In this document: one piece after another, positions 1 through 64,000 of the stretch
Numbering within the stretch: the stretch's first letter is position 1
Layout of the letters: each line of letters opens with the position of its first letter
Assembly (NCBI GenBank): GCA_000720805.1
Contig: JODI01000040.1
Coordinates: 15,309 to 79,308 of the forward strand
DNA length: 64,000 nucleotides
From: Streptomyces violaceoruber
Lineage (GTDB): Bacteria; Actinomycetota; Actinomycetes; Streptomycetales; Streptomycetaceae
Reading direction: 5' to 3'
Notes under the pieces: generated by a model
Seen by the model: only the letters and a program-made list of their open reading frames with translations
What the model was told of the DNA's origin: nothing
Database searches by the model: none
Made by a program: the position numbers and the translations under genes

Positions 1-1861
1 CCGTCCCGGTCCGGCAGACCCGGCCGAGGTCGTTGCGGAGCAGGTCCACGATCATCAGGTTCTCGGCGCGGGTCTTGGCGTCCGCCGCCAGTGCGTCCCT
101 GAGCCGGGCGTCCTCCTCGGGCCCGTCCCCGCGCGGCGCGGTGCCCTTGATGGGTCTGGCCTCGGCGACCCCGTCCGGGCTGATCCGCAGGAAACGCTCG
201 GGGGAGGAGCCGGCCACCTCGAGGTCCTTGAACCTCAGGAAGGCCCCGTACGGTGCCGGGTTGACGCGGCGCAGGACCCGGTAGAAGTCGTAGGCGTCGG
301 ACGGGGCGGGTAAACGGGCGGCGTCGGTCAGACAGACCTCGTAGCTGGTGCCGGCGTGAAGTTCCCGTTGACAGGCCTCGATGTCCGCGAGGTACGTCGC
401 CCGGTCGCGCACCAGCCAGGGCTCGGCGGCCAGGAGGTCCGCCTCAGGGGCCGGCACGGACCGCGACGGCACCTCGGCGGCCGGGCTCGTGCCGACGCCC
501 ACGCAGGTGAGTCGGGCGAGTGTGTCCTCCAGCCAGTCCGTGGCCTCCCGCGCGGCCTGCGGGGTGTCCTCCGCCACGCAGACCGCGTAGGTGAAGCCCT
601 CCTGGTGGTCGACCGCGATCAGCCGGTCGGCGAACAGCCAGCAGGCGTCCGGCAGTTCGGACGAGTGCCGGTTCGGTGAACCGCAGTCGGCCTTCGTCTC
701 GTAGCCGAAGTAGCCGACGTAACCGCCGGTGAAGTCGAAGGGCAGCCCGGTGGCGTCCACGCGCCGGTTCGCCAACTGCCGCTTGAGATAGTCGAACACG
801 CTCGCCGTGACCTTGCGCGGCGGTCGCCCCGCCCGCTCGATCTCGCAGCGTCCGGTCTCGACGTCGTACCGCACGAACTCCGAGAGCGGCCCGCTGTCGT
901 CCCCGAAGAACGAGAACCGCGACCGGTCCGGTTCGACCAGCGAGCTGTCCAGCCAGAACGCCCGCTCGGAAGAGGCGTACATCCGCGTGAAGGCCGCCTC
1001 CGCGTCGACCGCGCCGGCGAGACGGCGGGTGTGCAGCCGGTAGACGGGACCGCCGGAGCGCCGGGGCCGGGGAATGGTGACGGGGGAGGGCGACGGGGTT
1101 TCCGTGGCCGACGGGGTTCCCGTGACTGCGAGTGCCTCTGTGGTCGACGGGGTTCCCGTGACTGCGAGTGCCTCTGTGGCCGACGGGCTTTCCATGGCCG
1201 ATGGTGTCGCGGTGGCCGTCGGGCGGGGGATCGCCCCCTTGGTCGGGGGCACGGCGGTGTTCTTCGCCCGCAGCTTGCGGGCCCGGTCCGCCGTGAGGTT
1301 GCGGAAGTTCACGAGCATGCGGTGGCCGTACTCGGTCAGGACGGACTCCGGATGGAACTGCAGGCCCCACAGGGGCCGGGTGCGGTGCCGCAGCCCCATC
1401 AGCACACCGTCCTCGGCCCACGCGGTGGCCTGAAGGGTGTCGGGGAGCGGCTCACGCACGGCCAGCGAGTGGTAGCGGACACCGGTGAAGTGCTGCGGCA
1501 CCCCCTGGAACAGGTCCCGCCCGTCATGCCGTATGGAGGTCAGATGCCCGTGCCGGGGCTCCGGGGCCGGTGCCACCCGGCCGCCCTCCGCGAGGGCGAT
1601 GCCCTGGTGGCCCAGGCAGACGCCGAGGACGGGCACCGGGGACTCGGCCAGCAGGCGGGCGCTGATGCCGAAGTCGCGGGTCTGCGCCGGGTGCCCCGGG
1701 CCCGGCGACACCACCACGTTGTCGAATTCCGCAAGATCCGGAATCGAGGCCGCGGGGGCGTCATTGACGATCACCACCGGCTCCTCGCCGTTGACCTCGG
1801 CGATCAGCTGGAACAGGTTGTACGTGTACGAGTCGTAATTGTCGATGAGCAGGGTCTTCAC
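1..1861 (-). CDS. pabAB: Aminodeoxychorismate synthase, fused PabA-PabB (3' end off the window)
   Basis: Converts chorismate plus glutamine to 4-amino-4-deoxychorismate, the precursor of p-aminobenzoate. The N-terminal half is a class I glutamine amidotransferase: it begins MKTLLIDNYDSYTYN, has the nucleophile motif GVCLGHQG near residue 82 and a later LQFHPES carrying the catalytic His/Glu. A low-complexity linker rich in T, P, A and S joins it to a chorismate-binding half. That half contains PIKGT; the lysine there is typical of aminodeoxychorismate synthase, whereas anthranilate synthases usually have alanine. The start is GTG at 1861 behind a strong GGGAGG. The coding frame runs off the left edge, so the C-terminus is not seen. 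It lies 30 bp after the ABM-domain gene and is probably co-transcribed with it. Fused forms occur in Streptomyces both in folate supply and in antibiotic clusters; which applies cannot be told here. Confidence 0.92.
   Translation of the reverse strand, partial: MKTLLIDNYDSYTYNLFQLIAEVNGEEPVVIVNDAPAASIPDLAEFDNVVVSPGPGHPAQTRDFGISARLLAESPVPVLGVCLGHQGIALAEGGRVAPAPEPRHGHLTSIRHDGRDLFQGVPQHFTGVRYHSLAVREPLPDTLQATAWAEDGVLMGLRHRTRPLWGLQFHPESVLTEYGHRMLVNFRNLTADRARKLRAKNTAVPPTKGAIPRPTATATPSAMESPSATEALAVTGTPSTTEALAVTGTPSATETPSPSPVTIPRPRRSGGPVYRLHTRRLAGAVDAEAAFTRMYASSERAFWLDSSLVEPDRSRFSFFGDDSGPLSEFVRYDVETGRCEIERAGRPPRKVTASVFDYLKRQLANRRVDATGLPFDFTGGYVGYFGYETKADCGSPNRHSSELPDACWLFADRLIAVDHQEGFTYAVCVAEDTPQAAREATDWLEDTLARLTCVGVGTSPAAEVPSRSVPAPEADLLAAEPWLVRDRATYLADIEACQRELHAGTSYEVCLTDAARLPAPSDAYDFYRVLRRVNPAPYGAFLRFKDLEVAGSSPERFLRISPDGVAEARPIKGTAPRGDGPEEDARLRDALAADAKTRAENLMIVDLLRNDLGRVCRTGT
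1105..1200 (-). repeat. 36-bp tandem repeat in the pabAB linker
   Basis: Two nearly perfect 36-bp units (1105-1140 and 1141-1176, differing at one base in the first part) are followed by a degraded partial unit. In the coding frame each encodes a 12-residue piece of the type EALAVTGTPSAT, lengthening the linker between the amidotransferase and chorismate-binding domains. The length is a multiple of three, so the copy number can change without breaking the frame. Confidence 0.85.
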
Positions 1862-1891
1862 CCGCCCACCTCCCTTGCGTCGTTCTCTGGC

Positions 1892-2470
1892 CTACGCGGT
1901 CCGTTTGTGCCGTCCGCGAAGCGCCTGGAGCGGTGGATACAGCCATTTCTTGAAGAAACGCTGAAGGCGCGGCATCAGAATCCAGGTGACAAGAGCCGTC
2001 ACGCACAGACACAACAGCAGCGTACGAATGAACGGATTGAGGTCACCGAGATAGGGCAACGCGATCACATTGAAAGCCAGCACCGGCGGGAACACGGCGC
2101 TCATATTCACGAACCACAGTTTCCATTTCGACGGCGGGGCCGGCGGCGCGGCGGGCCGGTCGGTCTGGGCGTCGAACCACGCTTTCGCGCCCCGGACGCT
2201 CCGGCGGCCCGTCTGCCGGGCGACCTGCTCCGCGCGGATGTCCCACTGTTTGCGAGCGGTGGAGTTCTCCCAGGCCAGAGCGGTTCCTTCGCTGGCGAAG
2301 CGATAGACGACATGCCACTCCGCCTCTCCGTCGACAAGAACGCCACCCCCAAGGAAGCCCGGCTGCTGCGCGCTGGCGGCCAGCATGGCCCACCCCCAGG
2401 AGTGGAAGTCACCCTCGTGGCCCGGCACCACGTGATAAGCCACGGTGACGGTGACGGGATTACTGGTCAC
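1892..2470 (-). CDS. ABM-domain membrane protein
   Basis: About 192 residues. The first part looks like an antibiotic-biosynthesis-monooxygenase type ferredoxin-like fold: VTVTVAYHVVPGHEGDF at the start, then an FLGGGVL strand and a W-H-V-Y-R-F-A-S segment. The C-terminal third has two hydrophobic helices (WFVNMSAVFPPVLAFNVIAL and a second rich in L, V and A) and a basic tail. Such membrane ABM proteins are known, but their role is not settled; some ABM domains act as small quinone-forming monooxygenases, and others are structural. I chose GTG 2470 because the fold begins there, although the ribosome site is weak and the frame stays open upstream. It lies directly before pabAB on the same strand and diverges from the DUF3050 gene. 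Confidence 0.7.
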   Translation of the reverse strand: MTSNPVTVTVAYHVVPGHEGDFHSWGWAMLAASAQQPGFLGGGVLVDGEAEWHVVYRFASEGTALAWENSTARKQWDIRAEQVARQTGRRSVRGAKAWFDAQTDRPAAPPAPPSKWKLWFVNMSAVFPPVLAFNVIALPYLGDLNPFIRTLLLCLCVTALVTWILMPRLQRFFKKWLYPPLQALRGRHKRTA

Positions 2471-2678
2471 GCTGTCGAGTACGCACCGGAGACAGAGGCC
2501 GTTCAAGTATTCAACGAAGTTTTTTTGGTTGTCCGGAACGTGACTTTTTATGGCTCTTTCGGACCCCTTGGGCTCTTGTGTCGAGGGGTACTGCCGGTAA
2601 CTTTCATCGAATACCCGGAAGCGCTTGCCGGGAAGTCGCCAAAGCTGCACGATCGCTCTTCCCGACCTAAGGAGTTCC

Positions 2679-3467
2679 ATGTCCAGGTACGACTGGAACA
2701 TGCGCCACGAGGGAATCGACCGGACCCGGGCCGAGATCGAACCCGCGCGAAAAGAAGTCACCGCTCATCCCCTTTACCAGCGGATAAGCAGCCGGGCGCG
2801 CATGGCGACGTTCATGAGCCACCACGTGTTCGCCGTGTGGGACTTCATGTCCCTGCTCAAGTCCCTGCAACGCGAACTGACCTGCGTCGACGTGCCGTGG
2901 GTTCCGCGCGGCTCGGACGTGAGCCGGCGGCTGATCAACGACATCGTGCTGGTGGAGGAGAGCGACGAGCTGAACGGCGGCTTCACCAGCCATTTCGAGC
3001 TGTACCGCGCCGCCATGGCCGAGGCGTCGGCCGACACCGCCCCGATCGACACGTTCCTCGCGCTGATCGCCGAGGGGCACGACATATCCGCGGCGCTCCG
3101 GGTGGCCCAAGTTCCCGCCCCCGCCGCCGAGTTCGTCCGCGCCACCTTCACGATCATCGCCGACCGGCCCCTGCACTGCCGTGCCGCCGCCTTCGCCTTC
3201 TCCCGCGAGGACCTCATCCCGGACATGTTCGACCAGGTCATCAAGAAGGAGGGCACCGACCGTTTCCCCCTCTTCTGCGACTACCTCGCCCGCCACATCG
3301 AGGTCGACGGCGAGGAGCACACCCCCATGGCCATGCAGATGGTCGCCGATCTCTGCGGCACGGACGACATCCGCTGGCGGGAGGCCGTCGAGACGGCGAA
3401 CCTCGCGCTGGAGGCGAGGCTGCGGCTGTGGGACGGGATCACGGAGGCCATGGAGGGTGAGGGGTGA
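2679..3467 (+). CDS. DUF3050 protein, heme-oxygenase-like fold
   Basis: 262 residues starting at ATG 2679 behind AAGGAG. The sequence matches what I recall of DUF3050: an N-terminal HHVFAVWDF helix, then VEESDE, TSHFELY, a central RPLHCRA segment and a C-terminal helix with H-I-E-V-D-G-E-E-H. The last element contains a DxxxH spacing, and together with the earlier Glu and His residues it resembles the metal ligands of heme-oxygenase-like diiron enzymes. The family has no agreed function. It diverges from the ABM/pabAB operon across about 200 bp that are richer in A+T than the surroundings and probably hold both promoters. A link to p-aminobenzoate chemistry is inference only. Confidence 0.8.
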
Positions 3468-3497
3468 CGGATGAGGGGAGGGCGGGCGTAAGCCTCC

Positions 3498-4337
3498 TCA
3501 CCCCGCGTCGGCAGCCACCGCTGCCGGCGCCTCTCCGAACCTGGCCAGCGCCAACGCCCCCACGACGGCGACCAGGAATCCCAGTACCGCCAACCACCCC
3601 AGGCCCTCCCGGGTGCGGTCACCGAGCCAGATCACGCCCACCGCCGCCGGACCGACCGTCTCGCCGATCACCAGGCCGGCGGTGGCGGCCGTGACCGAGC
3701 CCGCGCGCAGCCCCGAGGTCAGGGACAGGAACGCCGCCGCGCCGCCCAGCAGCAGGGCGTACGCCGACGGATCCCGTAGCAGGTCGAGAAGCGCGACCGA
3801 GTCGATCAGTCGCACCGCCACCTCGACCACCCCGAACCCGACCCCGGCCGCCAGTCCGAGCGCTCCGGCCCGCCCCCGCTGCGGGAGCCTTCCCCCGGCG
3901 AGTCCGAACAGCAGCACCACGAGCGCGACGCCGAGCAATGCGTACGGCAGCGCCGTCGGGCCGCCGAGGTCCCCCTCCGTGCCGGCCGCGACGCCGAGCA
4001 GTGCGAGCCCCGCGCACACCACGCCCACGGCACCCCACTCCCGCCCGCTCAGCCGCACCCGCAGCAGCCGCGCCGCGACCACGGCCGTCACCGCGAGGCT
4101 GGACGCGAGGGCCGCCCCGACGGCGTAGATCGGGACCGACCGCAACGCGGCGACCTGGAACAGAAAACCGAGCCCGTCCAACGCCAGCCCCGCCATGTAC
4201 CGCCACTGCCGGACCGCCCGCAGCAGCAGCGCCGCCTCCCCGCCCCCGCCTCCCGCGGTGTCCGCCGCCCGCGCCGCCATCGCCTGCAACACCGTCGCCG
4301 CACCGAAACAGACCGCGGCGCCGAGGGCGCACACCAT
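3498..4337 (-). CDS. DMT/EamA-family transporter
   Basis: About 279 residues, nearly all hydrophobic, with roughly nine to ten predicted membrane helices and the internal two-fold pattern expected of drug/metabolite transporters. It begins MVCALGAAVCFGAATVLQ and ends in a short alanine-rich tail. The substrate is unknown. I placed the start at ATG 4337, because the first helix begins there and a GGA lies just upstream; GTG 4352 is equally possible, and the frame is open further upstream. It is convergent with the DUF3050 gene (30 bp apart) and divergent from the lipoprotein gene. Confidence 0.78.
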   Translation of the reverse strand: MVCALGAAVCFGAATVLQAMAARAADTAGGGGGEAALLLRAVRQWRYMAGLALDGLGFLFQVAALRSVPIYAVGAALASSLAVTAVVAARLLRVRLSGREWGAVGVVCAGLALLGVAAGTEGDLGGPTALPYALLGVALVVLLFGLAGGRLPQRGRAGALGLAAGVGFGVVEVAVRLIDSVALLDLLRDPSAYALLLGGAAAFLSLTSGLRAGSVTAATAGLVIGETVGPAAVGVIWLGDRTREGLGWLAVLGFLVAVVGALALARFGEAPAAVAADAG

Positions 4338-4504
4338 TCCAAAGAGCACGAAGTGACTGTAGGCGAGCCATGTGTGGGGAGCCACGGGGGAGGCCGGTGA
4401 GCGGCGGCCCGCCCGAGCGCTCCCACTCACCGTTTCCCTAAACTGTCCGCGGGAAGTCGAACACGGGTCGCACACCGGACCCGGCTCAAGGGGGAGACAC
4501 GGAC

Positions 4505-4879
4505 ATGGCGGACGCACGTCGGCAACTTCGCTCGGGAACGGTCGCGCTCGGCGGCGTGGGACTGCTCGCCGCGGCCCTGACAGCCTGTTCCTCGGACCCC
4601 GACAAGCGCTGCGTCGACCGCGACAGCTACACCCTCGGCAAGGGGTACCAGGTCGTCGCCGACAAGAACTGCAAGTCCTCCACCAGCATCAACGCCGCCT
4701 ACTACTACGGCGGCAAGAAGAAGAACGGCTGGGTCAGGGACGGCTCCTTCACCAAGTCCGGCAAGAAGTCCGGCTCGGGCAGCTCCAGCAGCGGTGGCGG
4801 AGGCGGTGGCGTCGACCGAGGCGGCTTGGGCAGCGGCGGCGACGGTGACGGCGGGGGCGGGAAGAGCTCCGGCGGCTGA
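4505..4879 (+). CDS. Small glycine/serine-rich lipoprotein
   Basis: 124 residues. A basic N-terminus, a hydrophobic stretch and the lipobox LTAC at about residues 25-28 mark it as an exported lipoprotein. After a short globular part with two cysteines (CVDRDSYTLGKGYQ and a later NCKSS) and a YYYGGKKK patch, the last 45 residues are almost only Gly, Ser and Asp. The start ATG 4505 has GGGGGAG upstream. The next gene is an ATP-grasp enzyme of the glutathionylspermidine-synthase type. The pairing recalls ygiB-ygiC of enterobacteria, where a small lipoprotein-like protein neighbours the same enzyme type; that comparison is by context, not by clear homology. Confidence 0.75.
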   Translation: MADARRQLRSGTVALGGVGLLAAALTACSSDPDKRCVDRDSYTLGKGYQVVADKNCKSSTSINAAYYYGGKKKNGWVRDGSFTKSGKKSGSGSSSSGGGGGGVDRGGLGSGGDGDGGGGKSSGG

Positions 4880-4916
4880 CAGTGACCGGCCGGCCCCGGC
4901 GCAAGGTTCCGCCCAT

Positions 4917-5075
4917 CCGCTCACCGCGTCCGTCCCGCGTCACCGCGTCCGGCCCGCGTCACCGCGTCCGGCCGTAGTCGTCGCCGTGCGGCCGGTGTAG
5001 CCGCTGGCCATCCGGCCGTAGTCGTCGCCGTGCGGCCTGTGTCACCGCCGTCCGGCCGTAGTAGTCGTCGCAGTC
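4917..5075. repeat. Degenerate short-unit repeats between lipoprotein and synthetase genes
   Basis: The 280-bp gap holds repeated pieces of the form CGTCACCGCGTCCGGCC and GGCCGTAGTCGTCGCCGTGCGGCC. The first is repeated three times near 4921-4975 and the second appears twice near 4970-5035, with further decayed copies. No gene or clear hairpin terminator was seen in it. Confidence 0.6.
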
Positions 5076-5160
5076 CTACCCGCGTCACCGCCGCCCGGCC
5101 GCAGCTGTCGTCGTCCGGCCCGCCCCGCACACCCGTCGAGCGCACCTCAGGGAACCCCGC

Positions 5161-6354
5161 GTGGAACGCCACACCATCGAGCCCCGCCCCGGCTGGCAGC
5201 AGACCGTCGAGGCGCAGGGGCTCGTCTATCCGCTCACCCGCTACCCCGACAACTCGCTGCGCCCCTACTGGGACGAGAGCGCGTACTACGCCTTCACACT
5301 CCCCGAGGTCGAGGCCCTGGAGCAGGTCGTCGAGGAACTGCACGGCATGTGCCTCGCGGCGGCTGACCACATCGTCACCGCCGGCCGCTTCGCCGACCTC
5401 GGCATCACCGACCCGCGGGTGGCCGAGGCGGTCGCCGAGGCCTGGCACCGCCGCGCCGAACTCCCGTCCGTCTACGGCCGTTTCGACCTCCGCTACGACG
5501 GCACGGGCCCGGCGAAGCTGCTGGAGTACAACGCCGACACCCCCACCTCCCTCGTCGAGGCCGCCTCGCCCCAGTGGTTCTGGATGGAGGAACGCTTCCC
5601 CGGTGCCGACCAGTGGAACTCCCTCCACGAACGCCTCGTGGCCGCCTGGCAGAAGCAGGCGGCCCTCCTCCCGCCCGGCAACCCCCTCTACTTCGCGCAC
5701 TCCTCCGCCGACGAACTCGGCGAGGACCTCATGACGGTCGCCTACCTCAAGGAGACCGCCGAGCAGGCGGGCCTGGACACCGACTGGATCTCGATGGAGG
5801 AGATCGGCTGGGACCCGCTGTCCGGCCGCTTCGTCGACAACCAACTCCGCTTCATCCGCAGCTGCTTCAAGCTCTATCCCTGGGAGTGGCTCACCACCGA
5901 CCGCTTCGCCGGCCACGTCCTGGACACCCTCGACAACGGCGGCGGCACCGGCAGCACCCTGTGGATCGAACCGGCATGGAAGATGCTCCTCAGCAACAAG
6001 GCACTGCTCGCCATCCTCTGGGAGCTGTATCCGGGCCACCCGAACCTCCTCGCCGCCCACCTCGACGGTCCGCGGGAGCTGGCACGGACGACCGGTTACG
6101 TCGCCAAGCCCCTCCTGGGCCGCGAGGGCGCGGGGGTGACGATCCACCAGCCGAACACCTCGGGCCCCGCACCCGCCCTCCGCGAAGAGCCCTGCTGCTA
6201 CCAGGAGTTGGCCCCCCTGCCCGACTTCGACGGCAACCGGGTGGTCCTTGGCGCCTGGGTCGTCGAGAACGAGTCCGCGGGCCTCGGCATCCGCGAGTCC
6301 ACGGGCCTGGTCACGGACGAGTACGCCCGCTTCCTGCCCCATCTGATCCGCTGA
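5161..6354 (+). CDS. Glutathionylspermidine synthase-family ATP-grasp protein
   Basis: 397 residues, the usual size for the YgiC/YjfC group. These proteins share the C-terminal ATP-grasp ligase domain of glutathionylspermidine synthase and are thought to form an amide bond at the cost of ATP. Visible family features are YPLTRYPDNSLRPYWDESAYY near the N-terminus, FDLRYDGTGPAKLLEYNADTP (substrate and ATP-binding region), KPLLGREGAG near residue 318 and a C-terminal LGAWVVENESAGLGIRES. The natural substrate is not known; Streptomyces lacks glutathione, so the literal product name should not be assumed. GTG 5161 was chosen because CAGGGAA precedes it and it matches the start of the conserved part. 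It probably acts with the lipoprotein encoded upstream. Confidence 0.82.
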   Translation: MERHTIEPRPGWQQTVEAQGLVYPLTRYPDNSLRPYWDESAYYAFTLPEVEALEQVVEELHGMCLAAADHIVTAGRFADLGITDPRVAEAVAEAWHRRAELPSVYGRFDLRYDGTGPAKLLEYNADTPTSLVEAASPQWFWMEERFPGADQWNSLHERLVAAWQKQAALLPPGNPLYFAHSSADELGEDLMTVAYLKETAEQAGLDTDWISMEEIGWDPLSGRFVDNQLRFIRSCFKLYPWEWLTTDRFAGHVLDTLDNGGGTGSTLWIEPAWKMLLSNKALLAILWELYPGHPNLLAAHLDGPRELARTTGYVAKPLLGREGAGVTIHQPNTSGPAPALREEPCCYQELAPLPDFDGNRVVLGAWVVENESAGLGIRESTGLVTDEYARFLPHLIR

Positions 6355-6375
6355 GGCCCCGCCTCGGAGCGTTCC

Positions 6376-7584
6376 TCAAGCAGGTTCCAGTACGGCCCGC
6401 AGCTGTGCCAGCCCCCAGTCCAGGTCCTCCTTGGAGACGACCAGAGGCGGCGCGATCCGTAGCGTCGCCCCCTGGGTGTCCTTCACCAGCACCCCCCGCT
6501 CCATCAGCCTCTCCGACACCTCCCTCCCCGTCCCGTACGCCGGGGCGATGTCGATGCCCGCCCACAGTCCGCGCCCCCGCACCGCGGTCAGCCGGCCCGT
6601 CCCCGCCAGGATCCTCAGCTCCCGCAGCAGATGCTCGCCGAGTTCCGCCGCCCGATCCTGGTACTCGCCGGACCGCAGCATCGCGATCACCTCCAGCGCC
6701 ACCGCACAGGCCAGCGGATTCCCGCCGAAGGTGGACCCGTGCTGCCCGGGCCGGAACACCCCGAGCACCTCGGCGCCCGCGACCACCGCCGACACCGGCA
6801 CGATCCCGCCGCCCAGGGCCTTCCCCAGCACATACACGTCCGGTACCACCCCCTCGTGCTCGCAGGCGAACGTCCGGCCCGTCCGTCCCAGACCCGACTG
6901 GATCTCGTCCGCCACGAACAGCACGTTCCGCTCCCGTGTGAGCTCCCGGACCCCCGCCAGATAACCGGCCGGCGGCACCAGCACCCCCGCCTCCCCCTGG
7001 ATCGGTTCGAGCAGCACGGCGACCGTGTTCTCGGTCACCGCCGCCCGCAGCGCCGTCAGATCCCCGAACGGCACGATCTCGAAGCCCGGCGTGTACGGCC
7101 CGTAGTCAGCCCGCGCCTGCGGATCCGTGGAGAAACTGATGACGGTCGTCGTCCGCCCGTGGAAGTTGCCCCCGGCGACCACGATCTTCGCCATCTCCGG
7201 CGGCACGCCCTTGACCCGGTATCCCCACTTCCGGGCCGTCTTCACGGCCGTCTCCACCGCCTCCGCACCGGTGTTCATCGGCAGCACCATCTCCATGCCG
7301 CACAGCTCGGCCAGCTCGGAGCAGAACGCCGCGAACCGGTCGTGATGGAACGCCCGCGACGTCAGCGTCACCCGCTCCAACTGTGCCTTCGCCGCCTCGA
7401 TCAGCCGCCGGTTGCCATGGCCGAAATTCAGCGCCGAGTATCCGGCCAGCAGGTCCAGATACCGTCGACCCTCCACATCCGTCATCCACGCCCCGTCGGC
7501 CGTGGCGACCACCACCGGCAGCGGATGGTAGGTGTGCGCGCTGTGCGCCTGCGCCGAGGCGATGAGCGCTTCCGTCGTGGTCAC
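6376..7584 (-). CDS. rocD: Ornithine--oxo-acid aminotransferase
   Basis: 402 residues, a class III PLP-dependent aminotransferase converting ornithine and 2-oxoglutarate to glutamate semialdehyde. Supporting motifs are NTGAEAVETAVK (phosphate binding), GGNFHGRTTT, VADEIQSGLGRTGR (PLP-ring Asp), LGKALGGG with the Schiff-base lysine near residue 254 and GQHGSTFGGNPLA. All are in the order seen in RocD. Two starts are possible: GTG 7584 behind GGGAGG, and TTG 7602 behind AAGGAGGG; I prefer the GTG. It ends 21 bp after the convergent ATP-grasp gene and diverges from the ZTP riboswitch/glyA unit. Confidence 0.93.
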   Translation of the reverse strand: MTTTEALIASAQAHSAHTYHPLPVVVATADGAWMTDVEGRRYLDLLAGYSALNFGHGNRRLIEAAKAQLERVTLTSRAFHHDRFAAFCSELAELCGMEMVLPMNTGAEAVETAVKTARKWGYRVKGVPPEMAKIVVAGGNFHGRTTTVISFSTDPQARADYGPYTPGFEIVPFGDLTALRAAVTENTVAVLLEPIQGEAGVLVPPAGYLAGVRELTRERNVLFVADEIQSGLGRTGRTFACEHEGVVPDVYVLGKALGGGIVPVSAVVAGAEVLGVFRPGQHGSTFGGNPLACAVALEVIAMLRSGEYQDRAAELGEHLLRELRILAGTGRLTAVRGRGLWAGIDIAPAYGTGREVSERLMERGVLVKDTQGATLRIAPPLVVSKEDLDWGLAQLRAVLEPA

Positions 7585-7671
7585 GGGACCTCCCGGGGTC
7601 AAGGGCTGCCCTCCTTCCTATAGTCGCTCGCATGGTGGACGCGGGACCTTCGCCTTCCGACGCGCCCGGTA

Positions 7672-7766
7672 GGCTGGCCGGCAGGCCGTGACTGGCGCGC
7701 TGGGATGGGACGGACCATCGGGGAGCGGCCTGCGAGTGACCAAGTGCCGTGCGCCTGGGCCGAACC
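7672..7766 (+). promoter_or_regulatory. ZTP (pfl) riboswitch upstream of glyA
   Basis: The segment carries the conserved parts of the pfl/ZTP aptamer in order: GGCCGTGACTGGCG (7684-7697), a linker, CCATCGGGGAGCGGCC (7715-7730) and GCCGTGCGCCTGGGCC (7746-7761). It ends 43 bp before glyA. ZTP riboswitches sense the stalled purine intermediate ZMP/ZTP, which accumulates when 10-formyl-tetrahydrofolate is short, and they switch on one-carbon genes including glyA. The match is from memory of the consensus; no covariance model was run. Confidence 0.78.
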
Positions 7767-7808
7767 GTGAACCGTGACCGCTTCAAGCCACGCCGCCCGG
7801 AGGCCGCC

Positions 7809-9260
7809 ATGTCAGAGCAGCAGCCCCTCTCCAACGAGTCCACCGCCTTCCGCGCGGCCCTCGACGTGATCCGCGCCGTCGAGCCGCGCGTGGCCGACGC
7901 CATCGGCCAGGAGGTCGCCGACCAGCGCGAGATGCTCAAGCTGATCGCCTCCGAGAACTACGCCTCTCCGGCCACCCTCCTCGCGATGGGCAACTGGTTC
8001 AGCGACAAGTACGCCGAGGGCACCGTCGGCCGCCGCTTCTACGCCGGCTGCCGCAACGTCGACACCGTCGAGTCCCTCGCCGCCGAACACGCCCGCGAAC
8101 TCTTCGGCGCCCGGCACGCCTACGTCCAGCCGCACTCCGGCATCGACGCCAACCTCGTCGCCTTCTGGTCCGTCCTCGCGGCCCGCGTCGAGGTGCCCGC
8201 CCTGGAGAAGGCCGGCGCCCGCCAGGTCAACGACCTCTCCGACGCCGACTGGGCCGAGCTCCGCCAGGCCTTCGGCAACCAGCGCATGCTCGGCATGTCC
8301 CTGGACGCCGGCGGCCACCTCACCCACGGCTTCCGCCCGAACATCTCCGGCAAGATGTTCGACCAGCGCTCCTACGGCACCGACCCCGCCACCGGCCTCA
8401 TCGACTACGAGGCGCTGCGCGTGTCGGCCCGCGAGTTCAAGCCGCTGATCATCGTCGCCGGCTACTCCGCCTACCCCCGTCTCGTGAACTTCCGGATCAT
8501 GCGCGAGATCGCCGACGAGGTCGGAGCGACCCTGATGGTCGACATGGCCCACTTCGCGGGCCTGGTCGCCGGCAAGGTCCTGACCGGCGACTTCGACCCG
8601 GTCCCGCACGCCCAGATCGTCACCACCACCACCCACAAGTCCCTGCGCGGCCCCCGCGGCGGCATGGTCCTGTGCGACGACTCCCTCAAGGACCAGGTCG
8701 ACCGGGGCTGCCCGATGGTCCTCGGCGGCCCGCTCCCGCACGTCATGGCCGCCAAGGCCGTCGCCCTGGCCGAGGCCCGTCAGCCCTCCTTCCGGGACTA
8801 CGCCCAGCGCATCGTCGACAACTCCCGCGCCCTCGCCGAGGGCCTGATGCGCCGCGGCGCCACCCTCGTCACCGGCGGCACGGACAACCACCTCAACCTG
8901 ATCGATGTCGCCTCCTCCTACGGCCTCACCGGCCGCCAGGCCGAGGCGGCCCTGCTCGACTCGGGCATCGTCACCAACCGCAACGCCATCCCCGCCGACC
9001 CGAACGGCGCCTGGTACACCTCCGGCATCCGCATCGGCACCCCCGCCCTGACCACCCGTGGCCTGGGGACCGCCGAGATGGACGAGGTCGCCGGCCTCAT
9101 CGACCGCGTCCTCACCACCACGGAGCCCGGCACCACCAGCAAGGGCGCCCCCTCCAAGGCCCAGCACGTGCTCGACCCGAAGATCGCGGACGAGATCTCC
9201 CATCGCGCCACCGACCTCGTCGCCGGCTTCCCGCTGTACCCGGAGATCGACCTCGGCTGA
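7809..9260 (+). CDS. glyA: Serine hydroxymethyltransferase
   Basis: 483 residues, the longer form found in actinomycetes. It interconverts serine and glycine while charging tetrahydrofolate with a one-carbon unit, in the cytoplasm with PLP. Seen: [12 protein letters not shown], the GCRNVDTVE segment, [14 protein letters not shown], and [14 protein letters not shown] with the PLP lysine near residue 277. ATG 7809 has GGAGG close upstream and matches the usual N-terminus. About 60 residues between the PHSGIDANL region and the KMFDQRSYG region are extra compared with the E. coli enzyme, as is common for this group. Regulation by the ZTP-type riboswitch just upstream is likely. Confidence 0.95.
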
Positions 9261-9282
9261 CCCGCCCTCGGTCAGGAACCGG

Positions 9283-10038
9283 TCAGAGATCGATCAGCTC
9301 CTGGCGTGGCCCCTCCCGCGGCGGTCCGGCTCCCGGCCGGGCCGCCGCGCGGCGTATCAGCAGCGTGCCGCCGACCCCGGCCGCGAACCCCAGCGCGAGT
9401 CCCCACACGTCCGGCCAGAGCCCAGCGGCCGCCCACCCTCCGTCCGTGCCGTCGGTCGCGTCTGCGGCCGCCCCGCTCCCCACGCCGGCCGGCAGCCCCG
9501 CCCGGCTCATCTCGTCGAAGACCGAGCGGGACGCCCGGTGCCAGCGGATGTCGTCGTCTGACACGTCCGGCGCCGGATCCGAACGCACCCACGGTGTGCC
9601 GTCCCCGGCCACGAACAGCTGGTCCTCCCGCTCCATCGCCACGTCCCCACCCGGGGCCGCAGCGGTCCGCGGCCAGCCTCCGACACCCGTCAGCCCCCAG
9701 ATCACGGTCATCCGGACCGGCGGGTACCGGCCCTCGGCCCACTCCTGTGACACCCGCTGAGTCTCGGTGTACGTCGGCTGCAACAGCGCCCTCAGACGGT
9801 CGAACCCCGCCTCACCGGAGCGCACCGCCGTCGTCCGGCCCGTACCGCCCGCGACCACCACCGCCACATCCGGGACCTCCCGGTCCGGCCCCCGCGCTGC
9901 CGCACCGGCCACCGGCACCCCGGACAGAGCGACCGCCAACACCACCGGCACGAGAATTCCGACCCGCATTCCGACCCGCATTCCGACCCGCAGTCCAACC
10001 CGTTTGTTCCCAGTGTTCCGAGTGTCCCGAGTGCTCAT
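9283..10038 (-). CDS. Exported/membrane-anchored protein, paralogue of the next gene
   Basis: 251 residues of unknown function. The N-terminus contains an odd repeat, VGLRVGMRVGMRVGI, followed by a signal-like hydrophobic stretch ending at GVPVAGAAA. The middle part (SQEWAEGRYPPVRMTVIWGLTG and a later region with W, D and R residues) would be outside the cell. A single helix near residue 205 (WGLALGFAAGVGGTLLI) and a tail ending GPRQELIDL would be cytoplasmic. The neighbour at 10119-10865 has the same plan and ends GPRQELRDL, so the two arose by duplication. With only an 80-bp gap they are probably one operon, controlled by the ECF-type promoter at 10944-10975. Confidence 0.72.
   Translation of the reverse strand: MSTRDTRNTGNKRVGLRVGMRVGMRVGILVPVVLAVALSGVPVAGAAARGPDREVPDVAVVVAGGTGRTTAVRSGEAGFDRLRALLQPTYTETQRVSQEWAEGRYPPVRMTVIWGLTGVGGWPRTAAAPGGDVAMEREDQLFVAGDGTPWVRSDPAPDVSDDDIRWHRASRSVFDEMSRAGLPAGVGSGAAADATDGTDGGWAAAGLWPDVWGLALGFAAGVGGTLLIRRAAARPGAGPPREGPRQELIDL
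9951..9998 (-). repeat. 12-bp tandem repeat in the start of the 9283-10038 gene
   Basis: Four imperfect copies of a 12-bp unit of the type GACCCGCATTCC (plus-strand reading) encode the V-G-M-R repeat ahead of the signal helix. The unit is a whole number of codons, so its copy number can drift without breaking the frame. Confidence 0.7.
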
Positions 10039-10118
10039 CCGTCCCCCTGAGAGTCCAAGTCCTCACCGATCCGATGTCCGCAGTCCGCGGACCTCACCGA
10101 TCCGATTGGCCGAAGTCG

Positions 10119-10865
10119 TCAAAGATCGCGCAGCTCCTGCCGAGGCCCCCGTTCCCGTCGTGGGTGACCCCAGGGCAGGCGCGCGGCAAGCGGCCGCAGT
10201 GCCAGCGCCAGTACCGCTCCCGCCGCCGCGCCCGGCAGGGCCCACCACCAGTCGGTGTCGTCGGTCGCCTCCGCCACACCCACCCGCACCGTGGTCGTCG
10301 TCTCGTCGGGCGGGGTCTCGGCCGGCGTCTGGGACTGCCAGGGCGCCGGGAAGATGCCCTGGTAGCCCTCGCCCGAGATCTCGCCCATCACGCCGAGATC
10401 GATGAGCAGGGCGCGCAACTGGGAGGCGTGCTCGGCGCGGTGCCAGTAGCCGTTCGTGGAGTCGGGCATGTTGGCCGCCGTATGGATCCAGACGGTCGGG
10501 GGTCCGGAACCATGGACAGGGAAGACCCGGTCCAGCCGCCATGGCGATATGTCGTGCGCCAGCCACGTGACGTTGATCTGCCGGGCCCGGGTGAGATCAG
10601 CCTCGGGAGGCTTGTCCGGAGTGCCACTGTTCGCCGGGCCGAGCAGCCGCTCCAGCTCTCCGTACTCCTTGTCGGAGTGGTACCGCGCGGTGGCCTCTCC
10701 GCTCGCCGGCGAGGTCACCAGCACGCTCGTCGGCCCGCCGGCCGAAGCGCCGGACGCGCCCCACACCATCAGCGCCAGCATGACCGCCAACGCCCCCGCC
10801 AACGCCGCCAGTTCACGGCTCCGACTCCTGCTCCTGCCCCTGCTCCCGCCCTTCCAAGCGCGCAT
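10119..10865 (-). CDS. Exported/membrane-anchored protein, paralogue of the preceding gene
   Basis: 248 residues, unknown function. A very basic N-terminus (GRSRSRSRELAAL) leads into a hydrophobic helix ending ALMVWGASGASAGG, a typical export signal. The external part contains INVTWLAHDISPW, VWIHTAANMPDS, WHRAEHASQLRALL and a P/T/D-rich stalk. Then comes a helix (WWWALPGAAAGAVLALAL) and a cytoplasmic tail ending GPRQELRDL. The last nine residues differ from those of the neighbour only at one position, so the tail may bind a common partner. Upstream lies an ECF-type promoter that matches the one before the sigma gene, giving a leader of about 75 nt. Confidence 0.74.
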   Translation of the reverse strand: MRAWKGGSRGRSRSRSRELAALAGALAVMLALMVWGASGASAGGPTSVLVTSPASGEATARYHSDKEYGELERLLGPANSGTPDKPPEADLTRARQINVTWLAHDISPWRLDRVFPVHGSGPPTVWIHTAANMPDSTNGYWHRAEHASQLRALLIDLGVMGEISGEGYQGIFPAPWQSQTPAETPPDETTTTVRVGVAEATDDTDWWWALPGAAAGAVLALALRPLAARLPWGHPRRERGPRQELRDL

Positions 10866-10943
10866 ACCGCCCCCCAGCCCGTCAGTCGTCAGCCGTCAGT
10901 CCATCGCTCCCGTGCGACCCGTCCGCGAGCCGCTTGTCACTTC

Positions 10944-10975
10944 TGGTACACCGCCCGACCCGCCGGGGTTCCCAC
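10944..10975 (-). promoter_or_regulatory. Predicted ECF promoter for the paralogous membrane-protein pair
   Basis: Read on the minus strand it is GTGGGAACC, 8 variable bases, then TCGGGCGGTGTACCA. The first block holds a GGAAC-type -35 and the second a GTGTAC-type -10, about 15 nt apart. Exactly the same two blocks with the same 8-nt gap stand before the sigma gene at 12541-12572. Nothing else in the window was seen with this pattern. Confidence 0.72.
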
Positions 10976-11003
10976 TCCGCCGCGCCCTTTCCGACCGAAG
11001 AGT

Positions 11004-11076
11004 CACGGATCTACGGACCACGGGTCTACGGACCACGGGTCTACGGACCACGGATCTACGGACCACGGATCTACGG
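11004..11076. repeat. 15-bp tandem repeat after the membrane-partner gene
   Basis: Four full copies of CTACGGACCACGG(A/G)T at 11011-11070, with partial copies at both ends. The last bases of the array (11071-11073) supply the TAG stop of the upstream minus-strand gene. The repeat lies between that gene and the promoter of the next one, outside any supported reading frame. Confidence 0.88.
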
Positions 11077-11932
11077 CCCCACCGACCTCGCGATCTCCAC
11101 AGCCCGCCCTTTCGACGCCACCCCCTCCAACCGGAGCGTCACGCTCTCGTCGCCGGCTGCGCCCTGGCTCCACAGCAACGTCGGCCCCGCCGTCCGCTCC
11201 TCGCGGGTATAGCGCCGCCCGTCCGCCCCCACCAGCCAGAAGCTCAGGACATGCGGCCGGGGGAACCACAGGGCCGGATCCGCCATGCCGTCCGTCGCGG
11301 GCCGGGCAGCCAGCTCCACCCACTCCGGCTGCTCGCGCACGGTCTTCGTGAACACGAGGTCCAGGCGCGCCGCGAACTCGTCCAGCCGGATCACCCGGCC
11401 TCGCTCGCGCCAGCACAGGCTCACCACGAACCGCCCCCGCGGCCCGTCGGTCACCGTCACCGCGTCCGGGGCGCCCAGCGCGGGCGGCACCACCGGCTCG
11501 AACCCGGCCTGGCGCTCGGCCTGCGCAAGCGAGAGTGAACGCCCGCAGCCGGGAACCTCGGCCCCGGACGAGGGCACCGCCGACGGGTCGTACCGCACCT
11601 CGACACCGCCGAAGTCGAACCAGTCGAGGACCGCGGCCCGCACCGGGGGAGTGAGCGCGAGCACCGCCAGCAGGCCGCACAGCGTCGCCGTCAGCGAACG
11701 CCACCGCGTCCGCGTCCACCGCCGGACCAACCGCAACCGCTCACGGCCCCCCGGCCTCGGAGCTGTCACCGGCAGCGGCACCGGAATCCGCTCGGCGAGT
11801 ATCTGCTCCAGCACCCGCTCCACCATGGACTCCGACCCGCCGCCGGGCGGATCCAGCGAACGCCCCAGCGCCCGCAACTCCTCCGGCAGCGAGGCGCCGT
11901 ACGCATCACGGTCCCGCCTGCGCTCCCCGTCC

Positions 11933-11949
<17 letters not shown>
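11071..11949 (-). CDS. Membrane protein, probable anti-sigma partner of the ECF sigma factor
   Basis: 292 residues. A charged cytoplasmic N-terminal region of about 90 residues, basic just before the membrane (RLVRRWTRTRWR), precedes one helix (SLTATLCGLLAVLALTPPV) and a long external domain with GFEPVVPPALGAPDAVTV and LSFWLVGADGRRYTREE. No zinc-binding HxxxCxxC was seen, so it is not a canonical ZAS anti-sigma; the role rests on position. Its GTG/ATG start sits inside the end of the sigma gene (17-bp overlap) with GGAGGAGG just ahead, a clear case of translational coupling. The external part could sense an envelope signal. Confidence 0.72.
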
Positions 11950-13649
<1,700 letters not shown>

Positions 13650-13802
13650 GGCACCGGCGCACACGCGCACCACTGGGCGGAGCGCTGCACATCACTATGA
13701 CTGCGCCTGCCCAGAACACAGCCGTGGACGTACAGTCGATAGCCGGACGGCTGACAACAAAACCGACACCGGACCAAGCGACACGAACGACAGGGAGATG
13801 AC

Positions 13803-14381
13803 GTGGGGACCGTAACGATCGGTGTGTCGATCGCGGTCCCGGAGCCTTACGGCAGCCTGCTCCAGGAGCGGCGCGCGGGCTTCGGCGACGCCGCTGCTCA
13901 CGGCATTCCCACCCACGTCACCCTGCTGCCGCCGACCGAGGTGGAGGCGGCGCTGCTGCCGGCGATCGAGGCCCATCTGGGCGAGGTCGCGGCGGCCGGG
14001 CGCCCCTTCCCGATGCGGCTGTCCGGTACGGGCACGTTCCGGCCCCTGTCGCCCGTCGTGTACGTCCAGGTCGCCGAAGGCGCCGAGGCCTGCACCTGGC
14101 TGCAGAAGCAGGTCCGGGACGCCTCCGGCCCGGTGGCGCGCGAACTGCAGTTCCCGTACCACCCCCACGTCACGGTGGCGCACGGCATCGACGACGAGGC
14201 CATGGACCGCGCCTTCGAGGACCTCTCCGACTTCGAGGCCCAGTGGCCCTGCACCGGCTTCGCTCTCTACGAACAGGGCCCGGACGGCGTGTGGCGCAAG
14301 CTGCGCGAGTTCGCCTTCGGGGGACCAGTGGTGCCGCCGCAGGCGGGACGCGTCGAGCGCGGCACCATCAGAAGCCGCTGA
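13803..14381 (+). CDS. 2H phosphoesterase (2'-5' RNA ligase-like)
   Basis: 192 residues. The two HxT/S motifs of the 2H superfamily are present: THVTLLPP near residue 38 and HPHVTVAHG near residue 121, separated by the usual distance. Members act on 2'-5' or cyclic phosphate bonds in RNA or small nucleotides; the substrate is unknown here. GTG 13803 follows GGGAGATGAC. It stands alone, 150 bp after trpS on the same strand; the gap holds an imperfect inverted repeat near 13672-13715 that might terminate trpS transcription. Confidence 0.85.
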   Translation: MGTVTIGVSIAVPEPYGSLLQERRAGFGDAAAHGIPTHVTLLPPTEVEAALLPAIEAHLGEVAAAGRPFPMRLSGTGTFRPLSPVVYVQVAEGAEACTWLQKQVRDASGPVARELQFPYHPHVTVAHGIDDEAMDRAFEDLSDFEAQWPCTGFALYEQGPDGVWRKLREFAFGGPVVPPQAGRVERGTIRSR

Positions 14382-14436
14382 CCTCGTTCTTTCACCAGCA
14401 CGCTCGTCCACCTTGCCTCAATTGAGCGAAGCACGC

Positions 14437-14600
14437 TTCGACCGTGTCGACCTCGCCCGTGTCCACGGCCGCCGCCGACGACGGCCGGCTCCGCATGGCT
14501 CCGCATCCGTGTCGACCTCGCCCGTGTCCACGGCCGCCGCCCCGATCCGGTCCGACGTCGCTCTCACGCGGCATTGACGTCGCTCTCACGCGGCATTTAC
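14437..14600. repeat. Two families of direct repeats before the GMC remnant
   Basis: A unit of about 34 bp beginning CGTGTCGACCTCGCCCGTGT occurs at about 14442 and again at about 14508. A second unit, GACGTCGCTCTCACGCGG plus CATT, is repeated back to back at about 14554-14599. They are followed by an A+T-rich stretch (14600-14670) unlike the surrounding DNA. No gene was seen in 14382-14671. The repeats and base shift mark the edge of the inserted cassette. Confidence 0.75.
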
Positions 14601-14671
14601 GGGGCATTCTTTAATTCGTTACTCAATTATTTAAAGGCCAGAATGTGGCAACTCGAACAATGCCATAAAAG

Positions 14672-15430
14672 ATGCATCTGGGGCCCGCGCCTGCGAAACT
14701 CAGAGGAAAGCGTGCCCCCATCGGGAACGCCGAAGTCACCCTGCCGCTGCAGCCCGTGTGGACCGGCAACGGTGCCCAGCAGCCCTCCACCGCGATCGGC
14801 TCCCTGCAACTGCGCGACCTGTACGTGGTCGACGACCCCGCCACCCCGGTCACCAAGGCCGGCAAGTTCTCCGTGTACGACCCCTACACGTGCGTGCCGC
14901 CGGTCCGGCTCGTCGAGGGCGCCGCGCTCGGACCCGGCCGCGGCAGCCTGTGGGGCGAGGACCTGTACACCTACCTCGACGAACTGCGTCACCAGGGCGG
15001 CGTCTACTTCTCCTTCACGGGGGAGGCGCTCTCCCTGTACGACAACCGGGTCGAACTCGACCCCGACGTCACCGACCCGTGGGGCATGCCCGCCACCCGA
15101 ATCTGGTACCGGCACCACGCCTACGACCTGGCCGCCGCCCGCTACGCCATCGATCGCGTGGTGCGGGTGATGGGGGACGCGGGCGGCGAGCTGCGCGGCT
15201 ACGACGTCCCCGGCACGGAGAACCCAGGCTACGGACACGTACAAGGCACGCTGCGCGCCGGCACCGATCCCGGCTCCTCGGTGCTCGACGAGAACTGCCA
15301 GTCGCACACCGTCTCCGGGCTCTATGTCCTCGACCGCGCGTTCATGCCGACCGCAGGCGCCTCGAACCCCACCCTGACCCTTCTCGCCAACGCCTACCGG
15401 GTGTGCGAGCAACTCCCGGACCCCGACTGA
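14672..15430 (+). pseudogene. C-terminal remnant of a GMC-family oxidoreductase
   Basis: The open frame of up to 252 residues matches only the substrate-binding C-terminal half of glucose-methanol-choline oxidoreductases. It has NRVELDPDVTDPWGMPATR, the catalytic-His region GHVQGTLRAGTDPGSSVLD and the end motif SGLYVLDRAFMPTAGASNPTLTLLANAYR. The N-terminal FAD-binding Rossmann part (GxGxxG and the 200 residues after it) is absent, and no trace of it lies in the 290 bp upstream, where instead there are repeats and A+T-rich DNA. ATG 14672 has no ribosome site and is probably chance. It reads in the same direction as the next three genes, so the intact form was likely the first gene of that cassette. 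Confidence 0.8.
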
Positions 15431-15500
15431 GGCGCACGCCCACGACGAGCAACCGACACACCGACACCGGCCGACCGGGAACCTCTCGAAAGGCAGCACC

Positions 15501-16709
15501 ATGGACACCCTCGACGAGCGGGTCGACATCGCCCGCGCCCTGCTGTCCGCCGGGATCACCCCGGCCGACCTCGAACTGTCGCCAGACCTGGCCGCGGCGC
15601 CGGAAGGCCCCGTCGTCGCCGTCGACCTCGGAATCGCCTTCCCCGACGGGCTCGCGCCCGTCCCCCGGCCCTTCGACGTCGAACCGTCCCCCGACGCCGC
15701 CCTGCCTCGCGCCGACGTCGTCGTGATCACCTGGACCGTCGCCGAGCAGAACGCCCTCGCCGACGTGTTCACCCGAGGCTTCGGGCGCCTGCGCTGGTAT
15801 CGGTACACCCGCCGCTTCGAGGAGCACTACCGGCCGCTGATCAGAGGCGGAGCGCCTTCGCTCGCCGCCCGCCCGCCACGCCTGGGCTCGTACTTCCCCG
15901 CCAAGCTCGGCGACCTGGACGTGCTGTGCGTGAAGTCCGAACTCCACCTCAACCAGGACGGTCTCAAGACCGGCGAAGGCACCGCCACGCTGCCCGTCAG
16001 GGACTTCTTCGAGCAGATCATCGAGGAGGTCCGGCCGCGAGTGATCGCCACCATCGGCACCTCGGGCAGCGTCTTCGGCGACTTCCCCCTGGGGGACGTG
16101 GTGGTCACGCGCGCGGCGAAGTTCCGCTGCCAGAAGGAGTTCCGCAACGAGGACTTCAACGGCCGGACGTTCCAGAGCGACTGGACCCTCCCGCTCGGCC
16201 GGATCGACGACGCGCAAAAGCTGATGCGCGGCTTCGCCGACCGGCTCACCGAACCACCGCTCGGCCCACCGTCCACCCGCTTCCCCTTCACCGGGCCGCT
16301 GATCGAGCCGCCCGGCAACTACCCGACCGTGCGCATCGAGCAGGGCGCGCGCGACATGCCCGAGTTCCACCCGATTCTGACCACCGACTACTTCGAGTTC
16401 GGCACGTCCACGAACGGCCTGGAACACGAGGGAGCGGCCGTCGAGATGGGCGACGCGGCGCTCGGTCTGGCCTGCGCCGGCCTTACCGACGCGGGCTCCG
16501 ATCACGTGCCCGACTGGGTGGTGGTCCGCAACATGTCCGACCCCCAGATCAACGGCGAACTCCCCACTCGCCAATTCCGCCTCAACCAGCAGACGATGTG
16601 GGCGGTGTCCTACTACGAGTCCTACGGCTACTGGACCAGCGTCTGCGGCGCGCTCACCACGTGGGGCCTGCTCGCGGGACTCTCCGAGGCGGGCATCGAC
16701 GATGCCTGA
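15501..16709 (+). CDS. Nucleoside phosphorylase/nucleosidase-fold protein
   Basis: 402 residues. Several points fit the MTA/SAH-nucleosidase type of the phosphorylase superfamily. There is a first strand VVVITWTVAEQNALADVF, a glycine turn VIATIGTSGSV followed by FPLGDVVVT, and a late ME-like element AAVEMGDAALGLA near residue 314. A VRNMSDPQ near residue 346 has its Asp where nucleosidases have the acid that protonates the base. It is about 170 residues longer than simple nucleosidases, mostly in an N-terminal region and an insertion around 130-180. Activity is likely but the substrate is unknown. ATG 15501 has GAAAGG upstream; its stop overlaps the start of the next gene by 8 bp, so the two are coupled. 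Confidence 0.72.
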   Translation: MDTLDERVDIARALLSAGITPADLELSPDLAAAPEGPVVAVDLGIAFPDGLAPVPRPFDVEPSPDAALPRADVVVITWTVAEQNALADVFTRGFGRLRWYRYTRRFEEHYRPLIRGGAPSLAARPPRLGSYFPAKLGDLDVLCVKSELHLNQDGLKTGEGTATLPVRDFFEQIIEEVRPRVIATIGTSGSVFGDFPLGDVVVTRAAKFRCQKEFRNEDFNGRTFQSDWTLPLGRIDDAQKLMRGFADRLTEPPLGPPSTRFPFTGPLIEPPGNYPTVRIEQGARDMPEFHPILTTDYFEFGTSTNGLEHEGAAVEMGDAALGLACAGLTDAGSDHVPDWVVVRNMSDPQINGELPTRQFRLNQQTMWAVSYYESYGYWTSVCGALTTWGLLAGLSEAGIDDA

Positions 16710-18003
16710 CCCGCCGGCTGTCACCCGGCTCCCCATCGAGGTGGAGCTGCTGTTCGAGCTCATGCCGTGCAATGCGTTGCGCACCTCGCAGTACGCCGGA
16801 CCCGGAGCCCATCCGTGCGCCTACTTCCGCTCGTGGGGCACCTACCACGCCTACGACTACGACGCCGACGAGCCGCCGCCGGACGCCTCGATCGTGCGTC
16901 CCTCGCACTACACCGGCCGGATGACGCCGCTGCCGGAACCGTTGTCCGGTTGCCGCAAGGCCCCGATCCTCGCCGTCGGAATCAACCCGAACCTCCCGGG
17001 CTGGTGGCCCGACAGCCACGGCTCGCTCACCCCCGACTTCGACTCCGCGCGCCAATACGCGCACTACTTCCGCCACCGAGGAGTGTTCAAGCCCGAACTG
17101 CCCGACGACGCGTACCGTGCCTTCGGCGGCGGACCCGACGACGATCCCCTGGCCGGGGTCCCGCTCACCGTGGCCGAGGACGCGCGGGGCCGCCGCGAGA
17201 TCGCGGTTCGCGAGCAGCCGCAGCGCATGTACCTCGTCTACCAGCAACTGCTGGACGCCCTCGGCGCGGAACTGGGACTCGACCCGGGCATACTCAACGT
17301 CGGCGAGGACCTGTCATACGGCAACATGGTCGCCTGCGCCTCGGCCAAGTGGACCACCCGACCCGATCCGCACGATCCGGCCCTTCCGCCGATGACCGAC
17401 GACCAGCGCGTCGGGATCGTCGGAGAGTGCTTCCGCACCCGCCGCCACCTGCTGCGCCAGATGTTCCAGTCGCTGCCTGCCGTGATCCTCGTGCTCGGAC
17501 AGAGCACCGCCAACGCGTTCACCGGCGAACTCGGCGACCGACTGGCACCGGTTCCCACCCCGGACACCCCCATGGCGCAGCTCATGGCGACCGAGATCCG
17601 TCTCACCTACGGCACCCTCGACGACGGCGAGGAATTCGACGCCCGGGTGCTGTTCGCCCCGCATCCCACCGGACACCCCGACGACTACGCGCGGGCCCGG
17701 CCGCTGCTCGTCGAACAACTCCTGCACGAGGCACGCTCCGGCCGACTGGGTCACGACGATCGCATCGGGCACCTGACGCGCCCCCGCGGCTCGTGCTCCT
17801 TCTGCCCTCTGCTCGACATCGGCCCGTGCTCGTACGCCGACGTGCTCACGTCGCTCCCGGGCGGTGGCCCCACCCTCCTCGCCGACGGATCGGCACCCGT
17901 CGGGGCGGAGAAGCGCACCCACCTGCGGCTGCTCGACGGCATCACCGAACGGGCCGCACCCGTCGCCGAGGTCTGGGCACACACCGACGACCGGGAGGAC
18001 TGA
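16702..18003 (+). CDS. Uracil-DNA-glycosylase-like protein with cysteine cluster
   Basis: 433 residues. Weak but ordered similarity to the UDG superfamily: PILAVGINPNLPGWWPD (residues about 90-105, compare the GINPG motif of the MUG/TDG group), VGEDLSYGNMVACASAKW (compare TNMVKC), AVILVLGQSTANAF, and VLFAPHPTGHP near residue 318 (compare the HPSP motif). Extra cysteines at the N-terminus (MPCNAL, HPCAYF) and C-terminus (SCSFCPLLDIGPCSY) could hold an iron-sulfur cluster, as in family 4 enzymes, though the spacing differs. Whether it still cleaves glycosidic bonds cannot be judged. It is translationally coupled to the nucleosidase-like gene. Confidence 0.6.
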   Translation: MPDPPAVTRLPIEVELLFELMPCNALRTSQYAGPGAHPCAYFRSWGTYHAYDYDADEPPPDASIVRPSHYTGRMTPLPEPLSGCRKAPILAVGINPNLPGWWPDSHGSLTPDFDSARQYAHYFRHRGVFKPELPDDAYRAFGGGPDDDPLAGVPLTVAEDARGRREIAVREQPQRMYLVYQQLLDALGAELGLDPGILNVGEDLSYGNMVACASAKWTTRPDPHDPALPPMTDDQRVGIVGECFRTRRHLLRQMFQSLPAVILVLGQSTANAFTGELGDRLAPVPTPDTPMAQLMATEIRLTYGTLDDGEEFDARVLFAPHPTGHPDDYARARPLLVEQLLHEARSGRLGHDDRIGHLTRPRGSCSFCPLLDIGPCSYADVLTSLPGGGPTLLADGSAPVGAEKRTHLRLLDGITERAAPVAEVWAHTDDRED

Positions 18004-18144
18004 GGACCTGAACGCCCCACCGGCGCCACCACCCTCCGAAAGTGAGACCACGACGTCCGGCGGAGTCGCTCGCAGAACAGGCCCTTCCCCACGCGGTCGC
18101 GGTATGCGCCGCCGACCCGACAGCGAAGGGGAGTTGACGACGCC

Positions 18145-18642
18145 TTGAGAATCGCCGCAATCGGCGGCAACGCCCTGCACGCGCCGCCCCACACCCGTAC
18201 CGCGCTGACGTCCGCCTACGTTCAAGGCGCCGACATCCTCGTCTTCAACGTCGCCGTGACCGCCGACGGTCCCCACGGCGCACCGCCGTTCGTCGGCGCC
18301 GAACACGACGAGGACGACGGCTACCGGATCAACTGGAACCTGGGCACGCTCTACGACACCAACCAGTACGGGCCGCCCGTGGGCGACGGCCGTGTGCTCG
18401 CGGCCCGGCTGCGGTTGGAGCGGCGTGGCGCCTACTTCGCCGCGTATACCCGCGACGACGTCGATGCCCACGACTGGGTGTGCGTCGGGACGGTGCGCAA
18501 CGACTCGATGAACGAGACCGTGTACCTGCGGTGTTCCGGCAAGCGGTGGCGCCAGGAGGACGCGGCCGATCCGACGCGCTACTTGCCTGTGCCGGCCAAC
18601 GAGTTCGTCTTCCGGGACCTGCGGATCACGTCCTATTTCTGA
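18145..18642 (+). CDS. GDPD-like N-terminus fused to a beta-sandwich-like domain
   Basis: 165 residues. The first 45 (IAAIGGNALHAPPHTRTAL to ADILVFNVAVTADG) follow the opening strand and helix of glycerophosphodiester phosphodiesterases, with the HRG His replaced by GGN and only the end ADILVFNVAVTADG well kept; the rest of the barrel is missing. The second half (LRLERRGAYFAAYTRDD, HDWVCVGTVRNDSMNETVYLRC, EFVFRDLRITSYF) alternates hydrophobic residues like a concanavalin/DUF1349-type sandwich. The likely start is TTG 18145 with AAGGGGAG 11 nt upstream. It is probably a binding protein rather than an enzyme. It closes the cassette, 140 bp after the UDG-like gene. Confidence 0.5.
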   Translation: MRIAAIGGNALHAPPHTRTALTSAYVQGADILVFNVAVTADGPHGAPPFVGAEHDEDDGYRINWNLGTLYDTNQYGPPVGDGRVLAARLRLERRGAYFAAYTRDDVDAHDWVCVGTVRNDSMNETVYLRCSGKRWRQEDAADPTRYLPVPANEFVFRDLRITSYF

Positions 18643-18654
18643 GTCACCCGTTCG

Positions 18655-18775
18655 GCAGGCGACGGTCCCGGAGGCCCGGTGGTCCTGGTGCTCCCGGCGG
18701 TCCGGTTCTCCCGGTTCTCCCCGGCGGTCCCGGTGCTCCCGCCGGTCCCGGTGGTCCGTCGACTGATGGCGCACG
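18655..18775. repeat. Collagen-like GGTCCCGGT-type 9-bp repeats
   Basis: After the GDPD-like gene the DNA repeats variants of GGTCCCGGTGCTCCCGCC with a 9-bp period. On the minus strand the frame ending at 18644 would read as Gly-Pro-X triplets (GPPGPAGAPGPPGRTGRTG); on the plus strand GPGGPGAPGG appears. No start codon, ribosome site or export signal supports a collagen-like gene here, so it is listed only as a repeat. Confidence 0.6.
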
Positions 18776-18828
18776 AAGCCGCCGCGGCCGTGGACGTTCC
18801 GCCGTGCCCGGCAGCCCCGGACGGGCCG

Positions 18829-19503
18829 TCACCCGGTATGGGCGGTGATTCCGGTGAGGATGAGGTCGATGCCGGCGACGAACTCCGCTCGGTCGTCGTG
18901 ATCGCGTAGTTGGCCGGCGACGCTTCGGGTGAACGCGAACTCGTCGGGGTCGAGGTTCGCCCAGGAGGCCGAGACGGTGTCGAGGAACTCGGCCCGGGAG
19001 GTGTCCGGCCGGTGTCCGCGGGCGTTGGCCGCGTTCTGTCCGCCCACTCCGAGGATGTAGTTCAGCAGCGCGGACGCGGCGGTGAACTGGGCGGCGTGGG
19101 GCACTCCGAGCGCTTGGACCTGGCATCCGATGCCTTCGAAGACCCGAAGCAGCGGTGACTGCGCGGGGGCTCGGGCGAGTTGTGTGCCGATCCACGGGTG
19201 GGCGTCCATCGCGTCGAACACTCCGAGGGCGAGGGCGCGGATCGCCTCCCGCGGTTGTGTGCCTGCGGGGTCCGGGGTCAGCGCGCGGGCGACAACGGCG
19301 TCGGTGGCGGCGGTGAGGAGTTCGTCCTTTCCCGCGATGTGCCAGTAGATCGCGCCGGGCCCGGTGGCGAGGCGATCGGCCAGGGCACGGAACGTGAGTC
19401 CGCCCTCGCCCGCCGTGTCGAGGAGTTCGATCGCGGCCTCGACGATGCGCTCCCGGGAGAGCGGTTCCTCTCGTCGCTCTGGGCGACGTGCCCTGCTTGC
19501 CAT
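18829..19503 (-). CDS. TetR-family repressor
   Basis: 224 residues. The DNA-binding helix-turn-helix spans residues 16-62 (RERIVEAAIELLDTAGEGG, FRALADRLATGPGAIYWHI); the C-terminal part resembles TetR_C domains that bind small hydrophobic ligands. ATG 19503 is the natural start. It is divergent from the flavin monooxygenase gene and the 144-bp gap contains three copies of a 15-bp palindrome, so it most likely represses both itself and the monooxygenase until a substrate of the latter is present. Confidence 0.9.
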   Translation of the reverse strand: MASRARRPERREEPLSRERIVEAAIELLDTAGEGGLTFRALADRLATGPGAIYWHIAGKDELLTAATDAVVARALTPDPAGTQPREAIRALALGVFDAMDAHPWIGTQLARAPAQSPLLRVFEGIGCQVQALGVPHAAQFTAASALLNYILGVGGQNAANARGHRPDTSRAEFLDTVSASWANLDPDEFAFTRSVAGQLRDHDDRAEFVAGIDLILTGITAHTG

Positions 19504-19523
19504 GCGTCACATCCTGACATACC

Positions 19524-19601
19524 TGGAACGCCGTTCCATCTTGACAACCCTGGAACGGCGTTCCAAGGTGGGGATGCACTGGAACGGCGTTCCAGTGCAT
19601 C
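19524..19601. promoter_or_regulatory. Three palindromic TetR operators
   Basis: TGGAACGCCGTTCCA at 19524-19538, TGGAACGGCGTTCCA at 19551-19565 and again at 19580-19594. The third copy sits inside a 29-bp perfect palindrome (19573-19601). Centres are 27 and 29 bp apart. A TTGACA (19541-19546) lies between the first two, in place for a -35 reading toward the monooxygenase. The repeated symmetric site between divergent TetR and target genes is what a TetR operator array looks like. Confidence 0.88.
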
Positions 19602-19647
19602 CCTGCCGGGTGTCCCTCCGGCAGACCTTCGACACGCGAGGAACCCC

Positions 19648-20772
19648 ATGACCCCTGACGTCACGATCATCGGCGCCGGCCTCGGCGGACTCACGCTCGC
19701 CCGCGTCCTGCACGTCCACGGCATCCCGGCGACCGTCTACGAGACGGAGCCCTCGCCGACGGCACGCGCGCAGGGCGGGATGCTCGACATCCACGAGCAC
19801 GACGGCCAGTCGGCTCTCCGGGCGGCAGGCCTGATCGACGAGTTCCGCGCCCTCGTCCTGGAGGGCCGCGAAGCGACCCGGGTCCTCGACCGGGACGGGA
19901 CCGTACTGCTCGACATACCCGACGACGGCACGGGCGGACGCCCCGAGGTGCAGCGCGGCGAGCTGCGGCGGATCCTGCTCGACTCACTGCCCGCCGACAC
20001 CGTCCGGTGGGGTCACAAGGTCACCGGCGTACGTGCCCTCGGCGGCGGCCGCCACGAGGTGGCCTTCGCCGACGGAACCACCGTCGTCGCGAACCTGCTG
20101 GTCGGCGCGGACGGCGCATGGTCCCGGGTCCGGCCGCTGCTCTCCGACGCCACACCCGAGTACATCGGCACGTCACTCATCGAGACCTACCTCTTCGACG
20201 TCGACACCCGGCACCCGGCCGGCGCGAAAACGGTCGGCGGCGGGGCGATGTCCGCGCTCGCGCCGGGAAAGGGGATCCTCGCTCACCGGGAGAGCGGCGG
20301 GACCCTCCACACCTATGTGGCGCTCTCCAAACCGCAGGACTGGTTCACCGGTATCGACTTCACCGACCCGGCCACGGCCACCAAGCGGATCGTGCAGGAG
20401 TTCGACGGCTGGGCGCCGGAACTCACCGCACTGATCACCGACGGTGAGACCGCACCGGTCCTGCGCACCCTCAACGCTCTGCCGCCCGGACACCGGTGGG
20501 ACCGGGTGCCGGGGGTGACCCTGCTCGGCGACGCCGCCCACCTCACGCCCCCCTCCGGCGAAGGCGCCAACCTCGCCATGTACGACGGCGCCGAACTCGG
20601 CAAGGCCATCGCCGAGCACCCCGACGACGTCGAGGCGGCGCTCACCGCATACGAGCAGGCGCTGTTCCCCCGCAGTGCCGCGGCCGCCACCGAAGCCGCC
20701 CGCATCCAGGACATCTGCTTCGGCGACAACGCCCCCCACAGCCTGATCGACATGTTCACCGGACACGCGTAA
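19648..20772 (+). CDS. FAD-dependent aromatic monooxygenase (TetX/PHBH-like)
   Basis: 374 residues. Single-component class A flavin monooxygenase: the ADP-binding GAGLGGLTLARVL at the N-terminus, the DG motif in LLVGADGAWSRVRPLL and the FAD-ribityl motif GDAAHLTPPSGEGANLA near residue 295. Such enzymes hydroxylate aromatic or polycyclic compounds using NAD(P)H and O2; the TetX group inactivates tetracyclines. Substrate is not predictable. ATG 19648 was taken because GAGGAA precedes it and the GAGLGG begins at residue 8. Repression by the divergent TetR through the three operators is likely. Confidence 0.88.
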   Translation: MTPDVTIIGAGLGGLTLARVLHVHGIPATVYETEPSPTARAQGGMLDIHEHDGQSALRAAGLIDEFRALVLEGREATRVLDRDGTVLLDIPDDGTGGRPEVQRGELRRILLDSLPADTVRWGHKVTGVRALGGGRHEVAFADGTTVVANLLVGADGAWSRVRPLLSDATPEYIGTSLIETYLFDVDTRHPAGAKTVGGGAMSALAPGKGILAHRESGGTLHTYVALSKPQDWFTGIDFTDPATATKRIVQEFDGWAPELTALITDGETAPVLRTLNALPPGHRWDRVPGVTLLGDAAHLTPPSGEGANLAMYDGAELGKAIAEHPDDVEAALTAYEQALFPRSAAAATEAARIQDICFGDNAPHSLIDMFTGHA

Positions 20773-20827
20773 CCGCCACACCGCGGGAACCTCTCCCCTG
20801 CGACTGTCCTGCGGTTCCGGGGCACCA

Positions 20828-20907
20828 GCACATCGCCCGGCCAGCACATCGCCCGGCCTGCACATCGCCCGGCCTGCACATCGCCCGGCCTGCACATCGC
20901 GCGACCA
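20828..20907. repeat. 16-bp tandem repeat between monooxygenase and BrkB genes
   Basis: Five consecutive copies of GCACATCGCCCGGCC plus A or T; the last copy has drifted. Further decayed pieces (CATCGGCCGACCAG) continue to about 20945. No reading frame or terminator hairpin is seen in this 200-bp gap. Confidence 0.88.
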
Positions 20908-20976
20908 GCTCAGCGGCCGACGAAGTCATCGGCCGACCAGGACATCGGTCGTCCGCAACGAGGGCAGAGTCGGATC

Positions 20977-21954
20977 ATGGACTGGCTGAAGAGACTCCCC
21001 GTCGTCGGGCCGCTGCTGGCGCGCCTGATGGCCACGCACGCGTGGCGGTCGTACGACCGACTGGACCGGGTGAAGTGGACTCGGCTGGCCGCCGCGATGA
21101 CGTTCACCAGCTTCGTGGCACTGTTCCCCCTGCTCACCGTGGGCGCCACGATCGCCGCCGCCACGCTCAGCCCGAAACAGCAGAGCACGCTGGAGGACAA
21201 GATCGCCGAGCAGGTGCCCGGCATCTCCGACCAGCTCGACATCGGCGGCCTGATCCAGAACGCCGGCACCGTCGGACTCATCGCGGGCGCCGCCCTGCTG
21301 TTCACCGGGATCGGCTGGGCCGGTTCGACGCGCGAGTGTCTGCGGGCGGTGTGGGAGCTGCCCGACGAGGAGGAGAACCCGGTCCTGCGCAAGGCCAAGG
21401 ACCTCGGCATCCTCGTCGGGCTCGGCGGCGCCGTGCTCGTCACGCTCGCCGCCTCCACCGTGTCCTCCGCCCTGATCGGCTGGATCATCGACCGGCTCGG
21501 CATCGACGAGGCCGGCTGGAGCAGCGTGCTGCTGCGGATCGTCGCCTTCGCGGTCGCCGTACTCGCGGACTTCCTGCTGCTCCTGTACGTCCTCACGTTG
21601 CTGCCCGGAGTCGAACCGGGGCGCCGTCGGCTGGTCGTGGCGGCGCTGACCGGCGCGGTCGGCTTCGAGCTGCTGAAGCTGCTGCTGAGCGGCTATATGC
21701 AGGGCGTGGCCGGAAAGAGCATGTACGGCGCCTTCGGCGTGCCCGTCGCCCTGCTGCTGTGGATCAACTTCACGTCGAAGCTGGTCCTGTTCTGCGCCGC
21801 CTGGACGGCGACGCAAAGCCGCAGCGAGACCGACGAGGCCGACGAGGCCGACAAGACCGCCGAAACCGACGAGACCGCCGAGGAGGCCGAAGGCGCCGGT
21901 CTCACGGACGGGTCCGGCGGCGCACCAGGTCCGGCAGCGGCCAGCGGCGGTTGA
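20977..21954 (+). CDS. YihY/BrkB-family membrane protein
   Basis: 325 residues with about six membrane helices. The family signature is spread over RLAAAMTFTSFVALFPLLTVGA near the N-terminus, an ELPDEEENP loop, LLPGVEPGRRRLVVAALTGAVGFELLKLLLSGYM and MYGAFGVPVALLLWINFTSKLVLFCAAW. The tail after residue 290 is highly acidic (repeated DEADE/ETDET). The function of this family in bacteria is not settled; it is not an RNase, as once claimed for E. coli YihY. Its 3' end overlaps the convergent DacA gene by 53 bp. Confidence 0.88.
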   Translation: MDWLKRLPVVGPLLARLMATHAWRSYDRLDRVKWTRLAAAMTFTSFVALFPLLTVGATIAAATLSPKQQSTLEDKIAEQVPGISDQLDIGGLIQNAGTVGLIAGAALLFTGIGWAGSTRECLRAVWELPDEEENPVLRKAKDLGILVGLGGAVLVTLAASTVSSALIGWIIDRLGIDEAGWSSVLLRIVAFAVAVLADFLLLLYVLTLLPGVEPGRRRLVVAALTGAVGFELLKLLLSGYMQGVAGKSMYGAFGVPVALLLWINFTSKLVLFCAAWTATQSRSETDEADEADKTAETDETAEEAEGAGLTDGSGGAPGPAAASGG

Positions 21955-23287
21955 CCAGGAACGCGGCCCCCGCGAGCAGGACCAGCAGCCCGCCGGTGAT
22001 CGCCAGCGCGATCCCCATACCGCCGGAGCCGCCCCCGGCCGTGGCACTGGCCACCGGCTTCGACGAGCCGGCGGCCTCCACACCCCCGCCGTCCGCGCCC
22101 CCGGCCTGCCCGGAGCTGCTCGACCCCGGCTGGGCGCTGGACCGCACGGCGCTCTTCGGCGGCACCAGCTCACCGACCGGCTGCACCTTGCCGGCCGCCA
22201 TGAAGCCCCAGTCGAAGAGCCTCGCGGTCTCCTTGTAGACCTCGTTGCGCTCGTCCTTCTCCGGCCTCATGACCGTGACGAGCAGCACCTTGCCGCCCCG
22301 CTCGGCGACACCGGTGAAGGTGGCGCCCGCGTTGGTGGTGTTGCCGTTCTTGACGCCGGCGATGCCCTGGTAGACGGAGACGTCCGAGTCGCCGGTCAGC
22401 AGCCGGTTGGTGTTCTGGATCTCGAAGGACTCGCGGGTCGTCTTCCCCTTCTTGCCCTTCGTCCCCTTGACCCTCGTCGTCTTGCCGGGGAACTTCGCCC
22501 TGACCGTCGAGCAGTACTCGCGGAAGTCCTTCTTCTGCAGCCCGGAGCGGGCGAACAGCGTCAGGTCGTACGCGGAGGAGACCTGGCCGGGAGCGTCGTA
22601 GCCGTCGGGGCTGACCACGTGGGTGTCGAGGGCCTGGAGCTCCTCGGCGTGCGCGTTCATCTCCTTGACGGTGTTGTCGATGCCGCCGTTCATCTGCGAC
22701 AGCACGTGCACGGCGTCGTTGCCGGAGCGCAGGAAGACGCCGAGCCACAGGTCGCGGACCGAGTAGCTCTCGTTCTCCTTTATCCCGACCATGCTGGAGC
22801 CGGCGCCCATGCCGGCCAGATCGGAGGGGACGACCTTGTGCTTCTCGGACTTCGGGAACTTCGGCAGGACGGTGTCCGCGAACAGCATCTTCAGGGTGCT
22901 CGCCGGGGGCAGCCGCCAGTGCGCGTTGTGCGCGGCCAGCACCTCACCGGACTCCGCGTCCGAGATGATCCAGGAACGCGCTGTCACGTCCTTCGGCAGG
23001 ACCGGAACCCCGCTCGCCAGATTCACCTGGGTGCCGGCCTGCCCGAGCCGTTCGCCGCCGACGGACGACATGGTCGCCGGGGGAGTGGCCGACGGGCTCG
23101 CCGAGGGCTTTCCGGACGCGCTCGCCGACGGCTTTCCCGACGGCGTTCCCGACGCCGTTCCGGACGGCTTGTCCTTCGGTGACGGGCCGGGCGCGGCCCC
23201 GGAGACGGGCGCGGTCAGCGCTAGGGACGACAGGACTGCGGTGGTGACCAGCAGGGATCGCCTGACGGTCTTCTTCGGTGCGGGCAC
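21902..23287 (-). CDS. D-alanyl-D-alanine carboxypeptidase, DacA-like (S11 penicillin-binding protein)
   Basis: About 461 residues. An N-terminal signal (RRSLLVTTAVLSSLALTAPVSGA) is followed by a Ser/Pro/Lys repeat stalk, the S11 peptidase domain and a C-terminal anchor helix with a basic tail, so it acts outside the membrane trimming peptidoglycan pentapeptides. Active-site motifs: SxxK as PASTLKML near residue 130 and SGN in LRSGNDAVHV near residue 188. The third motif, normally KTG, reads KNG (GVKNGNTTNAG, near residue 311). GTG 23287 was chosen for the signal peptide, but its ribosome site is weak. Confidence 0.86.
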   Translation of the reverse strand: MPAPKKTVRRSLLVTTAVLSSLALTAPVSGAAPGPSPKDKPSGTASGTPSGKPSASASGKPSASPSATPPATMSSVGGERLGQAGTQVNLASGVPVLPKDVTARSWIISDAESGEVLAAHNAHWRLPPASTLKMLFADTVLPKFPKSEKHKVVPSDLAGMGAGSSMVGIKENESYSVRDLWLGVFLRSGNDAVHVLSQMNGGIDNTVKEMNAHAEELQALDTHVVSPDGYDAPGQVSSAYDLTLFARSGLQKKDFREYCSTVRAKFPGKTTRVKGTKGKKGKTTRESFEIQNTNRLLTGDSDVSVYQGIAGVKNGNTTNAGATFTGVAERGGKVLLVTVMRPEKDERNEVYKETARLFDWGFMAAGKVQPVGELVPPKSAVRSSAQPGSSSSGQAGGADGGGVEAAGSSKPVASATAGGGSGGMGIALAITGGLLVLLAGAAFLVNRRWPLPDLVRRRTRP

Positions 23288-23378
23288 GGTGAGGAACGTA
23301 CATGGCACCGGGCGTGAAGTCCCGTTCCGCTCCCCACCCCGGGCAAGGAACCGGACACCGGGCGGAGATACTGGACGT

Positions 23379-23618
23379 ATGAAGCTCAGCCGCCCCGTCT
23401 CCTGGTTCCTGCTCGCCTTCGGGGTGTGGAGCTGGGTCATCTGGGTCACTTTCGTCAAAAACCTGATCAAGGACAGCAGCGGGCTCGCGTTCGACGACGG
23501 TCACCCGACGGCGTACTTCTGGGTGCACCTGACGCTCGCCGTCGTCTCCTTCGTATTGGGGACGGTCGTCGGAGGCATCGGGTTGCGCGGAGTGCGCGCA
23601 TTGCGTCGGACGTCATAG
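23379..23618 (+). CDS. Small two-helix membrane protein, SCO4848 type
   Basis: 79 residues. Two membrane helices (PVSWFLLAFGVWSWVIWVTF and AYFWVHLTLAVVSFVLGTVV) are joined by a short polar loop with KDSSGLAFDDGHP; the end is basic. From memory it matches the SCO4848 family of Streptomyces membrane proteins, which has no known job. ATG 23379 is preceded by GCGGAGATACTGG. It diverges from the carboxypeptidase gene and is followed by the phosphoesterase gene on the same strand. Confidence 0.8.
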   Translation: MKLSRPVSWFLLAFGVWSWVIWVTFVKNLIKDSSGLAFDDGHPTAYFWVHLTLAVVSFVLGTVVGGIGLRGVRALRRTS

Positions 23619-23677
23619 CCCGACCGCACCGCCCGCACCGACCGCTCGCCACAGCCCACAACGGGGGACACGACACC

Positions 23678-25033
23678 GTGGTCATACTCTTCGTCCTGCT
23701 CGCCCTGGCCGTTCTGGCCGTCCTGGTGGCGGCCAACTGGTACGTCTGGCGGCGCCTGTTCCGCGACACGACCCGCGGCCCGGGCCTGGCACGGCGCGCG
23801 GGTGCGGTGCTGATCGCCGGGGGATGGGTGCTCGCGATCGCGGCGGTCGTGTCCGAACGCGCCGGCGCGCCCTTCTGGCTCCAGCAGGTGCTCGCCTGGC
23901 CCGGCTTCCTGTGGATGGCGCTGTCGATCTACCTGCTGCTGGCCGTGGTCGCCGGTGAGGTCGTACGACCGCTGCTGCGACGGTTCCTGGAACGGCGGGC
24001 CCGCGCGGGGACCGCCGTACGACAGCCGGAGCCGGAGCCGGCGGTGCGGGAGTCGGCAGAGGCGCCGCCGAAGGCCGCGGAGGCGCCGGAGCGGGTCCTT
24101 TCGTCGGGTGGCCCGGTGAGCCCGGAGAATCCGGTGAGCCCGGAGAATCCGGCAGCCCCCTCCGCCCCGCTCCCACCCTCCGCTTCCACCCCCACCACCA
24201 TCCCCACCCCCTCTCGCCGCCTCTTCGTCTCCCGCGTGCTCGGTGGTGCCGCCGCCGTGGCCGCTGTCGGAACGGTCGGCTACGGCACGTACGGCGTCCT
24301 GAACGGTCCCACCGTCAAGCGGGTCACCGTGCCGCTGGCCAAGCTCCCGCGCGCGGGACACGGTTACCGGATCGCGGTGGTCAGCGACATCCACCTGGGC
24401 CCGGTACTGGGCCGGGGTTTCGCGCAGAAGGTCGTCGACACGATCAACTCCACGCAGCCCGACCTGATCGCGGTCGTCGGTGACCTGGTCGACGGCAGTG
24501 TGAAGGACCTGGGCCCGGCGGCCGCGCCCCTGGCACAGCTCAGGGCCCGGCACGGCGCGTACTTCGTCACCGGCAACCACGAGTACTTCTCCGGCGCCGA
24601 GCAGTGGGTGGAAGAGGTACGACGGCTGGGCATCCGCCCGCTGGAGAACGCCCGCACCGAACTGGCCCACTTCGATCTGGCGGGCGTCAACGACGTGGCG
24701 GGGGAGAGCGAGGGTCAGGGCCCCGACTTCACCAAGGCGCTGGGCGACCGCGACACGACACGCGCCTGCGTGCTGCTGGCCCACCAGCCGGTGCAGATCC
24801 ACGACGCCGTCGACCACGGGGTCGATCTCCAGCTCTCCGGCCACACCCACGGCGGCCAGCTCTGGCCCGGCAACTTCATCGCGGCCGCCGCGAACCCCAC
24901 CGTCGCGGGCCTCGAACGCTACGGCGACACCCAGCTGTACGTCAGCCGCGGCGCCGGTGCGTGGGGCCCGCCGACCCGGGTGGGCGCCGAGTCGGACATC
25001 ACAGTCATCGAACTGGCGTCACGACAGGCCTGA
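23678..25033 (+). CDS. Membrane-anchored calcineurin-like metallophosphoesterase
   Basis: 451 residues. The first 110 residues form three to four membrane helices; a Pro/Glu/Ser-rich linker with an 18-bp duplicated piece (VSPENPVSPENP) follows, and then another hydrophobic segment (FVSRVLGGAAAVAAVGTVGYG). The catalytic domain has the metallophosphoesterase ligands in order: DIHLGP (about 236), GDLVDG (about 268), GNHE (about 299), LLAHQP and GHTHGG (about 387). It is related to YkuE/UDP-diacylglucosamine-hydrolase-like phosphoesterases. The catalytic part likely faces outward. GTG 23678 follows GGGGGA. Confidence 0.86.
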   Translation: MVILFVLLALAVLAVLVAANWYVWRRLFRDTTRGPGLARRAGAVLIAGGWVLAIAAVVSERAGAPFWLQQVLAWPGFLWMALSIYLLLAVVAGEVVRPLLRRFLERRARAGTAVRQPEPEPAVRESAEAPPKAAEAPERVLSSGGPVSPENPVSPENPAAPSAPLPPSASTPTTIPTPSRRLFVSRVLGGAAAVAAVGTVGYGTYGVLNGPTVKRVTVPLAKLPRAGHGYRIAVVSDIHLGPVLGRGFAQKVVDTINSTQPDLIAVVGDLVDGSVKDLGPAAAPLAQLRARHGAYFVTGNHEYFSGAEQWVEEVRRLGIRPLENARTELAHFDLAGVNDVAGESEGQGPDFTKALGDRDTTRACVLLAHQPVQIHDAVDHGVDLQLSGHTHGGQLWPGNFIAAAANPTVAGLERYGDTQLYVSRGAGAWGPPTRVGAESDITVIELASRQA

Positions 25034-25275
25034 GGACTCCCCCGAGGAGCCGGGGGCCAGGGCCCGGACGGACGTGAGAGAGGGCGGCGGACGAGCTGTG
25101 AGAGCCCTGTGAAACCTGGGCGTAACCCGCTTGCGTAAGTTCTTGCTCAACTCGGCCAAAACACTCTTCCCTCAGCTGAAACACCTGTGATTAGGTGACC
25201 CGCGCCACCAGGGGAGTGGCAGATACGCGGTGCACCCGGGACGGGCCCGCCATGGGGCTCGGGAGGGCAACGCCG

Positions 25276-26832
25276 ATGCGGTCGGTTCGCGTGCGGATTC
25301 TTGCGACGCTGCTGGTACTGGCGGGCGTCGCCGTGGGCGGGTGGCAGTTGCTGCCGGACCAGGGCGACGACGGCAGGACCATCACGGTCGGCACGACGGA
25401 CGCCGTCACCTCACTCGACCCGGCCGGCGCCTACGACGCCGGCTCCTGGGCGCTGTTCAGCAACGTCTTCCAGTCGCTGCTGACCTTCGAGCCGGGCGGG
25501 GTCTCGCCCGTGCCGGACGCCGCCGAGCACTGCTCCTTCACCGGCGACGACCTGCTCACCTACCGCTGCGAACTGCGCGAGGGCCTCACCTTCCCCGGCG
25601 GCCGCGAGGTCACCGCAGAGGACGTGAAGTACTCCTTCGACCGGGTCAAGAAGATCAACTCGCCGGTCGGCCCCGCCTCCCTTCTGGACACCCTCAAAAC
25701 CGTCAGCGCGAGCGACCGGACCGTCACCTTCCATCTGTCCTCGCCCGACGCCACCTTCCCGTTCAAGGTGGCCACCGGCGCCGGCTCGATCGTGGACCGC
25801 AGCAAATACCCGGCGGACAGTCTGCGCACCGGCACGAGTGCCGACGGCACCGGGCCGTACACACTGGCGTCGTACACGAAGGGCAAGAACGCGGTCCTCG
25901 CGCCCAACGGCCGCTACGAGGGCGCCCTCAAGGACACCGGACGGCCCGTCGAACTGCGCTACTACGCCGACGGCGAGAAGCTCGACGCCGCCTGGAAGGC
26001 GAGGCGGGTCGACGTCGCCACCCGCACGCTGCCGCCGAAGGTCCTCGCCGGGCTGAACGCCAGCGACCCCGGCCAGCGGGTGTCCGAGGTCGACAGCTCC
26101 GAGACCCGCAACCTCTACCTCGACACCCGCGCGAGCTCCCCGCTGCACGACCCCCGGGTCCGGCAGGCCATGGCCTGGCTGATCGACCGCGAACGGCTGG
26201 CCGCCACGGTGTACGACAGCACCGTGGAACCCCTCTACTCGCTGATCCCGGCCGGCATCACCGGGCACACCACGTCGTTCTTCGACCGCTACCCCAGGCA
26301 GGACGCCAAGAAGGCCCGGCAACTGCTCACCCGGGCCGGCGTGAGCCTGCCCGTCCGCTTCACCTACGGCTACGGCGCCGGCCGCGGCGCCGCCGCCGAC
26401 GAGGCGGCGGAGATCAAGCGGGAGCTGGAGGCGAGCGGCCTGTTCAAGGTGACCGTCAAGGGTTACGAGTGGACCGACTTCCAGAAGCGCTGGGCGACCG
26501 GCAAGCTCGACGCGTACGCGGTCGGCTGGGTCGCCGACTATCCCGACCCGGACACCTTCGGCTCCCCGCTCGTCGGCACCGGCGCCTCGATGAACACCGG
26601 CTACAGCAGCAGGACTGTCGACCGGCTGATCAAGGCCAGCCAGAAGTACGCCGACCGCAGCGAGGCGGACGACGACTTCCGCCAGGTGCAGCAGGCCGTC
26701 GCGGCGGACGTGCCGGTCATCCCGCTGTGGCAGGCCAAGGAGTACGTCGTCAGCAGCGAGGACGTCGGCGGCGGCCAGTACCTGTCCGACGGCACCGGAG
26801 TCTTCCGGCTCTGGCGCCTCGACTGGATCTGA
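25276..26832 (+). CDS. ABC transporter substrate-binding protein, family 5 (oligopeptide)
   Basis: 518 residues. An N-terminal helix (VRILATLLVLAGVAVGGWQLL) without a lipobox cysteine, then a family 5 solute-binding domain: ITVGTTDAVTSLDPAGAYD, LTYRCELREGLTFPGGREVTAEDVKYSFDRV, GTGPYTLASYTKGKNAVLAPN, and the C-terminal DAYAVGWVADYPDPDTF. It would capture peptides or similar solutes outside the cell. No permease or ATPase gene lies beside it, so its transporter must be encoded elsewhere or the protein has another binding role. ATG 25276 has GGGAGG upstream. Confidence 0.88.
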   Translation: MRSVRVRILATLLVLAGVAVGGWQLLPDQGDDGRTITVGTTDAVTSLDPAGAYDAGSWALFSNVFQSLLTFEPGGVSPVPDAAEHCSFTGDDLLTYRCELREGLTFPGGREVTAEDVKYSFDRVKKINSPVGPASLLDTLKTVSASDRTVTFHLSSPDATFPFKVATGAGSIVDRSKYPADSLRTGTSADGTGPYTLASYTKGKNAVLAPNGRYEGALKDTGRPVELRYYADGEKLDAAWKARRVDVATRTLPPKVLAGLNASDPGQRVSEVDSSETRNLYLDTRASSPLHDPRVRQAMAWLIDRERLAATVYDSTVEPLYSLIPAGITGHTTSFFDRYPRQDAKKARQLLTRAGVSLPVRFTYGYGAGRGAAADEAAEIKRELEASGLFKVTVKGYEWTDFQKRWATGKLDAYAVGWVADYPDPDTFGSPLVGTGASMNTGYSSRTVDRLIKASQKYADRSEADDDFRQVQQAVAADVPVIPLWQAKEYVVSSEDVGGGQYLSDGTGVFRLWRLDWI

Positions 26833-26964
26833 CGAGATCGCACGGCAGGGAAGTCAGCCCGCGTGACACGGGGCCCGCCCTCGCACGGCACCATGTGGTG
26901 AAGGCGGCCGCGGGTGAGGGTGGGGCAAGCGTGTTGAGACGCGCGCCGTCACCCGCTCGCAGCG

Positions 26965-28491
26965 TCACCCGCTGCCTTCGCCCGCAGCCTCACTCCCCGC
27001 CACCCCCACCGCCGTCCCCTCACCTCCCGCCGGCAGCGTCACCGTCACCGCCAGCCCCTCGCCCGGTGCCGTCCGCACCGTCACCTTTCCCTTGTGGGCC
27101 CGCACCACCCCCTGCACGATCGCCAGGCCGAGCCCGCTGCCCGCGCCGCCGCCCGCGCGGAAGAAGCGGTCGAAGACCCGGGCGGCGTCCTCGGGGTCCA
27201 GCCCCGGCCCCTTGTCGGCCACGCACAGCCGTACGACGCCGTAGGAGCGCTCCACGCCGAGCCGTACCGGGACGTCCTCGGGGGTGTGGGTGCGGACGTT
27301 GGCCACCAGGTTGCCGAGCACCTGTCTCAGCCCGGACTCGTCGGCGCGTACCAGCAGCGAGCCGTCGGCGTCGACGGTGACGGGACGCCCCGGCTGCTGC
27401 ACCCGCAGGTCCTCGGCCGCGTCCCTGACCAGACAGCTCACGTCCACGTTCCGGAAGCGGAGTTCGGGCTGCTGGTCGAGCCGGGCGAGGGTGAGCAGCT
27501 CGTCGACGAGCCGCCCCATGCGGTCCGCCTCCGCCATCACCCGCCCCCACGCCCGCTGCCGGTCCTCGGGGTCGGACAGCATCCCGCGGTCGTACAACTG
27601 GAGGTAGCCGCGTATCGCCGCCAGCGGGGTGCGCAGCTCGTGCGAGGCGTCGGCGACGAAGCGGCGCAACTGGGCCGCGCTGCGTTCGCGGGTGCGGTAC
27701 GCCGACTCCACCTGGTGGAGCATGGTGTTGAGGGCGAGCCGCAGCTGTTCGACCTCAAGGGTGGCCTCTCGGCTGGAGGGGACCCGCCGGGTCAGATCCC
27801 CCTCGGCGATCGCCGAGGAGGTCTCCACCATGTCCTCCAACGGCCGCATCCGACGGCTGACGCTCATCATCGTCAGCGCGGCGAGCAGCGCGAGCAGCAG
27901 CGTGCCGATGGCGAGGTCGAACTTGAGGGCCTTGGCCACGCCCTGGTGCAGGGCGGCGGTCGAGCTGGCGAGCAGGACCCGGGTGCCGTCGGCGAGCCGG
28001 GCCGCGGTCACGCGGTAGGGGGAGCCGTGCACGGTGACGTCGTGGGGTTCGGGGTCCTTGACCAGGCCGACCGGGTCGCGGACGGCGTGCGCGAGGTCGC
28101 GCTGGGCGTCGGTCGGCTTGAAACCGAGGATGTCCACGGGTTCGCCCCGGCTGTCGAGGGCGGTGAAGATCGAGTCGGGTGTCGGCTGCTCGTCCGAGCT
28201 CTTCGGGGCGAGCCGGCCGCGGACGAAGCTCAGCGTGCTCAGCGAGTCGAACTGCCGCAGGGTGAGCTGCGAACCGCCCAGTGAGTCACGGGTCTTGGTG
28301 AGCTCGGTGTCGACCTGGTCCAGCAGGTAGTACCGCATCCCCATCAGGCTCACGGCCGTCGCCGCGGCGATCCCGAGGGCGAGCAGCGCCACGTTGGCCA
28401 GCGTGAGCTTGCCGCGCAGCGAGTGGATGCCCCGCCGGCAGCGCAACCGCCCCCGCACGCGCGCCTGCCACCGCCCTCCCCGGAGCTTCAC
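26965..28491 (-). CDS. Sensor histidine kinase (two-component)
   Basis: 508 residues. Two membrane helices (about 30-55 and 195-215) bracket an external sensor domain of about 140 residues, followed by a HAMP segment (RRMRPLEDMVETSSAIAEGDLTRRV). The HisKA box has FVADASHELRTPLAAIRGY with the phosphorylated His near residue 285, and the ATPase motifs NLVANVRTHTP, VADKGPGLDPEDAARVFDRFFRA and GSGLGLAIV are intact. It overlaps the response regulator stop by 4 bp (GTGA), so the pair is coupled. Divergent from the MMPL transporter gene, which is a plausible target. Confidence 0.93.
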   Translation of the reverse strand: MKLRGGRWQARVRGRLRCRRGIHSLRGKLTLANVALLALGIAAATAVSLMGMRYYLLDQVDTELTKTRDSLGGSQLTLRQFDSLSTLSFVRGRLAPKSSDEQPTPDSIFTALDSRGEPVDILGFKPTDAQRDLAHAVRDPVGLVKDPEPHDVTVHGSPYRVTAARLADGTRVLLASSTAALHQGVAKALKFDLAIGTLLLALLAALTMMSVSRRMRPLEDMVETSSAIAEGDLTRRVPSSREATLEVEQLRLALNTMLHQVESAYRTRERSAAQLRRFVADASHELRTPLAAIRGYLQLYDRGMLSDPEDRQRAWGRVMAEADRMGRLVDELLTLARLDQQPELRFRNVDVSCLVRDAAEDLRVQQPGRPVTVDADGSLLVRADESGLRQVLGNLVANVRTHTPEDVPVRLGVERSYGVVRLCVADKGPGLDPEDAARVFDRFFRAGGGAGSGLGLAIVQGVVRAHKGKVTVRTAPGEGLAVTVTLPAGGEGTAVGVAGSEAAGEGSG

Positions 28492-29216
28492 GCCAGCCCG
28501 TATCCCACGCCCCGCCGGGTGGTGATCACCGGCGGTCCCAGCGCGTCCAGCTTGCGGCGCAGATAGCTGATGTACGTCTCGACGACGGTCGACTCGGGCG
28601 GCGTGTGCTCGTACTGCCAGACATGGCGCAGTAGTTGCTCCTTGGGCACGATCCGGCCGCCGTTGCGCACCAGGAACCGCAGCAGCGCGTACTCGGTGGG
28701 GGTCAGTTCCACCGAGCGGCCCGCGCGGTGCACCGAGTACGTCGTCTCGTCCAGCTCCAGGTCGCCGTAGCGCAGGGGCGGGCGCTGCGGGAGGACGTCG
28801 GCCGGGCGGGTGCGGCGCAGCACCGCCGAGATCCTGGCGATGACCTCGTCGATGTTGAACGGCTTGGTGATGTAGTCGTCGCCGAAGCCGAGCGCGCCGA
28901 CGATCTCGGCGGGCGAGTCGCGCGCGGTGAGGAAGACGACCGCCAGATCGGGCTGGAGCTCGCGCAACTGACGGCCCAGGGCGCGGCCGTCTCCGTCCGG
29001 GAGCATGACGTCGAGCAGCGCGCAGTCGATGGGGGGCGTCCCCCCGCGCGAGCCTGTCCGAGCGTGGGGGAGGGTGCGCTCGACGAGCGTGAGCGCCTCG
29101 CGGACCGTGCCCGCCGTCATCACCTCGAACCGGTGGTAGCGCAGCGCGATGGCGAGGACGTCCGCGATGCTCTCCTCGTCGTCCACGACCAGCACGGTTC
29201 CTGAACCCGTCGTCAT
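28488..29216 (-). CDS. OmpR/PhoB-family response regulator
   Basis: 242 residues. Receiver domain: acidic pair in VVDDEES, phospho-accepting Asp near residue 69 in ALLDVMLPDGDG, Thr in VFLTARDS, Lys in DDYITKPF. The C-terminal winged helix has ELTPTEYALLRFLVRNGGRIV and SYLRRKLDALGPPVITTRRGVGYGL. Between helix 2 and strand 3 the receiver carries about 12 extra residues (PHARTGSRGGTP) encoded by an inverted repeat of the kind scattered in Streptomyces spacers. Start ATG 29216 (MTTGSGTVLVVDDEE). Upstream of and coupled to the kinase gene. Confidence 0.92.
   Translation of the reverse strand: MTTGSGTVLVVDDEESIADVLAIALRYHRFEVMTAGTVREALTLVERTLPHARTGSRGGTPPIDCALLDVMLPDGDGRALGRQLRELQPDLAVVFLTARDSPAEIVGALGFGDDYITKPFNIDEVIARISAVLRRTRPADVLPQRPPLRYGDLELDETTYSVHRAGRSVELTPTEYALLRFLVRNGGRIVPKEQLLRHVWQYEHTPPESTVVETYISYLRRKLDALGPPVITTRRGVGYGLA
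29030..29072. repeat. Inverted repeat inserted within the response-regulator gene
   Basis: GGGGGGCGTCCCCCC (29031-29045) followed by CGCGCGAGCCTGTCCGAGCGTGGGGGAGG. The C-rich and G-rich blocks can pair over the GCGAGC/GAGCG core. Streptomyces genomes carry many dispersed copies of such CCCCC-CGCGAGC...AGCGTGGGGGA elements, mostly between genes. Here it is in frame inside the receiver domain. Confidence 0.65.
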
Positions 29217-29372
29217 GCCCCCAGTATCGGCGGACCCACTGACAACCGCTCGGGTTCGCTGCTTTGGAGTTCCTTGAGAGTCATGGCGTACCGCCCCCAC
29301 GCCCGCGTGCCGCCGCCGATTCTGTTGCGCAGGACCTGGGGGACCAACCGACCGACTAAGGAGCTGTTGAGC

Positions 29373-31781
29373 GTGGCGGCATTGGCACGGTGGTGTTACC
29401 GGCACCGGCTGGTGGTCCTGTTGCTGTGGGTGGGGGCGTTGTTCGGCCTGGGCTTTTCGGCCTCGACGGCGGGCACGGACTACGCGAACGTCTTCTCCCT
29501 CCCGAACACGGACTCCAAGCGCGCGTACGACCTGATGGAGAAGGCCTTCCCGCAGAGCGCGGGCGACACCGACACGGTGGTGTGGAAGGTCGACGAGGGC
29601 TCGGTTCGGGACCAGGCCGTACGGTCCCGCATCCAGCCCGCACTCGACAAGATCGCCGACATGAAGGGCGTCGGCGGCGTCACCAGCCCGTACACGGGGG
29701 GCGCGGCGCAGATCAGCGGCGACGGGCGGATCGCCTACGCCCAGATCACCTTCACCGACCAGGCGAACGCCGTGCCCAAGGAACTGGTCCAGGACGTCGT
29801 CGACACCGCGCAGGGCGCCGAACGCGCCGGACTGCAGGTCGACTTGGGCGGCCAGGCGATCCAGCGGGTGCAGGAGCCGCCCTCCGGTCTCGCCGAGATG
29901 GTCGGCATCGTGGCGGCGGCCGTCGTCCTGTTCCTGGCCTTCGGCTCGCTCTTCGCGATGCTGCTGCCGCTCGCCGTCGCCATCTTCGGCGTCGGCACGG
30001 GCATGTTCTCGACCCAGCTGCTCAGCCACGTCACCGACATCCCCGACCTGGCCCCGCTGCTGGCCACCCTGATCGGCCTCGGCGTCGGCATCGACTACGC
30101 CCTGTTCATCGTCACCCGGCACCGCAAGGGCATCCTGCGCGGCATGGACCCGGAGGAGTCGGCGGTCATCGCCCTCAACACCTCCGGCCGCGCCGTGCTG
30201 TTCGCGGGTGGCACGGTGTGCATCGCGCTCGCCGGGATGCTGGTGACCAACCTGCGCTTCCTGGACGGTGTCGTCATCGGCACCTCGCTGACCGTGGTGC
30301 TGAGCGTCCTCGCCGCCACCACCCTGCTCCCGGCGCTCCTCGGCTTCCTGGGCAAGCGGGTGCTGAGCCGCCGGCAGCGGCGCAAGCTCGCCGCGACCGG
30401 GCCCGAGCCGGAGCGGACGAGCGGACTGGCCGCCCGCTGGTCGGCGGGCGTGCAGAAGCGTCCGCGCCGGATCGCCGTGCTCGCCCTCGCCGTCATGGCC
30501 GTCCTCGCGCTGCCGGTGCTCTCCCTGCGCCTGGGCGCGACGGACCAAGGCAACGACGACACGACGACGACCACCAGGAAGGCGTACGACCTGCTCGCCG
30601 AGGGCTTCGGCCCCGGCTTCAACGGCCCGCTCCAGGTGGTCACCGTCGGGGGCGACACCACCACCCTGGTCAAGGGCATCCAGGGCACGGACGGGGTCGC
30701 CCGGGTCGCCGCGCTGCCGCCCGCGCGGGGCGTGACGGTGATCCAGGTCGTCCCGACCACGTCACCGCAGTCCGAGGAGACCGACCAGCTCATCGACACC
30801 CTGCGGGACGAGGTGATCCCGCAGGCCGGGGCCCAGGCCCACGTGGGCGGCGTCACGGCGGTCTCCAAGGACTTCGCGACGGTCACCGGCGACCGCCTCC
30901 CGCTGTTCATCGCGACCATCATCGGCCTCGGCTTCCTGCTGCTCCTGGTCGCCTTCCGTTCCCTGGTGGTGCCGCTGACGGCAGCGGTGATGAACCTGAT
31001 CGCGGCGGCCGCCTCCTTCGGCGTCCTCGTCGCGATCTTCCAGTGGGGCTGGGGACTGGACCTGCTGAGCCTCGGCAAGGAGGGCCCGATCAACGCCTTC
31101 CTGCCGGTCATCATGCTGTCCCTGCTGTTCGGCCTCTCGATGGACTACCAGGTGTTCCTGGTCAGCCGCATGCACGAGGAATGGGTCCACACGAAGGACA
31201 ACGCCCGCGCGGTCCGCGTCGGCCTCGCCGAGACCAGCCGCGTGATCAACTCCGCGGCCCTGATCATGGTCTGCGTCTTCCTGGCGTTCGTCCTGAGCGG
31301 TGACTCCGGCGCGGCGATGGCGGGTGTGGGCCTCGCGGCCGCCGTGGCCCTGGACGCGTTCATCCTGCGTACGGCCCTGGTGCCGGCCGCGATGCACCTG
31401 CTCGGCACCTCCAACTGGTGGCTGCCGGGGTGGCTGGAGAAGCGGCTGCCGCATCTGGCGGTGGAGCCGAAGGAGGAGGCACTCGAATCGCCGGCATCGC
31501 AGGGTCCTGCCTCGGCGGTCCACGGCTTCGTCCGTACGGCCGACGGTGAGCCGGTGGAGAGTGCCTCGGTGACGCTGCTCTCGAAGGGCGGGCGTCAGCT
31601 GGACCGGGTGACCTCGCTGGCGGACGGCTCGTACATCGTGTCGGTGCCGGGTCCGGGGACGTATCTGCTGGCGGCGACGGCTTCGTCGTACGGGTCGCGG
31701 GCGCGGCAGGTGGAGGTCGGGGACGGTCCGCTGGTATGCGACGTCGAGCTGGCGGAAGGGGAGGTGGACGCCGTCAACTAG
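29373..31781 (+). CDS. MMPL/RND-family transporter with C-terminal Ig-like domain
   Basis: 802 residues. Two RND halves each have one helix, a periplasmic-type loop and five helices; MMPL signatures include GLGVGIDYALFIVTRHR and MLSLLFGLSMDYQVFLVSRMHEEW, where the Asp residues are the proton relay. Such pumps export lipids, siderophores or drugs at the cell membrane. After the last helix, residues 720-795 form an extra carboxypeptidase-regulatory-like beta domain (VHGFVRTADGEPVESASVTLLS, DGSYIVSVPGPGTYLLAATA). It is unusual on an MMPL protein and predicted to be cytoplasmic. GTG 29373 follows AAGGAG. Divergent from the two-component system. Confidence 0.88.
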   Translation: MAALARWCYRHRLVVLLLWVGALFGLGFSASTAGTDYANVFSLPNTDSKRAYDLMEKAFPQSAGDTDTVVWKVDEGSVRDQAVRSRIQPALDKIADMKGVGGVTSPYTGGAAQISGDGRIAYAQITFTDQANAVPKELVQDVVDTAQGAERAGLQVDLGGQAIQRVQEPPSGLAEMVGIVAAAVVLFLAFGSLFAMLLPLAVAIFGVGTGMFSTQLLSHVTDIPDLAPLLATLIGLGVGIDYALFIVTRHRKGILRGMDPEESAVIALNTSGRAVLFAGGTVCIALAGMLVTNLRFLDGVVIGTSLTVVLSVLAATTLLPALLGFLGKRVLSRRQRRKLAATGPEPERTSGLAARWSAGVQKRPRRIAVLALAVMAVLALPVLSLRLGATDQGNDDTTTTTRKAYDLLAEGFGPGFNGPLQVVTVGGDTTTLVKGIQGTDGVARVAALPPARGVTVIQVVPTTSPQSEETDQLIDTLRDEVIPQAGAQAHVGGVTAVSKDFATVTGDRLPLFIATIIGLGFLLLLVAFRSLVVPLTAAVMNLIAAAASFGVLVAIFQWGWGLDLLSLGKEGPINAFLPVIMLSLLFGLSMDYQVFLVSRMHEEWVHTKDNARAVRVGLAETSRVINSAALIMVCVFLAFVLSGDSGAAMAGVGLAAAVALDAFILRTALVPAAMHLLGTSNWWLPGWLEKRLPHLAVEPKEEALESPASQGPASAVHGFVRTADGEPVESASVTLLSKGGRQLDRVTSLADGSYIVSVPGPGTYLLAATASSYGSRARQVEVGDGPLVCDVELAEGEVDAVN

Positions 31782-31782
31782 C

Positions 31783-31911
31783 TCAGGCCAGTCCGGCCTT
31801 GAGGTTGCGCTCGACGTCGAGCACGACCTTGCCACCCACAGACTCGGGGAGTGTGACGAGCTCCCCGGGAATGTGGATCGCGTGTGTGGCGTAACGGCCG
31901 TTCGATCCCAT
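31783..31911 (-). CDS. Possible small protein (42 aa)
   Basis: A short frame starting at ATG 31911 with CGGGTGA just upstream and coding for a peptide that includes HAIHIPGELVTLPESVGG and VVLDVERNLKAGLA. The composition looks like coding sequence rather than random GC-rich DNA, and it begins 15 bp after the TetR stop on the same strand. No family was recognised. It could be the remnant of a longer gene. Confidence 0.3.
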   Translation of the reverse strand: MGSNGRYATHAIHIPGELVTLPESVGGKVVLDVERNLKAGLA

Positions 31912-31926
31912 TCACCCGATCGTGGA

Positions 31927-32676
31927 TCACTCGGCCCGCCCCCTCGCCCCCGCCCCCGGATCCGGCATCACCTTGGTCATCCCCGGCAGGAAGTCCGTGA
32001 ACAGCTCGTGCACCTCCCGTACGAGCGGCCGCAGCACCCGGAACCGGGCGAGCGACACCCCGCGCGCGGTGAGCCGGGCTCCCCGCTCGGCGAGCCGGTA
32101 AGTGCGCTCCCGCCCCTCGGTCCGGTCGAAGATCCAGTACAGGACGAGCCCCATCTGGGCGAGCCACATCAACTCGGGGAGGATGTCCCGCAACTCCTCA
32201 GGCACCTTGGTCTTCGTGGCCCCCGCCAGCACCTGCCGGTGGACGCTGATGGCCTCCACGCGCGCGTGCTCCGACTCGGTCGAGAACGGACTGAGCGGAC
32301 TGTCCGGATCGGCGGCGTTCTTGAAGAACTGCACCGCGAACTCGTGGTACGGCGCGGCGATGTCCAGCCACACCTTCAGCACCCCCGCGAGCCGCGCCTC
32401 CAGATCCGTCTCCCGGGCCAGCACCTCCCGGACCGCCACCTGGTGCTCGGCGGCGATCCGGTCGTAGAAGCCCTGGATCAGGTGCTCCTTGCCGGCGAAG
32501 TAGTAGTACGCGTTGCCGACGGAGACCCCGGCCTCCTGGGCGATGGCCCGCATGGTCGTCTTGTCGTAGCCCCGCTCCTGGAACAGCCGCATCGCCGTCT
32601 CCAGGATCAGCGCACGGGTCTGCTCGGACTTGCTCGGGGTACCGCCCTGGTCGGGGCCGTCATGGTTCGCAGGCAC
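31927..32676 (-). CDS. TetR-family regulator
   Basis: About 249 residues. Helix-turn-helix at residues 15-65 (TRALILETAMRLFQERGYDK, MRAIAQEAGVSVGNAYYYFAGKEHL), then a long all-helical ligand domain with many aromatic residues (YHEFAVQFFKN, MWLAQMGLVLYWIFDR). It is the last main gene of a minus-strand group: membrane protein (33631), DCC protein (33230), then this regulator. Two copies of a 14-bp palindrome lie before the first gene; they are its probable binding sites. GTG 32676 is the likeliest start (MPANHDGPDQGG). Confidence 0.86.
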   Translation of the reverse strand: MPANHDGPDQGGTPSKSEQTRALILETAMRLFQERGYDKTTMRAIAQEAGVSVGNAYYYFAGKEHLIQGFYDRIAAEHQVAVREVLARETDLEARLAGVLKVWLDIAAPYHEFAVQFFKNAADPDSPLSPFSTESEHARVEAISVHRQVLAGATKTKVPEELRDILPELMWLAQMGLVLYWIFDRTEGRERTYRLAERGARLTARGVSLARFRVLRPLVREVHELFTDFLPGMTKVMPDPGAGARGRAE

Positions 32677-32687
32677 GGGAAGAGAGC

Positions 32688-33230
32688 CTAACGAGTGGGG
32701 CAGGCGCCGCTGCCACAGCCGGGTGGGTTGGAGCTCCAGCCCAGGGCCGGGTCGTACGTCCACCCGTCCGCCCGGCGGTACACGGCCCCGCCCCACCGGC
32801 CACCGCCGCTCCCCTGGCCGCCCCCCTTGTTCCCCGTGTTCCACTGGGCCCCGCGCCACTTGGCGGCGGCGAGCACCGCGCCCCTGGCGAGCCGGGCCCC
32901 GGCCGGGGTGCTCAGCCGGTGGGCGAGCGGCCGGTGTTCCCGCAGCGCCCACAGGGTGACGACCCAGGCGGCGGAGTCGCGGTAGACCTGCCCCGCGTCG
33001 CCCACGACGGTGACCTCGTCGAGGGTGGCGCGGTGGTCGAGGCCGGGAAACCGCCGCCGGGCCTCCTCGGACCCCGCGGGCACCAGCTCCAGCGGCACCA
33101 GCTGCGGCTGCCGTACGAGCCAGTCGCGCAGGAAGGTGCACAGGGAGCACTCGGCGTCGTACAGAACGGTGAGCCGGCGGACCGGGACGCGCGCGGCGGC
33201 CCGGTCCTCGGTGGTCGGCACGGTGCTCAC
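32688..33230 (-). CDS. DCC-family thiol-disulfide oxidoreductase-like protein (DUF393)
   Basis: 180 residues. The family hallmark is DxxCxxC, present as LYDAECSLCTFLRDWL near residue 25, with a later DEVTVVGDAGQVYRDSAAW and a W-x-L-x-R-H segment. DCC proteins are thioredoxin-like and are thought to handle disulfides or bind membrane partners; no reaction is proven. The C-terminal 45 residues (GNKGGGQGSGGGRWGG, W-rich, ending CGSGACPTR) are unlike the family and may be disordered. Its GTG start overlaps the stop of the membrane-protein gene by 4 bp. Confidence 0.8.
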   Translation of the reverse strand: MSTVPTTEDRAAARVPVRRLTVLYDAECSLCTFLRDWLVRQPQLVPLELVPAGSEEARRRFPGLDHRATLDEVTVVGDAGQVYRDSAAWVVTLWALREHRPLAHRLSTPAGARLARGAVLAAAKWRGAQWNTGNKGGGQGSGGGRWGGAVYRRADGWTYDPALGWSSNPPGCGSGACPTR

Positions 33231-33631
33231 GCCCCCTGCGTCCCGACCCAGCCCTGCGGCGCGACCGGCGGCACCTGCTCCCGCTCCATCACGCCCCTCC
33301 GCCGTATCCGGTTGAGCACGTACACGTTGCCCAGGTGCATGACGCCGAGCACCAGCAGCACCACGCCGAGCTTGGTCGACACGGCCTCGAACACCCCGCG
33401 GGCGTCCTCGATGGTGTCGTCCCCGCTCAGGTAGAGGGCGATGAACCCGAGGTTGACGAGGTAGAAGCCGACCACCAGGAGATGGTTGACGGCGTCGGCG
33501 AGCTTCTCGTTGCCCTGCAGTACGTCGGCGAGAAAGACCCGCCCGTTCCGGCTGAGCGTCCGGGCCACCCAGATGGTCAGCGCGATGCTGACGACCAGGT
33601 AGATGACGTAGGCGACGACGGTGCGGTCCAT
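33227..33631 (-). CDS. Four-helix membrane protein of unknown function
   Basis: 134 residues with three to four membrane helices (VVAYVIYLVVSIALTIWVA, HLLVVGFYLVNLGFIALYL, LGVVLLVLGVMHLGNVYVL) and a conserved-looking N-R-x-R-R-R end. First gene of the TetR-controlled operon; ATG 33631 is preceded by AAGGGGTGGGGCC. Proteins of this kind often sit beside DCC-type proteins; function unknown. Confidence 0.78.
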   Translation of the reverse strand: MDRTVVAYVIYLVVSIALTIWVARTLSRNGRVFLADVLQGNEKLADAVNHLLVVGFYLVNLGFIALYLSGDDTIEDARGVFEAVSTKLGVVLLVLGVMHLGNVYVLNRIRRRGVMEREQVPPVAPQGWVGTQGA

Positions 33632-33646
33632 GGCCCCACCCCTTCT

Positions 33647-33704
33647 TGAACGCGTTCAAAACGCTGACAGGAGAGACTCTAGACCTGTTTTTGAACACGT
33701 TCAA
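33647..33704. promoter_or_regulatory. Paired TetR operators
   Basis: TTGAACGCGTTCAA (33647-33660) and TTGAACACGTTCAA (33691-33704), near-perfect palindromes whose starts are 44 bp apart, four helical turns. Between them on the minus strand is TAGAGT, a possible -10. They lie just upstream of the operon that ends in the TetR gene, so that regulator is the natural candidate to bind them. Confidence 0.85.
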
Positions 33705-33817
33705 CGCACTGGTGTGGGACGTGCGTCACGAAGGCGTATGTCACGGGGCGCGCGCCGCGACGGAGGCGCGCGCCGCGATCGGCGGGGCCGCTGTGTGCTC
33801 CTGCCCCTCCCGCGGGC

Positions 33818-34228
33818 TCACCCCCTGCGCGCGAGCTCCGGCCGCTTGCTGTAATCGGTGAACCCGAGGACGTTCCCCCAAGGGTCGGCGACCTCGACGG
33901 TCCACCCGGTCGCCACGGAGAACGGCGCGTCGAGCAGCGCGATCCCGGCGCGGGCCAACTCCCGCGCGGCCGCCCGGGCGTCGGGCACCTCCAGCCACAC
34001 CCGGGGAGTGGGCCAGGCCGGCGGCCGCGGCCCGAGCCCTTCCTCGTGCCGCAACAGAATCCCGGGCGTCTCGGTCCCGGCCTTCAGCAACGCGATCCCG
34101 CCCTCGTCGAAACGGAACCCCACCACGAACCCGGCCCGCTCGTAGAAACGGACGGCCTCGGCGAGGTCCCCGACGGGGAGCAGGATGTTGTCGAAACCGA
34201 GCAGTTCGTACGACTCGTCATCTGACAT
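33818..34228 (-). CDS. VOC-superfamily (glyoxalase-like) protein
   Basis: 136 residues. Glyoxalase/bleomycin-resistance fold: FDNILLPVGDLAEAVRFYE at the start, WLEVPDARAAARELARAGI in the middle and TVEVADPWGNVLGFTDY at the end. The second conserved acid in the ADPWGN loop and the early polar residue of the first strand would be metal ligands. Activity not predictable. TAACCT stands six bases before the ATG on the minus strand, which would make the mRNA leaderless, and an inverted repeat CTGAC...GTCAG (34222-34236) covers the start codon. Confidence 0.83.
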   Translation of the reverse strand: MSDDESYELLGFDNILLPVGDLAEAVRFYERAGFVVGFRFDEGGIALLKAGTETPGILLRHEEGLGPRPPAWPTPRVWLEVPDARAAARELARAGIALLDAPFSVATGWTVEVADPWGNVLGFTDYSKRPELARRG

Positions 34229-34438
34229 GACGTCAGGTTAGGTGTGGGAGCGGCACACCCCGGGCGGGCTGACCGCGGGGTCACTCATTGGGCCGAGGAA
34301 CGGCCGCTTCCGCCGCTCCCGGCGGCGGCGTCGACGTCGATGCGTACGGCGGACGCCCGGGCGAGGCGGCGGCCCGGAGGGTGAGCGGACGCCCCTGCCC
34401 GGCGGGCGTTGTCAGTGGTGCCTCGTACTGTCGGCGGC

Positions 34439-34831
34439 ATGGGAATCGTGACGTTCGTCGACGAGACGACAAGCGGGAGCCGCAGCGACGGCTGGGGTCT
34501 GGAGATCGCCGAGGAGCGGCTCACCGTGCGCGAGTTGATCAGGCGCCGGGTCTTCCAGGAGGTCGCCGAGTACAACGCGCGTACGCCGGGCGTGTTCCAG
34601 GGACTCGTCCAGCCCGAGGACACCGAGCGGGTGCTGAACGGGTACGCGCTGCGCAAGCCCCGCCGGATAGACCCCGAGACGCAGTCCGAGCTGGCGCTGA
34701 AGGCCTTCGCGGGCAATGGCTTCCTGGTGCTGGTGGGGGACCGTCAGGTCACCGACCCCGCCGAGGAGATCGAGCTCGGGCTCGGTACCGAGGTCACGTT
34801 CCTGAAGCTCGTACCGCTGGTGGGGGGATGA
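34439..34831 (+). CDS. Small hypothetical protein coupled to DUF4132 gene
   Basis: 130 residues with no recognised domain. Contains GIVTFVDETTSGSRSDGWGLEI, RELIRRRVFQEVAEYNARTP and a C-terminal LVLVGDRQVTDPAEEIELG followed by VTFLKLVPLVGG, which would suit a compact alpha/beta fold. The stop overlaps the start of the DUF4132 gene (ATGA), so the two proteins are made together and probably work together. Confidence 0.75.
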   Translation: MGIVTFVDETTSGSRSDGWGLEIAEERLTVRELIRRRVFQEVAEYNARTPGVFQGLVQPEDTERVLNGYALRKPRRIDPETQSELALKAFAGNGFLVLVGDRQVTDPAEEIELGLGTEVTFLKLVPLVGG

Positions 34832-37296
34832 CGGTGGCGTACATCCAGACGTACAAGGAGCTGATCGGGCAGCGGGTCGCCGAGGGCGACCCGGACACGC
34901 TGGCCGTCGACATGCTCAAGGCCGCGGCCGCCCACAAGGGCAACTTCACCGGCCGCTGGAGCGAGGTGCTGGACCGCCTGCGCGAGCTGCCCCCGGACAC
35001 CCGGAAGGCGCTCTGCGACGCCCTCGTGGACCAGTACCACGCCGACCAGGCCGGGCCGGTCGCCCGGGACAACGCCCTGACCCTGCTGGGGATCGTGTCC
35101 CGGGGCCTCTCCGACGACTACCTCGCCGCCGAACGGCTGAAGAAACTCGACGAGCTCTCCCGTCGGCAGTCCGTCTGGCACGGCTCCCGCCACGAGGCCG
35201 TCGCCGAGGCCGAACTGGCCGCGGGCCGCCCGCTCGCGCCCGCCGTGGTGGCCGTCTTCCGCCGCGCGGGCATGGAGACGTACGGCTCGAAGCCCCTGGC
35301 GGAACTGGCGGCCAAGCTCACCGACCCGGTCCTCAACGTCGGTGAGGAATGGGCCGAGCGGGCCATGCGGGACGCCACCGATCCCGACTGGCAGGCCCTG
35401 CTCGCCCACGCCACGACCGCCACCGCCGCCAAACCCTCCGCGAAGTGGGACCGGCGGGCCGTGGCCCTCGTCGCCGTCCTGGGCGCCGATCGGGTCCGAG
35501 AGACGGTGCTGCCCTGGTTCGCGCTCGTCGGCCGTCCCCGCACCTTCCCGCTGGAACGCCACACGTACGAGCCGGACGTCAACAACGCCTACGACCCCTA
35601 CAACGCCAACGCCCTGCGCGGCCTCACCTGGCTGCTCTCTCTCCTGCCACCACACCCCGACACCACGCGTGCGCTCGGCGCCCTCGTCGAGTGCTCTCTC
35701 AAGAAGGTCGCGGGCCTCGGTCCGCGCAGCCCGAAGGTCGCCAACGCCGGCGTCGTCGCCCTGGCCCGCGTCGACAGCGAGGCCGCCCTCGCCGAACTCG
35801 CCCGGCTCGTCACCCGGGTGACGTACAAGAACACCGCCAAGCTCCTCGACACGGCCCTGGAGGCCCGGGCCGGCGCACTCGGACTCAGCCGCGAGGAGAT
35901 CGAGGAACTCGCCGTACCCGCCTACGGGCTGACGGACATCGGACGCGTGGAGCACCGGCTCGGTGAGGCCACGGCCACCGTCGAAGTGCACGGCGCCAAG
36001 ACCCTGTTGAGCTGGCGCAACGCGGCCGGCAAGACGGTCAGGAGCGTGCCCGCCTCCGTACGGCGCGACCACGCCGACGAGCTCAAGGAGCTGAAGGCGG
36101 CGGCCAAGGACATCGACAAGATGCTCTCGGCCCAGAGCGAGCGCCTGGACCGCCAGTTCCTGGCCCGCCGCACCTGGTCCTACACCACCTGGCGCGAGCG
36201 CTACCTCGACCACCCCCTGGTCGGTACCCTGGCCCGCCGCCTCCTGTGGACGGTCGACGGTACGACGGCCGGATACGCCGACGGCGCACTGCGCACCCTG
36301 TCCGACACACCGGTGACCGGCGGGGGCGAGGTCCGCCTGTGGCACCCGGTGGGCCACGAATCCGCCGAGATCGTCGCCTGGCGCGACTGGCTGGAACGGC
36401 ACCAGATCACCCAGCCGTTCAAACAGGCCCACCGTGAGGTGTACCTGCTCACGGACGCCGAGCGCGCCACGGCCACCTACTCCAACCGCTTTGCCGCCCA
36501 TGTCCTGCGCCAGCACCAGTTCCACTCGCTTGCCGCCATCCGCGGCTGGCGCAACAAACTCCGCCTGTCCGTCGACGACGTGGCACCCCCCGCCACCCGC
36601 GCACTCCCGCAGTGGGGCCTGCGCGCCGAGTACTGGATCGAGGGCGACGGCGAGGAGTACGGCGTCGACACCACCGACTCCGGCAGCTACCTGCGCCTGC
36701 GCACCGACCAGGTCCGCTTCTACCCCGTCGACGCCCCGGAGAACTCGGCACACTGCTATGGCGGCGAATACAGCATGTGGCTGCGCGACGGGGCGGACCC
36801 CGTCGACCCCCTCCCTCTGGAAACCATCCCGCCCCTGGTCCTGTCCGAAGTCCTTCGCGACGTCGACCTGTTCGTCGGCGTGGCGAGCGTCGGCAACGAC
36901 CCCACCTGGCAGGACGGCGGCCCGGGCGGCCGCTTCCAGGAGTACTGGACGTCGTACGGCTTCGGCGAGCTCAACCAGAGCGCCGAGACCCGCCGCGCCC
37001 TGCTGGAACGCCTCATACCGAGGCTGGCCATCGCCGACCGCTGCACCCTGCGGGGCCGCTTCCTGCACGTGCAGGGCGAGCGCCACACGTACAAGATCCA
37101 CCTGGGCTCGGGCAACATCCTCATGACCCCGAACGACCAGTACCTGTGCATCGTCCCGAAGTCCAACCCGTCCGCTGCGCAGGCCGGGTACCTGCCGTAC
37201 GAGGGGGACCGGATGCTGGCGGTCATCCTCAGCAAGGCGCTGATGCTGGCCGAGGACACGCAGATCACGGATCCTTCGATCCTGAGCCAACTGTGA
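34828..37296 (+). CDS. DUF4132-domain protein
   Basis: 822 residues. The N-terminal half is helical and repeat-like; the C-terminal part shows the DUF4132 signature W-R-D-W-L-E-R, QPFKQAHREVYLLTDAERATATYSNRFAAHVLRQHQF, LRAEYWIEGDGEEYG, VRFYPVDAPE and LVLSEVLRDVDLFVGVASVGNDP. DUF4132 proteins are related to the E. coli MolR/YehI group and often carry WGR domains; their function is unknown. Here there is no WGR. A late segment with LRGRFLHVQGERHTYKIHLGSGNI is the usual C-terminal end of the family. Confidence 0.85.
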   Translation: MTVAYIQTYKELIGQRVAEGDPDTLAVDMLKAAAAHKGNFTGRWSEVLDRLRELPPDTRKALCDALVDQYHADQAGPVARDNALTLLGIVSRGLSDDYLAAERLKKLDELSRRQSVWHGSRHEAVAEAELAAGRPLAPAVVAVFRRAGMETYGSKPLAELAAKLTDPVLNVGEEWAERAMRDATDPDWQALLAHATTATAAKPSAKWDRRAVALVAVLGADRVRETVLPWFALVGRPRTFPLERHTYEPDVNNAYDPYNANALRGLTWLLSLLPPHPDTTRALGALVECSLKKVAGLGPRSPKVANAGVVALARVDSEAALAELARLVTRVTYKNTAKLLDTALEARAGALGLSREEIEELAVPAYGLTDIGRVEHRLGEATATVEVHGAKTLLSWRNAAGKTVRSVPASVRRDHADELKELKAAAKDIDKMLSAQSERLDRQFLARRTWSYTTWRERYLDHPLVGTLARRLLWTVDGTTAGYADGALRTLSDTPVTGGGEVRLWHPVGHESAEIVAWRDWLERHQITQPFKQAHREVYLLTDAERATATYSNRFAAHVLRQHQFHSLAAIRGWRNKLRLSVDDVAPPATRALPQWGLRAEYWIEGDGEEYGVDTTDSGSYLRLRTDQVRFYPVDAPENSAHCYGGEYSMWLRDGADPVDPLPLETIPPLVLSEVLRDVDLFVGVASVGNDPTWQDGGPGGRFQEYWTSYGFGELNQSAETRRALLERLIPRLAIADRCTLRGRFLHVQGERHTYKIHLGSGNILMTPNDQYLCIVPKSNPSAAQAGYLPYEGDRMLAVILSKALMLAEDTQITDPSILSQL

Positions 37297-37317
37297 GGCG
37301 CCGGGGACCGTGGCCGC

Positions 37318-37800
37318 GCAGTGCCTGACCAGCGGAGGGTGAATGGCTGGTCGATCAGGCGGCCAACCTCGACGATCGATGGGAACGGGCCGAGTACGTG
37401 GCGAAGGCGCTGGCCCTGAAGACGACCTCGGATGGTCGTGTGGCTGCAAATAGTATTCGGGGATCATCGAAAGCCAGGACGCCTTCCAGCCGCTGGTTGG
37501 TCTCGGTGAACTCGTTCGTCCGTGGCACGTCGGCCTGGCCCCGGTGTTCGAAGGTCTCCCGGCTCTGATTCCCCCGCTGCCCAGCCTGGCGAAGATGGCA
37601 GGAACGCTCGCCCCGTGCTTCGCCCTCCAGGTGGGAGTGCCGCGGATGATGCAGGAGGTCCTGCGCCCTCCCGACGATGGCGGACCTCATCGGTGGCCAT
37701 ATGGCCGACCTCTTCGGCGGAGTCCGGTCTGTCGCCGACTGGGCGAAGCGGCTGAAGCCGTCCGTCCTTGCCGAAGCCCGCTACGCCTACGACGCGTAAT
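37318..37800 (+). pseudogene. Decayed coding region with shifted frames
   Basis: 526 bp without an intact gene. Plus-strand pieces look like coding sequence but lie in different frames: about 37340-37440 (WLVDQAANLDDRWERAEYVA), then about 37475-37680 (QDAFQPLVGLGELVRPWHVG and LAKMAGTLAPCFALQVGVPR) and, in another frame, 37678-37797 (MADLIGGHMADLFGGVRSVA then LAEARYAYDA, two stops). Together they suggest one or two genes broken by frameshifts. I could not identify the parent. This marks the left side of the accessory island. Confidence 0.45.
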
Positions 37801-37821
37801 AAGAAGGGCGACACGGAGCCG

Positions 37822-38331
37822 ATGAAGGACTTCCTGCGCCGTTGCCTGCGTCTGTGGCCGGTGCTGGAGGACCACTGTCAGGCCCTGGCTGTGGCGATGG
37901 TCGAGCGCGCATGGGAGCAGGAGGCCGACCTCACCGACGACCAGTCGGTGCGCAGGGTCCTGGTCCGGTACGCCCGCCAGGGCTGCGGCTCCGAGCGCGA
38001 TCACCAGATCCGCGGTGCCTCGATCGGTTACATCCCGGAGGGTTGGGAGCAGCGGGACACTGCGCCCGGGCCGGAGGATCTGGTGATCCCCCGTCTCGTT
38101 CCCTGGGCCCAGCAGTTCGAGACCGCTCCGGCGCGCTACGTGGCAGGACAGCTCAACGAGCAGGAACAGGCCCTGGTCCGTGCCTGGCCGGAAAACCACC
38201 CCATGACGTGGCCCAAAGCGTCGGACCTGGTGCAGCAGAATGAGGCGCAAGGAGAGCGGGCCCGACGCAAACTGAACCGCCTCGGCAAGGAGTGGCGCAG
38301 GCGCGAGAACAACCGCCAGGAGCTTCCGTGA
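37822..38331 (+). CDS. Hypothetical protein, first intact gene of the island
   Basis: 169 residues starting at ATG 37822, with ACACGGAG shortly upstream. It is charged and helical: LRRCLRLWPVLEDHCQALAVA, then VRRVLVRYARQGCGSERDHQI, SIGYIPEGWEQRD and a C-terminal NEAQGERARRKLNRLGKEWRRRE that looks like the last helix of a DNA-binding protein. No known family was recognised. It overlaps the next gene by 4 bp (GTGA). Confidence 0.6.
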   Translation: MKDFLRRCLRLWPVLEDHCQALAVAMVERAWEQEADLTDDQSVRRVLVRYARQGCGSERDHQIRGASIGYIPEGWEQRDTAPGPEDLVIPRLVPWAQQFETAPARYVAGQLNEQEQALVRAWPENHPMTWPKASDLVQQNEAQGERARRKLNRLGKEWRRRENNRQELP

Positions 38332-38525
38332 GTGCGCCGTCCGACCGATCGCAGGAGCCGCTGATGACGGTGCGTGCCGCGGTCATCTTGATGCTGGGCG
38401 CGCAGATCGCCGTGGCCGCCGGCGTGCTGACCGTGCTGGCAGGGAACGCATGGGCTGTCGCGGTACTGGCTGCCGGGGGGGCCTTCGCCGGCACTGTCGC
38501 CTTCGCCCGGTCCGTGATCGGCTGA
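38328..38525 (+). CDS. Small two-helix membrane protein
   Basis: 65 residues from GTG 38328, which overlaps the stop of the preceding gene; AGGAG lies 5-9 nt upstream. Two hydrophobic segments (AAVILMLGAQIAVAAGVLTVLAG and a second rich in A, V and G) span most of it. Coupled to the preceding charged protein, perhaps as its membrane partner. No family recognised. Confidence 0.6.
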   Translation: MSAPSDRSQEPLMTVRAAVILMLGAQIAVAAGVLTVLAGNAWAVAVLAAGGAFAGTVAFARSVIG

Positions 38526-38601
38526 ACCGGCCCGGGCGAACAGGACGCCGCCGACGCCGTGCCCGTGACGCTATGCGACAGAGCCTCCTACGGTTCGCAC
38601 C

Positions 38602-38760
38602 ATGACAAAAGTGATCTTGATGCACGGCCCGGCGCACGGGCGGACTCTCACCACTGAAGCAGCAGAAGGAGAGGTGCTGCGTGAGGCCGGTTGGAGCTAC
38701 CAGCTGACCGACGACCATGACGATCATGGAAGACGCATCGCCGAGGCGTACATGGACTGA
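38602..38760 (+). CDS. Small hypothetical protein (52 aa)
   Basis: A 52-residue frame, ATG 38602 to TGA 38760. The peptide begins MTKVILMHGPAHGRTL and ends RRIAEAYMD, with an acidic/histidine patch DDHDDHG in between. The start of the peptide resembles a beta strand plus loop. Codon use with G/C third bases supports coding. It lies between the small membrane protein and the toxin-antitoxin pair. Confidence 0.5.
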   Translation: MTKVILMHGPAHGRTLTTEAAEGEVLREAGWSYQLTDDHDDHGRRIAEAYMD

Positions 38761-38811
38761 TAGATCATCCAGGTCGGGGCAGCGCCTTCCTCGATGGCAC
38801 TGCCCCGGCAG

Positions 38812-38828
38812 TTCTACCAGCGGTAGAA
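38812..38828. promoter_or_regulatory. Probable autoregulatory operator of the toxin-antitoxin pair
   Basis: TTCTACCAGCGGTAGAA, a perfect 7-bp inverted repeat with a 3-base centre, ending 8 bp before the antitoxin ATG. RHH antitoxins normally bind such short palindromes at their own promoter. Confidence 0.75.
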
Positions 38829-38836
38829 TCCTCGGC

Positions 38837-39091
38837 ATGAGCAAGCCGACGAGCATCAAGACCAGCGAGGAAGTGCGCAACCGGCTGCGTATCCTCGCCG
38901 ACGAGCGCGGCACCACCATCACCGAGCTGCTGGAGGAGCTGGCCACGCGCGAGCTCACGGAAGCCGAGCGGGAGCAGCGTGCTGTTGCGGCCGCCCGCGA
39001 ACTCGGCATTGAGTACACCGAGCAGGTTCAGCAGGTGGGACAGGATGCCTGGGCGAAGATCCGCGCCCACCAGGGCGGCGCCGCCGCATGA
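38837..39091 (+). CDS. Ribbon-helix-helix antitoxin (type II toxin-antitoxin)
   Basis: 84 residues. N-terminal MSKPTSIKTSEEVRNRLRIL is the beta strand and first helix of an RHH DNA-binding domain, followed by ERGTTITELLEELA for helix two; the rest is a helical tail that would wrap the toxin. Its stop overlaps the toxin start (ATGA). It would neutralise the PIN-like toxin and repress the operon through the palindrome 8 bp upstream. Confidence 0.83.
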   Translation: MSKPTSIKTSEEVRNRLRILADERGTTITELLEELATRELTEAEREQRAVAAARELGIEYTEQVQQVGQDAWAKIRAHQGGAAA

Positions 39092-39462
39092 ACCTGACGG
39101 CCGTCCTGGACCACACGGCTCTGGCCGCCCTGTACCGCGCGGACTCCTTCTTCACAGGCCTCTACATCGAGGCCTCGCGCGGCACCGGTCGTGTCATCAT
39201 CCCCTCCCTCTCCGTGCTCGCTGCCGAGCGGCAGGTTGCGGGGGCAGGCAAGCATGCGGCATCCCTGCGTTTCGCGGAGAACGTTCCGTTCACCGCAGCG
39301 CACGCAGTGGATGCACTGGACTGGAGAAACGTGGACTGGCCGGTGGCTCACGCTGCTGCGATCGCCTGGCACGCAGTGAAGGCGGGAGAGTCGCTGACGG
39401 TCCTGTCGCTGGAACCTGAGTTGTACGCGGGTACCGGCATCACTCCGCTGAACCCCACTTGA
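39088..39462 (+). CDS. PIN-like toxin (VapC type)
   Basis: 124 residues. First strand with an acidic residue (TAVLDHTALAALYRADSFFTG), a central IIPSLSVLAAERQV with a Glu, and a C-terminal DWPVAHAAAIAWHAVKAGESL with an Asp then a strand (TVLSLEPELY). This is the PIN nuclease order, but the metal-binding acids are fewer than in classic VapC and the second Asp motif is degenerate; activity is therefore uncertain. VapC toxins cleave tRNA or rRNA. Coupled to the RHH antitoxin. A strong terminator follows at 39481. Confidence 0.7.
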   Translation: MNLTAVLDHTALAALYRADSFFTGLYIEASRGTGRVIIPSLSVLAAERQVAGAGKHAASLRFAENVPFTAAHAVDALDWRNVDWPVAHAAAIAWHAVKAGESLTVLSLEPELYAGTGITPLNPT

Positions 39463-39480
39463 CCCGCGCCGTCTTGGACG

Positions 39481-39517
39481 AAGGGGGGCCGTTTCCCGCT
39501 GGGAAACGGCCCCCCTT
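39481..39517. terminator. Strong hairpin terminator, probably bidirectional
   Basis: A perfect 17-bp stem (AAGGGGGGCCGTTTCCC and its complement) around a 3-base loop, 18 bp after the toxin stop and directly after the stop of the convergent STAND gene (39524). T-rich bases follow on the plus strand. Confidence 0.9.
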
Positions 39518-39523
39518 CTTTGG

Positions 39524-42190
39524 TCAGCGCCGAGCGTGCGGGTGCGCCTGGCGGACGGTGACCAGGCCTCGCCATCGCCGCCGCGTGTGCTGTGCGCCGT
39601 CGATCCAGCGTGTCGGTGAGGCTTCATCGAGGGGGAGGCCGGCCATGAAGGCGACGATGTCTTTGTAGTAGGCGAAGTCGCCGCCGCGGGTGTTCTCGCG
39701 CAGCCGGGCGATCGTCGCGGCCACCTGATCCTGGTCGTTGCGGACGGCGTGGTGGAAGGCGAGGGCGAGGTCCAGGGCGAGCTCGGCGTACGTCACGCCC
39801 GCTGTATGGATCTCGGCGCGCAGCACCTGGGCGCGGTCGTCGACGTCGGCATCGGTGCGGCCGGCGTCGCGGGCGAGCGCCGCGATATGGGTGATCAGGG
39901 TGGTGGCGCGCAGATCCACGCCGGCCAGGAGCTGCTGGGCGAGGGTAAGTTCGTCGTCGGCGACGGCCGGGTCGGTGAAGGCCAGGGCGAAGGCGCGGTG
40001 TGCCTGGCTGTTGCCGCGCTCGCCGGTGACGCCGTGGTGTTCGGCTTCGTCGCGTGCGGCGGCGTACGCGGCGGCGGCGCGGTCCATGTCGCCGTGGGGC
40101 CACCAGATGTCGCCTTCGACGCGGTGGTGGCGGCCTTCCCAGCCCAGGGTGTGGGCGGTGGCCAGGGCGGTGGGGAAGTCGCCGGCCATACGGGCGAGGT
40201 GGACAAGTCCGCGGCGGGCGGCGGGGGCGAGGCGGCCTTGGCCGTCGGCGACGGCCTGCATGCCGGCGCGGGAGGCCGGGCTGTCCCCGAGGTCGCGGTG
40301 GGCCTTGGCACGGTAGTACAGGGCCATGTGGTGCAGGTCGTCGGGGAGCAGGCGGCTGTCGATGACTGTGGTGAGGCGGGCGACGGTGTGCGAGCGGTGC
40401 TGGTGCTGGCGGCGGGCGAGCGCGCTGAGGAGTTCGACCAGGGCGTCGGCGGCCGTGTCCAGTCCGCTGCTGTTGGTGTCGGGTGGGGCGAGGGGTTCCC
40501 ACACGGAGTCGCTGACGTAGGTCCAGGCGGCGGGCGTGAGCCAGTCGAGGTTTAGTCGGTGGTCCCGGGCGAGGCGCAGGCCTTGGCGCAGGAAGGCGAT
40601 CAGCAGGAGTCGGTCCGGTCCGGGTGCGGCCTGGTGCTGTTCGCCCAGGGCGGTGAAGGCTCGCTGGGCGGCCTGCTGCCAGTCGTGTTCGGTCCAGCGG
40701 TCGTCGGTGGTGTCTTCGGCGTTGCGTACGGCGGAGCGGATCAGGCCGTGGAGGTGGAAGGGCCACAGGCCGAAGGGATTGTCACGGACGAAGGGCCGCT
40801 CGGTGAGCCGCTGGGCGGGGCCTTCGTGGTTGAGGCCGGCGGCTTGGGTGGCGAGGGGGACGTCGAAGGCGTCCAGCAGGCTCACCGAGCGCAGGACGTG
40901 GCGTTCGTCGGGGGTGAGGTCGGTCAGGGTGCGGGCGATCAGGGCAGGGAAGTCGTGGTCGAAGTCGGCCGGCTGCGGCGTGCGGCGGTTGCGGCTGAGT
41001 TCCAGGAACCGGGCGACGGACAGATCGAGGTAGAGGGGCAGGCCGTGCGAGCGGGCGGTGATGACCTGCCGGATGGACTCGCTGATGAGGGGTTGTCCGT
41101 CGCGGGTGAGGCGGCGGGCGAGGTAGTCGTCGCAGTCCTCGGGGGAGAAGTCGCCGATCAGCACCTGCCGTGCGGTGCCGGCCTGGGTGCGGGCGGTGGG
41201 CACGGCCGTGTGGGCGAGTCCGGGCCAGGCGGTGGGGCCGGTGTAGTCGAGCTGGCCCTGCAGTGCTGGGTCGGCCCACTGCAGGCGGGAGCGGCCGGTG
41301 ATCACCCAGAAGGCGTTCGGTAGGAGCCACACTGTGCGCTGGACGAGGCGCTCCAGGTCGCGGCGGGTGCGATCGCCGATGTCCTCGAACGTGTCGAGCA
41401 GGATCACCGGCACGATCTTCTTGCCGTCGGGGAGGCGGGCGAGTTCCCAGGCCAGCAGGTGCGGGTAGAAGGACAGGGCGTCCAGGTCGGGTTCGGTCTC
41501 CAGCAGGTCCGCCAGCCGGGCGCAGCCCGCCAGGGCCCGTACCCTCTGGCGGCGTTCGCGCAGCGCGCTGACGAGGGCGCCGGTGACCTGGCCGACGACC
41601 GAGCCGACAGTGCCGGGCAGCATGAGCGCCTGGGCGACGTCGGCGAGTGCGGACTGCATCTGCTGGGGCAGGGCCTGCCCGAATCGGGAGCCGAGCCCGC
41701 CGCGACGCAGGTACTCCTCCAGCGGTTCGCCGGGGTGGTTGGCCTCCCAGTAGCGGCGCAGCGCCAGGTCGAAGGCGGGCAGGGGCCGCCCGATCCGGGT
41801 GAGGGAGGCCCGGATAGTCAGCACGACCTGCTCGAAGTCGGTGCCGGCGGAGCGGGCCAGATCGATGCGTACGGGCAGGATCCGGTCGGCCGGCCATCCC
41901 GGCTCGCCCCACTGGGGCGGGCGCCGTCCGGCGTCGGTGAGGGCAGCTTCCAGCGTCCTCGACAAGGTGGTCTTCCCGATCCCGCCCACGCCGTGGAAGA
42001 CGAGTACGTGTCTGCGGGGAGCCTCGAGGTCTTCCGCGTCGAAGCTGGTGGCGCTGATGTGCTGGAGGTGCTCGGTGAGCGCGGCCGCGGCCGTCTCCCA
42101 CTGCGAGGACCGGTTCGTGAACGCTTCCGCTGCCTGCACGCTGCGGTCGTTCATGCTGAACAGCGCTTTCAGATCCCGGCCACCGGTCAC
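39524..42190 (-). CDS. Large STAND/NB-ARC-like ATPase with helical repeats
   Basis: About 888 residues. The N-terminal segment (DLKALFSMNDRSVQAAEAFTNR) is typical of a group of Streptomyces NTPases. The P-loop GVGGIGKTT is near residue 67 and a Walker B-type ILLDTFED near 262. A GRSRLQW sensor-like strand, then a winged-helix-like region (LPLYLDLSVARFLELSR, LRSVSLLDAFDVP), complete the STAND core. The C-terminal 350 residues are helical repeats resembling TPRs. STAND proteins act as switches that sense a signal through the repeats; many take part in phage defence or regulation. No effector domain such as a nuclease is visible. Start GTG 42190 (VTGGRDLKALF); GTG 42196 is possible. Confidence 0.8.
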   Translation of the reverse strand: MTGGRDLKALFSMNDRSVQAAEAFTNRSSQWETAAAALTEHLQHISATSFDAEDLEAPRRHVLVFHGVGGIGKTTLSRTLEAALTDAGRRPPQWGEPGWPADRILPVRIDLARSAGTDFEQVVLTIRASLTRIGRPLPAFDLALRRYWEANHPGEPLEEYLRRGGLGSRFGQALPQQMQSALADVAQALMLPGTVGSVVGQVTGALVSALRERRQRVRALAGCARLADLLETEPDLDALSFYPHLLAWELARLPDGKKIVPVILLDTFEDIGDRTRRDLERLVQRTVWLLPNAFWVITGRSRLQWADPALQGQLDYTGPTAWPGLAHTAVPTARTQAGTARQVLIGDFSPEDCDDYLARRLTRDGQPLISESIRQVITARSHGLPLYLDLSVARFLELSRNRRTPQPADFDHDFPALIARTLTDLTPDERHVLRSVSLLDAFDVPLATQAAGLNHEGPAQRLTERPFVRDNPFGLWPFHLHGLIRSAVRNAEDTTDDRWTEHDWQQAAQRAFTALGEQHQAAPGPDRLLLIAFLRQGLRLARDHRLNLDWLTPAAWTYVSDSVWEPLAPPDTNSSGLDTAADALVELLSALARRQHQHRSHTVARLTTVIDSRLLPDDLHHMALYYRAKAHRDLGDSPASRAGMQAVADGQGRLAPAARRGLVHLARMAGDFPTALATAHTLGWEGRHHRVEGDIWWPHGDMDRAAAAYAAARDEAEHHGVTGERGNSQAHRAFALAFTDPAVADDELTLAQQLLAGVDLRATTLITHIAALARDAGRTDADVDDRAQVLRAEIHTAGVTYAELALDLALAFHHAVRNDQDQVAATIARLRENTRGGDFAYYKDIVAFMAGLPLDEASPTRWIDGAQHTRRRWRGLVTVRQAHPHARR

Positions 42191-42296
42191 GCGCACCCCC
42201 GAAAAAATGATCACCTGCGGGCTCCAACTTATGCCCGCAGCCCGCTGCTTGGGCAGCCCGCCCCGCGTCGAAGCGGGCATACGGCATCCTTCAGCG

Positions 42297-43237
42297 ATGA
42301 AGTCCGATCCCGAGCCCTGGTACAGCACTAGCCTCAACCTCTGGCAACTGGCGGGAGTGCTGGTCGCCGGCTGGACTCTCACCAAAACGCTGACCGAGGG
42401 ATGGCACCGTACCGTCGGCCGCCGGCGCTATGTCACCACCCGCCTCCGCAAGATCGCCCCGGGTGTCCGGCACGACTACGTCGAGTCCCTGCTCGGTGAA
42501 CCGACCTGGCAGTCGACGATGCAGTGCACGCGGTACGGTCCGACCGAGTCCGAGGAGGGCGACGGCGAGGGGCAGCGGGCTGAGCTCGCTGTCCGGACCT
42601 GGCTCCTGTCGAGCTCTGCTACCTGGTCACCTGGTGTGAGGACGACGTCGTAGTCATGTACGGGATCACCACGACCAGCTGGTGGTTCCGGCCCTGGGTG
42701 CGGATCCACGAGACGAGGATCCGCTTGGGGAAGAGCACCTTCGGGGTTCTCGCCGACAGTGCCGCCATGCATCGGGCCTGGCTCGGCAACCGCCGGTTCG
42801 GGTACTTCGAGGAGCACTACTTCGGCAACGTCGGCGGCTACCGCTCGTGGTACGTCGGAGTCAACGACTTCGGCTACGACGCCTTCCCTGTTTCCGACGA
42901 CTGGTTCGACCCCGCGGACTGCTCCCACACCCAGCTCCTGCCCGACCGGCGCGAGACGTACCATGCAAGCACGCCGATCAACACGATCGTCGTGAGCGGG
43001 ATCGCCCTCTACGAGGAGATCCGGGACGGCACCTTCTTCGGTATCTCCCTGGGCGCCGACCAGGACCTGGTCCGTCTGGCCGACCCCGAGTACCACGTGC
43101 TCGACAGCCGGATCGGTCGCGCCCACCGGCGCATGCGCGCATGGCGCGGCGATCGGAAACACCGCCGCTGGGAGAAGCGACAGCAGAGCCGGAAGATCAA
43201 GTGGCCGTTTCGTCGTCTGCGGCGTGGGGGTTGCTGA
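42297..43237 (+). pseudogene. ETEC_3214-type gene broken by a frameshift
   Basis: Two frames together make one protein. Frame 1 (42297-42653) starts MKSDPEPWYSTSLNLWQL with a membrane helix and continues through TLTEGWHRTVGRRRYVTTRL to VRHDYVESLLGEPTW. Frame 2 (from about 42590 to 43237) continues VELCYLVTWCEDDVVVMYGI, TTTSWWFRP, LGKSTFGVL and FGYFEEHYFGNVGGYRSWYV. From memory this order is that of ETEC_3214-domain proteins of Streptomyces. The second frame has a TGA just upstream of the join, so the shift lies near 42585-42630. It could be a true mutation, a sequencing error or a programmed frameshift. Divergent from the STAND gene. Confidence 0.72.
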
Positions 43238-43500
43238 AGGTGCGTGCGGAGGGCAGGTGTGCCCGGGAGGTGGCACGTCACCGGCGCCCTCGTGCAGCGC
43301 CCGCTGTTCGAGGCGAACAGCGACCCGAGGTCCCGTCCTGCCGCGGCACTCCCGAAGACCCTCTGAAACCTGTCCGCATGCCGGTCCGGCAGAGGAAACG
43401 GTCCTGCGCCCAGCGCAGGCAGCGACCGACCTTCCTTGATGTGCCGGTGAAGAGACTAGAGAATGACGCCTGATCGTTTTCGAATCGCAAGGTGGCCCCC

Positions 43501-43812
43501 GTGTCCGACCCGCAAGACCCACAACCCGGGCCCGTGCCGCCTCCGGCCGGATCTGAGGAGGATGGCGGCGAGGTCGGGTACGCGGTGGCCGCAGAGCACG
43601 TGCGCCGCGTCATGAGCTGGTACAGCGAGCAGATCAGTGCCGAACTACGCTCCACCGATCCTGATCAGCAGCGGCTGCGACAGCTCGCCGCCGAACGCCT
43701 GGCGTGCCAAGACACACTGCGTGCCCTCGATCACGCAGAACCCGAGGAGCTGGCCCGGATCGCGACCGAGTACGAGGAACGCTTTATTCAGCTGCACCGG
43801 CCCCGGCCGTAG
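43501..43812 (+). CDS. Small helical protein, possible zeta-toxin partner
   Basis: 103 residues. After a proline-rich start it is helical and charged: AVAAEHVRRVMSWYSEQISAEL, then RLRQLAAERLACQDTLRALD and ARIATEYEERFIQLH. Small helical proteins of this composition are found upstream of zeta toxin genes in actinomycetes, as I recall. Here the gene is not upstream but convergent: its end overlaps the 3' end of the zeta gene by 29 bp. GTG 43501 follows AAGGTGG. The antitoxin role is inference. Confidence 0.6.
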   Translation: MSDPQDPQPGPVPPPAGSEEDGGEVGYAVAAEHVRRVMSWYSEQISAELRSTDPDQQRLRQLAAERLACQDTLRALDHAEPEELARIATEYEERFIQLHRPRP

Positions 43813-45634
43813 CTTCCGGCTCCGCACGGTACCGGGCGGGCAGCGCGGCCGGCGCGCTCGGCCCGGCCAGCCCGAGCGGCTGGAGATGCTCAGGCATCAA
43901 AGGCCAGGCCACTTGGGTGATCTGTGTGATCTCGGTCCGGTACTGCGGCAGCGCCGCGCTCAACTTCCGCTGGACCGTTCGGAACCGGGCGGCCTCGGCC
44001 TCGGTGTATGGCCGCTGCTGCTCGCCACTCAGGGCCTGCACGGCGACGGCTGGATACACCCACACCCCGTCGGCGTCCCGGACGTTGCGGTAGACGGCGG
44101 CTGCATCGCGCCGCACGACCATCATCGAGTCCACCCATGGCGCGTGCTCAGCCGCCAACACCGCGTCCGCGACCGCCGTGAAACACACGTCGTGCCCCGA
44201 TGCGCTGGTGAACCGGGCCGGAAGGCCTTTTCGGGCGGCCTCTTCGTAACGCGTCATAGTGCCCTGCCTGCTGTCCGCGGCCCGGACGCCCAGGACGACA
44301 ACCTCCACCCGGTATCCGGCCTGGTGATAGCGGACGGCACTGGTCAGGAACTGCTGGGCGCTGCCGGGCGCAATCTCGATCACCACGTCGCCGCGCCGTT
44401 CGCGTACGTACGCTTCGCCTTCCGCCTGCCAGGCCTGGTAGTCGGCGCGGATCTTGGCACTGGCTGTCCGCGGGTTCTCCTCCAGCAGCTTCAGGAAGTC
44501 GGGGTGGGCGGTCTTGAAGTCGTCGCCCACGATCGCCGTCGGTCGCCGATGGCGCATGGCCCGCCGGATGGTGCGGGCCAGCTCGGACTTGCCCGCGCCG
44601 GGCTGACCCATCACGTACACCGCGACCGGGTCGTCGTGATCGGTGATCTCACCGAACCCCGGGGCGATCACATTGCGGAAGATCCACCGGTGCTCCGCGG
44701 CCGACAGACGGTGGTAGTCGACACCGGGCGGACCGATCAACGGCTGCGCGATGCGGCGCACCGGCTCGGACAGGGCGAAGGCCCGTTCGAGTCCACCGCT
44801 CACCATCAGGCGCTGCACGGATGAGACCCGCGGGTCAGACAGCCGTTGCCCGATGGCGGACAACTCCTGGCGGAATCGCCAGGACCGCCGGGTGCTCCAC
44901 GGCCTTGCCCACTCCGCCCGAACGGCCCGCGCCGCGGCGGCCGGCCGCCTCCACCTTCCCGCGGCCAGTTCGTTGCGGTAGAGGACCTCCATGTCGCGCC
45001 GGAACACCGTGATGCGGTCGGCCATGCACTCGTCCTCGACGGCCTTGAGCGTGGCGAGCAGGCCGCGCACGCACGTGTCGTGATTTTCCCACGACACGTA
45101 CCGGCCCGTAGACAGGTCATGGACCTGCCGCACGTAGCGGTCCAGCACACCCAGCTGGCTCAGTGCCTCCGGCGTGGCCAGGACCGCGATCTCGACGCGG
45201 TAGCCGGCCATCCGGAAGGCGTGTGCCGTCGCCCGGAACTCGTCCGGGTCGCAGAGCGCCGTCTCGATCACCGCGTCCGCTGTGCGGGCCCGGACCGCGT
45301 CCTCGACTTCGGCCTGCCACCGGCGCGTGTCCGGCCGGACCTTCAGACCCGCCGTCCGCTCGTCCTCGCCGAGCAGCTCGGCATACGACGGGTGGAGCGT
45401 CTTGTAGAGATCACCGGCAACGCGGACTGCGCCGCCGCGGCGGTTCAGCGACTCCTGCAGCACGTCCGCGAGGAACGACTTGCCGCTGCCCGGCGGACCG
45501 GCGGCGAAGAACGTGAGGGGCGCTCGTTGGGTGGGGGCACCGTGAACCCAGGTCGGCAGGATGGACTTCGCGAGGATGTCGGCATGCTCCTGCTCGGACA
45601 GCACGACCGGCGAGACTTCTCGTTCCCTCACCAC
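43784..45634 (-). CDS. Tandem double-domain zeta toxin family protein
   Basis: 616 residues made of two zeta-toxin-like kinase domains. Each has a Walker A: GPPGSGKS at about residues 46-53 and GQPGAGKS at about 339-346. Each also has the matching following elements (AGDLYKTLHPSYAELLGED against VGDDFKTAHPDFLKLLEEN, and IETALCDPDEF against IEIAPGSAQQF). Zeta toxins phosphorylate UDP-N-acetylglucosamine and so block wall synthesis. The first domain keeps the more canonical GSGKS; whether both are active is unknown. Start at GTG 45634 or 45631 behind GAGGAGGA. It lies 22 bp after the unknown gene at 45656-46666 on the same strand, so they form an operon. Confidence 0.85.
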   Translation of the reverse strand: MVREREVSPVVLSEQEHADILAKSILPTWVHGAPTQRAPLTFFAAGPPGSGKSFLADVLQESLNRRGGAVRVAGDLYKTLHPSYAELLGEDERTAGLKVRPDTRRWQAEVEDAVRARTADAVIETALCDPDEFRATAHAFRMAGYRVEIAVLATPEALSQLGVLDRYVRQVHDLSTGRYVSWENHDTCVRGLLATLKAVEDECMADRITVFRRDMEVLYRNELAAGRWRRPAAAARAVRAEWARPWSTRRSWRFRQELSAIGQRLSDPRVSSVQRLMVSGGLERAFALSEPVRRIAQPLIGPPGVDYHRLSAAEHRWIFRNVIAPGFGEITDHDDPVAVYVMGQPGAGKSELARTIRRAMRHRRPTAIVGDDFKTAHPDFLKLLEENPRTASAKIRADYQAWQAEGEAYVRERRGDVVIEIAPGSAQQFLTSAVRYHQAGYRVEVVVLGVRAADSRQGTMTRYEEAARKGLPARFTSASGHDVCFTAVADAVLAAEHAPWVDSMMVVRRDAAAVYRNVRDADGVWVYPAVAVQALSGEQQRPYTEAEAARFRTVQRKLSAALPQYRTEITQITQVAWPLMPEHLQPLGLAGPSAPAALPARYRAEPEATAGAGAAE

Positions 45635-45655
45635 TCCTCCTCGGACCTTCCTGGG

Positions 45656-46666
45656 CTACTCGAGGCCACCGGGGATCTGCTCCATCTTGGAGACGAACGT
45701 CGACAGGCCGGTCTCGCTCTTGGAGATCAGCAGGGCCGGGATGCTGGTGTTGCCGGTGAGCATCGCTTCACCGAATAGCTTGTGCAGTGCGTCCCTGGAC
45801 AGACTGCGGTGATTGAGGCCGGCGGCGTGGACGAACAGTCCGGCCGTGGAGGCCACGAAGGCCGCGGCGGCACCCCACACGTGTGAGGGGACGTGCAGGA
45901 TGTGGGGCATCGCGCCGATCAGGACCCAGTCGACGACCGCCGTGGCCGTGGAGTCAGCCCACTTGATCATGCCCGGACCGAAGATTTTCTGTATGGCGCT
46001 CGCGGTGGCCTCCGGGAAGCCGGTGGGCATCACGACGAGGTTCTCGCGGGGCGGCAGGTTGTTGCTGGACTCATCGAGGACGTGCCAGATCGGTCCGCTG
46101 CCGGTGTGATGCCCGCATGCCGTCTCGTGGTTCGCCATGACCAGGTTGTCGCAGGTGGCCACGGCGGCGGAGATGCTGCGGTGGCCCATGGCGATGGTGA
46201 CCGAGGACGCCAGCGCGTTGCTGGAGCCGGAGATGAACTCCACGATGTTGTCCTTGTCGCCTGCCGGGTCCAGGCAGATGATGTTCTGGCCCTTGAGGCT
46301 GGCCTCCTGCAAGTAGTGGGCGCGCTGGCGTCGGCTGAGACCGTCGCCGGAGCCGACGACGAGCGCCTTGGAGTCCCAAGCGAGCGCCGCCTCCCTGCCG
46401 TTGCGGAAGCACCGGCGCAGGACGACCTCGGGATAGTTGTTCCAGAACATGGCGTGGGCGGCGGCGCCCGCCCCCGGATAGACCCCGGTGGGGTTGAGGT
46501 CGTCGTCGCCCTCGAAGGCCTCGAGACAGCCGAGATCGTCGTCGTACGGGGGGTGCTGGCGGTCCCGGCGGGCGGCGCACAGGAAGGTCCGCATGGCATC
46601 AGCGATGTGGCCGGCTGCCTTCACTTGGTCAGGAGCCGGAGCTGCCTCCACCGGAGCTGCCTCCAT
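45656..46666 (-). CDS. Unrecognised 336-aa protein in operon with the zeta gene
   Basis: Begins MEAAPVEAAPAPDQV at ATG 46666 with GGAGG upstream; the EAAPVEAAP piece comes from a short duplication. The body contains FWNNYPEVVLRRCFRNGREAALAW, QEASLKGQNIICLDPAGDKD, SGPIWHVLDESSNNLP and a hydrophobic WVLIGAMPHILHVPSHVWGAAAAFVA. No P-loop or known catalytic motif was recognised, and the codon use is typical of the island. The LDPAGDKD strand ending and the LDESS motif hint at an alpha/beta nucleotide-binding fold, but that is a guess. It is the first gene of the zeta operon. Confidence 0.65.
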   Translation of the reverse strand: MEAAPVEAAPAPDQVKAAGHIADAMRTFLCAARRDRQHPPYDDDLGCLEAFEGDDDLNPTGVYPGAGAAAHAMFWNNYPEVVLRRCFRNGREAALAWDSKALVVGSGDGLSRRQRAHYLQEASLKGQNIICLDPAGDKDNIVEFISGSSNALASSVTIAMGHRSISAAVATCDNLVMANHETACGHHTGSGPIWHVLDESSNNLPPRENLVVMPTGFPEATASAIQKIFGPGMIKWADSTATAVVDWVLIGAMPHILHVPSHVWGAAAAFVASTAGLFVHAAGLNHRSLSRDALHKLFGEAMLTGNTSIPALLISKSETGLSTFVSKMEQIPGGLE

Positions 46667-46964
46667 CGGTAACACCTCCGAGCTTCGGGCAGGACTCACT
46701 GCGTGTCTCCATAGGGTTGAGGAGACAGTACAGCGTTACGGCACTACCTCGTTACGCGGGGGGTGTAGTTCTGTAGTTCTCAAGATCCGTAGCGCTGCAA
46801 CTATTTGATGCAGTGTCGGATCGATGCAGACTACGCAATGTGCAAGGTAGTGTAGGCGCGTTAGGCTCGGCCCCTGAGCCTGATGGGCAACGGCAGGGTG
46901 CTGCGCCGGTGGCGAGCAAGCGTCTCGGCGTGGTAGCTCCGCCGACCTACCACGAGGAGGACTT
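46667..46964. other. Divergent promoter region
   Basis: About 300 bp, clearly richer in A+T than its surroundings (stretches such as GTAGTTCTGTAGTTCTCAAG and AACTATTTGATGCAG), between the divergent unknown/zeta operon and the RHH gene. It likely holds promoters for both. Repeated GTAGT and GTTACG words are present but no clean palindrome stands out. Confidence 0.5.
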
Positions 46965-47315
46965 GTGTCGCGAAACCCCAATGGCCCCAAGCAAGTTGTG
47001 GTCTCTGTCCGGTTCGACACGGACATGTTCACGCTGATCCAGAACTTTGCGTCGGTCTTCAACTCCACGCCCAACGCGGTGATCCGCTCGGCAGTGAAGG
47101 AGTATCTGGCCAATCACGTGAACACCCCGGAGTTCCAAGAGGCCTCCCAGGTCCACGTCGAACGGGCACGCTCGGCGGTCAGCGCCCTGTCCGATCTTGC
47201 CTCCTCCATCACGCAGGAGAACGGCGGGATGGAGCACGGCCCGCTCCCTTACAGCGCCCCGAGCCGCGCCCTTGAGTCGGATGCCACGGTCAACCAGCGC
47301 TCTGCTATCGGGTAG
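46965..47315 (+). CDS. Ribbon-helix-helix-type DNA-binding protein
   Basis: 116 residues. QVVVSVRFDTDMFTLIQNFA followed by FNSTPNAVIRSAVKEYLANH is an RHH (CopG-like) pattern: beta strand, helix, turn, helix. The remainder is helical and then disordered. GTG 46965 is preceded by GAGGAGGA. Divergent from the unknown/zeta operon, it may regulate the shared promoter region. A hairpin terminator follows at 47423. Confidence 0.75.
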   Translation: MSRNPNGPKQVVVSVRFDTDMFTLIQNFASVFNSTPNAVIRSAVKEYLANHVNTPEFQEASQVHVERARSAVSALSDLASSITQENGGMEHGPLPYSAPSRALESDATVNQRSAIG

Positions 47316-47422
47316 GTAACAGGACCGACACCCCCGCACACGTCCGCGATCATGAACACACCCGCATCCGATGATCGGCATAGGCACCTCTCGGCGCCGA
47401 CCGGACGAGGAACAGCGAGACA

Positions 47423-47457
47423 CAAAGAGGTCTGACAAGACGCGTCAGGCCTCTTTG
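47423..47457. terminator. Hairpin terminator after the RHH gene
   Basis: CAAAGAGGTCTGAC and GTCAGGCCTCTTTG pair over 14 positions (one G-U) with a 7-base loop. The rest of the 500-bp gap 47316-47825 holds no supported gene; a TGGCCAGCGGC word occurs twice (near 47583 and 47668). Confidence 0.82.
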
Positions 47458-47825
47458 TCTTCACCGGATGTCATTACCGCTCACGCCAGGAGGGATACGA
47501 GCCCAACGGGCACGGCACTCGATTCCCACTCCCCCCGCGCCGGGGGTTCACCGTCCAATCCCATTGTGACTTCGGACCGTATCTGGCCAGCGGCGCGCGA
47601 ATTCGCCCAGGCCGGCGCACCGTGACGATTCGCAGTAGGCCCCTTTGCCGGCCGACAGTTGGCCAGCGGCTGCCCGAAGCTCTCGTTGGGCTGGCATGTG
47701 GGCAGCCAAGTGTCGGCTTGGCTCAACGGCTGCCGCGCGTATCGTCCACTGTCAGTTCCGTGCGCGGGTCGTCCTCCCGCGCAGCGCCGCTTCGACTCGG
47801 CCCGGCATGTCACAGGGGGCGCCTC

Positions 47826-48404
47826 TCAGTCGTTCGCTGTCAGGCCGGTGCGGACGACGGCCTGGTCGCCGTGGGGGCCGAACAGGTGCAGGATTTCCAC
47901 CGCTTCGGCGTCGGCGGGGCCGAACCAGTGGGGTTCACTGGTGTCGAACTCGGCCACCTCGCCCGGCCGGAGAGTGATCTCGCGCTCCCCGAGGATGAGG
48001 CGGAGCTCGCCGGCGAGCACGTAGAGCCATTCGTAGCCGGAGTGGGTTACCAGTCTCGGTTCGCGGTGCGCGAGCACCTGCTTGAAGACCTGGACCCGGC
48101 CCGGGTACTGCGTCAGCGGGACGAGGACGCTTCCGCGCTCCCGGCTCCACGGCTTCAGATGGACCCGCGGATCACCGGTGGCCGGAGCCGTCACCAGCTG
48201 GTCCAGCGCGAAGCGGTGGGCGCGGGCGAGCGGAATGAGAAGGTCGAGCGTCGGACGCCGCAGGCCCGACTCCATGCGCGACAGCGTGCTCACGGAGATT
48301 CCGGTGTCCTCCGCGAGGGTTTCGAGGGTGAGGCCGCGGTCGCGCCGCAGGGCGCGCAGTCGTGGCCCGATGCTGTCGAGGAGTTCCGCGAGTTCGGCGT
48401 CCAT
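47826..48404 (-). CDS. XRE-family regulator with C-terminal cupin
   Basis: 192 residues. An N-terminal XRE helix-turn-helix (LRALRRDRGLTLETLAEDTG and SVSTLSRMESGLRRPTLDLL) is followed by a cupin barrel (HSGYEWLYVLAGELRLILGE, ITLRPGEVAEFDTSEPHWFG). This design is common for regulators that sense small molecules through the cupin. It diverges from a truncated MFS gene, the kind of exporter it would have controlled. ATG 48404; an imperfect inverted repeat TTTGC...GCAAA lies 5-20 bp upstream. Confidence 0.88.
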   Translation of the reverse strand: MDAELAELLDSIGPRLRALRRDRGLTLETLAEDTGISVSTLSRMESGLRRPTLDLLIPLARAHRFALDQLVTAPATGDPRVHLKPWSRERGSVLVPLTQYPGRVQVFKQVLAHREPRLVTHSGYEWLYVLAGELRLILGEREITLRPGEVAEFDTSEPHWFGPADAEAVEILHLFGPHGDQAVVRTGLTAND

Positions 48405-48498
48405 GCGGCCATTTGCAGTCTTCGCAAAGTTCCTGGGCCTGGGCCCTGCCCCGAACTGAGCCTGGGCGGCAGTCGATCCCGTAGAAGGGGGACCTCCC

Positions 48499-48924
48499 GT
48501 GCTCACGACATCCCTGGCCGCTCCACCCTCCCCGATGAGTGCGCGCCGGCGCTGGACGGTGCTGGCAGTCTGCGCGCTCAGCATGTTCCTGGTGGGTGTG
48601 GACACCACCATCGTCAACGTGGGCCTGCCCGAGAAGAAGGCGGCGACCACGGACGGCCTGGTCGTCTCCACCCGGGCCCGCTTCGGGTCCACCGCGGCGC
48701 CGGGCACGACCGACGACGCCCGGATCCGCGACATCACCCAGGCCCTGCCGCCCGTCTTCGCGGACCGGCTGTTCACCGCCCGGGAGCGGGGCGCGACCGA
48801 GCAGCAGCTCCAGCAGATCGCGGCCGAGGGCCTCGCGCAGATGTACTTCCGCGCCAACAACTCCCGCGCGCACGGCCTGGGCGTGGAGTTCACCGACGTG
48901 GAGCACATCGAGATCGAGCTGTAG
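48499..48924 (+). pseudogene. Chimeric remnant: MFS exporter N-terminus joined to unrelated coding sequence
   Basis: The first 45 residues (RRRWTVLAVCALSMFLVGVD followed by TTIVNVGLP) are exactly the start and first helix of 14-TM MFS drug exporters. The sequence then leaves the family (EKKAATTDGLVV onward) and continues as a hydrophilic stretch with ALPPVFADRLFTARERGATE and a C-terminal VEFTDVEHIEIEL that resembles the tail of some other protein. A deletion probably fused two genes. The product would have one helix only. Beside the divergent XRE-cupin regulator. Confidence 0.65.
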
Positions 48925-49154
48925 CCCACAAGCGCCTCGTCCCCGGCATTGAAGCGACACCGTTGGCGAATCAGGCAGTTGTGTCCACGGGATCGGCGGG
49001 GGCATGAGGAAGGCTGTGTCGGTTCAGCACTCGTCGGCAAAGGGGGCCAGCTTGCGTAGCCTGTTGGCCCGGTGGTCCTCGGGTGCGAGTACGCGGTTGT
49101 TCTGGGCCGATAAGTGCAGTGGTGGTGTGTCAACGAGGGCGGGAGGTTCGGGCC

Positions 49155-50024
49155 TTGTTCGAGGGCTTTGAGACCAGGTGGGTTCAGGTCGATGAAGCAT
49201 CGATTCTCCTTCGCTACGGCGGGGAAGGGCCGCCAGTGGTGCTGCTGCACGGCCACCCCCGGACATCTGCGACCTGGTATCGCGTCGCCCCGCTCCTCGT
49301 CCGACGCGGTTTCACCGTGGTCTGTCCCGATCTCCGGGGGTACGGCCGGTCCACCGGTCCGGCGCCGACCGCAGACCACGCGGGATACTCCAAGCGGGCC
49401 GTCGCTGGTGACGTGGTCGAGGTGATGCGCTCCCTCGGCCATGCCCGGTTCGCGCTCGCCGGGCACGACCGCGGAGGCAGCGTCGCGCTGCGTCTTGCAC
49501 TCGATCATCCCGACGCGATCTCGCGGGTGGCGCTGATCGACTGTCTGCCCCTCACCGAGCACCTGTCCCGCATCACGACCGAGTTCGCTACGCAGTGGTG
49601 GCACTGGTTCTTCTTTGCCCAGCCGGATATTCCCGAGCGGGTCATCAGCGCCGATCCGGACAGCTGGTACCGCGGTGACCCCCAGAGCATGGGGCAGGAG
49701 AACTATGACGAGTGGCGCGCGGCCACGAGAAACCCCGACGTGGTGCGGGCGATGCTGGAGGACTACCGGGCCGGTCTCACCATCGACCGGCGGCACGAGG
49801 AGGGCGACCGCGCGGCCGGGACACAGATCCAGTGCCCGGCGCTGATCCTCTGGTCGCTCCGGGACGACCTCGAGGACCTGTACGGGGACCCGGTGAAGAT
49901 CTGGCGTCAGTGGGCACCGGACGTACGCGGCCACGGCATCGACTCCGGGCATCACGTAGCCGAAGAGGCTCCAGAAGCGCTCGCATCTTCCCTTGCGGCC
50001 TTCTTCGCCGGACGACCTGAGTGA
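49155..50024 (+). CDS. Alpha/beta hydrolase, fluoroacetate/haloalkane dehalogenase-like
   Basis: About 289 residues. The oxyanion motif LLHGHPRT, PDLRGYGRS, the nucleophile elbow AGHDRGGSVALRLAL with Asp near residue 105, WWHWFFFAQPDIPERVI (the His-Trp halide pocket of fluoroacetate dehalogenases) and a C-terminal DSGHH with the catalytic His near 265. The Asp nucleophile and the Arg after it support dehalogenase chemistry; the second halide-pocket Arg of the known enzymes is replaced by Ser, so epoxide hydrolase or other activity is possible. Start TTG 49155 follows GGGAGG; GTG 49125 is an alternative. Lone gene in the island. Confidence 0.8.
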   Translation: MFEGFETRWVQVDEASILLRYGGEGPPVVLLHGHPRTSATWYRVAPLLVRRGFTVVCPDLRGYGRSTGPAPTADHAGYSKRAVAGDVVEVMRSLGHARFALAGHDRGGSVALRLALDHPDAISRVALIDCLPLTEHLSRITTEFATQWWHWFFFAQPDIPERVISADPDSWYRGDPQSMGQENYDEWRAATRNPDVVRAMLEDYRAGLTIDRRHEEGDRAAGTQIQCPALILWSLRDDLEDLYGDPVKIWRQWAPDVRGHGIDSGHHVAEEAPEALASSLAAFFAGRPE

Positions 50025-50081
50025 GAAATCTCTGGACCGCCTCCCGCAGAGCAACGAAGGGAAGTGCTCAGCGCACGAGTT

Positions 50082-50258
50082 CTACCCAGCCGGCCGCAGG
50101 GCTGCCAGATGGGAAGTGCGGGTGCAGGCCCTTGGGGTGCCGGTCCACCAGGCGTTGAGGCGGTGGAAGTTCATAGCGGTGGCGGTGAGCTGATGTTGTA
50201 GCCGGGCCTTGGCCAGGCCGCGATACCGGCATTGCCGCAGACCGAAGGCTCGAACGCC
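50082..50258 (-). pseudogene. C-terminal remnant of an IS1182-like transposase
   Basis: On the minus strand the piece reads VRAFGLRQCRYRGLAKARLQ, then HQLTATAMNFHRLNAWWTGTP and ends HLAALRPAG. This is the conserved tail of IS1182-family transposases (CRYRGLAKxxLQHxLTAxAxN). Everything before it is missing: the IS5-family element begins at once at 50259, and no N-terminal part was found on its far side. Confidence 0.75.
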
Positions 50259-51392
50259 CTGAGAGGTCGTTTTATCCCGGTGCTTTATCCCGGAATTCGC
50301 TGTTTGGTCTGCGGTGTCGGGTCGCGCCAAGAGATGGTGTTCTCTCCGGTGAGGCGGCGGGCCATGAGGTCGGTCATGGCAATGTGGATCACGGCTTCGG
50401 AGCGGGTAGGCAGGGCCTCGTAATCGCGGGCCAGTCGACGGTGCAGCATGAGCCACCCAAAGGTCCGTTCGACCGCCCACCGCTTAGGGATCGGGGCGAA
50501 ACCCCTTGTCCCGGGCTTGCGGGCGGTGATTTCCATGTCGATGCCGAGAACGGCGGCATGCTCGACGAGGTGCTGACGGTAGCCGCCGTCGACCCACACC
50601 TTGCGGATACCGGGATGGTCAGCGGCGACCTGGTCCAAGAGCCGGGCGCCGGCGGCGGAGTCCTGCACACTTGCCGCGGTGACCAGCACGGCAAGCAGGA
50701 GCCCGAGCGTGTCGGTGACGATGTTCCGCTTCCTGCCCACGATCTTCTTCCCGGCGTCGATGCCCTGGCCGGCGGCGGGGACGCTGATGGAGGTCTTGAC
50801 GCTCTGGGCGTCGATCACGCAGGCCGACGGCTCGGCATCCCGCCTTTCTTTCTCCCGCAGGAACTGGCGGAGCAAGCCGTTGAGCTGGGCGAACACGCCC
50901 TCGTCCGCCCACTTGGCGAAGTAGCCGTAGACCGTGTTCCAGTGCGGGAAGTCGTGCGGCAGGTAGCGCCACTGAACGCCGGTCCGGTCCACGTACAAGA
51001 TCGCGTCCATGATGTCGCGCAGATCGTGCTCGGGCGGTCGGCCGAAGTCCAGGGCCCTGCCGCGGCGCTCGAACCGCCAAGCCGCCAGCACCGGCTCGAT
51101 CAACTCCCAGCGGGCATTGGACAGATCACTTGGATAAGGACGTCGAGTTGGCATGCTTCCGGCGTACCGCCGCCCAACGAGTGCGCCCAGGCGCACAGCG
51201 ATGACGACGGAAGCACGCAGCCTGGGAAGCCGGGCATTCTGGGATGAGACAGGAACGAGCAGCACCCCGGCCCAACCGTCACACCTCACGAGCCGTCGAC
51301 CATAGCCACACCGGCTACCTCTATTGCAACGCAGCTCCACCCATCGAGAATCAGTCCATAAACAGTTAAGACAGATGAAAACGACCTCTCAG
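50259..51392 (-). mobile_element. IS5-family insertion sequence, complete
   Basis: 1134 bp bounded by 15-bp inverted repeats, CTGAGAGGTCGTTTT at 50259-50273 and its complement at 51378-51392. It contains one intact transposase gene. No clear target-site duplication is visible at the outer edges, so it may have moved by rearrangement or lost one flank. It lies directly against a truncated transposase of another family. Confidence 0.85.
50285..51154 (-). CDS. IS5-family transposase
   Basis: 289 residues, single frame. N-terminal DUF4096-type region (RRPYPSDLSNARWELIEPVL and VQWRYLPHDFPHWNTVYGYF), then the DDE catalytic core: first Asp in CVIDAQSVKTS, second in VWVDGGYR, Glu in KRWAVERTFGWLM. 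These residues are intact, so the enzyme should be active. Start ATG 51154 (MPTRRPYPSD). Confidence 0.93.
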   Translation of the reverse strand: MPTRRPYPSDLSNARWELIEPVLAAWRFERRGRALDFGRPPEHDLRDIMDAILYVDRTGVQWRYLPHDFPHWNTVYGYFAKWADEGVFAQLNGLLRQFLREKERRDAEPSACVIDAQSVKTSISVPAAGQGIDAGKKIVGRKRNIVTDTLGLLLAVLVTAASVQDSAAGARLLDQVAADHPGIRKVWVDGGYRQHLVEHAAVLGIDMEITARKPGTRGFAPIPKRWAVERTFGWLMLHRRLARDYEALPTRSEAVIHIAMTDLMARRLTGENTISWRDPTPQTKQRIPG

Positions 51393-51448
51393 TGAGGGGA
51401 GTGGATATTCGATGGAAGACCGAGTCTCCCGGCTGTCAGGCTTCGACC

Positions 51449-52300
51449 ATGAGTCTCCAGCCGATCGACCTACCCAATCCCTCCTGGCTGGGCAAGCCGA
51501 TCGACGCTCGCCCCCTGTTCGGGCCAGAGCTCGCATCGCTCCTCGACCTGCTGCGCGGTCTGCGGCGCAGTGAGTGGAGCAGGACCGCGGTCCCGGGCTG
51601 GACCGTGCACGATCTCGCCGCCCACATTCTCGGCGACTGCCACGGCCGCCTCGGTTGGAGCACAGAGCGCCACCAGCGCGCCATGGCGGCCGGCGAGGCG
51701 CTGGAAGAGTTCATCCACCGGGTCAACCAGGAATGGATCGACCTCCACGCCGATCACAGCTCAACCGAGCTCATAGAGGCCCTGGAACTGGCCGGGACCC
51801 AGGTCGCCCGTCGATTCGAGGGCACCCACCTCGGCTCAACGGGCCTTGGTGTGTCCTGGGCAGGGGTCGACCCCGCGCCCAACTGGCTCGATATCGCCCG
51901 GGAGTTCACCGAGTACTGGACCCACCGCCAACAGATCCGCCACGCCACCGGCCGCGACACCGACCCGGAGCGCAACGCCCTGTCCACCGTCCTGGACACC
52001 TTCATGCGGGCCTTGCCCCACACCCTGCGTCACACGCCCGCACCAGCCGGGACACAACTCCAGGTGGTCATCGATGAGCCGGCCGTCGGCACCTGGACCG
52101 TGACCGCCACCGCGGACCGCTGGTCACTGGCCGAAGCACCGGGCGGCAGCCCGGCCGCATCAGTGCGGCTGGACTCAGAGACCGCTTGGCGACTGTGCAC
52201 CCGCGGCATCGATCCTGGCACCGCCCTCGCCCGAGCCCGCATCAGCGGAGACCGCCAAATCGCCGAAGCCGTCTGCCAGATCGTGTCCATCGTCTACTGA
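51449..52300 (+). CDS. DinB/mycothiol-dependent maleylpyruvate isomerase-family protein
   Basis: 283 residues. Helical DinB-like bundle with the metal-site His residues expected: GWTVHDLAAHILGDCHGRL (first and second) and EYWTHRQQIRHATG (third). The C-terminal third is a small alpha/beta domain of the SCP/MDMPI_C type (WSLAEAPGGSPAASVRLDSE then ISGDRQIAEAVCQIVSIV). The family includes mycothiol-dependent isomerases and transferases; the reaction is unknown here. ATG 51449 starts 57 bp after the insertion sequence, so its promoter may lie within that element or have been lost. Confidence 0.8.
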   Translation: MSLQPIDLPNPSWLGKPIDARPLFGPELASLLDLLRGLRRSEWSRTAVPGWTVHDLAAHILGDCHGRLGWSTERHQRAMAAGEALEEFIHRVNQEWIDLHADHSSTELIEALELAGTQVARRFEGTHLGSTGLGVSWAGVDPAPNWLDIAREFTEYWTHRQQIRHATGRDTDPERNALSTVLDTFMRALPHTLRHTPAPAGTQLQVVIDEPAVGTWTVTATADRWSLAEAPGGSPAASVRLDSETAWRLCTRGIDPGTALARARISGDRQIAEAVCQIVSIVY

Positions 52301-52528
52301 TGGAGGGGAGGCTCGGGCTGGTGCGGGCGGGGAGTTTCTCAGGCGGAGTGACTGGGGTGTCGTATGGACGCAGCGGCCGCGGGAGGTGCTCGGGGTGGTC
52401 GCGACGGTGGTCCTCGGCCTCTCGGAGGTAGCGCAGTGTGCCCCTACGGTCGCCGGTGCGGCGGTGTCTGCCTGGCGGCCGGGCCGCTGATCTTCGTCCG
52501 GCCGTCCGCCGGTTCCGCGGTGGACCTG

Positions 52529-53350
52529 TCACCAGGTGGTGTACGGCTGCGTCGGCTGCTGCGGGGGAAAGTCGGTGCCCCCGCCGTACGGTGCGGGCGC
52601 GGCCCGGTCCGAGTCGTCGTCGCCGAGCATCATGTCCGGGTCGAACATGACGATCACGGCGGCGATCAGCAGGACGGCGAACGGCGCGGCGAGCATGACC
52701 AGGAGGAACGACAGGAGGGTGATGGACGACTGAGCGGATGCCGCTTCGCCGGTGAGGTGGACGGAGACCGCGGCCATGCCGGTGTAGTGCATGCCGGTCA
52801 CGGCCACACCCATGACCAGGCTCGCGCCGAAGCTGGACCACAGCCCGTGGATGGAGACCGCCGCCCACAGCGCCGCCGTGGCGGCCGCGACGGCGATGAC
52901 GACCGACAGCACCACTGTCCACGCGTCGTAGTGGAGGCCTCCGTTGGTGGTGATGGCGGCCATGCCGATGTAGTGCATGGCCGCGACCCCGAGCCCGGTG
53001 ACCAGGCCGGCGATGCCCAGGTTCACCGTTGAGCCGCCGCGGTAGCCGACGAGAAAGACGCCCATGGCCACGACGGCGACCGCGACGACGAGGCTGAGGA
53101 GTGTCTTCGTCACGTCGTAGCTCACCAGTGCGCCCTGGACGCTGAAGCCGATCATGGCGATGAAGTGCATGGTCCAGATGCCGCTGCCGATCGATATGGC
53201 ACCCAACGCCAGCCAGCGGACTCTGTGCTGCGGGCGCCGCAGCGAGCGGGTCGTGCACCGCAGCCCCAGTCCCGCACCGACGCAGGCCATGAGATAGGCC
53301 GCTACGGGTGTCACGGCACCGTAGTAGAAGTTGGAGACGGTGGCGGTCAT
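52529..53350 (-). CDS. MHYT-domain seven-helix membrane sensor
   Basis: 273 residues with about seven membrane helices. The MHYT motifs occur as WTMHFIAMIGF, AAMHYIGMAA and TGMHYTGMAAV, each pair of Met and His placed to bind a metal (copper was proposed) for sensing O2, CO or NO. There is no attached GGDEF, EAL or kinase domain, only a disordered acidic/proline C-terminus. The role may be as a stand-alone sensor. ATG 53350 with AGGGACC upstream. The 220-bp gap to the convergent DinB-like gene shows no gene. Confidence 0.88.
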   Translation of the reverse strand: MTATVSNFYYGAVTPVAAYLMACVGAGLGLRCTTRSLRRPQHRVRWLALGAISIGSGIWTMHFIAMIGFSVQGALVSYDVTKTLLSLVVAVAVVAMGVFLVGYRGGSTVNLGIAGLVTGLGVAAMHYIGMAAITTNGGLHYDAWTVVLSVVIAVAAATAALWAAVSIHGLWSSFGASLVMGVAVTGMHYTGMAAVSVHLTGEAASAQSSITLLSFLLVMLAAPFAVLLIAAVIVMFDPDMMLGDDDSDRAAPAPYGGGTDFPPQQPTQPYTTW

Positions 53351-53791
53351 CAAGGTCCCTTCGCAGGCGTCACGGCAGGGCAGTCGGCACCGCGGACGGT
53401 GTGCCGACACGGTGATGCGGCGCGCACGAACCTGCCGGACCAGGGAAGGACTCAGGCGGGCGAGTGGTGCGAGCGTCCTCCGGCCGCAAGGATCCAGAGG
53501 ACGTATCGGGGTGCAGAAGGCAGTGGTGAGTGAGCGACAACAATCCCCACCGCGTATGCGGCCGGGCTCGGCCCGGGGACCATGATCGGAGCGCGCGGCC
53601 GCCCTGCCAGCAGAAACAGGACATGGGGGAGTCGAGCGATCAGGTCAAGCCAACTGGCCGAATTACCCATGATTCAAGCACACGACGCATACACTTCCCA
53701 CACATCGCGGGTAATCATTCGCCTGATCGATACATCGCTCCTCTTCGTCACACAGCCAGTCCGGCGCACGGCGAACCCGCCACAAACGCCT
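53351..53791. other. Spacer between MHYT gene and sdh terminator, no gene seen
   Basis: 440 bp. The right part (53650-53760) is richer in A+T and might hold the MHYT promoter reading leftward (GGGTAATTC near 53665 on the minus strand). No conserved reading frame, RNA gene or repeat was recognised. This gap forms the boundary between the accessory island and the conserved sdh region. Confidence 0.45.
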
Positions 53792-53831
53792 GAGGGCCCT
53801 GTTTCCGGTCACGCCGGAAAACAGGGCCCTC
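53792..53831. terminator. Terminator of the sdh operon
   Basis: GAGGGCCCTGTTT and AAACAGGGCCCTC pair, extended by CCGG/CCGG with one bulged base, around a short loop. It lies 19 bp after the sdhB stop (minus strand). Confidence 0.88.
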
Positions 53832-53850
53832 GGCCATCACGCGAAGAAGA

Positions 53851-54630
53851 TCAGAAGCGGCGCGTGATCAGCGCCCTCTTCACTTCCTGGATCGCCTTGG
53901 TGACCTCGATACCTCGCGGGCACGCGTCCGTGCAGTTGAAGGTGGTGCGGCAGCGCCAGACGCCGTCGCGGTCGTTGAGGATCTCCAGGCGCTGCTCGGC
54001 CGCCTCGTCGCGCGAGTCGAAGATGAAGCGGTGGGCGTTGACGATGGCCGCCGGGCCGAAGTACTGGCCGTCGTTCCAGAAGACCGGGCACGAGGAGGTG
54101 CAGGCCGCGCAGAGGATGCACTTCGTCGTGTCGTCGAAGCGCTCGCGGTCCTCCGCCGACTGGAGACGCTCACGCGTCGGCTCGTTCGTGTCCTTCGTGA
54201 TGAGGAAGGGCATGACGTCGCGGTACGCCTGGAAGAACGGGTCCATGTCGACGACCAGGTCCTTGAGGACCGTCAGGCCCTTTATGGCCTCGACCGTGAT
54301 CGGCTTCTCGGGGTTGATGTCCTTGATCAGGGTCTTGCAGGCCAGGCGGTTCTTGCCGTTGATCCGCATCGCGTCCGAGCCGCAGATGCCGTGCGCGCAC
54401 GAGCGGCGGAAGGTCAGCGTGCCGTCCTGCTCCCACTTGATCTTGTGGAGGGCGTCGAGGACACGCTCCTTCGGGTCGATCTCCAGCTGGAAGTCTTCCC
54501 AGACCGCTTCCGCCGAGACCTCGGAGTTGAAGCGGCGGATGCGGAAGGTGGCCGTGATGTACGGAGAGTCGGCGAAGCCGGGCTCGGGCGTGCCGGCCGC
54601 GTCCGCCTTGTCCAGGGTCGGGGTTGCCAT
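53851..54630 (-). CDS. sdhB: Succinate dehydrogenase iron-sulfur subunit
   Basis: 259 residues, membrane-associated, passing electrons from SdhA to quinone. Cysteines for the [2Fe-2S] cluster lie in RRSCAHGICGSDAM and LACKTL; those for [4Fe-4S] and [3Fe-4S] in CILCAACTSSCP and FNCTDACPRGIEV. The N-terminus is about 20 residues longer than in E. coli. Its ATG overlaps the sdhA stop by one base. Last gene of sdhCDAB. Confidence 0.97.
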   Translation of the reverse strand: MATPTLDKADAAGTPEPGFADSPYITATFRIRRFNSEVSAEAVWEDFQLEIDPKERVLDALHKIKWEQDGTLTFRRSCAHGICGSDAMRINGKNRLACKTLIKDINPEKPITVEAIKGLTVLKDLVVDMDPFFQAYRDVMPFLITKDTNEPTRERLQSAEDRERFDDTTKCILCAACTSSCPVFWNDGQYFGPAAIVNAHRFIFDSRDEAAEQRLEILNDRDGVWRCRTTFNCTDACPRGIEVTKAIQEVKRALITRRF

Positions 54631-56384
54631 CAGTACTTACGCTCCATCGGCTGGTAGCGGGTCTGGACGACCGGCTTGTAGTCGAGACGGATGGACTCGG
54701 TGCCGTCGTCGCCCACCTCGCGGTACGCCATGGTGTGGCGCATGAAGTTGACGTCGTCGCGGTTCGGGTAGTCCTCGCGGTAGTGACCGCCGCGGGACTC
54801 CTTGCGGGCCAGCGCCGACACCGCCATCACCTCGGCCAGGTCGAGCAGGTTGCCCAGCTCGATGGCCTCCAGCAGGTCGGTGTTGAACCGCTTGCCCTTG
54901 TCCTGGATCGAGACGTTCAGGTAGCGCTCGCGCAGTTCGGCGATCTTCTCGACCGCCGTCTTGATCGTCTGCTCGGTGCGGAACACCATGACGTTGGCGT
55001 CCATGGTCTCCTGCAGCTCGCGGCGCAGGACCGAGACCCGCTCGGTGCCGGTGGCGTCGCGCAGCCGCTCGACCTGGTCGAGCACCAGGCGCGCCGGGTC
55101 CTCGGGCAGCTCGACGAAGTCGGCCTTCTGGGAGTAGTCGGCCGCCGCGATACCGGCCCGCTTGCCGAACACGTTGATGTCCAGCAGCGAGTTGGTGCCG
55201 AGGCGGTTGGCGCCGTGCACGGACACGCAGGCGACCTCGCCGGCCGCGTACAGACCCGGGACCACCGTGGTGTTGTCCGCCAGGACCTCACCCTCGACGT
55301 TCGTCGGGATGCCGCCCATCGCGTAGTGCGCGGTGGGCTGGATCGGGATCGGGTCCGTGTACGGCTCGATGCCCAGGTAGGTGCGCGCGAACTCGGTGAT
55401 GTCCGGGAGCTTGGCGTCGAGCTGCTCCGGCGGGAGGTGCGTGAGGTCCAGGTAGACGTGGTCGCCCTCGGGACCGCAGCCGCGGCCCTCTCGGATCTCC
55501 GTGTAGATGGAGCGGGAGACGACGTCACGGGACGCGAGGTCCTTCATGACCGGCGCGTACTTCTCCATGAAGCGCTCGCCGTCCTTGTTGCGGAGGATGC
55601 CGCCCTCACCGCGGGCGCCCTCCGTCAGCAGGATGCCCATGCGCCAGATGCCGGTCGGGTGGAACTGGAAGAACTCCATGTCCTCCAGCGGGATGCCCCG
55701 GCGGTACACGGCGGCCTGGCCGTCGCCCGTCAGCGTGTGCGCGTTCGACGTCACCTTGAAGAACTTGCCGCAGCCGCCGGACGCGTAGATCACGGCCTTC
55801 GCCTGGAAGACGTGGATCTCGCCGGTCGCGAGCTCGTACGCCACGACACCGGCCGAGCGCTTGACGCCGTCGACCTCGGTGATCAGCTGGTCCAGGACGT
55901 AGAACTCGTTGAAGAACTCCACGCCCTCCTTGACGCAGTTCTGGTACAGCGTCTGGAGGATCATGTGGCCGGTGCGGTCGGCCGCGTAGCAGGAGCGGCG
56001 GACCGGGGCCTCGCCGTGGTTGCGGCTGTGACCGCCGAAGCGGCGCTGGTCGATGGTGCCGTTCGGGGTGCGGTTGAACGGCAGGCCCATCTTCTCCAGG
56101 TCGAGGACCGAGTCGATGGCCTCCTTCGCCAGGATCTCGGCGGCGTCCTGGTCGACCAGGTAGTCACCGCCCTTGACCGTGTCGAAGGTGTGCCACTCCC
56201 AGTTGTCCTCCTCCACGTTGGCCAGCGCGGCGGCCATGCCGCCCTGCGCGGCGCCCGTGTGGGAGCGGGTGGGGTAGAGCTTGGTCAGGACCGCGGTGCG
56301 GCTGCGCTTCGTCGACTCGATGGCCGCGCGCATGCCCGCGCCACCGGCGCCGACGATGACGGTGTCGTACTTGTGGATCTTCAT
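54630..56384 (-). CDS. sdhA: Succinate dehydrogenase flavoprotein subunit
   Basis: 584 residues. Oxidises succinate to fumarate with covalently bound FAD. FAD site [10 protein letters not shown] near residue 12, the FAD-linking His in [10 protein letters not shown], active-site residues in FHPTGIW and [11 protein letters not shown], and [10 protein letters not shown]. It is complete and typical of the E. coli-like type that works with two membrane subunits. 20 bp after sdhD. Confidence 0.97.
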
Positions 56385-56403
56385 GATTCTCGCAGCCCCG
56401 TGC

Positions 56404-56886
56404 CTAGCGGATGTTCGGGTCGAAGGTGAAGATCACCAGCGTGCCGAGCAGGATGGTGAACACCGTGGCGGTGTAGAGCAGGCCCTTGAGCCACAGCCGG
56501 GTGTTCGGCCGCTCCGCGTAGTCGTTGATGATCGTGCGCAGGCCGTTGGCGCCGTGCAGCATCGCGAGCCACAGCATCAGCAGGTCCCAGACCTGCCAGA
56601 ACGGGGACGCCCAGCGGCCCGCCACGAAGGCGAAACCGATCTTGGAGACGCCGCCGTCGAGCACGAGCTGGATCAGCAGGTGGCCGATGACCAGGACGAC
56701 CAGCACGATGCCGGACAGGCGCATGAACAGCCAGGCGGCCATCTCGAAGTTGCCCCGCGTGGACTTGGGGGACTTCTTGGTGCGCTTGCGCGGGGCCTCG
56801 ATCAGCGGGGCCGGGTTGTCCACGGAGTAGACCGACGGGCCCTCGACGGGGCCGATCCCGGACGCGGACTTTTCGGTGATGGACAT
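56404..56886 (-). CDS. sdhD: Succinate dehydrogenase membrane anchor subunit D
   Basis: 160 residues. A 50-residue charged N-terminal extension ([19 protein letters not shown]) precedes three membrane helices ([56 protein letters not shown]). The [14 protein letters not shown] segment contains the heme-ligand His. It lies six bp after sdhC. Confidence 0.92.
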
Positions 56887-56891
56887 GTGCG

Positions 56892-57272
56892 TCAGCTCCC
56901 GAACAGTTCGCGGTAGGCGTGGCCGAGGACGGGGTAGATCGCCCCGAGCATCAGTACGACCCACACGCCGGCGACGGCCCAGAACATCTGCTTCTGGTAG
57001 CGCGGGCCCTTCGACCAGAAGTCGACGGCGATGACGCGCAGGCCGTTGAGCGCGTGGAACAGGATGGCGGCGACGAGGCCGTACTCCAGGCACGCGACGA
57101 GCGGGGTCTTGTAGGTGGCTACGACCTTGTCGTAGTCCTCGGGGGAGACACGGACGAGCGCGGTGTCCAGCACATGAACGAACAGGAAGAAGAAGATGAG
57201 GACGCCGGTGACTCGATGAGCCACCCAGGACCACATTCCTTCCCGGCCGCGGTACAGCGTTCCAGCCGGCAC
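56892..57272 (-). CDS. sdhC: Succinate dehydrogenase cytochrome b subunit C
   Basis: 126 residues with three membrane helices (VTGVLIFFFLFVHVLDTALV, VAAILFHALNGLRVIAVDFW, VAGVWVVLMLGAIYPVLG). Conserved RGREGMWSWVAHRVTG and HALNGLR motifs place it as the heme-binding SdhC. GTG 57272 (MPAGTLYRGREG) is preferred because the conserved part begins there. On the minus strand a TACGAT near 57360 could be the operon -10. First gene of sdhCDAB. Confidence 0.92.
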   Translation of the reverse strand: MPAGTLYRGREGMWSWVAHRVTGVLIFFFLFVHVLDTALVRVSPEDYDKVVATYKTPLVACLEYGLVAAILFHALNGLRVIAVDFWSKGPRYQKQMFWAVAGVWVVLMLGAIYPVLGHAYRELFGS

Positions 57273-57549
57273 GGAAGATCCTCCGGGAGCGGGGATTGGG
57301 GGGCCGGCCGGCTTCGGTGTCGGACGGGCCCGGCCGGGTACGGTCCACCGGCCCCCAGCATCGTAGCGACGCGCTGCCGCTGGGCTGAGCCGGGGTGTCA
57401 CGGTGTGATCAAAGTGGCATGCGATTGGGGGACCCTCGGTGGGGTCTGGGGTGGTTTGGCCTGTTAACTGCCGTCTGCGGGCGCGTGGGGGGTGTTCGCG
57501 CCCCGCGGCGGAGTCGCATGACGCGCCCCAGCCCCGGCGCGCCCGGATG

Positions 57550-58110
57550 TCACAGCCCCGCGCCCCCGAGGTGGGTCACCAAGCGCCCCCTTGCGAGGCG
57601 GCGAAGTTCGTCCGCCGTGACCGCCCGCTCCTCCTCCGGATCGTTTGCCAATCGTGACCGGATGGCTGCCAGGAGGTGGTCTGGGAGTTCGGGGACGGGG
57701 ACTCCGTCCAGGCAGATGGCGAACGTGTGTCCGAAGCGGGCCTCGTAGGCGGCGTGGGCCGCGCTCAGTGCGGTGCGGGCGGCCGCGTAGGCGTCGGCGG
57801 GCAGAGCCGGGAGGGATTCACCGGAAAGGGCCTCGGCGAGATCGGCCGCCGTGAGGTCGTACGCGGCCTCGTCCGACGCGGCCAGGAGGGCGTCGACGGT
57901 GGGGTACGGGCGGTGGGCGGTGAGGCGGTGGGCCCAGCGGGGGCTGCGGAGGCAGGTGAGGAGGAGGGGCTCCACGTCGTCGGCCGGGGCGGTGTTGAAG
58001 TGCTCCAGTGGGGAAGACGGGGCGGGTGCGTCCCGCGTCTGCTCGGGCAACGAGGGCAGCGACGGCAGCGCCGGTATGGCGACTCGGCCAGGAAGGTGTG
58101 TGGGCGTCAC
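57550..58110 (-). CDS. OHCU decarboxylase-like protein (UraD family)
   Basis: 186 residues. From LEHFNTAPADDVEPLLLTCLRSPRWAHRL to the end it follows the 2-oxo-4-hydroxy-4-carboxy-5-ureidoimidazoline decarboxylase fold: AARTALSAAHAAYEARFGHTFAIC, LLAAIRSRLANDPEEERAVTADELRRLA. UraD makes (S)-allantoin in urate breakdown. The usual HPRIG stretch carrying the catalytic His is absent; at that place the sequence reads EALSGESLPAL. So the protein may have lost the enzyme activity or changed it. No other purine-degradation gene is nearby. The start at GTG 58110 has a weak ribosome site. Confidence 0.75.
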   Translation of the reverse strand: MTPTHLPGRVAIPALPSLPSLPEQTRDAPAPSSPLEHFNTAPADDVEPLLLTCLRSPRWAHRLTAHRPYPTVDALLAASDEAAYDLTAADLAEALSGESLPALPADAYAAARTALSAAHAAYEARFGHTFAICLDGVPVPELPDHLLAAIRSRLANDPEEERAVTADELRRLARGRLVTHLGGAGL

Positions 58111-58265
58111 GAGTTTTTCGGCAGGGGGTGGCGTGAGAGATGTGGCTTCACGCTATCGAGTGTGGACATGACGTGTCCGTCGAATGCCCGAATTTCATCC
58201 GAACGGGAGAGTTTCAGAACGTGTGGTGGACACATGCAGCTGTCCGGACAGCTTAGGTTGGCGCC

Positions 58266-59945
58266 GTGAGTCAGCACAGGCGCCGGACACCGGCGAAGAG
58301 CGCGCTGAAGCAGACGTGGGTGCTGGTCGTCGCGGTGGTTGTCGTGACGGTCGCGGCCGGGGTGAGCCTGGGGGTGTGGGCCACCGGCGGCGACCGGGAC
58401 GACAGCGGGCCCGTGGCGTCGGCGCAGCGGCAGCCGTCCCCTGACCGTTCCGGCGCTTCCCGGGACTCGTCGGCCGCCGCGCCCAGGGCCCCGAGTCCCA
58501 CGCCCACCCGCCACTACCCGCTCTCCGAGGCACCCCGCACCATTCCCGCGGTCCGGGCCCACACCTCGGCGCGCGGTCCCGGCTGGAAGCCGCAGAAGGG
58601 GCTGCGGGTCGTCGTGAACGACGCCGACCTGGCCGACGAGGGGCGGCTGGTCGCCGGTGAGCTGGGGCTGTCGTACGCGGGCGAGAAGGACGACGTACGC
58701 GCCGGGGACGTGCGCCTGTCGCTGAACGACGACGAGGGTGCGGACCCGGAGTCGTACACCATGACCGTGCGCGGCGGGCGCGTGAACATCAGCGGGCCGG
58801 GGGAGGCCGGGGTGTTCTACGGGACCCGCACACTCAAGCAGGAGGTGCACGGCGGCGGTACGGCGCCGGAGGGTGTCGTACGGGACGAGCCGGCGAAGCC
58901 GGTGCGCGGGCTGATGCTGGACATCGCCCGCAAGCACTTCACCGCCGGCTGGATCGAGGACCGGGTCCGCGAGCTGGGCGATCTCAAGTTCAACCAGCTC
59001 GGGCTGCACTTCTCCGACGACCAGGGGTTCCGGATCGAGTCCTCCTCGCATCCGGAGATCGTGTCCAAGGAGCATCTGACCAAGGCGCAGGTGAAGCGGA
59101 TCGTCGCCCTCGCGGCCGCCCGTCACATCACCGTCGTGCCGGAGATCGACTCGCCCGGGCACCTGGGCGCCGTGATTGCCGCCCACCCGGACCTCCAGCT
59201 GCGCAACACGCGGGGTGTGCCGACACGGGGGGCGGTGGACATCTCCAAGCCGGCGGCCGGTGAGATCGTCGACGACCTGCTGGGCGAGTACGCCGGTCTC
59301 TTCCCCGGCAGCCAGTGGCACCTCGGCGGCGACGAGTACCAGGCGCTGACCGTGTCCGACCCCGAGGCGTCCTACCCGCAGCTCGCCGCCGCCGCCAGGG
59401 AGGCCCACGGGTCCGGCGGGACCGTCGCCGACCTCACCACCGACTGGCTCAACGACCGGGGCGACACGGTCCGGGCCCGCGACAAGACCCCCCGCGCCTG
59501 GAACGACGGCTTCTTCCGGGATACGTCCGTACAGCCCGACAAGGACATCCAGGCCGCGTACTGGACGGGCAAGGAGATCGGGGCGCGGCAGCCGGTGGCG
59601 TACCTGAGCGCCGGGCGCAAGGTCATCAACTACAACGACGAGTTCCTGTACTACGTCCTCGGACAGCCGCAGACCTTCGTCTATCCGACCGGACAGCGGA
59701 TCTACGAGCAGTGGACCCCGAGGGTCCTGCGCGACACCGAGGCGGTCCCCTCGAAGTACGACGACCAGATCCTCGGCGGGTCCTTCGCGGTCTGGTGCGA
59801 CTACCCGAACGCCCAGACCCAGACGCAGGTCGCGGCCGGGATCCGGATGCCGCTCAGGGCGACCGTGCAGAAGCTGTGGGACCCGGGGAAGCCTGAGCTG
59901 TCCTGGGCGGAGTTCCAGGCACGCGCGGACCGGCTGGACGGGTAG
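58266..59945 (+). CDS. Beta-N-acetylhexosaminidase, GH20
   Basis: 559 residues. One N-terminal membrane segment (TWVLVVAVVVVTVAAGVSLGVWA), a Ser/Pro/Arg stalk, the GH20b-type alpha/beta domain and the catalytic barrel. The acid pair is in WHLGGDEY near residue 352 (Asp-Glu, substrate-assisted catalysis); RGLMLDIARKHF, FNQLGLHFSDDQGFRIES and VVPEIDSPGHLGA are GH20 signatures. It would trim terminal GlcNAc from chitin or wall fragments outside the cell. GTG 58266. Confidence 0.93.
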   Translation: MSQHRRRTPAKSALKQTWVLVVAVVVVTVAAGVSLGVWATGGDRDDSGPVASAQRQPSPDRSGASRDSSAAAPRAPSPTPTRHYPLSEAPRTIPAVRAHTSARGPGWKPQKGLRVVVNDADLADEGRLVAGELGLSYAGEKDDVRAGDVRLSLNDDEGADPESYTMTVRGGRVNISGPGEAGVFYGTRTLKQEVHGGGTAPEGVVRDEPAKPVRGLMLDIARKHFTAGWIEDRVRELGDLKFNQLGLHFSDDQGFRIESSSHPEIVSKEHLTKAQVKRIVALAAARHITVVPEIDSPGHLGAVIAAHPDLQLRNTRGVPTRGAVDISKPAAGEIVDDLLGEYAGLFPGSQWHLGGDEYQALTVSDPEASYPQLAAAAREAHGSGGTVADLTTDWLNDRGDTVRARDKTPRAWNDGFFRDTSVQPDKDIQAAYWTGKEIGARQPVAYLSAGRKVINYNDEFLYYVLGQPQTFVYPTGQRIYEQWTPRVLRDTEAVPSKYDDQILGGSFAVWCDYPNAQTQTQVAAGIRMPLRATVQKLWDPGKPELSWAEFQARADRLDG

Positions 59946-60076
59946 GGATCAGACGAGGGCCGGACCGGCAGGGCTGAGGGGGGCGGATTGTTCCGTCCGG
60001 CTGCGAACGGCCGTACGACTGTGGTGTATTCGGCCGAAGCTGCACCGAGCCGCACGAGCAGCCGGGGGGACCGGAC

Positions 60077-60643
60077 ATGGGGTACTGGGGTTATTTCGTC
60101 GTGGGCCGCGCCGAGCGGCCGCTCGCGGAGCTGGCCGCGCCGGCGGACGCCGAGGGCGTCACCCTGCGGGCGTCGGCGCCGGGCGGGTGGCAGGTCTGGG
60201 AGTACCCGAGCAGGGACGGCGACGTCGGCAGCATGAACGCGCTCGCCGCCGAGACCGGGGCGCCGGCACTCTTCGGATACGTCATGGACAGCGCGTCGGT
60301 GGTCGTGGAGGCGGCCGGGCCGGAGAGCGGGGCCTGGACGGCGTGCCTGGGACGGGCGGCGATGGCGGCACGACTCGGCATCCGTGAGGGCGACGAGGAC
60401 CTCGGGGACGACGAGAACGCGGTGGGGGAGGACGACGCCGACGCGCCGGTGCTGGAGGACTACTTCCTCGAACCCCGGGACGCGGCCGAGCGGGCCGTCG
60501 CCTGGGCCGCCGAGGCCGGGCACGGAGTGGCGGTGGAGCCGCTGCTCGACGTGCTGCGCGCCGAGCCCGACCCCACCGCGGACGAGCTGGCCGAAAACCT
60601 CTTCTTCCGGTTGCTCGACCGGCTCGGCGTCCTGCCTCTGTGA
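60077..60643 (+). CDS. Hypothetical protein
   Basis: 188 residues. MGYWGYFVVGRAERPLAELA begins a compact alpha/beta domain with two tryptophans (GGWQVWEYP) and GYVMDSASVVVEAAGPESG, then an acidic linker (GDEDLGDDENAVGEDDAD) and a helical end (LAENLFFRLLDRLGVLPL). No family known to me. Codon use is normal for the chromosome. ATG 60077 with GGGGGGACCGGAC upstream. It may be co-transcribed with the next gene, 78 bp away. Confidence 0.72.
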   Translation: MGYWGYFVVGRAERPLAELAAPADAEGVTLRASAPGGWQVWEYPSRDGDVGSMNALAAETGAPALFGYVMDSASVVVEAAGPESGAWTACLGRAAMAARLGIREGDEDLGDDENAVGEDDADAPVLEDYFLEPRDAAERAVAWAAEAGHGVAVEPLLDVLRAEPDPTADELAENLFFRLLDRLGVLPL

Positions 60644-60720
60644 CACTCCCGGCCCGTCGCGCGCAGTAAGGGGAAGTGCGGGCTCCGTCAGGGACGACCG
60701 CCCGGCGAGGGAGGCGTGGG

Positions 60721-61353
60721 ATGAGCCTGGTGGGACTGATCGCTCAGGCCGACGAACGCGGACTGGCCGCCAGCGGGTTGGCTTGTTTGGATCGGTGCCT
60801 GCCCCTGCTGGGCGGGGACGACGAGCTCCTGCGGCCCCTGTGGGCCGGTCTCGCCGACGGTGAGGACGGCGCCGCCTGGGGCGAGCGGCTGGAGCAGGCC
60901 CGCCGCAAGCTCGGCGACGCGGGCCTGGAGGAACCGGTGGAGGGTGAGACGGGCGACGTGCCGGGCGGCGGACCGGGTGCCGAGTCGGCCGCCGGCGACG
61001 AGGCCGTGCGGCTCGCCCGTCGGATGCTCGCCGCCGCCCCGCCCGAGCCCGCGGCCGCCGAGTTGCGGTTGTGGGCCGACGCCTGCTCGGTCGCCTCGCT
61101 CCGGATCCACGCTCTCCTCGGCGGTGCGGCACCCGACGAGAGCGACGCCGCCCTGTCCGGCGCCCGCCAGGAGGGCCGTACGGAGGGCATGTCGCCGCTC
61201 GTCACCGCCGAACTGCGCCGCCAGGTCGTCGTGCTGGAGCTGCTCGCGGAGCACGGCGCGGGCGGGCTGCGGCGGGCGCTCGAGGTGTCGACGGAAGGGC
61301 GGCGCGTGCTGCGCGCGGTGGTGTCGCGCCGGGCGCGCGTGAAGCGGGGCTGA
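60721..61353 (+). CDS. Hypothetical helical protein
   Basis: 210 residues, mostly helical, no recognised domain. SLVGLIAQADERGLAASGLA, then ARRKLGDAGLEE, an acidic glycine-rich middle, and AELRLWADACSVASLRIHALL and AELRRQVVVLELLAEHGAGGL near the end, closing with a basic ARVKRG tail. ATG 60721 has GAGGGAGG upstream. Confidence 0.68.
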   Translation: MSLVGLIAQADERGLAASGLACLDRCLPLLGGDDELLRPLWAGLADGEDGAAWGERLEQARRKLGDAGLEEPVEGETGDVPGGGPGAESAAGDEAVRLARRMLAAAPPEPAAAELRLWADACSVASLRIHALLGGAAPDESDAALSGARQEGRTEGMSPLVTAELRRQVVVLELLAEHGAGGLRRALEVSTEGRRVLRAVVSRRARVKRG

Positions 61354-61515
61354 GCGGTCACCGGATAGGGCGTCCTGCCGTCCAGGCGGCCGTAAACCTC
61401 GCTGGTGGGCGAGTCCTGTGACCGTCGTGCGGTAGCGGTGGGGCGGTCCTGCACCGGTCCCGGGCAGCCCCCGGATCCGGGTGACGAATCGCTGAGCCGC
61501 GGCGCTTTCCGGGAT

Positions 61516-61908
61516 GTGACGACACACCAGGAAACCAGGCCCTCGGCCGCGGCGAAGCCCGTGCGGTGGGCGGCGGACGCGGTGGCGGCGATGCGTGAGG
61601 GGGCGCGGTTGCGGCTCGACTACTCGGCGCAGAGTCTGTGGCGCGTCGACCGGATGATCGAAGGGATACGCCGGGAGGGAACGCCGCACGCCGCCGTCGA
61701 GAACGCGCTGCGCGGTTTCGGTGCGTACGCCGGTGAGGTGATCGTCCGTCAGACCGGCGCCGAGTGGTGGGCGACCGGCGGCGACCACTGGGTCCGCACC
61801 CCGGACGGCAAGCTGTGGGATCCGATCGAGGAGGCCCACCGCTGCTTCGCCGGGGACGGGTCGCTGCGGCTGCTGTGCAGGGACGCGACGCGAGCCGCCG
61901 CCGGGTAG
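61516..61908 (+). CDS. Small hypothetical protein
   Basis: About 130 residues from GTG 61516. Contains ARLRLDYSAQSLWRVDRMIE, an AYAGEVIVRQTGAEWWATGGDHWVR core and a C-terminal LWDPIEEAHRCFAGDGS. The pattern of a helix then two strands with W-W and W-V is like small DUF3806-type proteins, but I am not sure of the family. The 25-bp inverted-repeat terminator follows 15 bp after its stop. Confidence 0.68.
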   Translation: MTTHQETRPSAAAKPVRWAADAVAAMREGARLRLDYSAQSLWRVDRMIEGIRREGTPHAAVENALRGFGAYAGEVIVRQTGAEWWATGGDHWVRTPDGKLWDPIEEAHRCFAGDGSLRLLCRDATRAAAG

Positions 61909-61922
61909 GGCCGGGCAGAAGC

Positions 61923-61987
61923 CCAGGGCCCTTCTGATGGATCTCCGCGGCGTCGCGACCCACGGAGATCCATCAGAAGGGCCCTGG
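61923..61987. terminator. 25-bp perfect inverted repeat, bidirectional terminator
   Basis: CCAGGGCCCTTCTGATGGAT plus CTCCG (61923-61947) is perfectly repeated in inverse at 61963-61987, with a 15-base loop. It stands between two convergent genes, ending both. Confidence 0.9.
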
Positions 61988-62052
61988 CGGCCGGGGTCCC
62001 AGCGGTGGGGGCCCCGGCCGTCGTACGACGTCGGCCTGTCCGGTCAGGACCG

Positions 62053-64000
62053 CTACGGCGTCAGCGTCCGGCCCAGGTGGGCGTCTGTCGGGGTGCCCAG
62101 GGTCGTCTTGCTGAGGATGACCGTCTGGCTGTAGCCGAGGCCCGTGCTGTTGCTCGGGAGATACATGAGGATGCCGTCGCCGCCGTCCTCGTTCTCCACG
62201 CCGAAGGTGAGGTCGGCGCGGCCGTAGCCGGAGAGGTCGGACAGGGAGACCGCCGAGCCGAAGTGGTCGGCGGTCTCGGTGGCGCCGGGGACGCCGGAGG
62301 TGTCCTGCGAGACGCCGATCGAACCGGAGCCGGTGAGACCGGTGGAGGTGCCCTTGAGGAGGACCGCGTCGCCGGCGTCGGCGCGGTTGCCGCCGTCCCG
62401 GGAGAGGTCCTCGTACGGGGCGCCGACGACGACGTCGGCGTATCCGTCCGCGTTGGAGTCACCGACGGAGACGGAGGCGCCGAAGGCGTCGTCGAGTTCG
62501 TTGCCGCCGGGGACGTAGGCCGTGTCCTGGTGGATGACGCTCATGCCGGTCGTGGTGAACCCGGTCGAGGTGCCCGGGAGCATCGTCACCTGGCCGCCGG
62601 ACTTGCCGCCCGACTCGGAGGCGTACGGCTGGCCGATCACGATGTCGTCGTAGCCGTTGCCGTTCACGTCGCCCGCGGCGATCGAGCGGCCTCCCTTGAC
62701 CGAGATCACGCCCACCTTCGTCAGGCCCGACGCCGAGCCCGCGAAGCGGACCACGCGGCCGATGCCGCCGGTGTCGCGGTAGTTGAGGGCCACGTCGGCG
62801 TAGCCGTCCCGGTTGAAGTCGCCGGTCGCGGCGTCGAGGTAGGCGACCGAGCCGGTGGCCGAGGTGAGCGTGCCGTACAGGTACTTGGTGCCGCTGAGCC
62901 GGACGTTCCAGTTGCCGCCCCTGCCGGTGCCGGCCGAGAAGACGTCCGCCTTGCCGTCGCCGTTGAAGTCGCCGACGGCGACCGTCGTGCCGAGCTTGGC
63001 GCCGGCCGCCGTGACCCCCGAAGTGCTGTACGAGAAGCCGGTGTCGAGCGCCGGGCCGTACATCACCGTGACCGAGCCGCGGTCCGCGTTGCCGCTGGTG
63101 TCGTCCTCGCCGGGAGCGCCGATCGCGAGGTCGGCGTAACCGTCGCCGTTGACGTCGCCCCACGCGGTGGACGCGCCGAAGTTGTCACCCGTCTCGGTGG
63201 AGCCGGGCACACCCGGGCTGCTCTGCGTCAGCGACACCTTCGCCGCCGGGACCGGGCCGTCGACGCCGCCCGGGACCACCTTCACGGCGTTGGCCCGCGG
63301 CACACCCGCTGCCAGGTCCGTCACGCCGTCCCGGTTGACGTCGGAGGTGGCCAGGGCGTGCGAGATGCCCGGGGTCTTCGCGAGGGAGGCGATCTGCGCC
63401 AGTTTCGGATAGAGGTTCTTGCCGGGGCAGGCCGTCGCGTTGGTGTCCCGGTGGCCGAAGACACGCGGCAGCGTGATCGACGTGCCCTGCTCGACCAGGT
63501 TGCCGTCCTGGCCCTTGGGGCTGCCGGAGGTCAGTGTGACCTTGCCGGTCGGGTCGATGCCGTACATCCCGAACTTCCACGCCACGATCCGCGCGATCGC
63601 GTCGAGCGCGGCGCGGCTGGGCTTGGCGGTCTCGAAGTTGCCGATGTACGAGATGCCGACGGTGTTGGTGTTGAAGCCGATGTCGTGGGCGCCGATCACC
63701 GGCAGGTCCGTCCCGCCGCTGCGGCCTTCGAAGATCTGGCCGCACCTGTCGACGACGAAGTTGTAGCCGATGTCGTAGTAGCCGCGGGCGAAGTGCTCCT
63801 GCTGGATGGAACGCATCCGGGCCCGGGACTCGGCGCAGGACAGCGTGTTGTCGCTGTCCGTGCCGGTGTGGTGGATGACGGCGGCCTTGATCTCGGTGCC
63901 GTAGGCGGGTGTGCCGTCGTAGTCCGTGGAGGCGCCCCACTCGGCCTGCGTGATGATCGGGGGCTTCACGACCGTGGAGGGACGGGGGGCGGGAACGGTG
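62053..64000 (-). CDS. Peptidoglycan-recognition/N-acetylmuramoyl-L-alanine amidase with FG-GAP repeats (5' end off the window)
   Basis: The visible 648 codons start in a linker (VPAPRPSTVVKPPIITQ) and continue with an amidase_2/PGRP domain. The zinc ligands are visible in KAAVIHHTGTD (His), VFGHRDTNATACPG (His and Cys), with WGASTDY and YNFVVDRCGQIFEGR as family signatures. About 400 residues of FG-GAP/VCBS repeats follow (TSDVNRDGVTDLAAGVP, WGDVNGDGYADLAIGAPGE, VAVGDFNGDGKADVF and later copies), each with a DxNxDGxxD calcium loop, likely forming a beta-propeller. Secreted cell-wall hydrolase; the signal peptide is beyond the right edge. Confidence 0.92.
   Translation of the reverse strand, partial: TVPAPRPSTVVKPPIITQAEWGASTDYDGTPAYGTEIKAAVIHHTGTDSDNTLSCAESRARMRSIQQEHFARGYYDIGYNFVVDRCGQIFEGRSGGTDLPVIGAHDIGFNTNTVGISYIGNFETAKPSRAALDAIARIVAWKFGMYGIDPTGKVTLTSGSPKGQDGNLVEQGTSITLPRVFGHRDTNATACPGKNLYPKLAQIASLAKTPGISHALATSDVNRDGVTDLAAGVPRANAVKVVPGGVDGPVPAAKVSLTQSSPGVPGSTETGDNFGASTAWGDVNGDGYADLAIGAPGEDDTSGNADRGSVTVMYGPALDTGFSYSTSGVTAAGAKLGTTVAVGDFNGDGKADVFSAGTGRGGNWNVRLSGTKYLYGTLTSATGSVAYLDAATGDFNRDGYADVALNYRDTGGIGRVVRFAGSASGLTKVGVISVKGGRSIAAGDVNGNGYDDIVIGQPYASESGGKSGGQVTMLPGTSTGFTTTGMSVIHQDTAYVPGGNELDDAFGASVSVGDSNADGYADVVVGAPYEDLSRDGGNRADAGDAVLLKGTSTGLTGSGSIGVSQDTSGVPGATETADHFGSAVSLSDLSGYGRADLTFGVENEDGGDGILMYLPSNSTGLGYSQTVILSKTTLGTPTDAHLGRTLTP

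What the first reader, a model, noticed from the sequence alone, without database searches (positions are those of the whole stretch)
14672..18642. Four-gene cassette pairing a nucleosidase-like and a DNA-glycosylase-like protein
Seen: a GMC oxidoreductase remnant, then a phosphorylase-fold protein that keeps the VEM and SD catalytic points, overlapping by 8 bp with a UDG-like protein (GINPN, HPTGH, cysteine-rich ends), then a GDPD-like/beta-sandwich protein. Known: nucleoside-phosphorylase folds and UDG folds each cleave N-glycosidic bonds. Inference: two different base-cleaving folds made in fixed ratio could act on modified nucleosides or DNA (defence, or a nucleoside-type metabolite). I know of no described system with this set. 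The direct repeats and A+T-rich edge suggest acquisition.
Basis: partly seen in the sequence, partly recalled or inferred. Interest (0 to 1): 0.72.

Follow-up and report, generated by a model that had tools for sequence, protein, structure and literature searches.

The report
Mobile nucleosidase and base-glycosylase gene cassette
Two tightly coupled genes that look like enzymes for cutting bases off nucleosides or DNA form the core of a rare, mobile multi-enzyme gene cassette scattered over several bacterial phyla; the copy here has lost most of its partner genes, and what the cassette does is still unknown.

Summary
B (15501-16709) has an MTA/SAH-nucleosidase fold with its catalytic residues. 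[quoted passage not shown] Of 18 loci from other genomes that carry C, 17 have B directly upstream, in five phyla, and the two co-diverge (Mantel r 0.93). B also occurs without C (2 cases). Around them sit exchangeable modules: HAD-hemerythrin, Gluconate_2-dh3 and GMC oxidoreductase, GDPD-type protein, guanine-deaminase-like amidohydrolase (fused to C in 8 of 18), S8 protease, a second UDG. The window holds a decayed copy: A is the C-terminal part of the GMC gene, D an internal-deletion product of the GDPD gene; a same-species genome keeps only a deletion scar there. Both are rare: C in 4 of 392 genomes of the genus, B in 2 of 396 of the phylum, own genome included. Ten text searches showed no description. 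Best reading: an intracellular base- and nucleoside-attacking module, perhaps anti-phage (compare Brig glycosylases, Detocs nucleosidases). The defence role is inferred and defence-island linkage is not shown; a nucleoside catabolic or detoxification pathway is the main rival.

The parts
14407..14716 (.). Left edge of the island: 35-nt and 22-nt direct repeats, then an A+T-rich stretch (about 14600-14699); no collinear match in the same-species genome G201 or in the three other Streptomyces cassette genomes compared
14672..15430 (+). A: C-terminal part of a GMC oxidoreductase (remnant); N-terminal half missing
   Evidence: PF05199 E 2.6e-21; 94-95% identical to the C-terminal part of the GMC genes in L003 and L004, 91% in L005
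15501..16709 (+). B: MTA/SAH-nucleosidase-fold protein, intact; E82, E315 (VEM) and D347 (SD) invariant in 23 aligned sequences
16702..18003 (+). C: family-4-UDG-fold protein, intact; GINPN (N95), PHPTG (H321) and Cys 23, 39, 84, 243, 365, 368, 376 conserved
16702..16709 (+). 8-base overlap of the end of B with the start of C (translational coupling likely)
18145..18270 (+). D, first part: residues 1-42 of the GDPD-type protein, joined directly to its end
18271..18642 (+).
18660..18770 (.). Right edge: G+C-rich direct repeats; collinearity with G201 resumes near 18741

Best explanation
The window carries a decaying copy of a horizontally moving multi-enzyme cassette whose core is B plus C. Shown: gene content, close coupling, folds, conserved catalytic residues, mobility, decay. 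Inferred: B hydrolyses the N-glycosidic bond of a nucleoside or nucleotide (a Glu at the place of the water-activating Glu of MTAN is kept, which fits a hydrolase better than a phosphorylase). C, possibly with an iron-sulphur cluster, removes a base from DNA or from a nucleotide. The amidohydrolase often fused to C deaminates the base before or after release. The GMC/Gluconate_2-dh3 pair oxidises a sugar, either of the nucleoside or a glycosyl decoration on the base. The protease processes or switches the system. Because none of the recurrent modules is a transporter and B and C show no obvious signal peptide, the target is probably inside the cell. The most likely role is attack on modified nucleobases or nucleotides of phages or other mobile elements. 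Stepwise confidence: real conserved cassette 0.95; N-glycosidic chemistry 0.8; intracellular nucleic-acid or nucleotide target 0.6; defence role 0.4.
For: Pair: B upstream of C in 17 of 18 C-bearing loci; nearest possible C start -8 to +21 nt from the B stop in the 18 loci measured, window included (the nearest start codon was taken, which favours small gaps); Mantel r 0.932, 0 of 2000 permutations as high; 13 contig lengths shared by the B and C hit lists, mean 0.95 and maximum 5 at shifted lengths. Folds and residues. Amidohydrolase HxH, H, H, D and HxxE kept in 11 of 11 aligned (8 from C-bearing loci, 3 from plasmids without C); S8 triad in 8 of 8 aligned (that these are the catalytic residues is recalled). 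Recurrent UDG-fold plus amidohydrolase coupling: C fused to it in 8 of 18 loci, and on a Variovorax plasmid it sits beside a family-1-like UDG. Sugar oxidation: closest solved relative of the GMC is a glucose dehydrogenase, E 6e-26; a 3-keto-disaccharide-hydrolase domain lies upstream in Azospirillum. Patchy and mobile; conjugative plasmid. Precedents: Brig1's best structural match is the same Sulfolobus family-4 UDG, 4ZBY, and the Brig3 operon pairs a glycosylase with a sugar-stripping hydrolase (PMC11078745, PMC13160076, passages). PF01048-fold proteins degrade (d)ATP in Detocs and CBASS (PMC10952713, table passage).
Against: Linkage to known defence genes is not shown. B occurs without C in G548, a genome 87% complete, and in the viral-collection contig L044. 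No sensor or NTPase switch recurs in the cassettes. GMC, hemerythrin, tyrosinase/hemocyanin, M4 and LodA-like neighbours look more like metabolism than immunity. A molybdopterin oxidase gene of the xanthine-dehydrogenase type lies beside B-C, on the other strand, in an Acidobacteria MAG. Transporters do lie in some flanks (for example siderophore genes beyond an IS in Azospirillum), and the P460-like proteins of the related amidohydrolase loci begin like secreted proteins (sequences). No C relative in phage records or in a pattern-based scan of viral contigs. C is 433 aa against about 200 for family-4 UDGs, so DNA binding is uncertain. PADLOC: B best E 0.011, C none.
Confidence: 0.4

Rival explanations
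1. A catabolic or detoxification pathway for an unusual nucleoside or nucleotide conjugate (for example a glycosylated or peptidyl nucleoside): protease, phosphodiesterase, sugar oxidase, nucleosidase, glycosylase and base deaminase act in turn on a small molecule.
For: The enzyme set reads as a plausible dismantling order; deaminase plus MTAN-fold hydrolase is also the logic of the futalosine pathway (recalled), and futalosine hydrolase and aminofutalosine deaminase appear among the matches of B and of the amidohydrolase. The GMC resembles glucose dehydrogenase. A xanthine-dehydrogenase-type gene is adjacent in L006. 72 of 120 GDPD homologues keep the catalytic His.
Against: None of the recurrent modules is a transporter, though some flanks hold transporters; a UDG fold is unexpected for a small molecule; gene content is too variable for a linear pathway; the GDPD domain lacks the first catalytic His in all 7 cassette copies aligned.
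Confidence: 0.27
2. Biosynthesis of a nucleoside-like secondary metabolite or signal.
For: Sugar oxidase, amidohydrolase, and ferritin-like and cytochrome P460-like partners in related amidohydrolase loci; Streptomyces hosts.
Against: No group-transfer, ligase or carrier-protein gene among the recurrent modules; B and C catalytic residues are of the cleaving type.
Confidence: 0.1
3. A DNA-repair module for a particular lesion (base excision by C, clean-up of the released base or nucleotide by B and the amidohydrolase).
For: Family-4 UDG fold with both motifs conserved.
Against: C in 4 of 392 genomes of the genus and only in the centre genome of samples of 251 and 337; the GMC, GDPD and protease partners do not fit.
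Confidence: 0.1
4. Cargo enzymes of a contractile injection system.
For: In L012 and L015 (Mycobacteriaceae) a BTAD regulator, sheath, hub, PAAR and gp25-like genes follow C.
Against: Of 15 carrier genomes 8 have a sheath match, on the cassette contig only in those two related ones; 7, the window's genome among them, have none. Other contigs of fragmented genomes could still be near.
Confidence: 0.05
5. A dead remnant with no function in this strain.
For: A and D are truncated; no close HAD-hemerythrin copy and only generic S8 matches elsewhere in the genome.
Against: B and C are intact, dN/dS 0.15-0.40 against relatives; the bare B-C pair also occurs in L006. But A and D remnants show similar ratios (0.14-0.25), so decay may be recent.
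Confidence: 0.08

Closest known systems
Family-4 uracil-DNA glycosylases (PDB 4zbx/4zby, 1ui0) and UdgX
   Different: 433 aa against about 200; no sequence match to any PDB chain at E 10; an extra CxxC-x7-C near the C-terminus; coupling to a nucleosidase and fusion to an amidohydrolase
Brig1 and Brig3/BapA anti-phage glycosylases
   Same: UDG superfamily; Brig1's best structural match is 4ZBY, as for C; Brig3 sits with a sugar-removing partner
   Different: Brig1 is 261 aa and sufficient alone; no sequence comparison made; different partners; defence-island context not shown for B-C
PF01048 (d)ATP-degrading effectors of Detocs and CBASS (Cap17)
   Same: Phosphorylase-superfamily fold used inside the cell
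   Different: B has an N-terminal extension and insertions; no SLOG, two-component or cyclase partner recognised; Pfam score below cut-off for the window's B, though many relatives carry PF01048
MTA/SAH nucleosidase and futalosine hydrolase
   Different: 12-21% identity in structural alignment; rare accessory gene, not housekeeping; 402 aa
IetAS anti-phage system (S8 peptidase IetS)
   Same: The S8 partner scores on PADLOC IetS models (E 1.4e-23)
   Different: Far below NCBIfam's IteS cut-off (65.8 of 900 bits); no IetA ATPase among the recurrent modules
NTP-dependent conflict systems of Kaur et al. 2020 (PMC7159879)
   Same: That paper mentions phosphorylase-superfamily, subtilisin, trypsin-EAD1 and, rarely, DNA-glycosylase domains (passages); an EAD1-trypsin gene lies next to the L009 cassette
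   Different: No vWA, MoxR, GAP1 or STAND core among the recurrent modules; the paper's text has no 'uracil' or 'GMC'

Membership tests
UDG superfamily (for C) | UDG fold | tested here: met
UDG superfamily (for C) | Motif 1 catalytic Asn/Asp and motif 2 His | tested here: met
   N95 and H321 in 120 of 120 homologues and 12 of 12 loci; that these are the catalytic motifs is recalled
Family-4/5 UDG (for C) | [4Fe-4S] cluster on four cysteines | not testable with these tools
   Seven conserved cysteines, but C23 and C39 do not have the CxxC spacing recalled for family 4
UDG superfamily (for C) | Excision of uracil or a modified base | not tested
   needs protein
MTAN / nucleosidase (for B) | Fold | tested here: met
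MTAN / nucleosidase (for B) | Catalytic Glu (VEM) and Asp (SD) | tested here: met
   E315 and D347 aligned with MTAN, invariant in 23
MTAN / nucleosidase (for B) | Water-activating Glu after strand 1 | tested here: inconclusive
   E82 invariant in 23; its match to the MTAN residue is by position in the model only
MTAN / nucleosidase (for B) | Curated family score | tested here: not met
   Window B: PF01048 19.8 of 25.1 bits; PRK05584 12.3 of 169 bits; many relatives carry PF01048
Brig anti-phage glycosylases | Homology to Brig1 or Brig3 | not tested
   no Brig sequence was at hand
Brig anti-phage glycosylases | Location among defence genes | tested here: inconclusive
   46 chosen proteins scanned, 29 from C-bearing loci; one hit assigned to such a locus, three families not assignable, 25 of 41 families shown
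Detocs / Cap17 | SLOG partner and two-component or cyclase genes | tested here: inconclusive
   none recognised among the genes examined; not every neighbour was scanned
IetAS | S8 protein reaching the family cut-off | tested here: not met
   65.8 and 52.7 of 900 bits
IetAS | IetA ATPase partner | tested here: inconclusive
   none among the recurrent modules; IetA-like only beside the amidohydrolase in L047
Contractile-injection cargo | Linkage to sheath genes | tested here: not met
   same contig in 2 of 15 genomes, one lineage

The most novel reading that the evidence does not exclude
A new, modular, cross-phylum immune system that dismantles hypermodified DNA or nucleotides in stages: a sugar oxidase strips or opens the decoration, a UDG-fold enzyme often fused to a deaminase excises and deaminates the base, a nucleosidase destroys the matching free nucleotides, and an exchangeable protease switches it on.
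Probability: 0.2. Interest if true: 0.9.

Novelty: categorically new. Interest (0 to 1): 0.66.

Why it matters
Two uncharacterised protein families, both with conserved active sites, travel together between phyla along with a deaminase, a sugar oxidase and a protease. If the system acts on phage DNA or nucleotides it would link two separate immune chemistries, base excision and nucleotide hydrolysis, in one operon and add base deamination. If it acts on a small molecule it would define a new nucleoside pathway. Either way the core is only two genes and can be expressed and assayed directly.

Tried and rejected
Chance neighbours: rejected. Strict one-to-one pairing: rejected, B occurs alone in G548 and L044; one search's empty answer is for a genome 87% complete. 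Contractile-injection cargo: suggested by L012 and L015, then tested over 15 genomes and not supported. Phage origin: no C match in 50,697 phage records or in a pattern-based scan of viral contigs; one B-like viral contig. GDPD as a pseudoenzyme throughout: true of the 7 aligned cassette copies, but 72 of 120 wider homologues keep the catalytic His, so withdrawn as a general claim. G201 as a simple empty site: wrong, it holds a deletion scar. Defence enrichment: not shown. That scan took 26 of the 92 neighbour ORFs listed, one further L016 ORF, 2 from L041 and 17 from amidohydrolase-only plasmids (none from L010, L012, L015, L007 or the Streptomyces and Embleya loci), had no random control, gives no per-protein map, and showed 25 of 41 families; attributions are mine from Pfam and record annotation. 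Literature: ten searches; five returned nothing, and no title or abstract listed described this set; the library holds open-licence papers only. PMC8213781 on eCIS was searched for terms: no 'GMC', 'subtilase', 'tyrosinase' or 'glycosylase'. In one search two amidohydrolase queries were taken in the wrong frame, so that column was redone. dN/dS does not separate intact B and C from remnants A and D. Absences in the module table may reflect contig ends or the 10-kb flank (L002, L007 and L009 are cut short).

Full report
What is there. The window lies in a Streptomyces genome by inference: same-genus genomes that carry the cassette have contigs of the lengths of S. hyaluromycini and S. lucensis records. 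Four ORFs read rightwards: A 14672-15430, B 15501-16709, C 16702-18003 and D 18145-18642. To the left are trpS and a 2'-5' RNA ligase/LigT gene; to the right a TetR gene and an FAD monooxygenase.

The pair. A pattern-based scan of species genomes with the C alignment gave 16 named loci: Streptomyces, Embleya, mycobacteria, Mesorhizobium, Massilia, a Methylocystaceae MAG, and Acidobacteria, Bacteroidetes, Deltaproteobacteria and Thermodesulfobacteriota MAGs. A plasmid of Azospirillum argentinense and genome G173 make 18. B lies directly upstream of C in 17 of these 18; L017 has none. The nearest possible C start is -8 to +21 nt from the B stop in the 18 loci measured, the 17 and the window (taking the nearest start favours small gaps). 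B and C distances agree (17 loci, Mantel r 0.932, 0 of 2000 permutations), and the joint tree puts mycobacteria with Proteobacteria, away from Streptomyces, and Embleya inside Streptomyces, so the pair has moved between phyla. In metagenomic hit lists 13 contig lengths are shared by B and C, mean 0.95 and maximum 5 at shifted lengths. The other way round the pairing is weaker: of B copies found through B, G548 (87% complete) shows no C in its genome and the viral-collection contig L044 none.

The cassette. Of the 18 loci (amidohydrolase column): HAD-hemerythrin 8, Gluconate_2-dh3 9, GMC 9 (11 with a second GMC type), GDPD 9, B 17, C 18, amidohydrolase 10 (one cut by a contig end), S8 protease 10 plus one fragment, family-1-like UDG 3 plus one fragment, M4 peptidase 2. 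Flanks are limited, so these are minimum counts. C and the amidohydrolase are one protein in 8 loci. Residue checks: amidohydrolase HxH, H, H, D and HxxE in 11 of 11; S8 triad in 8 of 8; GMC His and Asn in 6 of 6; HAD motif DxR, not DxD, in 6 of 6; GDPD without the first catalytic His in 7 of 7, though 72 of 120 wider homologues keep it. The GMC is closest to glucose and fructose dehydrogenases, whose small-subunit type is Gluconate_2-dh3 (recalled).

Decay in this species. Window A lacks the N-terminal part of the GMC. Window D joins residues 1-42 to the last 123 residues of GDPD. The same-species genome G201 (99% complete) lacks C; at the same site it has about 300 bp of the HAD gene fused to about 80 bp of the GDPD end. 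So a fuller cassette probably once sat here and two strains carry different deletions. S. hyaluromycini keeps only a fragment of S8. No close HAD-hemerythrin copy is found elsewhere in the window's genome, and its S8 hits look generic. In the window and the five Streptomyces and Embleya copies compared (L002-L005, L038) B and C are whole while partners vary.

Rarity. C: 4 of 392 genomes of the genus, 1 of 61 relatives, own genome included; only the centre genome of 251 in a mycobacterial family and of 337 in an alphaproteobacterial class. B: 2 of 396 of the phylum, own included. One copy of C in each of 14 carrier genomes.

Wider family. The amidohydrolase has relatives in 11 plasmid records. 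Without B and C it sits with S41 protease, cytochrome P460 and a UDG-fold protein in Variovorax; with P460-like, GMC, ferritin-like and an IetAS-like pair in Rhizobium johnstonii; near AbiH and a restriction endonuclease in Sinorhizobium. UDG-fold plus deaminase is thus a partnership that recurs with two UDG types.

What it does. The core chemistry is most likely N-glycosidic cleavage twice over, with base deamination and sugar oxidation as helpers. Absence of transporters among the recurrent modules and the apparent lack of signal peptides on B and C (read by eye, not predicted) point to an intracellular target. Rarity, mobility and module exchange resemble defence systems, and there are precedents for each half (Brig glycosylases; (d)ATP-degrading nucleosidases). 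Against it, linkage to known defence genes is not shown, no common trigger is seen, several neighbours look metabolic, and P460-like partners of the sister loci look secreted.

Novelty. None of the ten text searches showed a description (listed under Tried and rejected), and the family libraries used do not name C and name B only below the cut-off. The folds are known; the system, as a set, is not one I can place.

Noticed in passing
L012:14178-19355 and L015:13185-21113: A BTAD regulator followed by contractile-injection genes (sheath, hub, PAAR, gp25-like) downstream of C in two mycobacterial genomes; no sheath match on the cassette contig in 13 other genomes.
   Followed up: yes
L040:2047-3330 and L044:842-2065: B relatives without C: an actinobacterial genome (G548, C not found in the 87% complete genome) and a viral-collection contig.
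   Followed up: partly
L047:12028-22135: Rhizobium johnstonii plasmid: amidohydrolase, P460-like protein, GMC, ferritin-like protein and an IetAS-like ATPase/S8 pair in a row, with toxin-antitoxin genes nearby: perhaps a sister system.
   Followed up: partly
L041:9077-9856: UDG (UNG-like) coding stretch without a listed gene in the Azospirillum plasmid record, between the 954-aa protein and the HAD-hemerythrin gene (the gene table of that collection is incomplete).
   Followed up: no
L016:14138-15001: pAgo-associated nuclease (PF18165/PF18166) about 2.8 kb downstream of C in Mesorhizobium sp. ORS3324.
   Followed up: no
L002:6124-8037: In Embleya a PIG-L deacetylase with a possible propeller domain lies upstream of B where other Streptomyces-type copies have the GMC.
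   Followed up: no
L013:4908-8744: Hemocyanin/tyrosinase-type protein and an M4 peptidase directly upstream of B in Mycolicibacterium stellerae; the L015 flank also has a tyrosinase with a PpoB2 copper-chaperone-type neighbour.
   Followed up: no
window 18829-20772: TetR regulator (minus strand) beside an FAD monooxygenase with weak Tet(X)-family similarity, far below the family cut-off; outside the cassette and collinear in G201.
   Followed up: no
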